Part shown: in pieces, positions 1-48,552 of the stretch
Numbering within the stretch: position 1 is the stretch's first letter
How the letters are laid out: the number at the start of each line of letters is the position of its first letter
Assembly (NCBI GenBank): GCA_014382665.1
Contig: JACNJH010000135.1
Coordinates: forward strand, 1-48,552
Length of the DNA stretch: 48,552 nt
Direction of reading: 5' to 3'
Origin: Candidatus Desulfatibia profunda
GTDB taxonomy: Bacteria; Desulfobacterota; Desulfobacteria; Desulfobacterales; UBA11574
Position numbers and translations under genes: made by a program
The notes under the pieces: generated by a model
Told to the model about the DNA's origin: nothing
Database searches by the model: none
What the model saw: the letters and a program-made list of their open reading frames with translations, nothing else

Positions 1-2
1 AA

Positions 3-122
3 GAAAAACAAAAGGTTACTCCGGCGATGTTTTTTCCAAGCGCCGGTAGGATGGACAAAATGGAACGGGCGTTTTATGAATATCTGGGCTTGGCATGGGC
101 GAAACTTAGAGGACAAATATAA
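3..122 (+). CDS. C-terminal end of an unidentified protein (partial)
   Basis: An open frame runs in from the left edge and stops at 120-122, giving 39 residues that end in LAWAKLRGQI. The codons look coding, with G or C common in third positions, and the stretch mixes charged and aromatic residues. I do not recognise the family. The next gene on the same strand makes nucleotide sugars, so a role in surface polysaccharide synthesis is possible, but this is only context. A second frame is also open to 141 and cannot be excluded. Confidence 0.35.
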   Translation, partial: EKQKVTPAMFFPSAGRMDKMERAFYEYLGLAWAKLRGQI

Positions 123-429
123 TCAGATCGGTGCCTATTAATTAAAACATCAGAATAATCTTGACTATGTCCAATAACTTAGTCTAAATCATTAGTAACC
201 AAAAAAAAAGAAAAGGAGGCACAGATACACGCAGACAAATAAGATTATTTTTGCATAGGCAAGATTGCCCGGGCAAAAAAAGCATGCCCTTTGGGCATAA
301 AAACCCCTTATTTTCGGAAGCTTTAAAATCCATTTCTTTCGCTTTTGTACAAGATTGATGCCATATATTATAAGTGCCCATACAGAATCTATTCAACAGA
401 ATCTTGGTAAGTAACGCCTCTCTTGAATT
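123..429. other. Gene-free stretch upstream of the dehydratase gene
   Basis: This 307-bp AT-rich gap holds no convincing gene. It has a perfect TTGCCCGGGCAA palindrome near 264-275 and an ATGCCC-TTT-GGGCAT hairpin at 284-298. Read on the minus strand, that hairpin is followed by a run of T, so it could terminate minus-strand transcription, but no minus-strand gene is visible to use it. The minus-strand open frame across 184-516 overlaps the next gene and looks like a shadow. Confidence 0.4.
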
Positions 430-2331
430 ATGAAATTTAGGCTTTTTTATAAAAACTTTTTCATTGTTTTGGGGATAGACTTTCTTCTTTTGACGGCATC
501 CTTTTATGGTGCCCACTTAGTGCGCTTTGAGTTTGAGATACCACCCAATACCTGCCTTTCCATCAAATGGGTCCTCCCTTTACTCGTAACTCTTAAGATT
601 TTCATTTTTCATTTTTTTGACCTTTATCGGGGTATGTGGCGTTACACCAGCCTTGCCGATCTTTTTAATATTATCAAGGCATCGACTTTAAGCACCCTTA
701 TTATCATAACCGTAATTCTTTTCAAAACCAGGTTCCAAGGGTTTTCTCGTTCTGTTTTTGTTATAGACTGGTGCTTAACGATTCTCTTTATCTCTGCATT
801 TCGATTAAGTGTCCGCGTATATTTTGAACATTTGAGCAAAGAGCAACTCTGGAAAGCTGTGTCATTATCATTTTTTGGACTTTTGTCCAAAAAACGTTCT
901 GGCAGAAAGAATTTGCTGATTATTGGTGCCGGAGATTGTGGGGAAAAGATATACAGGGAAATCCGTGATAATGCCAGACTGCTGTATAATGTCGTCGGAT
1001 TCCTTGATGATAATTCCACCAAAATCGGCAAGAAAATTCACGGCATTCCCGTATTGAGTAGCATTAGTGATATCCGCGAGGTTGCAAAACAAATAAAAGC
1101 TGATGAGGCTCTGATTGCGATTCCATCGGCAAGCGCCAGTCAGATGCGTAAAATAATTGAGTATTGTAAAGGATCCGATATTGATTTCAAGACCATACCC
1201 AGTATGGGCGAGCTCATCAACGGCAAGCTGACCATCAATGCCATCCGAGAAGTTGCCTACCGGGACCTTTTGGGCCGAGAATTGATAAAGCTGGATGAGG
1301 AACAAATTGGGTCATATCTTAAGGGACAAAACGTCATGGTAACCGGTGCCGGCGGTTCCATCGGATCCGAACTTTGCAGGCAGATTTGCCGTTTTCATCC
1401 TCAGCGCATCATACTTTTCGAAAGGGCGGAAAGCCCATTGTACGAGATTGAACTGGAGCTTAAACAGAATTTTAGCGATATAAACATTGTTCCGCTTCTG
1501 GCGGATGTCCAGGATAAACAGCAGATTAAAAAGGCTTTTGAAAATTATCGTCCCCAAACTGTATTCCATGCTGCGGCTTACAAACATGTGCCCATGCTGG
1601 AGATGCAGCCCTGGAAGGTGGTAAAAAATAATATTTGGGGAACAGCAAACTTAGTTGAAATTGCAAATAAATTTAGCGTTGAACGCTTTGTTTTCGTGTC
1701 CACCGACAAAGCCGTGCGACCGGCGAATGTCATGGGTGCTTCCAAACGAGTGGCTGAAATGCTTATTCAGAGCCAGAATGGCTGCGGGCTTTCACAGAGC
1801 CGGTTTATGATTGTTCGTTTCGGCAATGTGGTAGGGAGCGTCGGCAGCGTGGTGCCGCTTTTTAAGAAGCAGATCGCGAAGGGCGGCCCGGTCACCGTCA
1901 CCCATCCTGAAGTAACACGCTATTTCATGACCATCCCGGAGTCCTGTCAACTTATTCTTCAGGCCGCTGCCATGGGAAGTGGTGGTGAAATTTTTGTTTT
2001 AAAAATGGGAACACCGATAAAAATTGACGACATGGCCCGAGACCTTATCCGACTTTCCGGATTTGAACCGGATGTGGACATTAAAATTGAATATATCGGT
2101 CTCAGACCCGGTGAAAAGCTTAATGAAGAGTTGATTATCGAAGGCGAAGGTATTCTTCCAACCAGCCACGAAAAGATCATGGTGTTAAAAGGCTTGGAGT
2201 GCGACCTGCAGCTATTGAACGGTAATATCAACGAACTGACTATGCTCGCTGAGGAACAGAACCAAGAGAAGATTAAAGCCAAGCTTCAGGAGATCGTACC
2301 GGAATATATACCGGCCAATCATGGAGCGTAG
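430..2331 (+). CDS. Membrane-bound nucleotide-sugar 4,6-dehydratase, FlaA1/PglF/WbpM (CapD-like) family
   Basis: The 633-residue protein has four hydrophobic helices in its first 130 residues, as in membrane-anchored members of this family. A first Rossmann domain follows, with GAGDCG at 166-171, then the short-chain dehydrogenase domain with TGAGGSIG at about 305-312. The catalytic region is STDKA at 424-428 and MGASK at 435-439; Met replaces the usual Tyr of YxxxK, which is normal for this subfamily. Such enzymes convert UDP-GlcNAc to a 4-keto-6-deoxy sugar, the first step to sugars such as diacetamido-bacillosamine or QuiNAc, used in O-antigen, capsule or glycoprotein. The exact product is not readable from sequence. 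A strong terminator follows at 2418-2457, so the gene probably ends a polysaccharide cluster lying left of the window. The Shine-Dalgarno before the ATG is weak. Confidence 0.9.
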   Translation: MKFRLFYKNFFIVLGIDFLLLTASFYGAHLVRFEFEIPPNTCLSIKWVLPLLVTLKIFIFHFFDLYRGMWRYTSLADLFNIIKASTLSTLIIITVILFKTRFQGFSRSVFVIDWCLTILFISAFRLSVRVYFEHLSKEQLWKAVSLSFFGLLSKKRSGRKNLLIIGAGDCGEKIYREIRDNARLLYNVVGFLDDNSTKIGKKIHGIPVLSSISDIREVAKQIKADEALIAIPSASASQMRKIIEYCKGSDIDFKTIPSMGELINGKLTINAIREVAYRDLLGRELIKLDEEQIGSYLKGQNVMVTGAGGSIGSELCRQICRFHPQRIILFERAESPLYEIELELKQNFSDINIVPLLADVQDKQQIKKAFENYRPQTVFHAAAYKHVPMLEMQPWKVVKNNIWGTANLVEIANKFSVERFVFVSTDKAVRPANVMGASKRVAEMLIQSQNGCGLSQSRFMIVRFGNVVGSVGSVVPLFKKQIAKGGPVTVTHPEVTRYFMTIPESCQLILQAAAMGSGGEIFVLKMGTPIKIDDMARDLIRLSGFEPDVDIKIEYIGLRPGEKLNEELIIEGEGILPTSHEKIMVLKGLECDLQLLNGNINELTMLAEEQNQEKIKAKLQEIVPEYIPANHGA

Positions 2332-2417
2332 ATAACGGTCCAAGTTTCTTAAAAAGGATGTTCGTTGGCTGGATTTAAAGGAAGGGTGTGAACCAGATCA
2401 TCTGTTTTAATAGGTGG

Positions 2418-2457
2418 AAAGCCATGCCGGCGGGATAATCCCCGGCATGGCTTTTTT
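2418..2457 (+). terminator. Rho-independent terminator after the dehydratase gene
   Basis: A 13-bp perfect stem (AAAGCCATGCCGG with CCGGCATGGCTTT) closes an 11-base loop and runs into TTTTTT. It lies about 90 bp after the stop at 2331 and separates the sugar-dehydratase gene from the next transcript. Confidence 0.9.
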
Positions 2458-2461
2458 ATTC

Positions 2462-2484
2462 ATAAAATCGTAACACGATTTTAT
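2462..2484. repeat. Palindromic repeat, copy 1 (ATAAAATCG-N5-CGATTTTAT)
   Basis: Perfect 9-bp arms ATAAAATCG and CGATTTTAT flank the loop TAACA. Further copies are at 5306, 6700, 11165 and 16003, always between genes, with the same arms and a variable 5-base loop. Confidence 0.85.
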
Positions 2485-2507
2485 CCACAATAAAGTTAAG
2501 ATCCGGC

Positions 2508-3758
2508 ATGAAAAATCAAATGATTTCGAAAATTCAAAAACTGATCAAAAAGGGCGTCAAGATACCCAACCCTGACAGTATTGAGATTGGTGATGAAGTT
2601 GATATTGAAAAGATTGCCGGAAACGGAGTGGTTATATATTCAGGCTGTAAGATTTTTGGTAGATCCACCCTGATCCTTCAAGGTGTCAAGTTGGGGTATC
2701 AAGGGCCGGTTACCATAGAAAACTGTCAGATCGGCCCCAATGTTAATTTAAACGGCGGTTTTTTCAGACAAGCTGTTTTTTTAAAAAAAACAAGCATGGG
2801 TGCCGGTTCTCATGTCCGGGAAGGAACGATTCTGGAAGAAGAAGCGAATGCTGCTCATACGGTAGGTTTGAAACAAACCATACTTTTCCCGTTTGTAACT
2901 TTGGGAAGTCTGATCAATTTTTGTGACTGTTTCATGGGGGGTGGAAGAGACCGTCAGGACCACAGTGAAGTTGGCAGCTCTTTTATTCATTTCAATTATA
3001 CACCCAATCAGGATAAAGCAACACCATCACTGATCGGTGATGTGCCTGGCGGGGTGATGTTAAACCGGCAGCCCATATTCCTGGGAGGGCAGGGGGGTAT
3101 AGTAGGCCCGTGCCGCCTGGCCTTTGGAACCACAATTGCCGCCGGATCCATATGCAGAAAGGATGTTTTAGAGCAAGGCCGCCTCATTTTTGAAGGGGGT
3201 GTAAAAAGCGGCAACATGCCGTTAAGCCCCGGAATGTATCGTAACATCAGACGGATAATTCTAAACAATATCATCTATATCGCCAACCTGATCGCACTCG
3301 AGCATTGGTATAACCATGTTCGCTCACAGTTTGTTTCGGATGATTTTCCGCAGCTTCTTTTGCACGGCCTTAATGAAAAGCTGAACATGGCAATTGAGGA
3401 ACGCAACAAGCGCTTAAAGGCGCTGTCTCAAAAGATGCCGGATTCTATCAAAATTTACCAAAAAACCGCAAAAGATAAAGCTTCCCCTCTTGTGTTGCAG
3501 CAAAAGAAAGAGTTCTACGAAAGGTGGTCCGAACTTGAGACAACATTCAGGGTACATCGTGCTGCGGCAGACAACCGCGAACTTAGAGAAATGTTCATGG
3601 AAAAGATCCAAGTTGGCATCAAAACGTACGGAAAGGACTATATTTCCGTGATAAAGGGTCTGGATGTTAAGGATGCTGAGATCGGCACCCGCTGGCTTCA
3701 AGGAATCGTTGATACCGTTACGGCCGAAGTGCTTAAAATTATACCATCATTTTGTTAG
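2508..3758 (+). CDS. Left-handed beta-helix protein, GlmU acetyltransferase-like
   Basis: The 416-residue protein opens with hexapeptide-like turns (for example IEIGDEVDIEKIAG, IGPNVNLNGGFF, MGAGSHVREG, FGTTIAAGSICRKDV) typical of the left-handed beta-helix of the GlmU C-terminal domain and related sugar acyltransferases. These fill roughly residues 20-250. The remaining 165 residues look helical and charged. No nucleotidyltransferase domain with a GxGTRMxS signature is present, so it is not a full GlmU. It sits directly before glmM, which suggests a part in the UDP-GlcNAc route or in handling a related sugar, but acetyltransferase activity is an inference from fold. The start has only a weak Shine-Dalgarno (AAG at -10). 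Confidence 0.75.
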   Translation: MKNQMISKIQKLIKKGVKIPNPDSIEIGDEVDIEKIAGNGVVIYSGCKIFGRSTLILQGVKLGYQGPVTIENCQIGPNVNLNGGFFRQAVFLKKTSMGAGSHVREGTILEEEANAAHTVGLKQTILFPFVTLGSLINFCDCFMGGGRDRQDHSEVGSSFIHFNYTPNQDKATPSLIGDVPGGVMLNRQPIFLGGQGGIVGPCRLAFGTTIAAGSICRKDVLEQGRLIFEGGVKSGNMPLSPGMYRNIRRIILNNIIYIANLIALEHWYNHVRSQFVSDDFPQLLLHGLNEKLNMAIEERNKRLKALSQKMPDSIKIYQKTAKDKASPLVLQQKKEFYERWSELETTFRVHRAAADNRELREMFMEKIQVGIKTYGKDYISVIKGLDVKDAEIGTRWLQGIVDTVTAEVLKIIPSFC

Positions 3759-3901
3759 AAGTGGTTTCAAAACCTCCCCTCAGACCCAATCTCGGTGTTG
3801 GGGCGAGGGCTTCAATACTCAAAATACTTAATGTATTCTTCCGTTTGAATCCATCGCCCCGCCTTGATCTTGAACCTGATTAAAGATTTTGAAACCACTT
3901 C
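3758..3901. repeat. MITE-like nested inverted-repeat element before glmM
   Basis: Perfect 15-bp terminal inverted repeats (GAAGTGGTTTCAAAA at 3758-3772 and its complement at 3887-3901) enclose 114 bp. Inside is a second pair, GGGGCGAGGGCTTCAA against TTGAATCCATCGCCCC (14 of 16 match), around an AATAC/GTATT core. The left arm begins exactly at the stop codon of the preceding gene. The whole can fold into one long hairpin, and no coding frame fits it. Confidence 0.75.
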
Positions 3902-3956
3902 AAGTTACATTGCGCTCTCTGCGTCTGGCGGTGGAAAAAATAAAAAGGGAATTAAA

Positions 3957-5306
3957 ATGGGGAAATTATTCGGTACCGACGGGATAAGGGGGGTGGCCAA
4001 TCAATATCCGATGACCCCGGAGATGGCCCTTAACATCGGAAGGGCCGTGGCTGTATTTTTTAAAAGAAATGGAATCCGCTCAAAGATTGTTATTGGAAAG
4101 GACACGCGTATTTCAGGAGATATGCTGGAAAATGCTCTGGTCTCAGGGATCTGTTCAACAGGAGTTGATGCATACCTTGCAGGAATATTGCCAACTCCAG
4201 CAGTCGCTGTTTTGACGGCTATGATAGGTGCCGATGCCGGCATCGTTATCTCTGCCTCACACAACCCCTTTTATGACAACGGCATCAAAATTTTCAACAG
4301 CGACGGCTATAAGCTTTCGGATCGTACCGAAACGGAAATTGAACAGCTTATATTGTCAGATAAAACAGTGGCATCAGGAAAACATGTCCGTGAGACCGGC
4401 CGTGTTTTTAAAATCGAAGATGCTGCAAATCGATACGAAAACTTTTTAATTGACGCAATGCCGCCAAGCTGTTCCTTTAAAGGACTAAACATCATTGTAG
4501 ACTGTGCAAATGGAGCAACGTATCAGGTAGCACCTGCAGTGCTTAAAAAGCTTGGCGCAGAAGTTGAAACGCTCTTTGCAAATCCGGACGGTAAAAATAT
4601 CAATGAGAACTGCGGATCTCAGCATCCTGAAGTTCTGATGAAAACGCTCGTTGATAGAAGGGCTCACATCGGCCTGGCATTTGACGGTGATGGTGACCGG
4701 CTGATTGCCGTGGATGAAAACGGCGCGGTTATCATCGGAGATCAGATATTGGCGATTTGTGCAAAGTACCTGAAACAAAAAGGACTTCTTAAAAACGATC
4801 TAGTGATCAGCACAGTCATGAGTAACCTGGGGCTTGGTCTGGCCTTGGCAAATATGGCTATAATCCATAAGATGACAGACGTTGGGGATCGTCATGTTAT
4901 GGAGGAGATGGTTGCATCCGAGGCTGTTTTGGGGGGCGAAGATTCAGGACACACGATCTTTTTGGATCGTCACACCACTGGAGACGGCCTTTTTACCGCT
5001 TTAAGGCTTATTGAAGTTATGCATGCGGAATCAAAACCCCTGTCAGAACTTTGCAAGATTATGGCAGTATTCCCCCAGGTTCTTAAAAACGTAAACGTTC
5101 AACGCAAACCTGATATCGGGTCCATTCCTGAAATCAAAAATGCAATAAAAACAGTCGAAGAAAGGTTAGGGTCCAAGGGAAGGGTGCTGGTAAGGTATTC
5201 CGGTACGCAGCCTAAATGCCGCATCATGGTTGAAGGTCCTACACTGGAAGAAACCGAACAATATTGCAATCAACTAGCTGATATTATAAAAGACAAACTT
5301 GGCTGA
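3957..5306 (+). CDS. glmM: Phosphoglucosamine mutase
   Basis: This 449-residue enzyme interconverts glucosamine-6-phosphate and glucosamine-1-phosphate, feeding UDP-GlcNAc for peptidoglycan and lipopolysaccharide. The start MGKLFGTDGIRG is canonical. The phosphorylated serine lies in ISASHNP (Ser101), the magnesium loop is DGDGDR, the sugar-binding loop is GEDSGH, and the C-terminal phosphate-binding loop is RYSGTQPKCRIMVEG, where Tyr-Ser-Gly-Thr-Gln replaces the commoner Pro-Ser-Gly-Thr-Glu. The frame is open back to 3864, but that extension reads through the inverted-repeat element and lacks family similarity, so I start at the ATG at 3957. Length matches the family. A palindromic repeat overlaps its stop codon. 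Confidence 0.97.
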   Translation: MGKLFGTDGIRGVANQYPMTPEMALNIGRAVAVFFKRNGIRSKIVIGKDTRISGDMLENALVSGICSTGVDAYLAGILPTPAVAVLTAMIGADAGIVISASHNPFYDNGIKIFNSDGYKLSDRTETEIEQLILSDKTVASGKHVRETGRVFKIEDAANRYENFLIDAMPPSCSFKGLNIIVDCANGATYQVAPAVLKKLGAEVETLFANPDGKNINENCGSQHPEVLMKTLVDRRAHIGLAFDGDGDRLIAVDENGAVIIGDQILAICAKYLKQKGLLKNDLVISTVMSNLGLGLALANMAIIHKMTDVGDRHVMEEMVASEAVLGGEDSGHTIFLDRHTTGDGLFTALRLIEVMHAESKPLSELCKIMAVFPQVLKNVNVQRKPDIGSIPEIKNAIKTVEERLGSKGRVLVRYSGTQPKCRIMVEGPTLEETEQYCNQLADIIKDKLG

Positions 5307-5328
5307 TAAAATCGTTTCACGATTTTAT
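5306..5328. repeat. Palindromic repeat, copy 2, between convergent genes
   Basis: Perfect arms ATAAAATCG/CGATTTTAT with loop TTTCA begin at the last base of the glmM stop and end at the stop of the opposing gene at 5329. T-rich sequence follows (TTTATT), so it may terminate transcripts from both sides. Confidence 0.85.
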
Positions 5329-6030
5329 TTATTCTCTGTTGCCCATAATCCTGAGCAGCATCAAGAACAGGTTGATAAAATCAAGATACAGCGTCAGGGC
5401 ACCCAAAATGGCACCTTTTCGCAGGGTTGCACCATCAAGTCCGTCAGGCTGCGTAAGTGCCATGGTTCTTAGCTTCTGAGTGTCATATGCAGTCAGACCC
5501 ACAAAAACGATAACACCGATATAGCTGACGATCAGACTGACTCCGGAACTTCGAACAAAAAGGTTAACAACTGAAGCGATGACAATCCCGATAAGTCCCA
5601 TAAACATGAACTGACCCATCGAGGTCAGGTCACGCTTGGTGACCATGCCGTAAACACTGCAAGCAACAAAGGTTGCAGCACAGACAAAAAATGTTGAAGT
5701 GATAGAAGCTTTCGTATATACAAGAAATATCGCTGATAAAGTAGCACCGTTCAAAGCTGCGTAGAGTACAAACAAAGAGGTGGCGGTAGTAGCCTGCATT
5801 TTATGGACCCTGGAGCTGATGCTGAAAACAAGGGCGAGTTCACCAATAATCAGGCCGAAAAAAATAATCTGGTTTCCAAATATCAATCTCAGCATGGCTT
5901 CGCTGTTTGAAACATAAAAAGCTACCAGACCTGTGAGCCCAAGGCCGATGGCCATCCAGTTGTAAACACTGCGGATAAATGTGTTGACCTGAATTTGAAC
6001 TTGCGTCCTTTGTGCAGGAATTGTCTGCAT
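5329..6030 (-). CDS. Bax inhibitor-1/YccA family membrane protein
   Basis: The 233-residue protein is almost entirely hydrophobic, with about seven membrane segments. It carries the family's features: an N-terminal TFIRSVYNWMAIGLGLTG stretch and a late segment with VGLTAYDTQKLR, the latter close to the conserved TMBIM/YccA signature. Members are inner-membrane proteins; BsYetJ conducts calcium and E. coli YccA modulates FtsH, but the role here is unknown. The start is well supported by AGGAGGTCAC just before the ATG and a promoter at 6121-6148. It stands alone, convergent to glmM. Confidence 0.9.
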   Translation of the reverse strand: MQTIPAQRTQVQIQVNTFIRSVYNWMAIGLGLTGLVAFYVSNSEAMLRLIFGNQIIFFGLIIGELALVFSISSRVHKMQATTATSLFVLYAALNGATLSAIFLVYTKASITSTFFVCAATFVACSVYGMVTKRDLTSMGQFMFMGLIGIVIASVVNLFVRSSGVSLIVSYIGVIVFVGLTAYDTQKLRTMALTQPDGLDGATLRKGAILGALTLYLDFINLFLMLLRIMGNRE

Positions 6031-6120
6031 TGTGACCTCCTGATATTATTTATACATTTACCATCATGGCGGATTCTCAAAGCCGCAAAAAAAGATCATT
6101 GTCTTTTAATCTGATGCTTT

Positions 6121-6148
6121 AATATAACACAGTTGCTTGTTATTTCAA
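6121..6148 (-). promoter_or_regulatory. Sigma-70-type promoter for the Bax inhibitor-like gene
   Basis: On the minus strand TTGAAA (6143-6148) is followed after 16 bp by TATATT (6121-6126). The implied start lies about 80-90 bases before the gene, leaving a short leader with a strong AGGAGGT site. Confidence 0.55.
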
Positions 6149-6196
6149 GATGAAAGATAATTCTTCAGCCACTAAACCACAAAATAAGCAAAATCA

Positions 6197-6460
6197 ATGA
6201 AACCGGAGCAAATTTATCAAGCATTAAAGGAGCTTGCCGAAAAACTTAATATTAGCGTATCCGAGCAGAATTTACGCCAAACCGGTGTCAAAGCCAAAAG
6301 CGGACTATGCAAGCTTAAAGGACAGCTACACTTCATCATGGATAAACACAAATCAATTTATGAAAAGAATGAGTTGCTGGCCGCCTGTCTAAGCAAAATG
6401 CCCCATGAAGATATATACGTAGTCCCGGCTGTTAGAGAATTTCTGGATAAGTTTAAATAG
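6197..6460 (+). CDS. Small conserved-looking protein of unknown function
   Basis: The frame encodes 87 residues beginning MKPEQIYQALKELAEKLNIS, rich in Lys and Glu and predicted mostly helical, with two cysteines (in SGLCKLKG and AACLSK). The ATG is preceded by only a weak Shine-Dalgarno. It lies alone between the divergent Bax-inhibitor gene and the exonuclease VII operon. Codon use resembles its neighbours and no shadowing gene explains the frame, so I believe it is real. I do not recognise the family and see no signal peptide or membrane segment. Confidence 0.65.
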   Translation: MKPEQIYQALKELAEKLNISVSEQNLRQTGVKAKSGLCKLKGQLHFIMDKHKSIYEKNELLAACLSKMPHEDIYVVPAVREFLDKFK

Positions 6461-6821
6461 TGTCCATTTCTGGATGGACACTAAATAGCAAGACGGAAGT
6501 AGGGCCTTACAAGACCGGTCCCTAAGCTTTATATATTATGTGAACTGTTAAATCTGAATATATAAAGCCTGGGCGGTTTAGCCTGTTTTGTGTCAGATTT
6601 AATAGTTTACATAATATACCTTATCAGACGTTATACATTATTTGATAAAACAGGGCGCTCTTCAAATCAAAAAGATTGAATGCGATTTTTAACCATGATA
6701 TAAAATCGCTATGCGATTTTATATTAATTTCCACTTAAGGGCTTCTGATGAAATAACATGCCGATTTTAAGCTAAAAAAGCATCCTGAAAAGCCTGTAGA
6801 GATCCTGTCTAAAAAATAAAA
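6461..6821. other. 361-bp gap with nested hairpins, upstream of xseA
   Basis: No gene is visible. A 7-bp hairpin (TGTCCAT/ATGGACA, 6461-6480) follows the preceding stop immediately. A long imperfect hairpin occupies 6532-6618: 24 of 26 positions of TATATTATGTGAACT... pair with the distal arm. An alternative perfect 10-bp pairing, GCTTTATATA (6526-6535) with TATATAAAGC (6559-6568), competes for the same bases. A palindromic repeat copy lies at 6698-6724. Confidence 0.6.
6698..6724. repeat. Palindromic repeat, copy 3
   Basis: Core arms ATAAAATCG/CGATTTTAT with loop CTATG; here the pairing extends to ATATAAAATCG/CGATTTTATAT (11 bp). It lies about 100 bp before xseA. Confidence 0.85.
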
Positions 6822-8162
6822 ATGATTGCAAATAGCATTGAGCGTCGTATCTACACCGTTTCCAAGCTAACCGCTGACATTAAAATTCTGCTCGAGGACA
6901 AATTCCAGCTTATCTGGATTGCCGGAGAAATTTCCAACTTCAGGATTCCGGTTTCAGGACATTTTTATTTTACGCTAAAAGATGAAAATGCCCAGATAAG
7001 TGCCGTTATGTTTCGCGCTCAGAATCGCAATCTAAAATTTGATCCCGAAGATGGCATGAGCGTCACAGGATTGGGCAGGATCAGTGTTTATGAACCACGA
7101 GGTACCTATCAGTTAATATTGGAATATATCGAACCCGCAGGAGCCGGTGCCATCCAGGTTGCCTTTGAACAGCTCAAAGCACGGCTTGCACACGAAGGGT
7201 TTTTTGACGAAAAACACAAAAAATCCCTACCCTTTCTGCCAAGAAAAATCAGCATCGTCACATCTCCAACAGGTGCGGTAGTCCATGATATTTTAAAAGT
7301 ACTAAACAGGCGGTTTTCAAACCTTCATATTGAGATCGTACCGACCAAGGTTCAGGGCGACGGCGCCGAAAAAGAAATTGCATCCGCCCTTAAACTGCTG
7401 AATGAACGCAGCGACACGGATGTTATCATCCTGGCCAGAGGCGGCGGCTCCCTGGAGGATCTGCATGCATTTAATTCGGAAGATGTAGCCAGGGCTATAT
7501 TTTCTTCAACGATTCCGATAATTTCTGCCGTAGGCCATGAAACCGACTTCAGTATCGCTGATTTTGTGGCCGATCTAAGGGCTCCCACACCTTCGGCGGC
7601 CGCTGAAATGGTCGTGCCTCAAAAACATGATCTTAAACGTAGATGCGGCGAGCTATCAATGCGTTTAATCACTCGATTTACAAGATATATTGAAAATCTT
7701 CAAATTGATATAAAGGGTTTAACACAAAGGTTAATCGATCCCAAAAAGAAAATTGAAGATTTAAGACTTCGAAATGATGATCTTACTGCTCGACTCTTAA
7801 AATCATTTACCAACAATCTGTCACAAAGACGGGAGCGTCTAATTTGGAGAGTGGAAAGTCTCCTAAAAAACAGTCCCTTCCTACAGGTCCACAAACTTAA
7901 TGAAAAAATTGAACTTATAAATGATAATCTATTAATATATATAAGAATAGTATTAGATAATAAACGATTTTTGTTTAAAGAACTGGCAGCAAGGCTGCTC
8001 GGCTTGAGCCCTTCTGCAATTCTGGATCGCGGTTACAGCATCACCCGAACTTTTCCGGAAGGAGTTGTTGTCAGAGATCCGAATGCAGTTACCATCGGTC
8101 AGGAGCTCGAAGTGATAGTGGCCAAGGGTTCTATATTTTGCAATGTTAAAGGGAAATATTAA
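6822..8162 (+). CDS. xseA: Exodeoxyribonuclease VII large subunit
   Basis: The 446-residue protein is the catalytic subunit of exonuclease VII, which degrades single-stranded DNA from both ends. It has the N-terminal OB-fold (residues about 10-110, with LIWIAGEISNFRIPVSGHFY) and the catalytic region with ILARGGGSLEDLHAFN and GHETDFSIADFVADLRAPTPSAAAE. A charged coiled-coil stretch follows at about 270-380, then a C-terminal segment containing DRGYSITR. All are family hallmarks and the length is typical. It heads the operon xseA-xseB-ispA-dxs, and its stop is one base before the xseB ATG. Confidence 0.97.
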   Translation: MIANSIERRIYTVSKLTADIKILLEDKFQLIWIAGEISNFRIPVSGHFYFTLKDENAQISAVMFRAQNRNLKFDPEDGMSVTGLGRISVYEPRGTYQLILEYIEPAGAGAIQVAFEQLKARLAHEGFFDEKHKKSLPFLPRKISIVTSPTGAVVHDILKVLNRRFSNLHIEIVPTKVQGDGAEKEIASALKLLNERSDTDVIILARGGGSLEDLHAFNSEDVARAIFSSTIPIISAVGHETDFSIADFVADLRAPTPSAAAEMVVPQKHDLKRRCGELSMRLITRFTRYIENLQIDIKGLTQRLIDPKKKIEDLRLRNDDLTARLLKSFTNNLSQRRERLIWRVESLLKNSPFLQVHKLNEKIELINDNLLIYIRIVLDNKRFLFKELAARLLGLSPSAILDRGYSITRTFPEGVVVRDPNAVTIGQELEVIVAKGSIFCNVKGKY

Positions 8163-8163
8163 T

Positions 8164-8406
8164 ATGACCAAACAACCATTTGAAAAATCATTGAAAAAGC
8201 TTGAACAGATCGTCCAGGAGCTTGAATCCGGAGATTTGCCCCTTGAGAAGGCTATCGACAAGTTTGAAGAAGGTGTTAAACTTTCCAAGATCTGTTCCCG
8301 TATCCTCGATGAAACCGAAAAGAGGATAACGATTCTGATGCAGGATGCGGAGGGAAACACATTCGAAAAACCTTTTATGTCGGAAAATGACAAGAAAGAT
8401 GAATAG
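8164..8406 (+). CDS. xseB: Exodeoxyribonuclease VII small subunit
   Basis: This 80-residue partner of XseA contains the family core FEKSLKKLEQIVQELESGDLPLEKAIDKFEEGVKLSKICSRIL, split here only for description; it forms a helical hairpin that binds the large subunit. I take the ATG at 8164, one base past the xseA stop and preceded by a GGGAAA site; a start at 8143 inside xseA is possible but adds residues outside the family pattern. Its 3' end overlaps the next gene by 8 bp, suggesting translational coupling across the operon. Confidence 0.94.
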   Translation: MTKQPFEKSLKKLEQIVQELESGDLPLEKAIDKFEEGVKLSKICSRILDETEKRITILMQDAEGNTFEKPFMSENDKKDE

Positions 8407-9295
8407 CTTTGATCTGAAGGCATACTTTGTTTGCAAACGCAAACAGATCAACGATGCCCTGGTGATGATCCTTAATTCCGCTGAAAATTCGAGCAGGATT
8501 CTTGAGGCCATGAAATATTCGCTAATGGCGGGGGGCAAGCGCATACGGCCGATTTTATGCCTGGCTGCTGCCGAAGCTGTCGGCGGCAAGCCCGAGAATA
8601 CCATTCGAGCCGCCTGCGCCATTGAAATGATCCATACCTATTCCTTAATCCATGACGATCTTCCGGCAATTGACAACGATGACTTGCGCAGAGGACTGCC
8701 GACATGTCATGTGGCCTTTGATGAAGCTACCGCAATTCTGGCAGGTGACGGCCTTTTAACCCTGGCCTTTCAGATTCTTTCAAGAAATGATTTCAAAAAC
8801 GAAAAGCATGCTTTAAAATGGCTCGGGGTTTTACATCATATTGCCTCGGCGGCCGGATACGAAGGTATGATTGAAGGACAAATGAGGGATATTGTCTCGG
8901 AGGGCATTCAGCTTGATATTGAAGATCTTGAAAAAATACATGCATTAAAGACCGGCGCCCTGATTGAGGCCTCCATTTATACCGGTGCCGTTTTAGGGGG
9001 TGGAAGTCATCAACAGATTGAACGGTTGAGAATCTATGCAAAAAACATCGGACTTGCATTTCAGGTGGCCGACGACATTTTAGATGTAGAAGGTGACCCT
9101 GCTGTGATGGGCAAGGGTGTTGGCACCGATCAATCTCGCGACAAAAACACCTACCCTGCCCTGATAGGGATAAAAGAATCGAAAGCGTTTGCCCGCAAAC
9201 TTATCAACAACGCCTTGCAGGCACTTGATTATTTTGATAACAAATCAGATCCGCTTCGCGCCATTGCACGCTATATTATAGAAAGGAAACGCTAA
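8399..9295 (+). CDS. ispA: Polyprenyl diphosphate synthase, farnesyl diphosphate synthase type
   Basis: The 298-residue enzyme condenses isopentenyl diphosphate with allylic diphosphates. The first Asp-rich motif is in HDDLPAIDNDDLRRG (Asp86, Asp87, Asp92) and the second in ADDILDVEGD. The stretch YSLIHDDLPA matches E. coli IspA, which makes the C15 product, although chain length cannot be fixed from sequence alone. The frame is open to 8345, but the ATG at 8399, overlapping the end of xseB, gives the usual N-terminus. The gene ends one base before the dxs start, so precursor supply and prenyl chain synthesis are encoded together. Confidence 0.94.
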   Translation: MNSFDLKAYFVCKRKQINDALVMILNSAENSSRILEAMKYSLMAGGKRIRPILCLAAAEAVGGKPENTIRAACAIEMIHTYSLIHDDLPAIDNDDLRRGLPTCHVAFDEATAILAGDGLLTLAFQILSRNDFKNEKHALKWLGVLHHIASAAGYEGMIEGQMRDIVSEGIQLDIEDLEKIHALKTGALIEASIYTGAVLGGGSHQQIERLRIYAKNIGLAFQVADDILDVEGDPAVMGKGVGTDQSRDKNTYPALIGIKESKAFARKLINNALQALDYFDNKSDPLRAIARYIIERKR

Positions 9296-9296
9296 C

Positions 9297-11168
9297 TTGA
9301 GCCTTCTGGAAAAGATTAATTCTCCCGCAGATTTAAAACGCCTGTCGCGGTCGGAGCTTCCGATATTAGCCCAAGAGATTCGCCAGATTATTGTAGAGGT
9401 GGTATCTAAAAACGGCGGTCATCTGGCATCGAGCCTGGGGGCTGTCGAACTGGCGATTGCCGTCCACTATGTCTTTGAGGCTCCTCACGATAAAATTATC
9501 TGGGATGTCGGTCACCAGTCCTACGCTCATAAACTTCTTACAGGACGCAGGCAGCGATTTCATACACTTCGCCAATTCGAGGGAATCAGCGGGTTTACCC
9601 GTATGAGTGAAAGCCCTTATGATGCATTTTCAACCGGTCACAGCAGCACTTCTATTTCCGCAGGGCTTGGAGTTGCCTGCGCCAAGCGTTTGAAAAACGA
9701 CAGTGCCAAGGTTATCGCCGTCATTGGGGATGGTTCCATGACGGCCGGTTTGGCCTATGAAGGTTTAAACCAGGCCGGTGACATTAACAAGAATATTATC
9801 GTCATTCTCAATGACAACGACATGTCCATAGCCCCCAATGTGGGTGCCATATCCTCTTTGTTAAGCCGCACTTTTTCCGCAAAATATTTGCAGGATTTTA
9901 AAAAAGAATTCGGTGAATTTCTTAAATCGTTACCCAGATTCGGAGACGATATCTACCAGTTTGCCAAGCGTTCCAAAGAGTCCTTTAAAACGTTTATAAC
10001 TCCGGGGATGCTGTTTGAAGCCTTTAATTTTGAATATTTTGGTCCCATCAACGGGCATAATTTAAGCCATCTTATAGATATATTGAATAATATCAAAGAA
10101 CTTGACGAGCCGGTTCTGCTCCATGTTACAACGAAAAAGGGCAAAGGGTACCTGCCTGCAGAAAAAAATCCTATCTATTATCATGGTGTTGGATGCTTTG
10201 ATATCGAAACGGGTGAGTGCAAGAGCGGTACCAACTCCATTCCGACATATACGGAAGTTTTTGGCGAAACTATCCTTAAAATAGCCAAAAATGACGACAG
10301 GATTGTTGCGGTGACTGCGGCCATGCCCGAAGGTACAGGGCTTGTCAAGTTTGCCGAGGCCTATCCGGATCGTTTTTTTGATGTCGGCATTGCTGAGCAA
10401 CACGGCGTAACCTTTGCCGCCGGGTTGGCCAGCGAAGGCCTCAAGCCGGTTGTAGCCATTTATTCTACATTTCTGCAGCGAGCTTATGATCAGATTCTGC
10501 ATGATGTTTGTATCGAGGCGCTGCCGGTGGTTTTTGCCGTCGATCGGGGCGGGATTGTTGGTGAAGACGGAGCGACCCACAACGGGGTGTTTGATTTATC
10601 TTACCTCAGATGTCTTCCCAATATGGTTGTTATGGCTCCCAAGGATGAAAATGAGCTCGTTAGAATGCTCTTTACTGCTTTAAACCATAACGGCCCTGTT
10701 GCCGTCCGATATCCCCGTGGCGTTGCCGAAGGTGTGAAGATGGAACCTCAAGAGGTTCCATTGCCGATCGGCAAGGCCGAAATTCTTACTAAAGGGGATG
10801 ACGTTCTGATTCTGGCCATAGGTCGATCGGTTCGCGAAGCGCTTTCTGCACATTCAACGCTGTTGGAAGAAGGAATTTCCGCTACGGTGGTCAACTGTCG
10901 CTTTGTGAAACCCCTTGACGCCGATTTGATCGGAGCCCTTGCCCGCGATATACCACGAATTATAACAGTGGAAGAAAATGTACGACAGGGCGGGTTTGGA
11001 AGTGCGGTTCTGGAATGTTTGAGTGATCAAGCAATAACCGGCTTTCTTCTGGAATGTATCGGGATTCCGGATGTGTTTGTTGAACACGGTCCTCAAAACC
11101 TTCTCAGATCCAAATACGGCATAGACTCAACGGCGATTATCAACGCAGCCAAAAAACTCATGAAATAA
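9297..11168 (+). CDS. dxs: 1-deoxy-D-xylulose-5-phosphate synthase
   Basis: This thiamine-diphosphate enzyme joins pyruvate and glyceraldehyde-3-phosphate, the first step of the MEP isoprenoid pathway. The 623-residue protein shows the N-terminal HLASSLGAVELAIA and DVGHQSYAHKLLTGR segments, the ThDP site GDGSMTAGLAYEGLNQAG followed by NDNDMSIAPNVGA, and the C-terminal transketolase region with DVGIAEQHGVTFAAG and VDRGGIVGEDGATHNG. The start is TTG at 9297, well placed after GAAAGGAAAC; no ATG gives the full N-terminus. A palindromic repeat touches its stop. The same pathway's ispF is found 24 kb away at 34883. Confidence 0.97.
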   Translation: MSLLEKINSPADLKRLSRSELPILAQEIRQIIVEVVSKNGGHLASSLGAVELAIAVHYVFEAPHDKIIWDVGHQSYAHKLLTGRRQRFHTLRQFEGISGFTRMSESPYDAFSTGHSSTSISAGLGVACAKRLKNDSAKVIAVIGDGSMTAGLAYEGLNQAGDINKNIIVILNDNDMSIAPNVGAISSLLSRTFSAKYLQDFKKEFGEFLKSLPRFGDDIYQFAKRSKESFKTFITPGMLFEAFNFEYFGPINGHNLSHLIDILNNIKELDEPVLLHVTTKKGKGYLPAEKNPIYYHGVGCFDIETGECKSGTNSIPTYTEVFGETILKIAKNDDRIVAVTAAMPEGTGLVKFAEAYPDRFFDVGIAEQHGVTFAAGLASEGLKPVVAIYSTFLQRAYDQILHDVCIEALPVVFAVDRGGIVGEDGATHNGVFDLSYLRCLPNMVVMAPKDENELVRMLFTALNHNGPVAVRYPRGVAEGVKMEPQEVPLPIGKAEILTKGDDVLILAIGRSVREALSAHSTLLEEGISATVVNCRFVKPLDADLIGALARDIPRIITVEENVRQGGFGSAVLECLSDQAITGFLLECIGIPDVFVEHGPQNLLRSKYGIDSTAIINAAKKLMK

Positions 11169-11187
11169 AATCGCTTTACGATTTTAT
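11165..11187. repeat. Palindromic repeat, copy 4, at the dxs stop
   Basis: Perfect arms ATAAAATCG/CGATTTTAT with loop CTTTA. The left arm overlaps the dxs stop codon, the same arrangement as copy 2 at the glmM stop. Confidence 0.85.
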
Positions 11188-11193
11188 AGAACT

Positions 11194-11281
11194 CCCGCAG
11201 CGCCAAATCATCCGTAGCTTAGGTGCTACAAGAAGGTGATGTGTATTTGAGACTTTTTACCACTGTAATTTACGCTGCGGG
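11194..11281. repeat. Structured 88-nt element between dxs and tlyA
   Basis: A perfect 9-bp outer stem (CCCGCAGCG with CGCTGCGGG) encloses an inner hairpin GTAGC-TTAGGT-GCTAC and a CAAAT/ATTTG pair that stacks between them. This could be a folded RNA or a mobile repeat. I recognise no known riboswitch class. Confidence 0.5.
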
Positions 11282-11330
11282 ATCAATTTGGAGAAGGCAA
11301 AATTCCTATCTCCGCACCAAGCTGTGACGA

Positions 11331-12113
11331 ATGCGCTTGCTATTGAAGTTCAACAAATTGAATTCAAAAAAGAAAATCAGACTCGATCTATTTCTAACGG
11401 AAAAAGGGCTGGTAAAAAGCCGGCAACGGGCTCAGGCCTTAATCATGGCCGGAAAAATTCTGGTAAACAACCAGGTCATGGATAAGCCCGGTGCGCTGAT
11501 TTCCAGAGAGGACGATATCGTTTTAAAAGGAGAAGATTTCCCTTATGTCAGCCGGGGCGGACTTAAACTTGAAAAAGCCCTGCAGACACTCGGATTCGAT
11601 ATAACCGGCTTTGTCTGTCTTGATGTGGGTGCTTCCACTGGCGGATTTACGGACTGTTTGCTGCGGCATGGGGCCAGCCGTGTTTTTGCCGTGGATGTCG
11701 GCTATGGGCAGCTGGCATGGAAATTGCGGCAAGATTCACGTGTAGTTGCCATCGAACGTACAAATATACGTCATATGCCTGTTGAACTCCTGCCACAGCC
11801 TGTCGACCTCGTAACCATAGATGTATCCTTTATTTCCCTTAAAATTGTTGTTCCCGCAGTCATGAAATTTATGAAAAAGAGTGCGGTCATTCTGGCCTTG
11901 ATAAAACCCCAGTTCGAAGTTGGGAAAGGCAATGTCGGCAAGGGGGGGGTAGTACGTGATCCATCACAACATGCTGAAGTCATAAAAGATCTTTTGTTTT
12001 TTTTTACCAAACAAGGCTTGTTGTGCCAAGCACTCATCCCTTCTCCCATAGCTGGCCCCAAAGGGAACAAGGAATTCATCATCCATCTGAAATTTAATGG
12101 TTCGGAAAACTAA
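11331..12113 (+). CDS. tlyA: TlyA-family rRNA 2'-O-methyltransferase (hemolysin A family)
   Basis: The 260-residue protein has an N-terminal S4 RNA-binding domain (IRLDLFLTEKGLVKSRQRAQ and what follows, residues about 16-75), the RGGLKLEKAL linker, and a FtsJ-like SAM domain with LDVGASTGGFTDCLLRHGA and ALIKPQFEVGKG. Family members methylate 16S and/or 23S rRNA riboses. Adjacency to dxs is common in bacteria. The start is uncertain: the ATG at 11331 lacks a clear Shine-Dalgarno, and a TTG at 11358 would begin nearer the S4 domain. Two homopolymer tracts, eight G at 11942-11949 and nine T near 11997-12005, lie in the frame. Confidence 0.92.
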   Translation: MRLLLKFNKLNSKKKIRLDLFLTEKGLVKSRQRAQALIMAGKILVNNQVMDKPGALISREDDIVLKGEDFPYVSRGGLKLEKALQTLGFDITGFVCLDVGASTGGFTDCLLRHGASRVFAVDVGYGQLAWKLRQDSRVVAIERTNIRHMPVELLPQPVDLVTIDVSFISLKIVVPAVMKFMKKSAVILALIKPQFEVGKGNVGKGGVVRDPSQHAEVIKDLLFFFTKQGLLCQALIPSPIAGPKGNKEFIIHLKFNGSEN

Positions 12114-12273
12114 AATTGATGTTGATTTTTTCCCCCTTAGCATATAAAAATTTCAAATTTAAGACTTAATTTAAAAAGGATTGGAAATTTTAACTGCAAT
12201 AGCGAACGCATTTCTCGTCCCGCCTCGCCAGACTGCAGGGAATCTTAATAACTTTTTTTAGAGAGGAGTTTAA

Positions 12274-14346
12274 ATGTCTGATAGTGCCGAGAGTTTAAGG
12301 AACATTGCGTTAGTGGCCCACGGGGGTTCAGGAAAGACCTCTCTGGCTGAGGTAATGCTTTTTAATACAGGCGTGATTAACAGACTGGGACGCGTCGAAG
12401 ACGGGAATACGGCCATGGACTTTGAGCCGGAAGAATTAAAGCGTCAAATTAGTATAAGTAGCGCATTTCATCAATTTACTTGGAAAAAACATACGGTAAA
12501 CCTTATCGACACCCCCGGGGATCAAAATTTCTTTTCAGATACCAAAAGCTGCATGCAGGCTGCAGACGGTGCGGTTGTGGTCATAGATGCCGTTGACGGC
12601 GTTAAGGTCCAGACTGAACAGGCCTGGGATATAGCCCATGAATTCAACCTGCCCTGTGTTATTTTTATCAATAAGCTTGACCGCGAACGGGCTGATTTTT
12701 TTCGAACGTTTCAAGAGGCCGGCGAAATTTTAGCGCCCAAGCCGATCATACTTCAACTTCCAATTGGAAAAGAATCGAATTTTCAGGGAGTTATAGATCT
12801 TATCCGCAAGAAAGCCTATATGTATGATGCTAAAGGCAAAGGAACCCAAGTCGATATCCCTGCTGACATGCAGGATCAGGTTGAAGAAGAAAGAGAGGTC
12901 CTGATCGAAAATGTGCTTGAATCGGACGACGCACTCTTGGAACGCTATCTTGAGGGTGAATCCATGTCGGACGATGATATCAAGAGCGCTTTAAGAAAAG
13001 GCACATTGGCACGAGCATTTGTGCCGGTTCTTTGCGGATCGGCCACCAAGAATATCGGCATTGATCTCATCCAGAATTTTATCGTCAGCTGTATGCCCTC
13101 CCCTGTCGATCGCGGGGCCTGGATCGTCACCGATGCCGCCGGCGAAAACAAGATGGAATGTCATCCTGACCCGGAGGCACCTTTTGCCGGATTGGTGTTC
13201 AAAACAGTTGCCGATCCCTTTGCCGGGCGCCTTTCCATATTCAGGGTTGTTTCAGGGACGTTGGGGGCGGACGGAACGTTTTTTAATGTCAATAAAAACA
13301 CCAAGGAACGCTTCAATCAGCTCTTTAGACTTGCCGGTAAAGAACAGATACCGGTAAAACACGCCTGTCCGGGCTCAATTGTCGCGGTCGCCAAATTAAA
13401 AGAAACCACCACGGGTAATTCGCTGTGCGATGACAATCGCAAGATTAAATTTCATTGCGCAGAACCGCTTCCCAGCCTGATTTCCTTTGCGGTTGAAGCC
13501 AAAACAAAGGGGGACGAAGACAAGGTATTTACCTCCCTGTCAAAGCTGATGGAAGAAGATGCTTCCTTGAAGCTTACGCGCAATGCCGAAACCAAGCAGA
13601 TTCTTATATCCGGCTTGGGGCAGATTCACATTGAAGCTGCTGTTGAAAAGCTCAAACGAAAGTTCAACGTTGAAGTCCGGTTGAGCCTTCCAAAAGTCCC
13701 TTACAAAGAAACCATTAAAAAGAAAGTTCGAGTCCAGGGAAAACACAAAAAACAAACCGGCGGCCACGGCCAGTACGGCGACTGCTGGGTCCAGATAGAG
13801 CCGCTCCCCAGAGGAAGCGGTTTTGAGTTTGTCGATAAAGTTGTCGGCGGTGTGATACCGAGACAGTATATTCCGGCAGTTGAAAAAGGCATTATAGAAT
13901 CCAGACAGAAAGGGATTCTGTCCGGATTCCCATGCATAGATTTTAGGGCCACTCTGGATTACGGATCCTATCATGCAGTTGATTCTTCTGAAATGGCGTT
14001 TAAGATTGCCGGCTCTCTGGCGTTTAAGAAAGCCGCCGCTGAGGCCGAACCGGTTCTACTGGAACCTATCATGAATATTTCAATTACGACCCCGGACGAG
14101 TACATGGGTGATATCATGGGGGATCTTAACAGCAGACGTGGTCGGGTCCTGGGCATGGACAGCAAAGGGAAAAACCAGATTATTAAAGCACAAGTCCCCA
14201 TGGCTGAATTTCTAACCTATGCTCCGGATCTAAGATCTATGACCGGAGGCCGCGGCATATTTTCTATGGAATTTTCACATTATGATGAAGTTCCTGCTCA
14301 GATTTCGCAAAAACTTGTGGAAGAGATCAACAAAAGTAAAGAATAA
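12274..14346 (+). CDS. Elongation factor G-like GTPase (EF-G2 type)
   Basis: The 690-residue protein has the five-domain layout of EF-G. The GTPase motifs are AHGGSGKTSL (residues about 15-24), DTPGDQNF and NKLDRE. Late domains include the domain IV stretch HGQYGDCWVQIEPLPRGSGFEF and the domain V stretch EPIMNISITTPDEYMGDIMGDLNSRRG, which is quoted here in pieces of one motif region. The G1 loop AHGGSGKT, rather than AHIDAGKTT of the main translocase, marks the EF-G-like paralogue group. Its role, possibly translocation, recycling or stress, is not settled for this group. GAGAGGAG precedes the ATG. It stands alone after tlyA and abuts the next gene tail to tail. Confidence 0.9.
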   Translation: MSDSAESLRNIALVAHGGSGKTSLAEVMLFNTGVINRLGRVEDGNTAMDFEPEELKRQISISSAFHQFTWKKHTVNLIDTPGDQNFFSDTKSCMQAADGAVVVIDAVDGVKVQTEQAWDIAHEFNLPCVIFINKLDRERADFFRTFQEAGEILAPKPIILQLPIGKESNFQGVIDLIRKKAYMYDAKGKGTQVDIPADMQDQVEEEREVLIENVLESDDALLERYLEGESMSDDDIKSALRKGTLARAFVPVLCGSATKNIGIDLIQNFIVSCMPSPVDRGAWIVTDAAGENKMECHPDPEAPFAGLVFKTVADPFAGRLSIFRVVSGTLGADGTFFNVNKNTKERFNQLFRLAGKEQIPVKHACPGSIVAVAKLKETTTGNSLCDDNRKIKFHCAEPLPSLISFAVEAKTKGDEDKVFTSLSKLMEEDASLKLTRNAETKQILISGLGQIHIEAAVEKLKRKFNVEVRLSLPKVPYKETIKKKVRVQGKHKKQTGGHGQYGDCWVQIEPLPRGSGFEFVDKVVGGVIPRQYIPAVEKGIIESRQKGILSGFPCIDFRATLDYGSYHAVDSSEMAFKIAGSLAFKKAAAEAEPVLLEPIMNISITTPDEYMGDIMGDLNSRRGRVLGMDSKGKNQIIKAQVPMAEFLTYAPDLRSMTGGRGIFSMEFSHYDEVPAQISQKLVEEINKSKE

Positions 14347-14700
14347 CTAATCGAGGACATTTCCCGCCATACCCGGCAAAAAGACATAGGCCAGCAGTCG
14401 TCCATACTGGTCATATTGCTCTTTGTCAAACTGCAAGCAAATCGTTTTTGATAGGACAAGTTTTTCATTATACTTCTTTGCCTGATATCCGTAGGGTTCG
14501 GCCCTTTGGTTTTCATGGTCAATTTCAGGCGCGTTGATCCCAATGTAACGGACATGCCGCCCATCTGTCAAAACCACGGTATCCCCGTCATTCACCCACC
14601 TTACTTTAAACAGCTCCTGGGCAACAGATGGTCTGGTGATACTGGAGATAATAGAAAAGGATAAAAACAATAGCTGGAAAAGAAAACCGTATTTTTTCAT
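14347..14700 (-). CDS. Secreted thermonuclease-like protein, C-terminally truncated
   Basis: The 117-residue product has a signal peptide (MKKYGFLFQLLFLSFSIISS, cleavage probably after SVA or SVAQ) and then a staphylococcal-nuclease-like fold. The acidic pair is in NDGDTVVL, and the catalytic residues are likely Arg51 and Glu59 in VRYIGINAPEID and Arg101 in YGRLLAYVFLP. After FLPG the family normally continues for some 30-50 residues (a further strand and the C-terminal helix); here it ends at once in MAGNVLD. The stop is immediately adjacent to the stop of the convergent EF-G-like gene. The catalytic residues survive, but folding of this shortened form is doubtful. Confidence 0.75.
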   Translation of the reverse strand: MKKYGFLFQLLFLSFSIISSITRPSVAQELFKVRWVNDGDTVVLTDGRHVRYIGINAPEIDHENQRAEPYGYQAKKYNEKLVLSKTICLQFDKEQYDQYGRLLAYVFLPGMAGNVLD

Positions 14701-14730
14701 AGAATTTTATATAAAATATAAATGGTTAGT

Positions 14731-14822
14731 CACTAAGGCACAAAGGCACAAATTTAATATGCTTTTAAAAACTATATTACTAAAACTGTATTATATTCTT
14801 GGTGTCTTAGTGTCTTTGTGGC
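14731..14822. repeat. Hairpin element with 8-bp-periodic arms (CACnAAGG type)
   Basis: The left arm reads CACTAAGG, CACAAAGG, CACAAATT (14731-14754); the right arm reads TCTTAGTG, TCTTTGTG (14805-14820), the inverse of the same unit. Between them is AT-rich sequence of about 50 bp. It fills the gap between the thermonuclease and SplB-like genes. Confidence 0.75.
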
Positions 14823-14852
14823 CAAAATATTACAAGAAAAAAATGACGTGCC

Positions 14853-15983
14853 CTATTTTGCATCCTTGACCGATGAAGGTGCTGTTTGGCGATTCAGCCC
14901 ACAAATCCTGACGGCGCTCTCATCCAGCATTCTCGGGAGGCCGCCGCGTTCAGCCGGGGTAAATCCAAGAGCCTTTTGCCAGACTTCGTCATCTTCCATG
15001 CAAAAATAGATCAGAACATCCGGGGCAATTTCCCGAATCCAGTCCGTCATCTTTCGGTAAAGATCAATGCGGAGCGGCTTAAAATATCGCATCTTACCAT
15101 CAAGGCCGGTTATGAATTCTCCGTATATGATTTTTGAACCCGGAAAGCGTTTTTGTATGATCGGTTTTAAAGACGGCATGAATCGAAAACTTCCAAGACT
15201 GATCCAAACAATATTTTCTGAAGAGACATGGGAGAACAACTGCCGTACGACTTGACGGTAATCTTCATCACAGCCGTCATAAATAACCAACGGATCAAAA
15301 TGGAACGCAAGGGGATAACCCCATGATTCACATGCTGCTGCTGCCCGGATTCTGGCGGAAAGGGATGCCGTGTAACGTTCCTCGTTACAAATAACTCGAC
15401 TTGTATTCAAAGACCAGGCAACGATGGTTTTACGGTTGTGACCTATCAGTTTCAACCTTTCAATGGCCGTTGTCTTTGTCTTAAGTTCCAATACGACATG
15501 AGACTGGGCTGCAAATTTAGGAATCAGCAGGTTTGTCAGTTCGGTCCATGCTTCCCATATCATACTGTCGGTAAATTCTCCGGTCCCGATTCTGTAGACG
15601 GTCTTTTCCAGAAACATCCGATCCAACTCTGCCAAGAGGTCATCATGGTTTATAAAATATTGAAGAACCGGCGGATGAAAATAGGACTGCAGAATACAAT
15701 AGGAACAGTCCATGGTACAGTAAGTCCCGATGTGAAGTATTTTATAACCGCAGCATGTATACACCCGGGTGCCGGGACAATCCTTGATGAATGCACCTTT
15801 GTTCCGGGTTAGAAAAAGGAGCTTCTTGCCCTCTCGAACGGGATCATCGGCGCAAGAAACCCAATCAAAAATGTTTTGCCCGTCCTCAACTATTTCCGAA
15901 GGTATATTCAGGCGAGAGCGGATGGAAGCAACCTCGGGTAGATGAGCCACTTGCTGTTCGATATAAAGTTTAGAAAAAGTCAA
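14853..15983 (-). CDS. SplB-like radical SAM protein (spore photoproduct lyase family)
   Basis: The protein is 376 residues if started at the TTG at 15983. It carries the radical SAM cluster motif CTMDCSYC (Cys89, Cys93, Cys96) in the surroundings typical of SplB: CGYKILHIGTYCTMDC before it, and FHFDPLVIYDGCDEDY and GSFRFMPSLKPIIQ after it. True SplB reverses the spore photoproduct thymine dimer in spore DNA; this family is also found outside spore formers, where its substrate is not established. The frame is open to 16046, but that extension translates the palindromic repeat at 16003-16022. The TTG has AGGA eight to nine bases upstream and starts at FSKLYIE, the usual family N-terminus. Confidence 0.85.
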   Translation of the reverse strand: MTFSKLYIEQQVAHLPEVASIRSRLNIPSEIVEDGQNIFDWVSCADDPVREGKKLLFLTRNKGAFIKDCPGTRVYTCCGYKILHIGTYCTMDCSYCILQSYFHPPVLQYFINHDDLLAELDRMFLEKTVYRIGTGEFTDSMIWEAWTELTNLLIPKFAAQSHVVLELKTKTTAIERLKLIGHNRKTIVAWSLNTSRVICNEERYTASLSARIRAAAACESWGYPLAFHFDPLVIYDGCDEDYRQVVRQLFSHVSSENIVWISLGSFRFMPSLKPIIQKRFPGSKIIYGEFITGLDGKMRYFKPLRIDLYRKMTDWIREIAPDVLIYFCMEDDEVWQKALGFTPAERGGLPRMLDESAVRICGLNRQTAPSSVKDAK

Positions 15984-16002
15984 TGATGATAATCCTGGTC
16001 TC

Positions 16003-16022
16003 AAATCGTTTTGCGATTTTAT
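16003..16022. repeat. Palindromic repeat, copy 5 (degenerate left arm)
   Basis: AAATCG-TTTTG-CGATTT with the right arm extended to CGATTTTAT, matching the family, while the left flank CTC departs from ATA. It lies just upstream of the SplB-like start, which argues against the longer reading of that gene. Confidence 0.7.
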
Positions 16023-16118
16023 ATGACGAACCGGAATCCGGGTCAAGTTTGAACTGCATCCTCCTGGTTTCCAGTTTCAAATTTCCAGTTCCTTTCGCTT
16101 ACAAAAATAATAAGTATA

Positions 16119-16148
16119 TCAACATAGATAAAATTTTGTCGATGTTGA
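16119..16148. repeat. 30-bp near-perfect palindrome between divergent genes
   Basis: TCAACATAGATAAAA pairs with TTTTGTCGATGTTGA with two mismatches in 15. It lies between the SplB-like gene and the small membrane protein gene, so it could be an operator or a hairpin in either leader. Confidence 0.6.
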
Positions 16149-16214
16149 GCTGCCGGCAACTATTGACACGTAAGGGCGGTTAAGATATTCGGGTGTATTA
16201 AAGTTATGAAAATG

Positions 16215-16223
16215 TGCTATAAT
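16215..16223 (+). promoter_or_regulatory. Extended -10 promoter for the small membrane protein
   Basis: TGCTATAAT is a perfect extended -10 element (TGnTATAAT). No good -35 lies at the usual distance. A start about seven bases on would fall near 16230, which argues for a translation start later than the GTG at 16243. Confidence 0.5.
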
Positions 16224-16284
16224 TATTGTAAATTTTTGCGCGGTGAGATTCAGCGTTAACTTTTTTGGAAATAAAAAAATAGGA

Positions 16285-16575
16285 ATGGAAAAAGGTATGG
16301 TCCTGCAGATACAACGAAAAGGAAAAAAGATCTTGCTGACGGAGGATGAACTGCACGAATATATGGACATAAAGATAAATGAAATCAGCAGGTTGGCCTC
16401 AAGTATAATATTAGCCTTGATTATGATCACTATGGTCGCGATTTTAACCATTTTCAAGGCCGGTGATATTTATCTGTACGCCCTGATTTTGTTACCGCTC
16501 GTCGGGCGTGTGTATGTCGGCGACATGATTTTAAGATGGCTGCGAAAAAAATTTCAAGATTTGATAGGAATTTAA
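16285..16575 (+). CDS. Small two-helix membrane protein, unknown function
   Basis: From this ATG the product has 96 residues: a charged N-terminal part (QRKGKKILLTEDELHEYMDIK) and then two hydrophobic helices, ASSIILALIMITMVAILTIF and YLYALILLPLVGRVYV, ending in a basic tail (LRWLRKKF). I do not recognise a family. The frame is open to a GTG at 16243, and an ATG at 16297 is better spaced from AGGAATGG, so the start is uncertain by about 14 codons either way. Its last 4 bp overlap the end of the convergent methyltransferase gene. Confidence 0.6.
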   Translation: MEKGMVLQIQRKGKKILLTEDELHEYMDIKINEISRLASSIILALIMITMVAILTIFKAGDIYLYALILLPLVGRVYVGDMILRWLRKKFQDLIGI

Positions 16576-17192
16576 TCCACTCTTTTAAGACCCAGTCCCA
16601 CCCAGGTATAGGTGTATTCGGGGGTGATTGCTGCGGCCCAGGCCTCCACAACCACTCTTTCCAGCACCCTAAAGCCCTTGGAGAAGAGTTCCTCCTCGAC
16701 ACCCGCCGCGTTAACGTCGCAGAATCCGGAAACAACGAGCAAGCTTTCGTTTGGGATTGTAAGGCGACGGTAGTGGTCGAACATTTCCGTATGAACGGCC
16801 GCCGGCAGGTTGGCAAGGATAAGCTGGAATCCCCCTTTAATCGCATCTGCAGATCCGCGCAAAAGATGTAGCCTGTTTTCCATCCGGTTGAAAACCGCAT
16901 TTTGAATTGAAGCGCTTATGGCTGCAAAGCTAATGTCGCAGCCCAGGGCGGCAGCGCCGTTTTTGAGTGCCGCCGCCAGCCCTAAAATTCCAGAACCGCA
17001 GCCTATATCGAGGATTCGGGCTTTATTTTTAACCTCTAATCGCTGAAGGACGGTAAGCGCGGCTTTTGTTGAAGGGTGCGCCGGAGGAAAGGAACGGCAG
17101 GTCCTAAGGACCAGACAGTCTTCCCCTTTTTTGGGCCTTCTGAGACTATAGGGTGAGCGGACAACTAAATTTCCGATACGATAGAACATCAA
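16572..17192 (-). CDS. Class I SAM-dependent methyltransferase, PrmA-like
   Basis: The 206-residue protein has the SAM-binding motif ILDIGCGSGILGLAAA (residues about 60-75), an acidic loop CDIS at 85-88, and ILANLP at 125-130 in the place of the substrate-site motif. This resembles the catalytic domain of ribosomal protein L11 methyltransferase (PrmA) and related small methyltransferases, without the PrmA N-terminal substrate-binding domain. The target is therefore unknown. It follows a frameshifted small gene on the same strand with only a few bases between them. Confidence 0.8.
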   Translation of the reverse strand: MMFYRIGNLVVRSPYSLRRPKKGEDCLVLRTCRSFPPAHPSTKAALTVLQRLEVKNKARILDIGCGSGILGLAAALKNGAAALGCDISFAAISASIQNAVFNRMENRLHLLRGSADAIKGGFQLILANLPAAVHTEMFDHYRRLTIPNESLLVVSGFCDVNAAGVEEELFSKGFRVLERVVVEAWAAAITPEYTYTWVGLGLKRVD

Positions 17193-17195
17193 AAA

Positions 17196-17368
17196 CTACT
17201 CGTCTTTCCTGGGAGGCTTTAGCTTGAACCCGAAAATCAGTACAAAGGCAATCCCGATCATGCCGATAAGCCCCGCGTTTCTCATGGCGTCCAGACTGGC
17301 GTAACTGGAGAAATATTTGTAAAATACTCGATCACCTTATCGTATTTTCCCTGGAAAAAGTAGAACAT
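17196..17368 (-). pseudogene. Frameshifted small membrane-protein gene
   Basis: On the minus strand an ATG at 17368 opens MFYFFQGKYDKVIEYF..., which stops at 17282. The next frame continues ...YKYFSSYASLDAMRNAGLIGMIG and ends after a hydrophobic helix in FKLKPPRKDE at 17196. Joined near 17315, the two halves give one sensible protein of about 57 residues: an amphipathic start, one membrane helix and a basic tail. I read this as a single gene broken by a frameshift, or as an assembly error. The second half could also be translated alone from an ATG at 17285 (29 residues). The family is unknown. Confidence 0.45.
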
Positions 17369-17555
17369 TCCACTCGTTATCCTTTTTTCAATCTTTAGTA
17401 AGCTAATTTTCAGATTCAACACAAGCCAGCTGTCGTGTTAAATGAAAAATACGCAAGACACATGCCAAAAGAAATTGCCGTCATATGCTTTTTAACTTAA
17501 ATCATTTTGCATGGTCTTCAACTTTGAGAGCTTCGAGTACCACTGTTATATTTTA

Positions 17556-17584
17556 TTGACACATAAATCATAATTCTCTATCTT
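17556..17584 (+). promoter_or_regulatory. Sigma-70-type promoter for the metallophosphoesterase gene
   Basis: A perfect TTGACA (17556-17561) is followed after 17 bp by TATCTT (17579-17584). This places the start near 17591, about 75 bases before the GTG of the next gene. Confidence 0.6.
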
Positions 17585-17666
17585 GCTGTGGTAAAGAGTA
17601 TTTTAAATAAATTGGGCCAGGCAAAGCGTTACTTGTACGATTCCTGGCACTTTGGAGTGACAGATC

Positions 17667-18413
17667 GTGCAAGTGGCGGTTCTCTCGGATATCCATGCCA
17701 ATATTGAGGCGTTTCAAGCGGTGCTTCGTGATCTTGAGCATCAAGCGGATAGGGTCCTGAATTTGGGAGACCTCGTCGGCTACAATGCCAGTCCCAACGA
17801 ATGTGTGGAGCTTGCTATGAAAATAGGGATGGATTCCATTCAGGGCAACCATGACCAAGCCATATGCAATCCAAATCTTGCCGAGAAGTTCAACATCTAT
17901 GCGCATAAGGCAATCCTGTGGACAAAAAAAGTCCTTACTGACGAGAACACACAGTTTTTGTGCAGTCTGTCGGAAAGTTTCAATACAACCTGCGGAATGG
18001 CCTTCCACGGCTCTCCCGAAAGCACGCTTAATTATATCGGCCTCCATTCCCAGGCTAAAGCCGTTTTAAAGAAGATGAAAAAGGGATGTTGGGGTGAAAC
18101 GAATGTTTGCTTTTTCGGTCACACTCACAAAAGGAAAATCTGGCGCATGGATATCCGGGGAAAAGTAGCGCCTGTTGAAATTCCCACAGATGGTATTGTC
18201 CGTCTCGACAGAGAGGAATTTTATCTTTTAAACCCCGGGAGTGTCGGCCAACCCCGAAATGGCGACCCCAGATCCTCATACTTGATCTTCGACACTGTCA
18301 ACCATACGGTGAATTTCAGACGGGTTGGCTATGATTTGGGCGCAGCCATGAGAAAAATTATTGCCGCTGACCTTCCTGATTTTTTTGCAAACAGGCTTAT
18401 ACACGGGCATTAA
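17667..18413 (+). CDS. Calcineurin-like metallophosphoesterase, YfcE/MJ0936-like
   Basis: The 248-residue cytosolic protein carries the full metal-binding set: LSDIHAN (Asp8, His10), GDLVGY (Asp35), GNHD (Asn61, His62), a lone His at 114 in FHGSP, and GHTH (His152, His154). NPGSVGQPRNGDPRSSY near residues 192-208 is typical of the group that includes Yfce-type phosphodiesterases. The substrate cannot be told. The start is GTG at 17667 after GGAG, since translation from it begins exactly at the QVAVLSDIH strand. A promoter lies at 17556-17584. A GNAT gene follows 32 bp on, probably in the same transcript. Confidence 0.88.
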   Translation: MQVAVLSDIHANIEAFQAVLRDLEHQADRVLNLGDLVGYNASPNECVELAMKIGMDSIQGNHDQAICNPNLAEKFNIYAHKAILWTKKVLTDENTQFLCSLSESFNTTCGMAFHGSPESTLNYIGLHSQAKAVLKKMKKGCWGETNVCFFGHTHKRKIWRMDIRGKVAPVEIPTDGIVRLDREEFYLLNPGSVGQPRNGDPRSSYLIFDTVNHTVNFRRVGYDLGAAMRKIIAADLPDFFANRLIHGH

Positions 18414-18445
18414 TAAAACAACCTTGTATCTTGGGAGGCGCTAAA

Positions 18446-19009
18446 ATGACAGGCAAGCAGGAACTGAAAAAGACAGGTAAGCTTAAAGACGGCACCGAAG
18501 TTATTTTACGTCCGATGACCAAAGCCGACCGCCAGGTGGTGGGGGATTTTTTCAGTCGGCTGACACCCTCGGTGCTCCAGTATGTGCGCAACGACGTCAC
18601 CGATCCGCAAGTACTTGACAAATGGTTCGAACAACTGAACTACGAAAGGGTTTTCCCTCTGTTGGCCTTAATAGAAAACAGGGTGGTGGCTGATGCGACC
18701 CTTCACCGGGTGGCCCACGGGTGGCGGAGACACTTGGGCACCATCAGGATCGTTGTGGATCCGGAATTCCACGAAAAAGGCCTGGGAACCCTGATGATCA
18801 ACGAACTGATCGATCTGGCCCAGGAGTTCGGGCTGGAGAAACTCATGGTGGAGTTCCCCCTTAAGGCCCATGGCGCCCTGGCGATGTTCAAGAAAGCCGG
18901 GTTCAGTCCCCGGGCGGTGATTGAGGGACTTATGAAAAACCGCCATGGCCAGGATTTGGATGTGGTAATCATGGTGATGGATGTGGCCGCACATGCCGGC
19001 AGGATTTAG
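18446..19009 (+). CDS. GNAT family N-acetyltransferase
   Basis: The 187-residue protein shows the GNAT core: RPMTKADRQVVGDFF at the N-terminus, then RIVVDPEFHEKGLGTLMINE, whose EKGLG loop binds the acetyl-CoA pyrophosphate, and LEKLMVEFPLKAHGALAMF with the late helix-strand FKKAGFSPRAVIEG. The substrate is unknown. I start at the ATG at 18446; the upstream TTG at 18431 lies inside the GGGAGG ribosome-binding site. It follows the phosphoesterase gene and converges on the kinase gene, 16 bp away. Confidence 0.88.
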   Translation: MTGKQELKKTGKLKDGTEVILRPMTKADRQVVGDFFSRLTPSVLQYVRNDVTDPQVLDKWFEQLNYERVFPLLALIENRVVADATLHRVAHGWRRHLGTIRIVVDPEFHEKGLGTLMINELIDLAQEFGLEKLMVEFPLKAHGALAMFKKAGFSPRAVIEGLMKNRHGQDLDVVIMVMDVAAHAGRI

Positions 19010-19025
19010 TCATGATAAATTAAGG

Positions 19026-20366
19026 TTAAAAGAGCGGTAAAACGCTGCTGCCATAGTCAGGAAATTTGGCTTTGATGGCCTTCTTAAGAGTTCCGGCATC
19101 AGGATAACGTTCTTCCGGATTTTTCTCAAGGCATTTCAATATGATCTGCTCGATTTCGGGATTTAGGTCCTCATTGTGTTTTCCTGGTGGGGGGACTGGA
19201 AGTTCCAGAATCATGTCCATGAGCACCTTTTCCACCTCGTGATAGAACGGAAACATCCCGGTGTAGAGTACGTACATGACGACCCCCAGCGCCCAGACGT
19301 CCGAGCGACGCTGGCTTTTACCCATAATCTGCTCCGGAGACATAAAGGGCCGGGAGCCGGTCACCGTACCGGATATATCCTTCTCTTTGAGTTCCTTGGC
19401 GGCGCCGAAATCCAAAAGCTTAATGGTGCCGTCCGGTTTGACCATTACGTTTCCCGGCTTGATGTCTCGGTGGATAATTCCCAAATCGTGGGCGTGAGCA
19501 ACAACATCCAAAAGTTGGATCACAACCGATTCCACCTCCTTTTCCTCCAGTTCGCGCTCAATCACCTCGAGAAGGGTTTTTCCTGCAACAAACTCCTGGA
19601 TGAGCACCCTTTTTTTATTTACTTCTATTATTTCGCAAACTTCAGGCACACCGGCATGACCGGCCAGCATCCTTAGAATCCGGGCCTCCTTTTCAATCTT
19701 GGGGTTCAACTTTTTGCTTAGCGGGATTTTGGCTACAAAAAGAGCAGGAGAGACATTCAACACCTCCCGGACCTTCCAGACTTCACCAAAGCTCCCTAGC
19801 CCCAACCTGGCAACTTTTTTATAGCGGTGGCCCAGAAACTCGTCGGCCCTGAAACGGGATTGAAGACGTTCCGCCAACCCGGGCAAAAATCTGGCCAGAA
19901 GCTTCTTACAGGAGGATGGCGGCTCGAGCTCCTGCAAGCCATTGATTTCATTACCATCATCATGTATACTGCATTCACCGAGGCGGGCGTAAACTCCGGT
20001 CCTCCTTAAGAGTTCTTGGCAATCGACGGGCCTTGTGAGATAGTCCGCTGCTCCGGCTTTTAAGGCCGAGGCCACCAGGTCCTCTGAAAAGCTTTCTATG
20101 ATTACGATTACCGGGATCTTGATATCATCTTTTTCCTTTTGCAGGCATTTAATAAGCCTTTGCAGGTCAAGTTCCGGCCGACCCAGGGCCAGAAGGGCCA
20201 CATCGACCCTTTGCTCTCCGGCGATCTTCAAAGCCTCATCCAGGTTACCGGAGGTATAGACCCGGTAGCCGCCCTCGACAAGAGAGTTCTTTAGTTTTTC
20301 AGCGTCGGATTGGTCGCTGTCGATGACTAAAACCACCCGCTTTTCACCGTCCTTTGTCCGGACCAT
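19026..20366 (-). CDS. Serine/threonine protein kinase with N-terminal degenerate receiver domain
   Basis: The 446-residue protein joins a receiver-like domain (residues about 10-125) to a eukaryotic-type kinase (about 182-440). The kinase is complete: GLGSFGEV at 189-196, Lys213, HRDIKPGN with Asp301, DFG at 319-321 and SPEQ in place of APE. In the receiver, the phospho-acceptor Asp is Ala60 (LLALGRPELD) and the conserved Lys is Arg112 (LTRP), so it probably cannot be phosphorylated and may bind a partner instead. The frame is open to 20465, but that would overlap the divergent gene; the ATG at 20366 has AAAGGA upstream. The gene diverges from the S2P-like gene, with 79 bp between starts. 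Confidence 0.9.
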   Translation of the reverse strand: MVRTKDGEKRVVLVIDSDQSDAEKLKNSLVEGGYRVYTSGNLDEALKIAGEQRVDVALLALGRPELDLQRLIKCLQKEKDDIKIPVIVIIESFSEDLVASALKAGAADYLTRPVDCQELLRRTGVYARLGECSIHDDGNEINGLQELEPPSSCKKLLARFLPGLAERLQSRFRADEFLGHRYKKVARLGLGSFGEVWKVREVLNVSPALFVAKIPLSKKLNPKIEKEARILRMLAGHAGVPEVCEIIEVNKKRVLIQEFVAGKTLLEVIERELEEKEVESVVIQLLDVVAHAHDLGIIHRDIKPGNVMVKPDGTIKLLDFGAAKELKEKDISGTVTGSRPFMSPEQIMGKSQRRSDVWALGVVMYVLYTGMFPFYHEVEKVLMDMILELPVPPPGKHNEDLNPEIEQIILKCLEKNPEERYPDAGTLKKAIKAKFPDYGSSVLPLF

Positions 20367-20445
20367 TTTTTGATGTCCTTTTTTGTTTGACACCAAAGAC
20401 TTATTTTCTCTATACTCGCGCAAACCATAAATCGGAGGAATTGCC

Positions 20446-21057
20446 TTGCCCTTAATGATATTCAATTCAGAAGAAATTCTCTATTACAGCGTGACCATAC
20501 TCGCCATCGTCGCCTTCAGTTCCGGTTTTACGCGATTTTTCGCTTTAAGCTTCGCAAATGTAAAGCCTGCCGGGGAAGAGGCCGGTTTCGACTTTAACCC
20601 CTTCGGCAACCTGGATATTGTGGGGACCATCGTCTTTTTTCTGGGAGGTTTCGGCTGGGGCCGACAGTTGGACGATCAAAAGATCGGATTCAAGCAACAG
20701 AAACTGGGATGGCTCATTATTTCGCTGATCGCCCCCTTCGCCAGTCTGACCCTGGCGCTCAGTGCGGCTTACATGAAGCAATACTTCTGGACCGACCGGG
20801 TCGTCGAGGTCGTACTCCATCTGTGTGCGGCTGTGACCGCTTACCATATACTCCCCATTCCTCCCCTGGCAGGTTCTAGGCTGATCTATCTGGCGTTGCC
20901 CGGTCAGAATCAGCGTGTCTGGAGAATGTACTCAAGGATCGGACCCTACATTATCCTGGCTTTAGTAATCGCTGAACGTTTTTCGGGGGTGCCGTTTTTA
21001 ACAGAGACGGTTGCACCGGTTATGGACGTTGTGACCAGGTTTGTCGAATACCAATGA
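20446..21057 (+). CDS. Membrane protein of S2P/M50 (YwhC-like) fold lacking the catalytic motifs
   Basis: The 203-residue protein has about five membrane segments and follows the layout of small site-2-protease homologues: a first helix, NPFGNLDIVGTIVFFLGGFGWGR (shown by its ends NPFGNLD and GGFGWGR), and LPIPPLAGSRLI near the end. The zinc motif HExxH is absent; the aligned stretch is AFSSGFTRFFALSFAN (23-38). The second metal motif, normally PPLDG, is PPLAG with Ala142. It is therefore probably not a protease. The start is TTG at 20446, six bases after GGAGGA. It diverges from the kinase gene, and the two may be regulated together. Confidence 0.75.
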   Translation: MPLMIFNSEEILYYSVTILAIVAFSSGFTRFFALSFANVKPAGEEAGFDFNPFGNLDIVGTIVFFLGGFGWGRQLDDQKIGFKQQKLGWLIISLIAPFASLTLALSAAYMKQYFWTDRVVEVVLHLCAAVTAYHILPIPPLAGSRLIYLALPGQNQRVWRMYSRIGPYIILALVIAERFSGVPFLTETVAPVMDVVTRFVEYQ

Positions 21058-21175
21058 TGATCTCCCAACCCGAACACTTTGGAGGCAAGCAAAGAATCCT
21101 GGCCCATAGGACCAGCTTTGGTTTGCCCCTGAAAGGGGCTGCTTTCCTGCAAATAGAACAAGTTCAAAGTGCCTT

Positions 21176-21318
21176 AAGTGAGCTAAAGTGCCTAAAGTTA
21201 TGGAGTCGCTTTCAGCCGTCGTAGCCATTCAGCCGTCGTAGCTAAAGCTACTATGGCGAAGTCGGCAGCTACTATGGCGAAGTCGGCACGTTAGCTCACT
21301 TCAAACTTTAGGCACTTT
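21176..21318. repeat. Mosaic repeat element, copy A
   Basis: Two outer pairs cross each other: AAGTGAGCTAA (21176) matches TTAGCTCACTT (21291), and AAAGTGCCTAAAGTT (21185) matches AACTTTAGGCACTTT (21304). Inside are tandem partial units: TTCAGCCGTCGTAGC twice and AGCTACTATGGCGAAGTCGGC twice. The same blocks recur in inverted order at 38545-38650. Confidence 0.8.
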
Positions 21319-21334
21319 TATTGATTGTCATTAA

Positions 21335-21372
21335 AAAAGGCGGAAAGGTTTCAGCCCCTTCCCGCCTTTTTA
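21335..21372. terminator. Bidirectional rho-independent terminator
   Basis: GGCGG and AAGG pair with CCTT and CCGCC around a short loop, with an A run on the left and a T run on the right. It lies between the convergent S2P-like and OFA transporter genes and suits both. Confidence 0.8.
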
Positions 21373-21410
21373 TTTGCGGTTGATAATATGCTTTCCGATC
21401 GACCGCGTGT

Positions 21411-22691
21411 TTAGGCTCCTGCCTTTTGAGGTTTCTTGGTAACCAAGGCAATCAAAATTGCGAGAATGAGCAACCCTCCTGCGACGTAAAACGCAGCGTC
21501 GTATGATCCGGTTGCGTCCTTGATTTTACCTGCCAGCTTGGGCATGAAGGCGCCCAGACCCCAGCCGATGAAGACCAGGCCGTAGTTGAAGCCCAGGTTC
21601 TTGGGGCCGTAAAAGTCAGCCGTATAGGAGGGCATCAAGGCCAGGCCGCCGCCGTAGACCCAGTAAGCGATCATACAGGCCGTGAACGTCAGGACAAGCG
21701 ACTTGGCCGCAATCATCATGGGCAGCGCGAATAGACAGACAGCCGCGACCGCGGCATTGATCATGTAGGCCTTGTCCCGGCCGATGATGTCCGAGTACTT
21801 GCCGGTTCCGACCCGGCCCGCGGCGTTCATAAATCCGCCGGCTGCAACCAGGATAAATCCACTCTCCAGGAAGGGTTTAACGATCTTGGCAGCATGGCCG
21901 ATAATCAGCAGACCGGCCTGGGTGTTCAGACAGAAAAGAGCGATCAGGGCATACATCTGCCAGGTTCCGGCCATTTCTCCGGCAGTCCAGTCCACCGCGG
22001 AGGATGCCGCTTTTTTGGCCGCGACCGTCACCGGTTGGGGCGGTACGTAGCCGGGTTCCGGCCATTTCAGAACCTGGGCCGCGATAAAGATGACGATCAG
22101 GTAAGCGACACCAAGCACCAGAAATGAGGCCGAAAGCGAATAACTGGTAATCAGCCACTGGATGAGCGGGGACACGTAAAAGGCCGCGCCGCCGTAACCT
22201 GCGACCGTGATGCCGATCATGAGACCGACCTGGTGCGGTCCGACCCATCGCCGCGTTGCCGGGACCGGAGCGGCATAACCAATGCCCATGGCGATTCCGC
22301 CGCCGACGCCGAATCCCCACAGGATTCCGGCGTAGGAGTGAGCCGTACCGGCGATGATCATGCCTATCCCCATGAAGATTGCAGAGATGGTGCCGGCCAC
22401 GGAGGGACCGTATTTATCCTGGATCTTCCCGCCGGGAATCATCAGCAGGGCAAAGATTAAAATACACAAAGACGCCGGGTTGGAAGCCTGCTCTGCCGTA
22501 AGAGCGGCGGGCCAGCCGTGAGCCTTCATGTAAACGTCGTCTGTGAGGTACTTGAGCCAGACGGACCAAGCATACAGACAGCCCAGACATAAGTTGATGG
22601 TCGTACCAGCCAAGATGGTGGCCCAGCCGCGCCCGGGGATTGCATCTACTGGTTTATTGTACCCCTCGGCATACTTTCCCATAAATGCCAT
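21411..22691 (-). CDS. Major facilitator transporter, oxalate/formate antiporter (OFA) family
   Basis: The 426-residue protein has about twelve membrane helices. The start region GRGWATILAGTTINLCLGCLYAWSVW, quoted by its ends GRGWATILAG and LCLGCLYAWSVW, is characteristic of the OFA branch, and GKIQDKYGPSVAGTISA is the inter-helix MFS signature. The central loop (about 205-225, VPPQPVTVAAKKAASS) splits two halves of six helices. OFA members exchange small carboxylates such as oxalate and formate, but many are uncharacterised, so the substrate is open. A near-perfect TAAGGAGGTG lies before the ATG. The gene is downstream of a TetR regulator on the same strand with a 345-bp gap. Confidence 0.9.
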   Translation of the reverse strand: MAFMGKYAEGYNKPVDAIPGRGWATILAGTTINLCLGCLYAWSVWLKYLTDDVYMKAHGWPAALTAEQASNPASLCILIFALLMIPGGKIQDKYGPSVAGTISAIFMGIGMIIAGTAHSYAGILWGFGVGGGIAMGIGYAAPVPATRRWVGPHQVGLMIGITVAGYGGAAFYVSPLIQWLITSYSLSASFLVLGVAYLIVIFIAAQVLKWPEPGYVPPQPVTVAAKKAASSAVDWTAGEMAGTWQMYALIALFCLNTQAGLLIIGHAAKIVKPFLESGFILVAAGGFMNAAGRVGTGKYSDIIGRDKAYMINAAVAAVCLFALPMMIAAKSLVLTFTACMIAYWVYGGGLALMPSYTADFYGPKNLGFNYGLVFIGWGLGAFMPKLAGKIKDATGSYDAAFYVAGGLLILAILIALVTKKPQKAGA

Positions 22692-23036
22692 TAGTACACC
22701 TCCTTAAGTTTGAAATATTGGGTTGATTTACCGGAGCCCCGGTTTCCGGCCTTCACGATGTATCAGCCGACCTTCAACTTGCGGGCGCTTTCATGTTAGA
22801 ACGTCCGTAAGGCTTCGGTCGCTGAGGCTATCCGTTGTAAAGTCGCACGACATTAAACCATCATCAAGGTCTCCGGTGGAAAAATAACTGCAAAAACAAA
22901 TCGAAGTTTAAAATGGCTTTGCTACCACCTCCTTTCTGTGTTTAGGGTTTACATTAAGTTGCCGCGATCTCCAAACTTTGGCAGAGGAAACAGGATCTTT
23001 TCCGAGCATGTGCTGCATCGTTCAGTTGCGGTCGGC
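22692..23036. other. 345-bp leader of the OFA transporter gene
   Basis: No gene is evident. On the minus strand a strong Shine-Dalgarno (AAAGGAGGTGG, near 22925-22935) is followed only by a six-codon frame, GTG GTA GCA AAG CCA TTT TAA. A second, TAAGGAGGTG, precedes the transporter ATG. The gap may hold a leader peptide, a decayed gene or an operator for the neighbouring TetR protein. Confidence 0.4.
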
Positions 23037-23684
23037 TTAGCTTGCAGGCTCAGGACAAGTTTGAATACCTCGGCCAAAAATTTCAAATGCAATTTCAAGG
23101 GTCGATTTCAAGTAGTCCTTTTTGCTGTCGATCAATCGTTTGCTTTCTTCCCAAAGAACAACTCCCGAAAATAACGCCCAAACAATATCGGACAAAGCTA
23201 CCGGATGCCTGTCGATAAAATCGCCGTTTCGAATTCCTTCCTCAAAAATTTTAGCCATTGAACCGAAAGAAGTTCGGGATAACTCTTTTATGTCTGCAAG
23301 GAGATCCGGTGACAAATTTTTAAGGGTTTCACTCGATTGAAGGTGGAACATATTGATAAGGACCAGCGGATCGAACTCGTAGACTTCATACAGAGCTTCT
23401 TTGAGGGCTTGTATTTTTTGGACAGGATCCTGATTCTTTTCCTTGAGGACATGTTCCAGTCGAATGCTCATATAATGGAGGATCCGTAAGGAAAGGGAAG
23501 CAAACAATTCGTCTTTGTTCTTGAAATATAGGTAAATAGTTCCAGGGCTAAGCTCTGCCTCCTTGGCAATATCTTCCATCGTGGCTCTGTTGAAACTCTT
23601 TTCAGAAAACACCCTTTTAGCGGCGATCATGATTTGCTGCCGCCTTCTGCCCCTTTCTCGCTCTTTCCTTTCCTTGATGCCCAT
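23037..23684 (-). CDS. TetR/AcrR family transcriptional regulator
   Basis: The 215-residue protein has a basic N-terminus and the TetR helix-turn-helix: IMIAAKRVFSEKSFNRATMEDIA, given by its ends IMIAAKRVFSEKSF and TMEDIA, then ELSPGTIYLYFKNKDELF (residues about 15-65). The C-terminal ligand and dimer domain shows no specific motif. The regulator precedes the OFA transporter gene on the same strand and could control it, although the two may be separate transcripts. A very good promoter lies at 23718-23746, inside which repression by the protein itself would be possible. Confidence 0.9.
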   Translation of the reverse strand: MGIKERKERERGRRRQQIMIAAKRVFSEKSFNRATMEDIAKEAELSPGTIYLYFKNKDELFASLSLRILHYMSIRLEHVLKEKNQDPVQKIQALKEALYEVYEFDPLVLINMFHLQSSETLKNLSPDLLADIKELSRTSFGSMAKIFEEGIRNGDFIDRHPVALSDIVWALFSGVVLWEESKRLIDSKKDYLKSTLEIAFEIFGRGIQTCPEPAS

Positions 23685-23717
23685 ATTTTACTGAACCTTA
23701 TTTATTTATTTAAACAC

Positions 23718-23746
23718 TATATAAATGGTAGTTTTGATTTAGTCAA
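23718..23746 (-). promoter_or_regulatory. Sigma-70-type promoter of the TetR gene
   Basis: On the minus strand TTGACT (23741-23746) is separated by exactly 17 bp from TATATA (23718-23723). The spacer and -10 contain a loose inverted repeat (AACTACC and GGTAGTT-like halves against AAACACTA) that might be an operator. Confidence 0.65.
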
Positions 23747-23805
23747 GCAAATATATTCATTTTTTGTACTGCGGGCTATATTTTTGGCGGGTTTCATTTT
23801 TTTTA

Positions 23806-24762
23806 TTAACGACCCATGATTTTTTCAAGAGCAGGGTTCCGGATAATCGTATCGAAGGTTGCTTGGCGATCTTTGAGTTCAACCAAGTCTTTGAATTTTA
23901 AGGTTAAAGTATATATAGGACCTTCAAAATTATCGGGAGGCGTCAATTTTATTTCGCTTCCAAGCTTTAATTCTTTCATCAGCCGGTCAAAGGTTCTTTC
24001 AGCACTGGTTATGGCAGGGAAACGCCGCTTTTTCAAATAAGATCGTATCATACGGGTCTTTTGACTTTTATCAAGATCTGCGTGTGTTAGAATTTCTTGT
24101 AAACGCTTTTCACGAAGCACTTCCATTACGGCAATTTCCTCACGAAACGCAATTTCCTTTACCAGATTTACAACTTCCCTTTGTTTGTTAAGACTCAATT
24201 TAAGATTTTCAAAAAGTTCTATAAAGCCGTTGCCGGCATCCGGTGCCAAATCGCCCAATTCCAGCGCCATGGCCAAGGAAATCGTATTGAAGAGTATTGC
24301 CCGTTGTATGGGCCGGGAAAGATGACGTATTTTCTGAATTTTTTTGACCAGGGCCGGATTCTGCGGCAAGCTCAAGGACGATAATTTCATGGCCATGGTA
24401 TCGTCATCTTGAACAAAGGCGGAAATTAAGCCGATCGATCTCGATGTCTCGATCAGATTGAGGGGTCTTTGCAGGGCATTGTCTGTGATGGCATATTGGG
24501 CACAATCGATCATGGTTGTTTCAGGATCCAATAGTCTTGCTTCGAGGTGGGACCATCCGAGGCCGCGGCAGGCTTCGATTCTGCGAAATCCTGATACGAC
24601 CGTATATTCCGTATCGTCTCCTATTAACAACGGAGGATTCAACAACCCTACGTGCCTAATGGAAACCATTAGATCGCTGACATTTGTTTCGGTCGTTATG
24701 CGGTAGGTGTTATCTTTGCAATCGATATTGGACAGCTTTACGGTCTGAATTTTAAAGCGCAT
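23806..24762 (-). CDS. ParB N-terminal-domain protein, orphan ParB/Spo0J-like
   Basis: The 318-residue protein has the ParB nuclease/CTPase-type domain: [16 protein letters not shown] near 32-47, [18 protein letters not shown] near 53-70 with the GxRR loop, and [14 protein letters not shown] near 91-104 in place of ENLQR. A helical middle part resembles the KorB/HTH region, and the C-terminus does not look like the usual ParB dimer domain. No parA or parS-like repeat is seen nearby, so it is probably not the chromosome segregation ParB but one of its many relatives of unknown role. The start overlaps the purC end by 11 bp, suggesting coupled translation. Confidence 0.8.
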
Positions 24763-25645
24763 GATTATCGGTAAGTTGTTTTAGTGCTTCCAGGTATTTC
24801 TTACGGGTATTCATGATGACGTTTTCCGGAAGAGCCGGTCCCGGTGGTTTTTGGTTCCAGTTGATGGAAATCAGGTAGTCTCTGAGATATTGCTTGTCAA
24901 AGCTATCTTGCGGGCCACCCGGCCGGTAGGACGTTTTGGGCCAGAATCTGGATGAGTCAGGGGTCAGCACTTCATCGATGAGAATGATATGATCTTGCGC
25001 AAGGCCGAATTCAAACTTGGTGTCTGCAATGATAATTCCTTTTTCTTCGGCCCGCCGGGCGCCTTTTTGATAGATCGCCAGGCTCAGTGTTTTGACCTGT
25101 TCGGCAAGGCTTGCCCCTATTTTTTCCCCAACTGCTTCAAAATCGATATTAATATCATGCTGTCCGATTTCCGCCTTTGTTGATGGCGTAAAAATAGGTT
25201 CGGGGAGTTTATCGGATTCTTGCAGACCTTGCGGCAGTTTTATTCCGCAGATACTTCCGGATTCCTGATATTCTTTCCAGCCGGATCCTGAAAGATAGCC
25301 CCTGACAACACATTCGATCGGGAGTGGCTTGGCCTTTTGAACAAGCATGCTTCGGCCGCGAAGGATGTCGGCATAAGGCTTGCAGGACGCCGGGTAGCCG
25401 TCCACATTGCTCGAAATGAGATGGTTGGGCACCAGAGGTTCCATAATGTTAAACCAGAAAAGGGATATCCGGGTCAAAATCCTGCCTTTATCAGGAATGG
25501 GGTCCGGCATGATGACATCAAATGCAGAAATACGATCCGTCGCCACCATTAAAAGCATATCGCCCAGATCATAAATATCCCGCACCTTGCCTCTTTTCAA
25601 AAGATGAAGCTTTTTAAAATCTGTTTCACGCACGGGCTGGTCCAT
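24752..25645 (-). CDS. purC: Phosphoribosylaminoimidazole-succinocarboxamide synthase
   Basis: This 297-residue enzyme joins aspartate to CAIR in purine synthesis, making SAICAR. Family motifs are clear: [27 protein letters not shown] (shown by its ends [12 protein letters not shown] and ATDRISAFD), [42 protein letters not shown] and [12 protein letters not shown]. Its length, close to 300, fits the longer bacterial and fungal type rather than the ~240-residue type. It leads the small ParB-like gene, which overlaps its end. Confidence 0.97.
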
Positions 25646-25707
25646 AAAATCGATTCCTTAACCCGAAGTTTACTCGGTTAGCATCAATTCCGTATAAAAA
25701 AGTCGGG

Positions 25708-26061
25708 TTAGAGTCCTTTGAACGCTTTTATATATAACTTTAAAACAACGAGGTCTGCTTCACCCACTTCAAGGAGCTGAATTCCGGATTCAAACTTATC
25801 CTCCTTGCCCGGCTTGGATGTAACAACCTTACCTTTGATTTCGATCAAATCATCTTCCAGGCCTATTGACAGCAAAACGTCGGATTGCGGTTCAATCTGA
25901 ACATGTGTTTCCAAAAGGATACCGCCTTCACTGATGTTTAAGGTCCTGCCCATTCCCTGCATGATTACTTGACCGGCTTCATCCAGGCAATCATAGGATA
26001 TTAGATTGAGGGCCTGAATTCTTGGATGCAGTCTTTTATCTTCTTGCGTCATGGTGTTCAC
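25708..26061 (-). CDS. PilZ domain protein (probable cyclic di-GMP receptor)
   Basis: The 117-residue protein is a single PilZ domain. It has the RxxxR motif as RLHPR (Arg10, Arg14) and the second motif as NISEGG (42-47), which together bind cyclic di-GMP in this family. The rest forms the beta-barrel (VLLSIGLEDDLIEIKGKVVTS) and a C-terminal helix. It is the last gene of a four-gene minus-strand cluster with an MglA-like GTPase, so it may report cyclic di-GMP to that system; this is inferred from position. It lies 22 bp after the cyclic-nucleotide-binding gene. Confidence 0.88.
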   Translation of the reverse strand: MNTMTQEDKRLHPRIQALNLISYDCLDEAGQVIMQGMGRTLNISEGGILLETHVQIEPQSDVLLSIGLEDDLIEIKGKVVTSKPGKEDKFESGIQLLEVGEADLVVLKLYIKAFKGL

Positions 26062-26083
26062 TCAACAGATGTTAGATAGTAGG

Positions 26084-27268
26084 TTAAGTTTTATCGGTTT
26101 TCTTCCGGACGCTTTTTTTGTATAAATCAGATGCCCTCATGGTGGTCACCGATATACAGATTGCCAGATGTTCGATGATGTTTTTAAAAGTGGCTGAAAG
26201 CTGATTATGTTCATTCTTAAAGAGTTCAAGGTCCATCTCGCGGACTTCGAGGTCTTCTGATCCTAAAACCAAAGCCGAAAACGGTTCCTGCGCCATATCA
26301 AGGAAGGGCATGTAACCGAAAAAATCTCTTTCAGCAAGGTTCACCAGGGGCACGTAACCATATTCAGTTTTACGGATAATACAGGCTTCACCTTTTTTGA
26401 TCATGAATAGTTTTTCATTGCTGTCACCCTGTTTAAGAACCGGTTTTTTACCTTTTACAAACTCTTCGATCATGATCTTTTTTAAATGGATGTCAACAGC
26501 CCGATCCGTAACCTGCTTTAACCGTTTGTCAAGACTTAGGAAAAGGCTTCTGAAATCAGGGGACATTCGCGAATAATCGATGCTGAGGCGCTGCGAATCG
26601 AGCACGCCCAGTTGAACATTGCCGACGGCTTGAATCGTGGCGCTGCGAACACTGCCGGATACCAAAAAAGAAGCAATGCTTCCGACAAAGGCACCGTTAC
26701 CGATTCTAAGTATTTTCAAGGACCCTTCCGAAGTTTCTTTACATACTTCGGCAACGCCTTCCAAAATGACCCAGAACCAACTGCCGTGCTTGCCTTCAAC
26801 CGTGATCTTGCTGCCGTCATAGATCTCTTCCTCATCCACCACATACATGTAATCTACCAGCGGCCCCCTGATGATCGGCAGGGTCGGCTCTTTCCCAGGG
26901 TCTTTGGCCTTTTTTTCATAAGTGACCGGACCCAATATTTCGATCTGGCCGTCATCCAGCAAACTTAAGCTGTCTAGAATTATTTCCATGCGGCTTTTCT
27001 TGATAACATTATTGCTGGCAACATTTTCCTCGCTGAATTCAAATTCGCCTTCAAGCCATCCAAAAAGAGCGTTTAGCGCCTCAAGACCGGTGGCTGGGCC
27101 GGCGGAAGCGTCTACCGGATTACCATTAACGATATAGATCAATCCCGGTTGCTGGGCGTATTTACTCTTTATGCGCAGAACCCCGGTGCTGGCGTTTGAG
27201 CCCAAAAGCTGCAGGACGTCGCCCAGACTCAGAAATTTAAGGCTGCCGGCCAAAACGGATGTACTCAT
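26084..27268 (-). CDS. DUF4388 protein with two cyclic-nucleotide-binding-like domains
   Basis: The 394-residue protein begins with a DUF4388 (PATAN-like) domain, residues about 1-105: LAGSLKFLSLGDVLQLLGSN, GVLRI, and LNALFGWLEGEFEF. Two cyclic-nucleotide-binding barrels follow at about 140-250 (VILEGVAEVCKE, GNGAFVGSIASFLVSG) and about 265-375 (KKPVLKQGDSNEKLFMIKKG, ERDFFGYMPFL). Neither barrel shows a full canonical phosphate-binding cassette (GExAL...RxA), so ligand binding is uncertain. DUF4388 proteins often accompany MglA-type GTPases in deltaproteobacteria. The gene lies 12 bp after the MglA-like gene. Confidence 0.8.
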   Translation of the reverse strand: MSTSVLAGSLKFLSLGDVLQLLGSNASTGVLRIKSKYAQQPGLIYIVNGNPVDASAGPATGLEALNALFGWLEGEFEFSEENVASNNVIKKSRMEIILDSLSLLDDGQIEILGPVTYEKKAKDPGKEPTLPIIRGPLVDYMYVVDEEEIYDGSKITVEGKHGSWFWVILEGVAEVCKETSEGSLKILRIGNGAFVGSIASFLVSGSVRSATIQAVGNVQLGVLDSQRLSIDYSRMSPDFRSLFLSLDKRLKQVTDRAVDIHLKKIMIEEFVKGKKPVLKQGDSNEKLFMIKKGEACIIRKTEYGYVPLVNLAERDFFGYMPFLDMAQEPFSALVLGSEDLEVREMDLELFKNEHNQLSATFKNIIEHLAICISVTTMRASDLYKKSVRKKTDKT

Positions 27269-27280
27269 GGATATTTTTTA

Positions 27281-27892
27281 CTACCCTGTCATCATTTCTT
27301 TTTGCAATGATTTTAATGTTAACTTCAAGCATTCCTTTAAGGTTGCCCCGACCCCCTGCCCCGTGAAAGCGCTGCCAGGAAACGAAGATACCTTCAGTTG
27401 TCGGTTTAAGTCCTTTTCCATTTGTTCGATAGACATCAGTGGAAAGCCCTGTTCGGCAAGATCCCTTTTGTTGTACTGCAGAATAAGGGGTATTTTAAGA
27501 ATGCTGATGCCATACTCTTTCAAGTTCTGCTGAAGATCCTTCAGCGATATCATATTTTTTTCCCGTCTGACTTCAAGGGAATCAGCGACAAAAATAACCC
27601 CGTCGACTCCTCTCAAAACCAGTTTCCGGGTAGAGCTGTATTGAACTTGACCGGGAACCGTATACAGTTGGACCCTGACTTCACAGCCTTTTATTTTGCC
27701 AAGTCCGATGGGCAGAAAGTCAAAGAACAGGGTTCGGTCTCCCTCGGTGTTGACGGACACCATTTCACCTTCGATCTGTTTTTTATAGGTTTTGAAAATG
27801 TATTCAAGATTCGTTGTTTTACCGCATCGGCCAGGACCGTAATACACGATTTTACACTCGATTTCCCTTTTTTTTAAATTAAAAATAGCCAT
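27281..27892 (-). CDS. MglA-like Ras-superfamily GTPase
   Basis: The 203-residue protein matches MglA, the polarity switch GTPase of myxobacteria. The P-loop is GPGRCGKTT (19-27) preceded by KIVYYG, the switch region is EGDRTLFFDFLPIGLG, the Walker B region is YTVPGQVQYSSTR, and the base-specificity motif is NKRD. MglA-type proteins usually keep a Gly-to-other change in the P-loop and are turned off by MglB; no mglB-like gene is seen in the window. I start at MAIFNLKKREIECKI (27892), the family N-terminus; the frame is open five codons further. It lies inside the PilZ/DUF4388/repeat-protein cluster. Confidence 0.9.
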   Translation of the reverse strand: MAIFNLKKREIECKIVYYGPGRCGKTTNLEYIFKTYKKQIEGEMVSVNTEGDRTLFFDFLPIGLGKIKGCEVRVQLYTVPGQVQYSSTRKLVLRGVDGVIFVADSLEVRREKNMISLKDLQQNLKEYGISILKIPLILQYNKRDLAEQGFPLMSIEQMEKDLNRQLKVSSFPGSAFTGQGVGATLKECLKLTLKSLQKEMMTG

Positions 27893-28026
27893 ACAATTAA
27901 ACCTCAAATCAAAGTAAATGCTGACCTAACCCGGTTGATTAGAGTGCCCAGTCAGCACTCTAAATAAATTTTTCAAATTTTTCAAGACCTTTCATTTTAA
28001 TATGAGTTGTTCATGGGAAGTCCAGG

Positions 28027-28995
28027 CTAAGTACTGACAATCTTTAGCTCTATGTTGTAATCTCCGCGTCTGGGGCCGGATTCAATCTTGTTCTTGGCGG
28101 AAACAATAGCGGCACCTTCAAACATGGCGATGGGAGAATAAAATTGAATGTCTTTTAAGGTGTCTCCTTCCTTGAAAAATTCTATCAAATCTTTATCCGT
28201 GTGTGAAACAAGCAGGCTGATCACATTGCCGGACTGGAAGCTGACATTCAATTCCACCACTTGCCCGTCTTGGGATCCGCCAGCGAGGGTAATGCCGACC
28301 GAGTTGATATCAATGACCTCGTCGTCTTGAATCTCATTTACCTCCAACTCGGGTTCCTCGGTTTTTGGTTCCTTGATTTCAGGCATTTCAATCGTCGGTT
28401 CCTGGGTTATCACCGGCGCTTCAGCCCCAGGAAGCTTTTTGTCTATCCCCTCTTTTTTCAGAAGGCTTTGCAAAAAAATCCGCAGTTTGTTCAATTCTCC
28501 CGGCCTAAAGATATCGCTGGAAATCCACCGTTCATACTGGCCAATTGCAGCATCCGCCGAAGTATGCGTCAGATGACATCGGATAATATTCTTGGCGGCA
28601 ACTACCCGGACGGAATCTTTTTTCAATAATTCATTAAATTCCAATAATGCTCTTTCATGCTGTCCAAACTTCGCCAGGGCCATTGCTCCATCAAGGGCGG
28701 CAGTGTCAGGGTCATCTTCCGCCGAAAAAGCAAACAATTTTTTGATTAGATCCTGTACGTTTTCAGGGACTTCAGGTAAGTCCGAGGTCTCCGCGACCTT
28801 GCGGATATCTTTTTCAAGAGCACTGATTTTTTTCAAGATGCCGGATACCAGGTTTGTTCTGCTTTTCAACTGTTCGTTGCCCTGGATCAGTGCCGATGCG
28901 TTCTGATATTTTCCCATGGCCTCGTTGAGTAATCCCATGGAATGATAAAGTTCTGCCTCTTTTAGTAATGCCTTTATCTTTTCAACGACATTCAT
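28027..28995 (-). CDS. TPR-like helical protein with acidic linker and C-terminal beta domain
   Basis: The 322-residue protein has three parts. Residues 1-200 look like helical repeats of TPR type (AELYHSMGLLNEAMGKYQNA, FGQHERALLEFNELLKK). Residues about 200-235 form an acidic, Pro-rich linker (EPTIEMPEIKEPKTEEPE). The last 85 residues form a beta-rich domain (SGNVISLLVSHTDKDLIEFFKEGD) recalling PilZ-type barrels without the RxxxR motif. It is the first gene of the MglA-like cluster, and its repeats could dock the GTPase or its partners. I do not recognise a named family. The ATG at 28995 is preferred over 29007 because it begins MNVVEKIK. Confidence 0.7.
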   Translation of the reverse strand: MNVVEKIKALLKEAELYHSMGLLNEAMGKYQNASALIQGNEQLKSRTNLVSGILKKISALEKDIRKVAETSDLPEVPENVQDLIKKLFAFSAEDDPDTAALDGAMALAKFGQHERALLEFNELLKKDSVRVVAAKNIIRCHLTHTSADAAIGQYERWISSDIFRPGELNKLRIFLQSLLKKEGIDKKLPGAEAPVITQEPTIEMPEIKEPKTEEPELEVNEIQDDEVIDINSVGITLAGGSQDGQVVELNVSFQSGNVISLLVSHTDKDLIEFFKEGDTLKDIQFYSPIAMFEGAAIVSAKNKIESGPRRGDYNIELKIVST

Positions 28996-29213
28996 ATGCA
29001 ACCTCATAAAATAGCGAAGCTCGGCCTCACCGGCCCGTAACGGTCCGGGATAAACCGACGAGGCTTCGTGACGCTGATTGGAGAGAAAAGGAAATCCCGA
29101 TTCATCAAGAGATTGTTTGCCGAAAATGCTAAAAAACTTGCAAAAAATTTTATACTGTTTTTATATTTCATGTCAACCACCAGAAACTGAGAAATTCATA
29201 GAAGGAAAATCTT

Positions 29214-29435
29214 ATGGATAAAAAAGTGACCGTTGTCGGAGCCGGGAATGTCGGCGCAACGGCGGCTCAACGGCTGGCTGAGAAAGAATTGTGCGATGTG
29301 GTCCTGATTGATATTAGCGCCTATTATGCACCGGCTTCGGCCGCCGTGGAAATGGCGGAATCTATTTTGAAGGATAAAAAGAAGATGTTGAGGAACCAGC
29401 CTTCTTATTTTAGAGGTCAGATCAATTCTTCATGA
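29214..29435 (+). pseudogene. mdh: Malate dehydrogenase remnant with large in-frame internal deletion
   Basis: The 73-codon frame starts with an intact malate dehydrogenase N-terminus: MDKKVTVVGAGNVGATAAQR, with the GAGNVGA NAD loop, then LCDVVLIDI. It jumps directly to SAYYAPASAAVEMAESILKD, a stretch that belongs about 190 residues later in the enzyme. It then leaves the family after KDKKKML and runs out to a stop inside the end of uvrC. The middle with the catalytic His and Arg residues is gone. A good Shine-Dalgarno (AGAAGGA) remains, so a short product could still be made. The overlap with the uvrC end (29417-29435) marks the rearrangement point on the right. Confidence 0.85.
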
Positions 29436-31291
29436 GCAAGCCGGGTGATGATATTTTCGGCGACTTTTCGATTCATACCGGGCACAGCGCTCAGTTCTTC
29501 GAGAGTTGCTGCCCGGATCCTATTGATGCTGCCGAAATGCTTTAAAAGCACTTTTTTTCTTTTAGGGCCTATTCCGGGAATCGTATCCAGAACAGAGTGC
29601 ATGAATGTCATGGAACGACGCTTACGGTGAAATGAAATTGCGAAACGGTGGGCTTCATCTCGGATTCGTTGCAGAAAAAGCAGAAGGTGCCCTTCCCGGC
29701 CCAAATTGACGGGATTGGCCTGTCCCGGCCTGTAAATTTTGTCTAAAGTTTCACCTTTTTTTTCATCTTTCTTGGCAATACTCAAGATTTCAAATTTTCC
29801 ATCCAGCTTCAGTTCTTTTAGCACTGCCACTGCGATGTTCAACTGGCCTTTGCCGCCGTCTACCAACAAAATATCCGGATAAGGTTTTGACTTTTCTCCT
29901 TTCCCGAACCGCCTTTGCATGACTTCAGTTAGATAGCCGTAGTCATTGTGGGCGGCGACGGTTTTAATCCTGAATCTGCGGTAGGCGGATGTCATCGGTT
30001 TTGCCTTCTCAAAGACCACCACGGCAGCCACTGCCTCTTTTCCCGAGATGTTGGAATTGTCAATACACTCGATACGCTCCGGCAGTCTGTTCAGTTTCAA
30101 TCTTTGCTGAAGGCCGGCCAGCAGATCTCTGTCTATTAATTCGGAAGCCGTGATATCTTTGAGGCTGTTCTCGGCGTTCTGGATCGCCATGTTAACCAGG
30201 CGAGCCTTTTCACCCCTCTGAGGCCGGAGAATCCGAACTTTTTGGCCCTTGATGTCGCTCAGCAATTCCGCCAGCAAGGAGACATCTTCAATTGAGATCG
30301 GAACCAGAATTTCTTTGGGCACAAAAGGAATTTTTTCATAATACTGCCGAATAAATGTTCCGATCATTTCCGCTTCCGTTGCGATGGTCTCCGGAAAACT
30401 GAAATGACGTGTCCCCAACAGGAACCCGCCACGAACAACAAGGAGTGTGATCAGGGCAGATCCAGCGGTGCGGGCAACAGCCAGCACATCTCTGTCCATA
30501 AAATCGGTTGTAACCGCGACCTGTTTTTCAAGGATCTTTTCAAGCGCAAACATTTTATCCCGAAAAACCGCTGCCTTTTCAAAGTCCTGCATGGCGGCGG
30601 CAGCCACCATCTCTTTTTTTATTTTTTGAATAAGCTCAGGGGTCTTCCCGTTTAAAAACAGGATAACTTCCTTAACGACTTCTTGATACTTGATCTGGTC
30701 GACATCGAGGCAGCAAGGTGCCAGACAGGCGCCTATTTGGTAGTTGAGGCAAGGGCGAGTTCGGTTTTGAAATGACTTGCGTTTACATTTACGAAGTTGA
30801 AAAGTCTTATGGACAATTTTAAGCGTTTGGCGGACTGCCGAGGCAGACGCATACGGTCCAAAATAAAGGGCGCCGTCTTTTTCCAATTTGCGCGCAACGG
30901 TCAGGTCGGGATAACCATTTTTAATGTCCAGGCGCAAGGAGGGATAGCGTTTGTCATCTTTTAAAATGACGTTGTAGCGGGGCTTATGGCGTTTGATCAG
31001 GTTCGATTCAAGAATCAGGGCCTCTTTTTCGGTACGTGTTAAGATGGTGTCGAAGTCCGCAATTTTTTTTAACAGAATCCCTGTCTTCATATCCAACTGC
31101 CGGGGACTGGAACTGGAATCGAATCCGGAAAAATAAGATGCCAGCCGTTTCTTCAGGTTGCGGGCTTTGCCCACATAGATAACGTTGTCACAGACATCTT
31201 TCATAATATATACGCCGGGCCCGCGGGAAACCCGTGATAATTTCTCCTGAATGCCGGATACCAAACTTTCACTATCTGCTTGTGGTTTCAT
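29417..31291 (-). CDS. uvrC: UvrABC system protein C
   Basis: The 624-residue excinuclease subunit makes both incisions in nucleotide excision repair. It has the GIY-YIG domain at the start (GVYIMKD, then [18 protein letters not shown]), the Cys-containing region [10 protein letters not shown], the UVR domain ([21 protein letters not shown]), the RNase H-like nuclease ([15 protein letters not shown] and [11 protein letters not shown]) and a C-terminal double helix-hairpin-helix ([32 protein letters not shown]). Its start overlaps the uvrB stop by 4 bp, so the pair is translationally coupled. Its 3' end overlaps the malate dehydrogenase remnant on the other strand. Confidence 0.97.
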
Positions 31292-33282
31292 ATTTCGAAA
31301 ACGATTAATTTTTTCAGGGCCTTAATCTGGTCTCGGATTTCTGAAGCCCTCTCGAATGCAAGCTCTTTGGCGGCCTGCGCCATTTCTTTTTGCAGTGCCG
31401 TGATAATATCGTCCAAATCGTCCAACGAATTATAGTGAGCAACCGCTTCAGATACTTGATCTGCGGAAGTCTTCTCAAGTTCAGCCATCGGCCCAAAAAC
31501 GGATGCGATATCCTTTTCAATGGATTTCGGCATGGTGCCGTGTCTCTTGTTGTAGGCTTTCTGAATTTTCCTGCGCCGGTTGGTTTCAGCGATGGCCTGT
31601 TTCATGGAAGCTGTTGTCATATCGGCATACATGATCACCTGGCCCCGAACATTTCTGGCCGCGCGGCCGCAGCTCTGAACCAGCGATCGTGTGGAACGCA
31701 AGAAACCTTCCTTGTCGGCATCGAGGATGGCGACCAGTGACACCTCCGGAATGTCTAAGCCTTCACGCAACAGATTGATCCCGATCAAAACATCAAACTT
31801 GCCGGCCCTCAAATCGTGGATGATATCCATTCTTTCCAGCGTATTGACTTCCGCATGAAGATAGCGCACGCGTATTCCCATGTCAGAATAATATTCGGTA
31901 AGATCTTCGGCCATCCGCTTTGTCAAGGTGGTTACAAGGACTCTTTCATTCCTTTTTCGGCGTATCAGGATTTCTTCAAAAAGATCGTCCACCTGGTTTT
32001 TCGCTTGCCGGACGTCTATTTGCGGATCAACCAGACCTGTCGGCCTGACAATCTGTTCGACAAATGTGTTTCCGGCCTTTTCAAGTTCGTACTCGGCCGG
32101 TGTGGCCGATACAAAAATTGTCTGTAAAACCCTTGATTCGAACTCATCGAAGCTCAAGGGACGGTTATCCAAAGCCGAAGGCAGCCTGAACCCGTATTCA
32201 ACAAGGGTCTTTTTGCGGGACCTGTCTCCTTTGTACATGGCGCGAACCTGGGGAACGGCAATATGACTTTCATCGATAAACAACAGAAAATCATCGGGGA
32301 AATAATCTAACAGCGTCGGCGGCGGTTCTCCGGTATCCCGGCCTGTGAGGTGACGTGAATAATTTTCAATGCCGTTGCAGTATCCGAGTTCCTGCATCAT
32401 CTCAAGGTCAAAATTCGTCCGTTCTTCAATCCGCTGGGCTTCGATCAGCTTGTTTTCCGCTCTGAAATAATCGATTCTCGCCTTCAATTCCAGAACAATT
32501 GATTCTATCGCTTTTTTCAGAACCTTTTTCTGAGTGACATAGTGGCTGGCCGGATATATTGTTGTCTTTTTCAAGCGTTTGGTAACAATTCCTCTTAGGG
32601 GATCAATCTCTGATATGCCTTCAACCTCATCACCAAAAAACTCGATCCTTAGCGCCTTGTCTTCTTCGTAGGACGGAAAAATTTCGACCCGATCCCCCCT
32701 AACCCTGAAAACTCCCCTGTGAAAATCGACATCATTACGCTCATAATGCATGCCGATAAGATCATACAGGAGCTTGTCACGGACAAGTTCCGTGTCTTTT
32801 TCGATATCGACACGCATCGCCAGATAGTCTTCAGGAGCTCCAAGCCCGAAAATACAGGATACGCTTGCAACGACAATGACGTCCCTGCGAGACAGCACGG
32901 ATCGTGTCGCCGAATGTCGGAGTTTATCGATCATATCGTTGATGGAGGAATCTTTTTGGATATACGTGTCGCTGGCAGGGATATACGCTTCAGGTTGGTA
33001 GTAATCATAATAACTGACAAAATACTCAACCGCGTTTTCGGGAAAAAATGTTCTGAATTCATGATACAGTTGGGCCGCAAGGGTTTTGTTCGGAGCGATC
33101 ACCAGCGACGGCTTCTCCACCATGGCGATAACATTTGCCATCGTAAACGTTTTGCCGGAACCTGTCACCCCCAAAAGTACCTGATGTTTTTTCCCGGATA
33201 AAACACCGCCGCTCAAAGCGGCGATGGCATCTGACTGGTCACCCTTTGGGCTAAACGCTGAGGATAACTTAAAGGAAGGCAT
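31288..33282 (-). CDS. uvrB: UvrABC system protein B
   Basis: The 664-residue DNA helicase-like subunit of nucleotide excision repair verifies damage and loads UvrC. Key motifs are [14 protein letters not shown] (Walker A), the beta-hairpin region [25 protein letters not shown] (Walker B), [30 protein letters not shown] and the C-terminal UVR domain [21 protein letters not shown], given in part. Length is typical. It is immediately upstream of uvrC with a 4-bp overlap. No uvrA is in the window. Confidence 0.98.
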
Positions 33283-33341
33283 GAAGTTAGGTAAAGTATC
33301 TTTTTGAAGTTACGAGAAATAGTTTTTTTCACTTTTGCGGT

Positions 33342-34778
33342 TCAACCAGTTTTCCAAATCGTTCCTTCGGGCCGATCTTCAAGAATGATATTCATTTCTT
33401 CAAGCTGTTTTCTGATTTTATCCGCCCTTTCCCAGTCTTTTGACGCTCTGGCTTCGTTCCGCTCCTGAACCATTTTGTCAATGACCGCCGGTTCAATTGA
33501 TTGTTGTGCAAGGGCTCGGGATCTTTCTTTATCAAAGTAGGCCTGGGGCGATTCGGTCAGGATTCCCAGGACGCTGCCGATTCTCAGAATATCGGCCTGA
33601 TCGGATTGCAGCTTCTTTTCGGAATCCAAAGATAAGTTTTCTTTACAAGTATCCAACCGGCGGTTGGCGTTGCGAATCGTGTCAAAAAGGAGGCCGATGC
33701 CACGGGCAGAATTGAAATCGTCATCCATTGCCTCACAAAAACGTTTCCAGCAATAACCGGGGGCGACGTCTCCAGGAGCCTTCAAACCGATCTTTTGCTC
33801 AACACGTTGAAGAAAAGCATAAATTTTATCAAGACCCGCACGGGCTTCATCCATGGCCTGGTCGGTAAAATCGATGGGGCTGCGATAGTGATTTGAAAGT
33901 AAAAAAAGACGCACGGCTTCAGGATGATACGTTTTGATCACATCCTTTATCATCAGGAAATTGCCCAGAGACTTTGACATTTTTTCCTGATTGATATTCA
34001 CAAAGCCGTTGTGTATCCAGTACTTAACAAACGGTTTTCCGAAAACACTTTCAGACTGGGCGATCTCGTTTTCATGGTGCGGAAAGCACAGGTCTTTGCC
34101 GCCGCCATGAATATCAAAGGTTTCACCCAGATATTCGCTGCTCATCACTGAACACTCGATGTGCCATCCCGGTCTCCCTTTGCCCCACGGGCTGTCCCAG
34201 GCCGGTTCCCCGGGTTTCGAAGATTTCCATAAAACAAAATCAAAAGGATTATGTTTTCTTGTGTCAACATCGACTCGGGCCCCGGCCTCCATTTCTTCAA
34301 GCTTTCGGCCGGAAAGTTTGCCATAGTCTTTGAATGCCTCGATGGAATAATACACATCGCCGTTGATTTGGTAGGCAAAACGCGCTTCAATCAGCCGTTC
34401 GATAAACTTAATGATTTGATCGATATGCTCGGTCGGTTTAGGCTCAACGTCGGCCCTTTCTACATTCAGGGACTCCATGTCCTCATAGAATTCCTTGATG
34501 TATTTTTCGGCCAGGGTCCGGCAGTCGATACCCAGTTGGTTGGCCTTATCTATGATTTTGTCGTCAACATCCGTAAAATTTCTGACATAGGTTACTTCAA
34601 AGCCTTTTGCTCTGAGATAGCGGGCGATGATATCAAACACCACTACAGATCGTGCATGCCCGATATGGCATGAGTCATACACTGTAGGACCGCAGACATA
34701 CATTCGGACTCTGCCGGGCTCCAGGGGTTCAAAAAGTTGTTTTTTTCGGCCCATTGTATTGAAAACGCGAATCGCCAT
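33342..34778 (-). CDS. cysS: Cysteinyl-tRNA synthetase
   Basis: The 478-residue class I synthetase charges tRNA-Cys. It shows the HIGH motif as CHIGHAR, the zinc-binding Cys in [23 protein letters not shown] with the second zinc Cys, [20 protein letters not shown] with the remaining zinc ligands, and KMSKS as [10 protein letters not shown]. The C-terminal DALR-like part ends with [16 protein letters not shown]. Family length is 460-500. It lies between ispF and uvrB on the same strand; the ispF-cysS pairing is common. Spacing of 104 bp from ispF and 59 bp to uvrB leaves operon membership open. Confidence 0.97.
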
Positions 34779-34832
34779 GGTTTTTTCCTATATCCTAAAC
34801 CGGAAAAGCCGTAAAATAAAAAGATTCTTTAT

Positions 34833-34864
34833 CACGAAAGCACGAAGGTACGAAAACACGAAAA
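34833..34864. repeat. 8-bp-periodic single arm (CACGAAAG type)
   Basis: Four units in tandem: CACGAAAG, CACGAAGG, TACGAAAA, CACGAAAA. It is one arm of the element seen complete at 40394-40457. I find no inverse arm nearby. It lies in the ispF-cysS gap. Confidence 0.7.
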
Positions 34865-34882
34865 AGAACGCAAAATTTATTT

Positions 34883-35359
34883 CTAAGTAACGCTTTTTAG
34901 TAATGCAACGCTCAGCGCAGCGATGCCCTCGCCTTTCCCGATCACACCGAGACCTTCGAAGGTTTTCGCTTTAACATTAACACAATCAGGCTTAATTTCA
35001 ATTGTTCGTGCAATATTTTTTCGCATCGCCGCTTTGTATGGAGTAAGTTTAGGGGTCTCGGCAAAAATAGTAGCGTCAATATTCTGAACCGTAAAACCCT
35101 TGGCGTTAATCAAATCATGGGTTTTAGCCAGCAGTTTTAGGCTGGAGATGTCCTTGAACTCCGGAGCCGTGTCCGGGAAATGTTCACCGATATCACCCAA
35201 ACCGGCCGCACCCAGCAGGGCGTCGATGACCGCATGCACGAGCACATCTGCATCTGAATGCCCGCCAAGCCCTTTTTCAAAAGGAACGACGACTCCGCCC
35301 AGAACAAGCTTGCGGTTCGAAATTAGGGGATGAATATCATATCCGATACCGATGTGCAT
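34883..35359 (-). CDS. ispF: 2-C-methyl-D-erythritol 2,4-cyclodiphosphate synthase
   Basis: The 158-residue enzyme closes the cyclic diphosphate in the MEP isoprenoid pathway. The metal ligands are Asp8 and His10 in GYDIHP and His42 in DVLVHAVIDALLGA; the flexible loop LGGHSDAD and the GLGDIGEHFPDT and GKGEGIAALSVALL segments are family hallmarks. I use the ATG at 35359, giving MHIGIGYDIH, with AAAGGAACG upstream, rather than the ATG ten codons earlier. ispD is often fused to or adjacent to ispF but is not seen here. Isoprenoid genes in the window are thus split between this locus and ispA-dxs. Confidence 0.96.
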   Translation of the reverse strand: MHIGIGYDIHPLISNRKLVLGGVVVPFEKGLGGHSDADVLVHAVIDALLGAAGLGDIGEHFPDTAPEFKDISSLKLLAKTHDLINAKGFTVQNIDATIFAETPKLTPYKAAMRKNIARTIEIKPDCVNVKAKTFEGLGVIGKGEGIAALSVALLKSVT

Positions 35360-35872
35360 AATCGTTCCTTTAAAATCGATTTGTTTCAAAAACCTAAACA
35401 GTTACCATTTGCTTAAGATCACGAATCGATCTATACCACAAAAATGGATGCCGTAAAAATATAAATTTAATCCAAATTTATCATAGCGCGTTATCATAAA
35501 TAAAGTTTAATTTATTTTGCGTTCGGTATCACCGTCGCTGTCTTGGCTTTGATCGGATTTCTTTTCAAGCATGAATGATACAGATTTTCATCTGTTGGAA
35601 AACCACGTCTTTCTCCACGATCTTTCCGCCCCTTTCATTCGATTTTTGACCATTTTTCATCCAAACCACATGGAATCATTTATTTTTTAGTTATCGATGA
35701 AAAAAATTCATGAAATATTCGGGTTAAGTGGATTTGCATTGTCAATAAGCTAAAATTGCGCATATATATACATAGCTTTAACGGTTCAGGGTTTACGATT
35801 TTGAACGTTGAACCCGGAAACGCTCAGGTTAGGTTTAAAAAAGGTTGGTGCGCACCGGAGAAGGAGAATAAA
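35360..35872. other. AT-rich gap between divergent ispF and the acyl-CoA synthetase gene
   Basis: This roughly 510-bp stretch should hold promoters for both genes, but no pair of hexamers stands out clearly. The frame of the synthetase is open back to a TTG at 35756; I see no Shine-Dalgarno or family similarity there. A 39-codon frame beginning at 35571 (MNDTDFHLLENHVF) has no good start signal, and I do not call it. Confidence 0.5.
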
Positions 35873-38053
35873 GTGGATACTGACGCGCTGTTAAAGCAGG
35901 CTAAACAGACAGGCAAAACCGCACTGAACGAAAGTGAATCAAAAAAAATTCTCAAGGCCTTCGGCATACCGGTCATACGTGAAACCGTTGCTTTAACAAT
36001 AGATAGCGCTGTCACGGCCAGTCTGGAAATCGGTTTTCCGGTAGTGCTGAAAGGACTCGGAGCCGCGCTTTTGCATAAAACCGAACTCGGTCTGGTATAT
36101 CTTGATCTCAGAGATCCGCAAGCGGTGGCTGAGGCTGCTGCTTCCATCGCCGCGGCCGCCGGCGATCAACTTGAAGGTTTCCTGGCCCAGCCCTATATCG
36201 AAGCAAAAAGAGAGTTTGTTGCCGGGTTGTTTCAAGATGAGCATTTCGGACCTGTAATCATGTTCGGCATAGGAGGTATTTATACGGAAGCTCTGGCAGA
36301 TGTTACTTATCGACTTGCACCGCTAACTGAAACAGATGCCCTCGAAATGCTTGATGAAATCAAAGCAAAATCACTTCTCCAGGATTTCAGGGGGCAGAAG
36401 GCCGCAGACCGAAAACAGCTCGTCGACACATTGAAAGGATTATCGCGGATTGCCATGGAACAGCCGGAACTTAGCGAGATCGATATCAATCCCCTGCTGA
36501 TAACGCCGGACGGTATTGTTTGTGCGGCAGACGCTCTGGTAATAAAGCGCCAAAAGAGTAAAGAAATCGAGTATCTGCCAGCCATCACCCCCGTCCTTAT
36601 AGGTTCTTTTTTTCATCCGGGCCCGATCGCCTTTGTCGGGGCTTCCGCCCGGATCGGCAAATGGGGTCACATTCTGTTGACATGCACAATCAGCGGAGGA
36701 TTCCAAGGTGAAATTTACCTGGTCAATCCCAAAGGGGGTACAATTGCAGGCCGCAAGGTTTACCGGTCCTTGGCGGAGATTCCCGGAAATGTCGACCTGG
36801 CGGTGGTAACCATACCCGCTGATAAGGTGATGGACCTGATTCCCCAACTCAAAGAAAAAAAGATCGGCAACATGCTCCTGATAACCTCGGGTTTCGGAGA
36901 AACCGGCGAGGCCGGCAAGGCACTTGAGAAGGCGCTCGTCGAACAGGCTAGAAGGGCCGGGGTTTTGGTACTGGGTCCCAATACAATGGGGATCTGCAAT
37001 CCGCATATCAATCTTTATTGTACCGGCAGTCATGTACGTCCAAGGCCCGGTTCAACGGCGATGGTTGCCCAGTCCGGGAATATGGGTACCCAGTTGTTGT
37101 TTTTTGCCGAGCAACAGGGCATCGGCATCCGCGGGTTTTGCGGCTCCGGCAACGAGGCTATGATAACTGTTGAGGATTATCTGGATGCCTTTGAAAACGA
37201 TGCACTGACAAGAACCGTTATGCTGTATATTGAGAGCATTAAAAACGGACGCCGCTTTTTTGAAAGCGCCCGCCGTTTAGGCAAAAAGAAGCCTGTGGTG
37301 CTTTTAAAAGGCGGTCAAAGCCGGGCCGGCAACCGGGCGGCTGCCAGCCACACCGGCGCCATGGCTTCCGATGCAAACGTTTTTGATGCAGTCTGCCGCC
37401 AGGCCGGAATCATCAAGGTCGAACGCCCGATGGACCTGCTGGATCTGGCGGCTGCATTTTCATCGGTACCGTTGCCCCTGGGGAATCGAGCGGCCGTCAT
37501 GACCCTTGGTGGCGGCTGGGGGGTTGTCACCGCTGATCTGTGTTCGGAATTCGGTTTGGAAGTGCCGGAACTTTCCGCTGAAATTCTGGAACGTATCGAC
37601 AAATTGCTTCCGCCCTACTGGAGTCGATCGAATCCTGTTGATATTGTCGGCGAAGGCGACAATACTTTACCCATGATCATTCTCGAGGAACTGATGAAAT
37701 GGGACGGCTGTGATGCCGTCATCAACCTGGGTATTATGGGTCGAAGCATTCTGGTGGGACGGCTGGTCGACTCGGTCCTTAAGGCAGATCCCGCCTATTC
37801 TTCCGAAACCATCGATGCCATCAAAAACGAGCTGATTAAATTTGAAAAAAAATATGTCGAACGCATTGTCGAGTTAATGGAACATTATCATAAACCGGTA
37901 TTCGGTGTCAGTCTTATGGCGGACGAAAAGGCGCAAACGGTTTACCGGGTGGCGGGCAGTCAATACAAGGGATTGTTCTATTTGACACCGGAACGGGCGG
38001 TGAAAGCGTTTGCCAAGATGTGTGAATACCGACGCTTTTTGATGAAAGCATAA
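35873..38053 (+). CDS. ADP-forming acetate/acyl-CoA ligase, fused subunits
   Basis: The 726-residue protein joins both subunits of an NDP-forming acyl-CoA synthetase, which converts acyl-CoA, ADP and phosphate to acid, CoA and ATP, or the reverse. The ATP-grasp part comes first (residues about 5-225: GFPVVLKG, FGIGGIYTE, EIDINPLL). Next come the CoA-binding part (GPIAFVGASARIGKWG) and the ligase part with the phosphorylated His493 in ASHTGAMASD. This beta-before-alpha order is one of the known arrangements. I start at GTG 35873, seven bases after GGAGAAGGAG; a TTG start 39 codons upstream lacks support. In a sulfate reducer it could make ATP from acetyl-CoA or activate organic acids; the acyl group is unknown. 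Confidence 0.9.
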   Translation: MDTDALLKQAKQTGKTALNESESKKILKAFGIPVIRETVALTIDSAVTASLEIGFPVVLKGLGAALLHKTELGLVYLDLRDPQAVAEAAASIAAAAGDQLEGFLAQPYIEAKREFVAGLFQDEHFGPVIMFGIGGIYTEALADVTYRLAPLTETDALEMLDEIKAKSLLQDFRGQKAADRKQLVDTLKGLSRIAMEQPELSEIDINPLLITPDGIVCAADALVIKRQKSKEIEYLPAITPVLIGSFFHPGPIAFVGASARIGKWGHILLTCTISGGFQGEIYLVNPKGGTIAGRKVYRSLAEIPGNVDLAVVTIPADKVMDLIPQLKEKKIGNMLLITSGFGETGEAGKALEKALVEQARRAGVLVLGPNTMGICNPHINLYCTGSHVRPRPGSTAMVAQSGNMGTQLLFFAEQQGIGIRGFCGSGNEAMITVEDYLDAFENDALTRTVMLYIESIKNGRRFFESARRLGKKKPVVLLKGGQSRAGNRAAASHTGAMASDANVFDAVCRQAGIIKVERPMDLLDLAAAFSSVPLPLGNRAAVMTLGGGWGVVTADLCSEFGLEVPELSAEILERIDKLLPPYWSRSNPVDIVGEGDNTLPMIILEELMKWDGCDAVINLGIMGRSILVGRLVDSVLKADPAYSSETIDAIKNELIKFEKKYVERIVELMEHYHKPVFGVSLMADEKAQTVYRVAGSQYKGLFYLTPERAVKAFAKMCEYRRFLMKA

Positions 38054-38202
38054 TATCATATTGAGTCTTTGCCTCGTTAGCGTTTAGATGGTATAATAAT
38101 GTGTCGCCTTAAGCGTAATGTTGGTCGTTGGGAAATGCCAAAGACCAAACCCCAAAGCGCAGATCATTGCCATGCACGGCAGAACATACTGGATTGGAAC
38201 TT

Positions 38203-38391
38203 GTGAAATATTCAGCCGCTAAAAAATTTTATCACTACAAGTTTGATTTTGAAATCGGGTATCTTGTCAAGAGCCCCTGTAAAGGGTGCGATACCAGGAA
38301 GAATTTTCCTGAATGCATCGATGAATGCGATATGCTGGACAAAATCCATTCAGTTCTATCAAAAGTCGTTTCCTGCACTCGAAATTATTGA
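38203..38391 (+). CDS. Small Cys-rich protein, unknown function
   Basis: From the GTG at 38203 the product has 62 residues. Its core is YLVKSPCKGCDTRKNFPECIDECDMLDKI, described by its cysteines: CKGC, then PEC and DEC, with a further Cys near the end (SCTRNY). The spacing CxxC-x8-C-x3-C suggests a small metal site. I believe similar proteins occur in related bacteria but cannot name a family. The frame is open to 38128, where codon use is less convincing; the true start could lie anywhere between. It is 150 bp after the acyl-CoA ligase gene. Confidence 0.6.
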   Translation: MKYSAAKKFYHYKFDFEIGYLVKSPCKGCDTRKNFPECIDECDMLDKIHSVLSKVVSCTRNY

Positions 38392-38423
38392 TCATTGTGA
38401 TCCCGACGTTCGGACCTTGTGAA

Positions 38424-38481
38424 GCTCCCCGCCCTGAAGGGCGGGGGTTCTGACGTGCGTCAGTGCTTCGCGGCGGGGAGC
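38424..38481. mobile_element. Possible IS200/IS605-type end remnant (competing hairpins)
   Basis: CCCCGCCC-TGAA-GGGCGGGG (38427-38446) is a perfect 8-bp hairpin of the kind found at the ends of IS200/IS605 elements and in TnpB guide-RNA scaffolds. GCTCCCCGCC (38424-38433) can instead pair perfectly with GGCGGGGAGC (38472-38481). No transposase or tnpB frame is present, so at most it is a remnant. Confidence 0.45.
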
Positions 38482-38544
38482 AGGCCGGTCAAACGGTTGA
38501 TTCGTTAAGGTATTCTGTCAATTTTATATGAATAGATGGAGCGA

Positions 38545-38650
38545 GCCGACTTCGCCATAGTAGCTTGGCTACGACGGCTGAAAGCGACACCTTAACTTCC
38601 CCGTTTAACACGGGATAAATAGGCACTTTAGATCACTTTAGGCACTTTAA
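38545..38650. repeat. Mosaic repeat element, copy B (inverted relative to copy A)
   Basis: GCCGACTTCGCCATAGTAGC (38545-38564), GGCTACGACGGCTGAAAGCG and later CACTTTAGGCACTTTA (38634-38649) are the reverse complements of blocks in copy A at 21176-21318. The two copies differ in block number and spacing. Confidence 0.8.
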
Positions 38651-38721
38651 ACTTATTAATAAAGTGAATTATACGTAAATGAATGATGCCTAGACTTCTA
38701 TTTATTTAAAAGGAGAACATC

Positions 38722-40344
38722 ATGTCTTTCCAAAAATTCACGGATACTCCCGTATGGGCAAAGCTGAAAGATCGCGCTGCCATCATGAATCGTCCCGAAA
38801 AGCACTTAAAACACCTGCTGGCGGGAAAGGGACGACTCGAAACTTTTTTAATTAAAGATTCAAGCATGTTATATGATTATTCCCGCCAGCGGGTTGATGC
38901 AGCGACCATGGAGCTTCTGTTTGAACTGGCTGAAACCCGCAAGATCCGACAGCAGTTTGAGGCGATGGTCGGCGGTGAAAAGATCAATACGACCGAGAAC
39001 CGGGCAGCGCTTCATACCGCTACAAGACGCTTTTGCGATGCTCCGGTCTTTGTGAACGGCGATGATATCATGCCCCGGATGCGCAAAATAAGGGATGACA
39101 TACGGGCGTTTACATCACGGGTTCACAACCGGGAAATTACCGGATCGAGCGGAAAGTCTTTTAAATATGTGGTGGTCATCGGAATCGGGGGATCCTATCT
39201 GGGTACCGAATTTGTCGCCGGAGCGCTGCAGGCGCTGGCCGATAAAAACATTGACATCCGCTTCCTATCCAATGTGGACATTGATAACTTTGGCAGCATC
39301 GCAGCAACCATCGATCCGGAAACCACCCTGTGGGTTGTTATTTCTAAAAGCTATACCACGGCCGAAACCCTTGCCAATGAAAGACAGGTTCAGGCCTACC
39401 TGAAGCAAAAGAATCTTGATCCGGCCCGTCATATTGTAACGGTCACCGCTAAAGGATCCCCGGGAGACGACCCCTCCAATCCTGTACTCGCCTCCTTTCA
39501 TATGTTCGATTTCATCGGCGGAAGATACAGTGTCACTTCAGCCGTAGGCGGCGTGCCCCTGAGCCTCTATTTGGGGTATGAGCGTTTTGAAGCGTTTTTA
39601 AAAGGCGCCGAAGCCATGGATCAGCACGCCCATGATTTACCTGCGGAAAAAAATATCCCCCTGATAGCCGCTTTGATTTCGATCTGGAACAACAACTTTC
39701 TGGGGTATCCTGCCCAGGCCGTCATACCCTATGCAGCTCCTTTGTCCAAACTGGCAGCCCACATCCAGCAACTTAGCATGGAAAGCAACGGCAAATCGGT
39801 TACCAAAGAGGGCAACAGGCTGGATGAACCTGCCGGCGGCATTATCTTCGGAGAACCTGGTACCAATGCCCAGCACTCGTTTTTTCAACTGGCCCACCAG
39901 GGACGTCCCTTCCCCATCGAATTTATCGGCATCATCCGGCCCCAGTACGATCAGTACCGGAACCTGTCCAAAGGGGTCACCAACCACCAGGAACTGTGGT
40001 CGAATCTGATCGCACAGCCGGCCGCCCTGGCAATCGGCAAGGAGGACCCGAATCCGGCCAAATCTTTTGCCGGCAACAGACCGTCATCCACCCTGCTGCT
40101 GAACGACCTGTCAGCGGAGAGTATCGGGCGCCTTCTGGCATTTTATGAAGCCAAAACGGTCTTTGAAGCCTTTATCTGGGGGATTAATCCCTTTGACCAG
40201 TTCGGGGTGGAGCTTGGTAAAACCCTGGCAACAGGGATTCGCAAGCAGACGGCGGCCAAAAATCAAAACAGCGAACATTGCTTTGAAGGCCTGGATCCCA
40301 TTACCGAATTTTATCTGAACACCCTGTTTTCCGGCAGAATTTAG
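38722..40344 (+). CDS. pgi: Glucose-6-phosphate isomerase
   Basis: The 540-residue enzyme interconverts glucose-6-phosphate and fructose-6-phosphate. Conserved segments are VVIGIGGSYLGTEF, the SKSYTTAET phosphate loop, GGRYSVTSAVGGVPLSLYLG, QLSMESNGKSV, FGEPGTNAQHSFFQLAHQG with the catalytic Glu and His, and NPFDQFGVELGKTLA. Ala in GTNAQHSF replaces the usual Gly. The length fits the long bacterial type. AAAGGAG lies before the ATG. It stands alone; its 3' end faces fabH across a symmetric hairpin element. Confidence 0.97.
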   Translation: MSFQKFTDTPVWAKLKDRAAIMNRPEKHLKHLLAGKGRLETFLIKDSSMLYDYSRQRVDAATMELLFELAETRKIRQQFEAMVGGEKINTTENRAALHTATRRFCDAPVFVNGDDIMPRMRKIRDDIRAFTSRVHNREITGSSGKSFKYVVVIGIGGSYLGTEFVAGALQALADKNIDIRFLSNVDIDNFGSIAATIDPETTLWVVISKSYTTAETLANERQVQAYLKQKNLDPARHIVTVTAKGSPGDDPSNPVLASFHMFDFIGGRYSVTSAVGGVPLSLYLGYERFEAFLKGAEAMDQHAHDLPAEKNIPLIAALISIWNNNFLGYPAQAVIPYAAPLSKLAAHIQQLSMESNGKSVTKEGNRLDEPAGGIIFGEPGTNAQHSFFQLAHQGRPFPIEFIGIIRPQYDQYRNLSKGVTNHQELWSNLIAQPAALAIGKEDPNPAKSFAGNRPSSTLLLNDLSAESIGRLLAFYEAKTVFEAFIWGINPFDQFGVELGKTLATGIRKQTAAKNQNSEHCFEGLDPITEFYLNTLFSGRI

Positions 40345-40393
40345 CGACTCGGTTCCGAATTTTGTGTTTTTTTGTCGTAAAAGGAAAATCGAT

Positions 40394-40457
40394 CACGAAA
40401 ACACGAAATAGGGAAAGCACGAAATTTAATATTTTTTCGTATTTTCGTGCTTTCGTG
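40394..40457. repeat. Hairpin element with 8-bp-periodic arms (CACGAAAn type)
   Basis: The left arm has units CACGAAAA, CACGAAAT, AGGGAAAG, CACGAAAT (40394-40425). The right arm has the inverse units TTTTCGTA, TTTTCGTG, CTTTCGTG (40434-40457). It lies between convergent pgi and fabH and could terminate both. Confidence 0.8.
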
Positions 40458-40480
40458 ATAAAATTTTCTTCTTTTCCGGT

Positions 40481-41491
40481 TTATTTTGGAAAGCGGTAAA
40501 TCACCGCGCCCCAGGTCAATCCGGCGCCCAGCGCCAGAAACATCACCGTGCTGCCCCTGCCGATTATATTTTTTTCAATGGCTTCGTCCAGGGCAATGGG
40601 GATGCTGGCTGCGGTGGTATTGCCGTATTGCTGGATATTGTGAAATACTTTTTCTTCAGGCAAACTCATGGCCTTGGCAAAGGCCTGATTGATGCGCAGA
40701 TTGGCCTGGTGCGGAATGAACAGATCGATATCGTCGATGGACAAACCGGCCGCTTTTGTGGTTGCTTCGGCCACCTGGGGGAGCCTCCTGACCGCGGTTT
40801 TGAACACCGCCCGGCCGTCCATGAACGGATAATGGCGGCCTTCCTTGATCATTTCCGCGTTAATTGAAGGATTTAACTTATGGGACGGCACTTCCACCGT
40901 CAAAATGTCCGCGAACTCACCCTGGGAATGAAGCCGGGCGGCAACAATGCCCACCGCTTCGTCGGTTTCAACACCTTCCAGGCAGACGGCGCCGGCGCCG
41001 TCACCGAATATTACGGCAACGTCCCGTCCGCGCGTGGAAATATCGAGTCCGGTACTGTGCACTTCAGCACCGACAAATAAAATTCGGTTGAAATAGCCGC
41101 TGCGAATAAATGCATCCGCCGTTGCCAATCCGTATAAAAACCCCGTGCATTGCTGGCGGATATCAAGGGCCGGTGTGGTTTCAAGCCCCAGTTTGTGCTG
41201 TAAAAGACACCCTGATCCTGGAAAAAAAATATCCGGACTGAGTGTGCCGAAAATAATAAGATCAATATCTTCGGGTTGCCACCCTGCTCGCTCCAGGGCA
41301 ATTTTGGCAGCCTCAAGACCAAGATCCGAAGATCCGACCCCGCCGGCTTCAGGAATCCAGTGCCGTTTTTCGATACCGGTACGCTGGCGGATCCATTCAT
41401 CCGATGTGTCCATCCACTGTTCCAGATCATGGTTGGTAACGACACGGGGCGGCAGAAAGCGTCCGGTACTTTTTATGATGGACTTTTTCAT
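40481..41491 (-). CDS. fabH: 3-oxoacyl-ACP synthase III (FabH type)
   Basis: The 336-residue enzyme starts fatty acid synthesis by condensing an acyl-CoA with malonyl-ACP. The catalytic triad is Cys115 in QQCTGFLYG, His261 in PHQANLRI and Asn291 in YGNTTAASIP. The N-terminal pattern GRFLPPRVVTNHDLE and TSDEWIRQRTGI is typical of FabH and its relatives. Because it is not next to plsX, fabD or acpP as the housekeeping fabH often is, it could be a second KAS III with a different primer. It starts 5 bp after the recD stop and probably shares that transcript. Confidence 0.92.
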   Translation of the reverse strand: MKKSIIKSTGRFLPPRVVTNHDLEQWMDTSDEWIRQRTGIEKRHWIPEAGGVGSSDLGLEAAKIALERAGWQPEDIDLIIFGTLSPDIFFPGSGCLLQHKLGLETTPALDIRQQCTGFLYGLATADAFIRSGYFNRILFVGAEVHSTGLDISTRGRDVAVIFGDGAGAVCLEGVETDEAVGIVAARLHSQGEFADILTVEVPSHKLNPSINAEMIKEGRHYPFMDGRAVFKTAVRRLPQVAEATTKAAGLSIDDIDLFIPHQANLRINQAFAKAMSLPEEKVFHNIQQYGNTTAASIPIALDEAIEKNIIGRGSTVMFLALGAGLTWGAVIYRFPK

Positions 41492-41496
41492 GGTTG

Positions 41497-43350
41497 TTAT
41501 TCCTTAAATTCCCACAGGGCGTCCCGCAGCCCCGAAGTCCGCTCAATTTTACGCGATACGGCGGCCTTGATAATGTCTGCGGTCCCCCATATCGAAATGG
41601 TCTGCCTGGCCCTTGTGATTGCCGTGTAGAACAGTTCGCGTGTCAGTACCGGATAATCCCTTTCCGGCAGAACCAGCAGAACGTCATCAAACTCAGAGCC
41701 CTGGCTTTTGTGAACGGTCATGGCAAAAACCGTTTCGTGCTCGGAAAGTCTGTGAGGTAAAAATCGCCTGGGTTGGCCGGAGGCTCCGGAAAAATAAACA
41801 TATAGTTCTTCCCGGCCGCCTGCTTCCGGGGCCGGAAGGGTGATCCCCATATCGCCATTAAACAGGCCCAGGTTATAATCATTGCGAGTGATCATAACCG
41901 GTCTTCCCGCATACCATTCTTGCTTTGGCCTTATCAAACCTTCCCGGCCCAACACCTGTTCCGCCAGCCTGTTGAGCGCAATAACCCCCAAGGGTCCGAT
42001 GTTTACGGCACATAATATCTTGAAGCGCTCAAAGCGTTCAAGGGCTGTATGGGGATCAGCGGTTTCAAGATATTCTGAATAACCTTGGATCAACCTTTTT
42101 GCAAGGGTCTGAAGCAGCTCTTTCCGATCCGACATCTCTTGCCATAAGATATGCGCCTGGGAAGCTCTTAGCACACTAAAAACCTTTTCAACGTCCCCCT
42201 GATTCACGCTTCGGCTGAATTTGCCGATGGCGCTGCTTTCTGCAAATCGAAAGCTTTTTGTTAATAGCGCGATACAATCCTGCAGTCCGGGTCCTGTTTG
42301 ATCATGCTCGCTGTTCAGATTGAATTCTTCCCGGGTGATTTGTTCTAGCCGTTTACGAAATGGCAGCGAAAAACCGTGGACATTGTTGCGGTCGCAAATG
42401 TCGCCCAGAACGGAACCTGCCTCGACCGAAGCAAGCTGATCCTTATCTCCGATGAGGATCAGTCTGGCTTCGATCGGTACGGCCGCCAGGAGTTTTGACA
42501 TCAGAGCCAGATCGACCATAGACGCCTCGTCCACCACCACGATGTCAGCGGGCAGCGGATTTTCGGCATTATAAAAAAAGTACCTGGACCCCTGCTTCGA
42601 TTTCAGCATGCGGTGAATCGTATACGATTCAGAGGGTATGGCATCAATGACTTCTTGGCGACAGTTCAATGTTTTTTTTGTGGCCTTAATCGATTCGGAA
42701 AGTCTGGCAGCGGCTTTTCCGGTCGGTGCGCACAGAAAGATCTCAAGCCCGCCGGTCTGCTCTAACAGCAATGCCAGGATTTTTGCCACCGTAAAGGTTT
42801 TTCCGGTTCCCGGCCCGCCGGAGATCACACAGAACTTTTTCAACGTGGCGGTAAGGGCCGCCACTTTCTGCCAATCGGTACCTTCCTGGGAAACCATGGG
42901 AAAAAGTCTTTGTAAGCCGTCTTGTAACAAAGGTATATTGATCGGATCGATATCCTTTTGAACTCGTTTAATGACGGACTCCGAAAGTTTTTTTTCATAT
43001 TCCCAATAGCGATAAAGGTACAGTCTGTTTTTCTCGTCGAGTATCAGGGGACGAAACTCTCCGGAACTTCCCACCACAGGACTTGCGCGGAGTTTTTCAG
43101 TCCAGACGGAAAGCGGCGGATATTTCAGCCCGATTGCGCCATCCTGGTTTTCAAACAAAGGCGTTTCCACCACCGCAGCCAGATCTAAATATACATCGCC
43201 GGTTCCAGTTACATGGCTTGCCAGTGCCGCTCCCAGAAAAATATATGGATCATCTTGGCGGCAAAGGCCGGTGATAAAGCGTGCGAAATGGAAGTCGATA
43301 TCGTTAAAAATTCCATTATCATATAAGTCTTTTAGATTAATATTGTTCAT
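41497..43350 (-). CDS. recD: Exodeoxyribonuclease V alpha subunit (RecD helicase)
   Basis: The 617-residue SF1B helicase (from the ATG at 43350) has Walker A as ISGGPGTGKTFTVAKI, Walker B as DIVVVDEASMVD, the LIGDKDQLASVEAGSVLGDI motif and the late AMTVHKSQGSEFDDVLLVLP, all typical of RecD. The N-terminal part before Walker A fits the RecD domain that contacts RecC. The frame is open to a TTG at 43401, but that start has no Shine-Dalgarno. recB lies upstream on the same strand with a repeat-bearing 293-bp gap, and fabH follows 5 bp on. No recC is seen. Confidence 0.93.
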   Translation of the reverse strand: MNNINLKDLYDNGIFNDIDFHFARFITGLCRQDDPYIFLGAALASHVTGTGDVYLDLAAVVETPLFENQDGAIGLKYPPLSVWTEKLRASPVVGSSGEFRPLILDEKNRLYLYRYWEYEKKLSESVIKRVQKDIDPINIPLLQDGLQRLFPMVSQEGTDWQKVAALTATLKKFCVISGGPGTGKTFTVAKILALLLEQTGGLEIFLCAPTGKAAARLSESIKATKKTLNCRQEVIDAIPSESYTIHRMLKSKQGSRYFFYNAENPLPADIVVVDEASMVDLALMSKLLAAVPIEARLILIGDKDQLASVEAGSVLGDICDRNNVHGFSLPFRKRLEQITREEFNLNSEHDQTGPGLQDCIALLTKSFRFAESSAIGKFSRSVNQGDVEKVFSVLRASQAHILWQEMSDRKELLQTLAKRLIQGYSEYLETADPHTALERFERFKILCAVNIGPLGVIALNRLAEQVLGREGLIRPKQEWYAGRPVMITRNDYNLGLFNGDMGITLPAPEAGGREELYVYFSGASGQPRRFLPHRLSEHETVFAMTVHKSQGSEFDDVLLVLPERDYPVLTRELFYTAITRARQTISIWGTADIIKAAVSRKIERTSGLRDALWEFKE

Positions 43351-43431
43351 GTTGTCGCCGTCGGATGATCCCGTTGTAAACCGTGAAGAACTCGTGCCCA
43401 AGTGCTCATAAAACCGAACAGATTTTTTTTG

Positions 43432-43577
43432 GTTATCCCGTTATCCCGTTCGCCGGTTGGCCGGTTGATTCGATTTAAACAGTTTTAATAAAGATCCTTA
43501 TTTGCAGATGTTGGTGAATACGCCGTCAGCCTGTCTTATCCAGACGGGACAACGGGCAAACTGGCAAACGGGCTAAC
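43432..43577. repeat. Inverted element with 8-bp-periodic arms (GTTnnCCC type)
   Basis: The left arm reads GTTATCCC, GTTATCCC, GTTCGCCG, GTTGGCCG, GTTGATTC (43432-43471). The right arm reads GGGACAAC, GGGCAAAC, TGGCAAAC, GGGCTAAC (43546-43577), the inverse of the same unit. About 75 bp of unrelated sequence lies between. It fills most of the recB-recD gap. Confidence 0.85.
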
Positions 43578-43643
43578 CAGTTATTCACACTCAAACAGCT
43601 TCACGCTTTACAACGGAATCATCTTTCATAGAAAATAGCCGGG

Positions 43644-46600
43644 TTAGCCTCCGGGGATCAGGGCCCTGCCCAGTGCAGCGATCGTATCCGCAGCAGGCAG
43701 GTCCTTGTAAATTCCGAAATCCGGCCCGAAATCAGGATCAACGCCACGGATAAATATGTAAAAAACACCGCCGAAATCGGTTTCATACCTGTAACCCGGC
43801 ACCCTGCTCTGCAAGTACCGGTGAAGTGCGAGCGTATATAAATGATATTGCAGGATGTAATAGTCGTTGTGCATGGTTTGATTCAAGGCGGCTCTATCGT
43901 AATTTTCAAGTCGCGAACCCAAAAAATTCGATTTCCAGTCCACCAAAAAATAACGGCCCTTGGCATGCAAGACCAGGTCGATATACCCCTTCATAAAACC
44001 CTTGGCCAGCGGAAACGACAGTTTATCAATCCGCTGGGGAAAATCGGCGGAAATATCAACGCCGGCACGGGTCTTGAAAATCGTCTTCAGTGTTTGAGGG
44101 GTTATCGATTTTAATGGAAAATAAAATTCCATCTCATTAATCCGGTCCTGGCATTGAACACTGGAGAGGGTTAACGGCGTTGTGCCCGACGGCAGTGGGG
44201 TTACCAGGACTTTTTGTATCATGGTATTGACAGGTGCCTGCCAGTTGGCATCAAATCCATATGCCTTCAGCTTGTCGGTCACCAGTTTTTTGCGTTGGTC
44301 GGGATCGTTTGATGCAAAATCAAGATGCTCGAAGATGTCGTGAAAAAAAAGTCCGGTTCTGGTTCCCGCCGGAAATGAAAAGATATCGGCATTTTCGGGA
44401 ACATCCCGCCGATATGCCGGGATGTTCCGGCTGGCATCGCCATAGGTGTCACGATCCGGCAGCGCTTGATCAAAGGACCGTTTCGATATCAGGTATGAGT
44501 AACTCGCCACCTTCCAGGTGGTGTCGATGTTTCCTGTAAATTGCCTGCAAAAGCGTTTTTGCCCACGTGCCTTGCGAGGATGATATTCTTGGTGGGTTTC
44601 AAGCGGCATGGAAACAAGTTCAATGCTCCCTTCTGATCGATTTGCCAGATGTTCAAGGTCAGCCATAAACTCTTGGCTTTTTTTGATTGAAATCCCGGAT
44701 TTCATCAAGGCAGACACAATATCATCACCGCTGGCGCCGTCCGCATGGGTCCGGTCGCAGTGAAACAGGTAGGCCAAAGCGGACGTTTGGGCTGTTTTAA
44801 AGGATCCCCATACCAGATAGCATCGTTTTTTTGCACGGGTTAAAGCAACGTAAAGCAATCTTAAGTTTTCCGCCAGAAGCTCATTTTGAGCCTGAACACG
44901 ATGACGGCTGTTTGGGCCGGCGTCAATATCGAGCGTCAGTGTATTGTTTTCGGTATTTTCATGAAAAGAAACTTCTTTGCGCTTGATTAAAGAGCCATCC
45001 CATCCAAACGGACAAAAAACAACCGGAAATTCCAGCCCTTTGCTTTTATGGATCGTAATGATCTTAACGGCATGCTCGTCGCTTTCCAGACGCAACTGGT
45101 GCACTTCCGATTCGGATAATACGGCTTGTGTTTGTTCGGACAACCATCTGATAAGGCCGGTAATTCCCAGCTTTTTTGAAATCGATTCCTGGTGGAGAAT
45201 TTCCGCCAGGTGGAGAACATTCGTCAGTCTCCTGTCACCATCCGGAAATGACAGCAGACGTCCCCTCACCTTTTCCCCGGCCGTCATCAGACGAAACATT
45301 CTGATGAAACCGTATTGCTGCCATACCTGAAAATATTCCCTGAAGGCGCCAAGTCGCGCCTGCCACCAGTGCGCCTCTTCAGATCCCAGGTCGAGTTCTT
45401 GTCCGGAAACTCCCATCATGTCGGTTACAAGGGCCGACCGAAACAGGCGTTCATTGACAGGTTCGGAAATGCTCGCCAAGATCCTTTCCATCTCCAGGGC
45501 TTCATGGGTATCAAAAACGTTTCCGGCGCCATAGATAACAGCGGGAATCCGTTTGGCTGCAAGGTGTGTTTTGATAACTTTTGCCTGCCGGTTTGTGCGA
45601 ACAAGGACGGCGATGTCACCGGACTTGATATCAACGGTTTCATGATCAGATGCGCCCCCGGGGTCCGCGGCCATAAGACGGGAAATTTCAGCGGCAACCG
45701 CTGCTGCGATCAACTCTATGGCCTCGGTTTTATTTAGGGATGTTGCTTTATCAAATGGCAGATACCATAATGTTAACGGCGCGTTCCCTGTAACCGCTTT
45801 GCTTTTTTCTCCGGGGATACCTTCTTCAAACGGTATCTTTTTAAATATGAACGGTGTTTGAACATTTGAAAAAATCGTGTTGACCGCTTTGATCAGCGCC
45901 GGCGTTGAGCGCCAGTTTTCGATCAGGGTGTATTTTGAATCCGCCTGGCGCGCCGCCTTCATGTAAGAAAAGATATCAGCGCCTCTGAAGCTGTATATGG
46001 ATTGCTTGGGATCGCCGATCATAAACAGGGCGTTTTGTTTTGAAGCAAAGAGCCTGGAAAAAATTTCATATTGAACCGAATCCGTATCCTGAAATTCATC
46101 CACAAGGGCAGCCCTGTATTTATTCGCAATAGCGGCGGCAAGCGCGTTTCCGCCTTTATCTTCAAGGGCTCTTTTTACCATCAGCAAAAGATCGTCAAAA
46201 AATTGGATGTTCGCTTGTTTTTTCCTGGCCGACAGTTCTGTTTCTACAAATTTGAAACATTCGGATTTAAGAAACAGAAGATACCTTTCCATTTCCTTTT
46301 CCAGGCCAACACCTTTTTGATAGAGTTCTTCACAAAAATCAAATAGCTCGTGCGATGGCGGGGTGTGGTTTTTTCGAGTGGATGTGATTAGTTTTGTAAC
46401 GGTAAATTTTTCAAAATTTTCAAACAACGGGAACCCCGTGCATTTGGCATCAACGTATCTGTCCATGGCTTCCGCCATGGAGACAACTTTCAGGTCTCTA
46501 GCGGAAACACCGGGCTGCTCCGCCTTTGTTTTGATACTGCCGTAAACCTTTTCATTCAACGCCGCAGCCTTTAACAACTGCATCACCCCGGTGCGTGAAA

Positions 46601-47267
46601 CCGGCCACAGGTCTTTCAGTGTATTGAATATCTTTCTAAAATCATCCAGAGAGGTTAGAGCAGGCTGCTCCACATCCGGAACAATTTTTATTTCCGGTGC
46701 TTTTTTTTGGTCCAGCAGCCTTAAAAAAAATTCCGGGCCGGATATCTTTTGAAGGGCGTAGCTTATAAATTCCGGCGGCAGCGTGTAAAAACGATTTCTC
46801 CAGAAGTCATCAACGATCTCCTGGGTCAAATCGGAAGGGTCGGTCACAAGTTCCGTATCGAATAAGCTTTGAGCCTCAAAGGCGTTCTCCTGCAATATCC
46901 GCTGGCAAAAACCGTGTATGGTAAAGACGGCGGATTTGTCAAAATCGAAAAGAGCGTCTTGAATCAATTGAACGGCCAACGGCGGATTATCGTGTTTTTT
47001 CACAATAGTGTCGACAAAATCGTCCGTACTTGACCCGCTTAAAAATGCCGATTTTGCCTGAAGGAGCTTATTGCGGATTCGGTCCTTGATTTCCGCAGTT
47101 GCCGCCTTGGTAAAGGTAACTACCAGTATCTGGCCCGGCAAGAGACGTTCTTCGAGGATCAGCCTTAAATAAAGCCCGGCGATGGTATATGTCTTGCCCG
47201 TACCTGCGCTTGCTTCAATGAGAAAGGTGCCGGCAAGGGGGGAATTGGCCAAATCAAATGGTTTCAT
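43644..47267 (-). CDS. recB: Exodeoxyribonuclease V beta subunit (RecB helicase-nuclease)
   Basis: The 1207-residue protein has the RecB layout. The UvrD-type helicase comes first: IEASAGTGKTYTIAGLY (Walker A), DEFQDTDSVQYEIF (Walker B), MIGDPKQSIYSFRGAD, ITIHKSKGLEFPVVF and VALTRAKKRCYLVWG. The C-terminal nuclease domain follows, with FFHDIFEHLDF, GYIDLVLHAKGRYFLVDWKSN (catalytic Asp and the DxK) and LQYHLYTLALHRYLQ. With RecC and RecD it resects double-strand ends at Chi sites. The ATG at 47267 has no clear Shine-Dalgarno. recC normally precedes recB; here the upstream neighbour is an unrelated outer-membrane gene. Confidence 0.95.
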   Translation of the reverse strand: MKPFDLANSPLAGTFLIEASAGTGKTYTIAGLYLRLILEERLLPGQILVVTFTKAATAEIKDRIRNKLLQAKSAFLSGSSTDDFVDTIVKKHDNPPLAVQLIQDALFDFDKSAVFTIHGFCQRILQENAFEAQSLFDTELVTDPSDLTQEIVDDFWRNRFYTLPPEFISYALQKISGPEFFLRLLDQKKAPEIKIVPDVEQPALTSLDDFRKIFNTLKDLWPVSRTGVMQLLKAAALNEKVYGSIKTKAEQPGVSARDLKVVSMAEAMDRYVDAKCTGFPLFENFEKFTVTKLITSTRKNHTPPSHELFDFCEELYQKGVGLEKEMERYLLFLKSECFKFVETELSARKKQANIQFFDDLLLMVKRALEDKGGNALAAAIANKYRAALVDEFQDTDSVQYEIFSRLFASKQNALFMIGDPKQSIYSFRGADIFSYMKAARQADSKYTLIENWRSTPALIKAVNTIFSNVQTPFIFKKIPFEEGIPGEKSKAVTGNAPLTLWYLPFDKATSLNKTEAIELIAAAVAAEISRLMAADPGGASDHETVDIKSGDIAVLVRTNRQAKVIKTHLAAKRIPAVIYGAGNVFDTHEALEMERILASISEPVNERLFRSALVTDMMGVSGQELDLGSEEAHWWQARLGAFREYFQVWQQYGFIRMFRLMTAGEKVRGRLLSFPDGDRRLTNVLHLAEILHQESISKKLGITGLIRWLSEQTQAVLSESEVHQLRLESDEHAVKIITIHKSKGLEFPVVFCPFGWDGSLIKRKEVSFHENTENNTLTLDIDAGPNSRHRVQAQNELLAENLRLLYVALTRAKKRCYLVWGSFKTAQTSALAYLFHCDRTHADGASGDDIVSALMKSGISIKKSQEFMADLEHLANRSEGSIELVSMPLETHQEYHPRKARGQKRFCRQFTGNIDTTWKVASYSYLISKRSFDQALPDRDTYGDASRNIPAYRRDVPENADIFSFPAGTRTGLFFHDIFEHLDFASNDPDQRKKLVTDKLKAYGFDANWQAPVNTMIQKVLVTPLPSGTTPLTLSSVQCQDRINEMEFYFPLKSITPQTLKTIFKTRAGVDISADFPQRIDKLSFPLAKGFMKGYIDLVLHAKGRYFLVDWKSNFLGSRLENYDRAALNQTMHNDYYILQYHLYTLALHRYLQSRVPGYRYETDFGGVFYIFIRGVDPDFGPDFGIYKDLPAADTIAALGRALIPGG

Positions 47268-47312
47268 GTGGCTGAGGAATTGACGGTATCAATAAAGTCG
47301 CTTTGATAGAAA

Positions 47313-47345
47313 GAGCCATGGACAAGAAAATTCCCGCCATGGCTC
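47313..47345 (-). terminator. Hairpin after the outer-membrane gene
   Basis: A perfect 9-bp stem, GAGCCATGG with CCATGGCTC, encloses a 15-base loop. On the minus strand it is followed by TTTCTATC, a weak T run. It lies between the outer-membrane gene stop (47394) and recB. Confidence 0.5.
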
Positions 47346-47393
47346 GTGAAAAAGCCGGGCTAAGAACCCGCGCTAATCCTGATATTTCACGGG

Positions 47394-48155
47394 CTAGAAA
47401 CTTATGGTGACGGCTGCATAGGGTCCGGAGGTGCTATAATTGGCTTCAACATCGTCAAGGTCAAAGTCGATCGTAAAGAAGCGGTATCCGCCGTGGATGT
47501 CAAGAAAAGGAAATGGCGTATAAGAAATTTCGGCCTGGCCGTCCAATATTTTGTTACCGCTGTAGCCGATTCCCGTAATTAGCAGCCGGGCCTCCAGAAT
47601 ATCGGCCAAAAGGCCTGCATGAAAATTGACACCCAGCATGGGAATCGGGGCGGAAAAATCCGTACTGGTGCTTTGAGTGGTGGACCTAATACCGACGCTG
47701 CCGTCGAAATATTTGATTTTACCCACAAGCCCTATGGAAAACCCGGCCAAAATGTTTTCCAGGTCCAGCAGGTCATACATGTACATGAAATCATAGACAT
47801 CATATTTCAGGTTGGTGTTGATCAAGGTATTCGCATTGAATGTCAGGCCGTTAAAGTTGACAGTTTTGGAAAGAACCTTGCTGCCGTCGTAATCTGCGCT
47901 GTAATATGAGAAGCTTAGGTGATGATTCCCGAGTCCGGCAAAAATCTCGATCACGGGATAAGATTCGTCAGCCATTCCCAAATCATCTTCTATATCAATG
48001 GTGGTGCCTGTTATTCCGTTGCCGTCAACCTTGAGATCACCGCTCAGGCCGGGAAACCAGTAATACCCTCTGACACCAACCTCAAACGCCATGGCCGGAA
48101 TAGACAGGCCCATAAAAACCGTTACAACGATCAGGCCCAACAATGCTTTTCTCAT
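47394..48155 (-). CDS. Outer-membrane beta-barrel protein, unknown function
   Basis: The 253-residue protein has a signal peptide (MRKALLGLIVVTVFMGLSIPAMA, quoted up to MGLSIPAMA as its cleavage end) and then alternating strands such as VGVRGYYWFPGLSGDL, HHLSFSYYSADYDG and DIHGGYRFFTIDFDL. It ends in AAVTISF; the C-terminal Phe is the usual barrel insertion signal. Eight to ten strands are likely. No family name is justified, though it resembles small porin-like or OmpW-like proteins. I start at the ATG at 48155, which follows GAAAGGAGCG; the frame is open to 48224, but that extension is not a signal peptide. Confidence 0.8.
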   Translation of the reverse strand: MRKALLGLIVVTVFMGLSIPAMAFEVGVRGYYWFPGLSGDLKVDGNGITGTTIDIEDDLGMADESYPVIEIFAGLGNHHLSFSYYSADYDGSKVLSKTVNFNGLTFNANTLINTNLKYDVYDFMYMYDLLDLENILAGFSIGLVGKIKYFDGSVGIRSTTQSTSTDFSAPIPMLGVNFHAGLLADILEARLLITGIGYSGNKILDGQAEISYTPFPFLDIHGGYRFFTIDFDLDDVEANYSTSGPYAAVTISF

Positions 48156-48360
48156 GACACGCTCCTTTCGCTGAAGATACCCTATTTCCTGTAACTTTCC
48201 ATTAAATCCCATTGACCGTTTCATTCATGATTCCAATATCCCGATTCATCGGGGATACCGGATACAAACGAAAAGATCTTATCTTAAAAAGTCGCTCATT
48301 TTCAAGTCATAATCAAGTTTTGATGAAAATATAAAACGATTTGAAAAAATTCAAAAGGAT

Positions 48361-48552
48361 TTGAACTTGGAATATCAAGCCTTGATGAAAGAACTTGAGC
48401 AGCTTGAAACGGACAAAAAAGATCTCAAACCCGGAGACGAGACTAACAGATTTAATGAAAGCGCATCCAGATTCAATCAAAAAGTCAGGGATTATGAACT
48501 TAAATGCAAGGCGTTCGAGAGCGAAGTCCGGGCCAATAAGGCTCAGGTGGAT
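48361..48552 (+). CDS. Start of a coiled-coil protein (partial, runs off the window)
   Basis: From a TTG at 48361 (or 48367), preceded by AAAAGGA, the frame is open to the window end: 64 residues rich in Glu, Lys and Leu, for example YQALMKELEQLETDKKDL and RFNQKVRDYELKCKAFESEV, with heptad spacing of hydrophobic residues. There is no signal peptide, and the family is not recognisable. It is divergent from the outer-membrane gene. The start is not firm, since an ATG at 48385 is also in frame. Confidence 0.55.
   Translation, partial: MNLEYQALMKELEQLETDKKDLKPGDETNRFNESASRFNQKVRDYELKCKAFESEVRANKAQVD

Follow-up and report, generated by a model that had tools for sequence, protein, structure and literature searches.

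MglA circuits described so far

MglB usually serves as the off-switch of MglA in the systems that have been investigated. MglA GTPases of Group 1 were defined by Wuichet and Sogaard-Andersen in 2014, in a survey that lists only the Bdellovibrio MglA and SofG of M. xanthus as characterised orphans and that also reports MglA/PATAN neighbourhoods in general (PMC4316618). In M. xanthus, MglA-GTP influences where PilB localises by way of SgmX, a TPR protein (PMC7519303), and PATAN proteins co-occur with SgmX in STRING (PMC11580455). PATAN domains bind PilB in cyanobacteria (PMC10519157, citing Han 2022), where PATAN-REC regulators are known or proposed to bind PilB1, the pilus motor, and so to steer type IV pili (PMC7690835; PMC10519157). 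Finally, Bdellovibrio is already known to have an MglA that lacks MglB, partners with a TPR protein and is linked to c-di-GMP (PMC3983030; PMC11025332).

A four-gene cluster in Candidatus Desulfatibia profunda

The window, that is the whole stretch of 48,552 nucleotides that was analysed, contains four genes on the minus strand that together span positions 25708-28995, as the first-pass annotation had proposed. In the direction of transcription they encode a TPR-like protein, a GTPase of the MglA type, a protein that combines DUF4388 with two cyclic-nucleotide-binding barrels (DUF4388-CNB2) and a PilZ protein; purC and a ParB-like gene come next. The TPR-like adaptor (322 aa, 28027..28995, minus strand) was called as an open reading frame with a further in-frame ATG at 29007. 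It is separated by 137 nt (27890..28026), which hold a 9-bp hairpin at 27939-27963, from the gene of the Ras-like GTPase (202 aa, 27281..27889, minus strand), whose start was placed at the ATG at 27889 rather than at the listed TTG at 27907 because its homologues start at this ATG. After only 12 nt follows the DUF4388-CNB-CNB protein with its long C-terminal helix (394 aa, 26084..27268, minus strand), delimited by Pfam, sequence and fold, and after a further 22 nt the single-domain PilZ protein (117 aa, 25708..26061, minus strand), which starts with GTG and has an in-frame ATG at 26052. Co-transcription of all four genes is likely, with the TPR gene as the uncertain member since the hairpin lies in the gap behind it.

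The GTPase keeps the Group 1 active site

The identification of the GTPase as a Ras-like protein of the MglA type holds on several lines, including its open reading frame, an Arf/Ras-type Pfam match (E 1e-6), a match to the M. xanthus MglA crystal sequences (E 7e-60), the tree and the alignment. Its motifs, GPGRCGKTT, Arg53, TVPGQ and NKRD, place it in MglA Group 1, for which the arginine beside the G2 threonine and the TVPGQ form of the G3 motif are diagnostic. In the tree it belongs to a clade, here called W, that is monophyletic (support 99/96) and that pairs, at 100/98, with a sister clade made up mostly of MglB-linked MglAs; both lie within a larger mglBA radiation, apart from the group of M. 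xanthus MglA. V-P-G-Q is invariant in the 124 W sequences, the window protein having the full TVPGQ, and the catalytic positions are similarly well kept (G21 in 122/124, Arg53 in 116/124, Gln82 in 124/124). W proteins differ from their MglB-linked relatives at position 12, where E stands against Q or H, and sharply so in the C-terminal helix and at S86 and S87, just past the switch II glutamine. These residues predict that W proteins can hydrolyse GTP but present a changed surface to their partners.

The three partner proteins

The PilZ protein (Pfam E 9e-9) had been called a cyclic di-GMP receptor-type protein, which its residues bear out: R10, R14, S44 and G47 are invariant in 39 sequences and position 42 is N in 36 and D in three, so that both the RxxxR and the [D/N]xSxxG motifs of c-di-GMP receptors are present. 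With its motifs intact, it is a predicted c-di-GMP receptor.

The reading of the next protein as two cyclic-nucleotide-binding-like barrels on a DUF4388 domain agrees with Pfam, which finds DUF4388 (26951-27250, E 1e-15) and, in two stretches, cNMP_binding (E 2e-20), corresponding to CNB-A (about 26585-26824) and CNB-B (about 26201-26467), all on the minus strand. The tandem barrels resemble those of PKA regulatory subunits in sequence and in fold (E 3.5e-13). CNB domains that bind cAMP carry a Glu and an Arg in the phosphate-binding cassette, a pair found in neither barrel: in CNB-A, Ser occupies the expected Glu position in 57/62 sequences while Arg208 is kept in 62/62, and in CNB-B the Glu position is variable and the EPxxA segment has no conserved Arg. 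Sensing of cAMP is therefore not predicted, and the barrels are expected from their residues to have a structural role or a ligand other than cAMP. The first-pass annotation had second-messenger sensors take the place of MglB. Because the barrels lack the canonical cAMP contacts, the sensing part of that idea is carried by the PilZ protein with its intact motifs.

We take DUF4388 to be the same as the PATAN domain, the N-terminus of PatA; our literature search found no paper naming both PATAN and DUF4388, nor one naming both MglA and DUF4388. A DUF4388 match also occurs in Synechococcus elongatus, and a search of plasmids with the DUF4388 domain gave no match.

The first protein of the cluster gives only sub-threshold TPR matches in Pfam. 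Its AlphaFold2 model (pLDDT 85) confirms the helical repeats and the acidic linker noted at first, as helical hairpins at residues 3-181 and a disordered acidic segment at residues 196-225, and adds a C-terminal beta-barrel that had been overlooked (about residues 230-322, about 28030-28308), in which the motifs FQSGN and FYSPIAIF are conserved among 61 aligned homologues. Foldseek returns TPR folds and, over about 90 columns, the PilZ protein MrkH (5ked, E 6e-3), an alignment presumed to cover the C-terminal barrel. Neither Pfam nor PDB sequences nor a PilZ profile gives a credible match for this barrel, so that a PilZ-type barrel is suggested by the fold search only; as the c-di-GMP motifs of PilZ are absent from it, we refrain from naming it a c-di-GMP receptor. 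Going by its modelled TPR-like fold, the protein is a candidate MglA effector.

Paralogues of the TPR protein occur in other settings, namely in an operon of a DUF4388 receiver, TPR, mglB and mglA (L174), beside a PilZ gene (L175, L176), in an operon of CheA and DUF4388 receivers (L177) and, in a single genome, beside two MshEN-bearing PilB-type ATPases, one of which also has a CNB domain (L178). A profile match to DUF4388 at L178:7090-9333 was rejected, since it is this CNB domain on the PilB-type ATPase. As paralogues recur beside mglBA, DUF4388 and PilZ genes, their context points to a recurrent adaptor family of MglA/DUF4388/PilZ circuits.

Conservation across Desulfobacterales

Of 118 genomes drawn evenly from one order, Desulfobacterales, 88 carry a W GTPase, carriers being defined by a best E below 1e-91. 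Each of these 88 also encodes DUF4388-CNB2, adjacent to the GTPase in 85, with a median of 25 nt between the two matches; in the other three the matches lie on separate contigs, in two of them with the W GTPase near a contig end. The two genes are inseparable in this order. The TPR protein is present in 73 carriers and missing from 15, and PilZ adjoins DUF4388 in 28 of 30 well-covered W loci and was not found in the remaining two, so neither is essential, and DUF4388-CNB2 is the only obligate partner of the W GTPase. Relatives of DUF4388-CNB2 and of the TPR protein occur in five genomes lacking a W GTPase; in two of the five, DUF4388-CNB2 has kept its place before purC and the ParB-like gene, which looks like loss of the GTPase from that locus.

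Gene order, proposed as a check on the cluster, is kept in relatives, and the lack of co-occurrence that had been named as grounds for refutation is not seen. Among 80 GTPase loci, labelled Desulfobacterales, Desulfobacteraceae, Desulfosarcina and similar, or plain Deltaproteobacteria/Proteobacteria, 68 show the full order TPR-GTPase-DUF4388-PilZ, and several of the other 12 end at contig edges. Across the 80 loci the GTPase is 75-92% identical to that of the window, the neighbouring purC, a housekeeping gene, less so (62-80%). It could be argued that the four genes stay together without joint function, simply because the uvrBC-mdh-purC region is stable, and purC, the ParB-like gene and uvrBC are indeed neighbours in most loci. 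This is very improbable given that the four genes remain together where those neighbours are gone: two loci have them without purC (L079, L082), and a locus from another order has them as PilZ-TPR-GTPase-DUF4388 with different flanks, beside an MscS-type channel gene (L095). The close spacing of GTPase and DUF4388 genes speaks against it as well, as does the absence of both DUF4388-CNB2 and the TPR protein from all 17 genomes without any MglA. Since the GTPase of L095 falls inside the W clade, the four-gene set has moved or been rearranged as a unit, and co-occurrence together with the changed flanks led us to reject chance neighbourhood. The assignment of the module to Desulfobacterota stands for most of one order plus one sampled genome of another rather than for the phylum at large, elsewhere in which the sister MglAs mostly have MglB.

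A module without MglB

No Roadblock protein exceeded the cut-off in a genome-wide Pfam search of the window's genome, and a dedicated MglB profile gave no match there at E<=0.01, with positive controls at E 1e-58 and 1e-60. The Roadblock GAP of the canonical MglA/MglB polarity module is thus missing by two profiles, and the initial remark that no mglB is seen is true of the whole genome and not merely of the locus. A canonical mglBA locus elsewhere had been named as the finding that could account for polarity control instead: the window's genome has none, its second mglA being a relic of 88 codons (C250:22362-22625), whereas most relatives do have mglBA, which is intact, for instance, in another genome of the same family (G115). 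Sister GTPases outside the order, at 54-64% identity, mostly have a Roadblock-family gene directly upstream, with Pfam checks on examples.

Within the order, 25 of the 88 W carriers (the window's genome and 24 of the 87 others) have no MglB by Pfam and the dedicated profile, two of them being single-contig assemblies. A Roadblock protein is present in the other 63, which would allow for the W GTPase still being regulated by the MglB of a paralogous mglBA locus, or by a highly diverged one. MglB is known to position the Arg53/Gln82 chemistry of MglA, and W proteins keep both residues. Such regulation is nevertheless unlikely in view of the 25 carriers without MglB and of the sharp departure of W from MglB-linked proteins in the C-terminal helix and just past the switch II glutamine. 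Moreover, of the W carriers with at least two MglA matches, 61 of 65 have a Roadblock protein, vs 2 of 23 with the W GTPase only (Fisher p 3e-14); in this order Roadblock proteins track a second, canonical MglA. We therefore regard the cluster as an MglB-independent MglA module, with a probability of roughly 0.9.

Here the catalytic apparatus is complete across a large clade, down to the G21 form that is elsewhere paired with MglB, and yet in some members MglB is missing from the whole genome. This makes the shut-off of MglA without MglB directly testable, with a single obligate candidate partner. DUF4388-CNB2 is the best candidate among the partners for the missing GTPase regulator. That it represents a novel type of MglA regulator, acting as GAP or GEF in place of MglB and coupling the GTPase cycle to a barrel ligand, is a speculative and rather doubtful extension; if true, a prokaryotic Ras switch would be under the control of a small-molecule messenger rather than of a Roadblock GAP.

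A possible role in type IV pilus control

In the window's genome, MshEN is present on all three PilB/GspE-type ATPases, and there are two PilT-type ATPases as well; PilT occurs in 115/118 genomes of the order and, being near-universal, does not discriminate. By analogy with the described circuits, there is a somewhat better than even chance that the W module controls type IV pili, at the step of extension. MglA-GTP would act via the TPR adaptor and the PATAN-like DUF4388 protein on a PilB-type extension ATPase and so license the place or time of pilus extension. The DUF4388 end of DUF4388-CNB2 might contact the motor in the way that cyanobacterial PATAN domains contact PilB, while the PKA-R-like tandem barrel could be structural or sense a ligand other than cAMP, and may also set the GTPase cycle; c-di-GMP would enter through PilZ, alongside the MshEN domains of the ATPases. 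Of the polarity or type IV pilus control module first suggested, a conserved MglA module without MglB and pilus motors in the same genome are observed, and the connection between them is drawn by analogy. Such a circuit would join PATAN-like, PilZ and TPR proteins in pilus or polarity control in environmentally important sulphate reducers.

A possible but clearly less probable reading is that the module, with the GTPase still a switch and DUF4388 still docking on a target, serves some other activity at the cell surface or envelope, for example exopolysaccharide, biofilm or gliding, with a target other than PilB and the pili incidental. PilZ proteins often act on polysaccharide synthesis, and no pil gene was noticed adjoining a W cluster in the loci inspected. 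In addition, the window's genome has another DUF4388 inserted in a ParA/MinD-like protein with chain-length-like genes adjacent, in what is likely a polysaccharide cluster, so DUF4388 is not specific to pili. Against this, a TPR paralogue adjoins PilB-type ATPases (L178), and the known outputs of MglA-TPR and of PATAN proteins act on PilB (PMC7519303; PMC10519157). Control of pilus extension is the reading we retain.

Comparison with known systems

The W module shares with MglA/MglB of M. xanthus, which controls type IVa pili with SgmX, FrzS and SopA, the Group 1 active-site motifs and a TPR protein as candidate effector. It differs in having no MglB, in forming one compact cluster where the M. 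xanthus genes are scattered, and in its DUF4388-CNB2 and PilZ partners; its TPR protein has 322 aa and a C-terminal barrel, whereas SgmX is about 1,060 aa long and carries TPRs at each end.

The invasion-pole hub MglA-TPR(Bd2492)-RomR-CdgA of Bdellovibrio bacteriovorus likewise has an MglA that lacks MglB, together with a TPR protein as partner and a protein that binds c-di-GMP (PMC3983030). MglA of Bdellovibrio has S21, in place of the G21 of MglB-linked MglAs, alongside the loss of MglB (PMC3983030), whereas W keeps G21 without MglB; the hub genes do not form one cluster, and the consulted passages on the hub mention no DUF4388-CNB2 protein.

Other Desulfobacterota have mglB-mglA loci in which genes for DUF4388 receivers, CheW-like proteins and histidine kinases occur; these contain sister GTPases and DUF4388 nearby, but there MglB is directly beside mglA and the annotated DUF4388 domains sit on receivers or alone, not on tandem CNBs. 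The cyanobacterial PATAN-REC regulators PixE, PixG and LsiR presumably carry the same domain under the control of a receiver, while here DUF4388 is joined to tandem CNBs next to a GTPase gene. PKA regulatory subunits, the best fold and sequence matches of the barrels, have the same tandem arrangement; unlike them, CNB-A has Ser for the cAMP-binding Glu with the Arg kept, and CNB-B has neither.

MglA-PATAN neighbourhoods and MglB-less (orphan) MglAs were thus already known. New relative to the literature consulted are the defined cluster, the order-wide obligate pairing of the GTPase with DUF4388-CNB2, MglB independence at the level of genomes and the adaptor family.

Neighbouring genes of the cluster

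Next to the four-gene cluster lie purC and an overlapping ParB-like gene (23806-25645 of the window), which are conserved as its neighbours across the order Desulfobacterales, as delimited by record titles; the product of the ParB-like gene matches ParB_N with an E-value of 4e-4. Also beside the cluster, on the forward strand (29214-29420), is a remnant of the malate dehydrogenase gene mdh in which codons 1-34 are fused in frame to approximately codons 224-257. Relatives carry an intact mdh at this position, and an intact copy is also present at another site in the genome of the window (C98:27468-28394).

Related genes at other loci

The second mglA of the same genome is a truncated relic (C250:22362-22625; loci L005 and L188) with no adjoining mglB. 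An additional, stand-alone MglA paralogue, found in several families (L134-L138), is placed within the clade of the cluster's GTPase, and in four of the five sequences Leu replaces the catalytic Arg53, a substitution which suggests that this paralogue is possibly a GTP-locked form. Other Desulfobacterota have MglA-like G domains that carry extensions, in open reading frames that are longer, at roughly 300-480 aa (L123, L125-L128, L130, L132).

The DUF4388 domain recurs in the genome of the window as an insertion in a ParA/MinD-like protein (contig C106, L195:3939-5189), the surroundings of which look like a polysaccharide export cluster. In genome G108, a further, incomplete copy comes after the gene for the GTPase's constant partner, DUF4388-CNB2 (L158:6831-8860); the match of this copy is limited to the cNMP-type barrel (CNB) part. 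Lastly, a paralogue of the helical-repeat TPR protein adjoins two PilB-type ATPases in a single genome, G133 (L178:5896-11793), their architectures being GAF-MshEN-T2SSE and MshEN-T2SSE-CNB.
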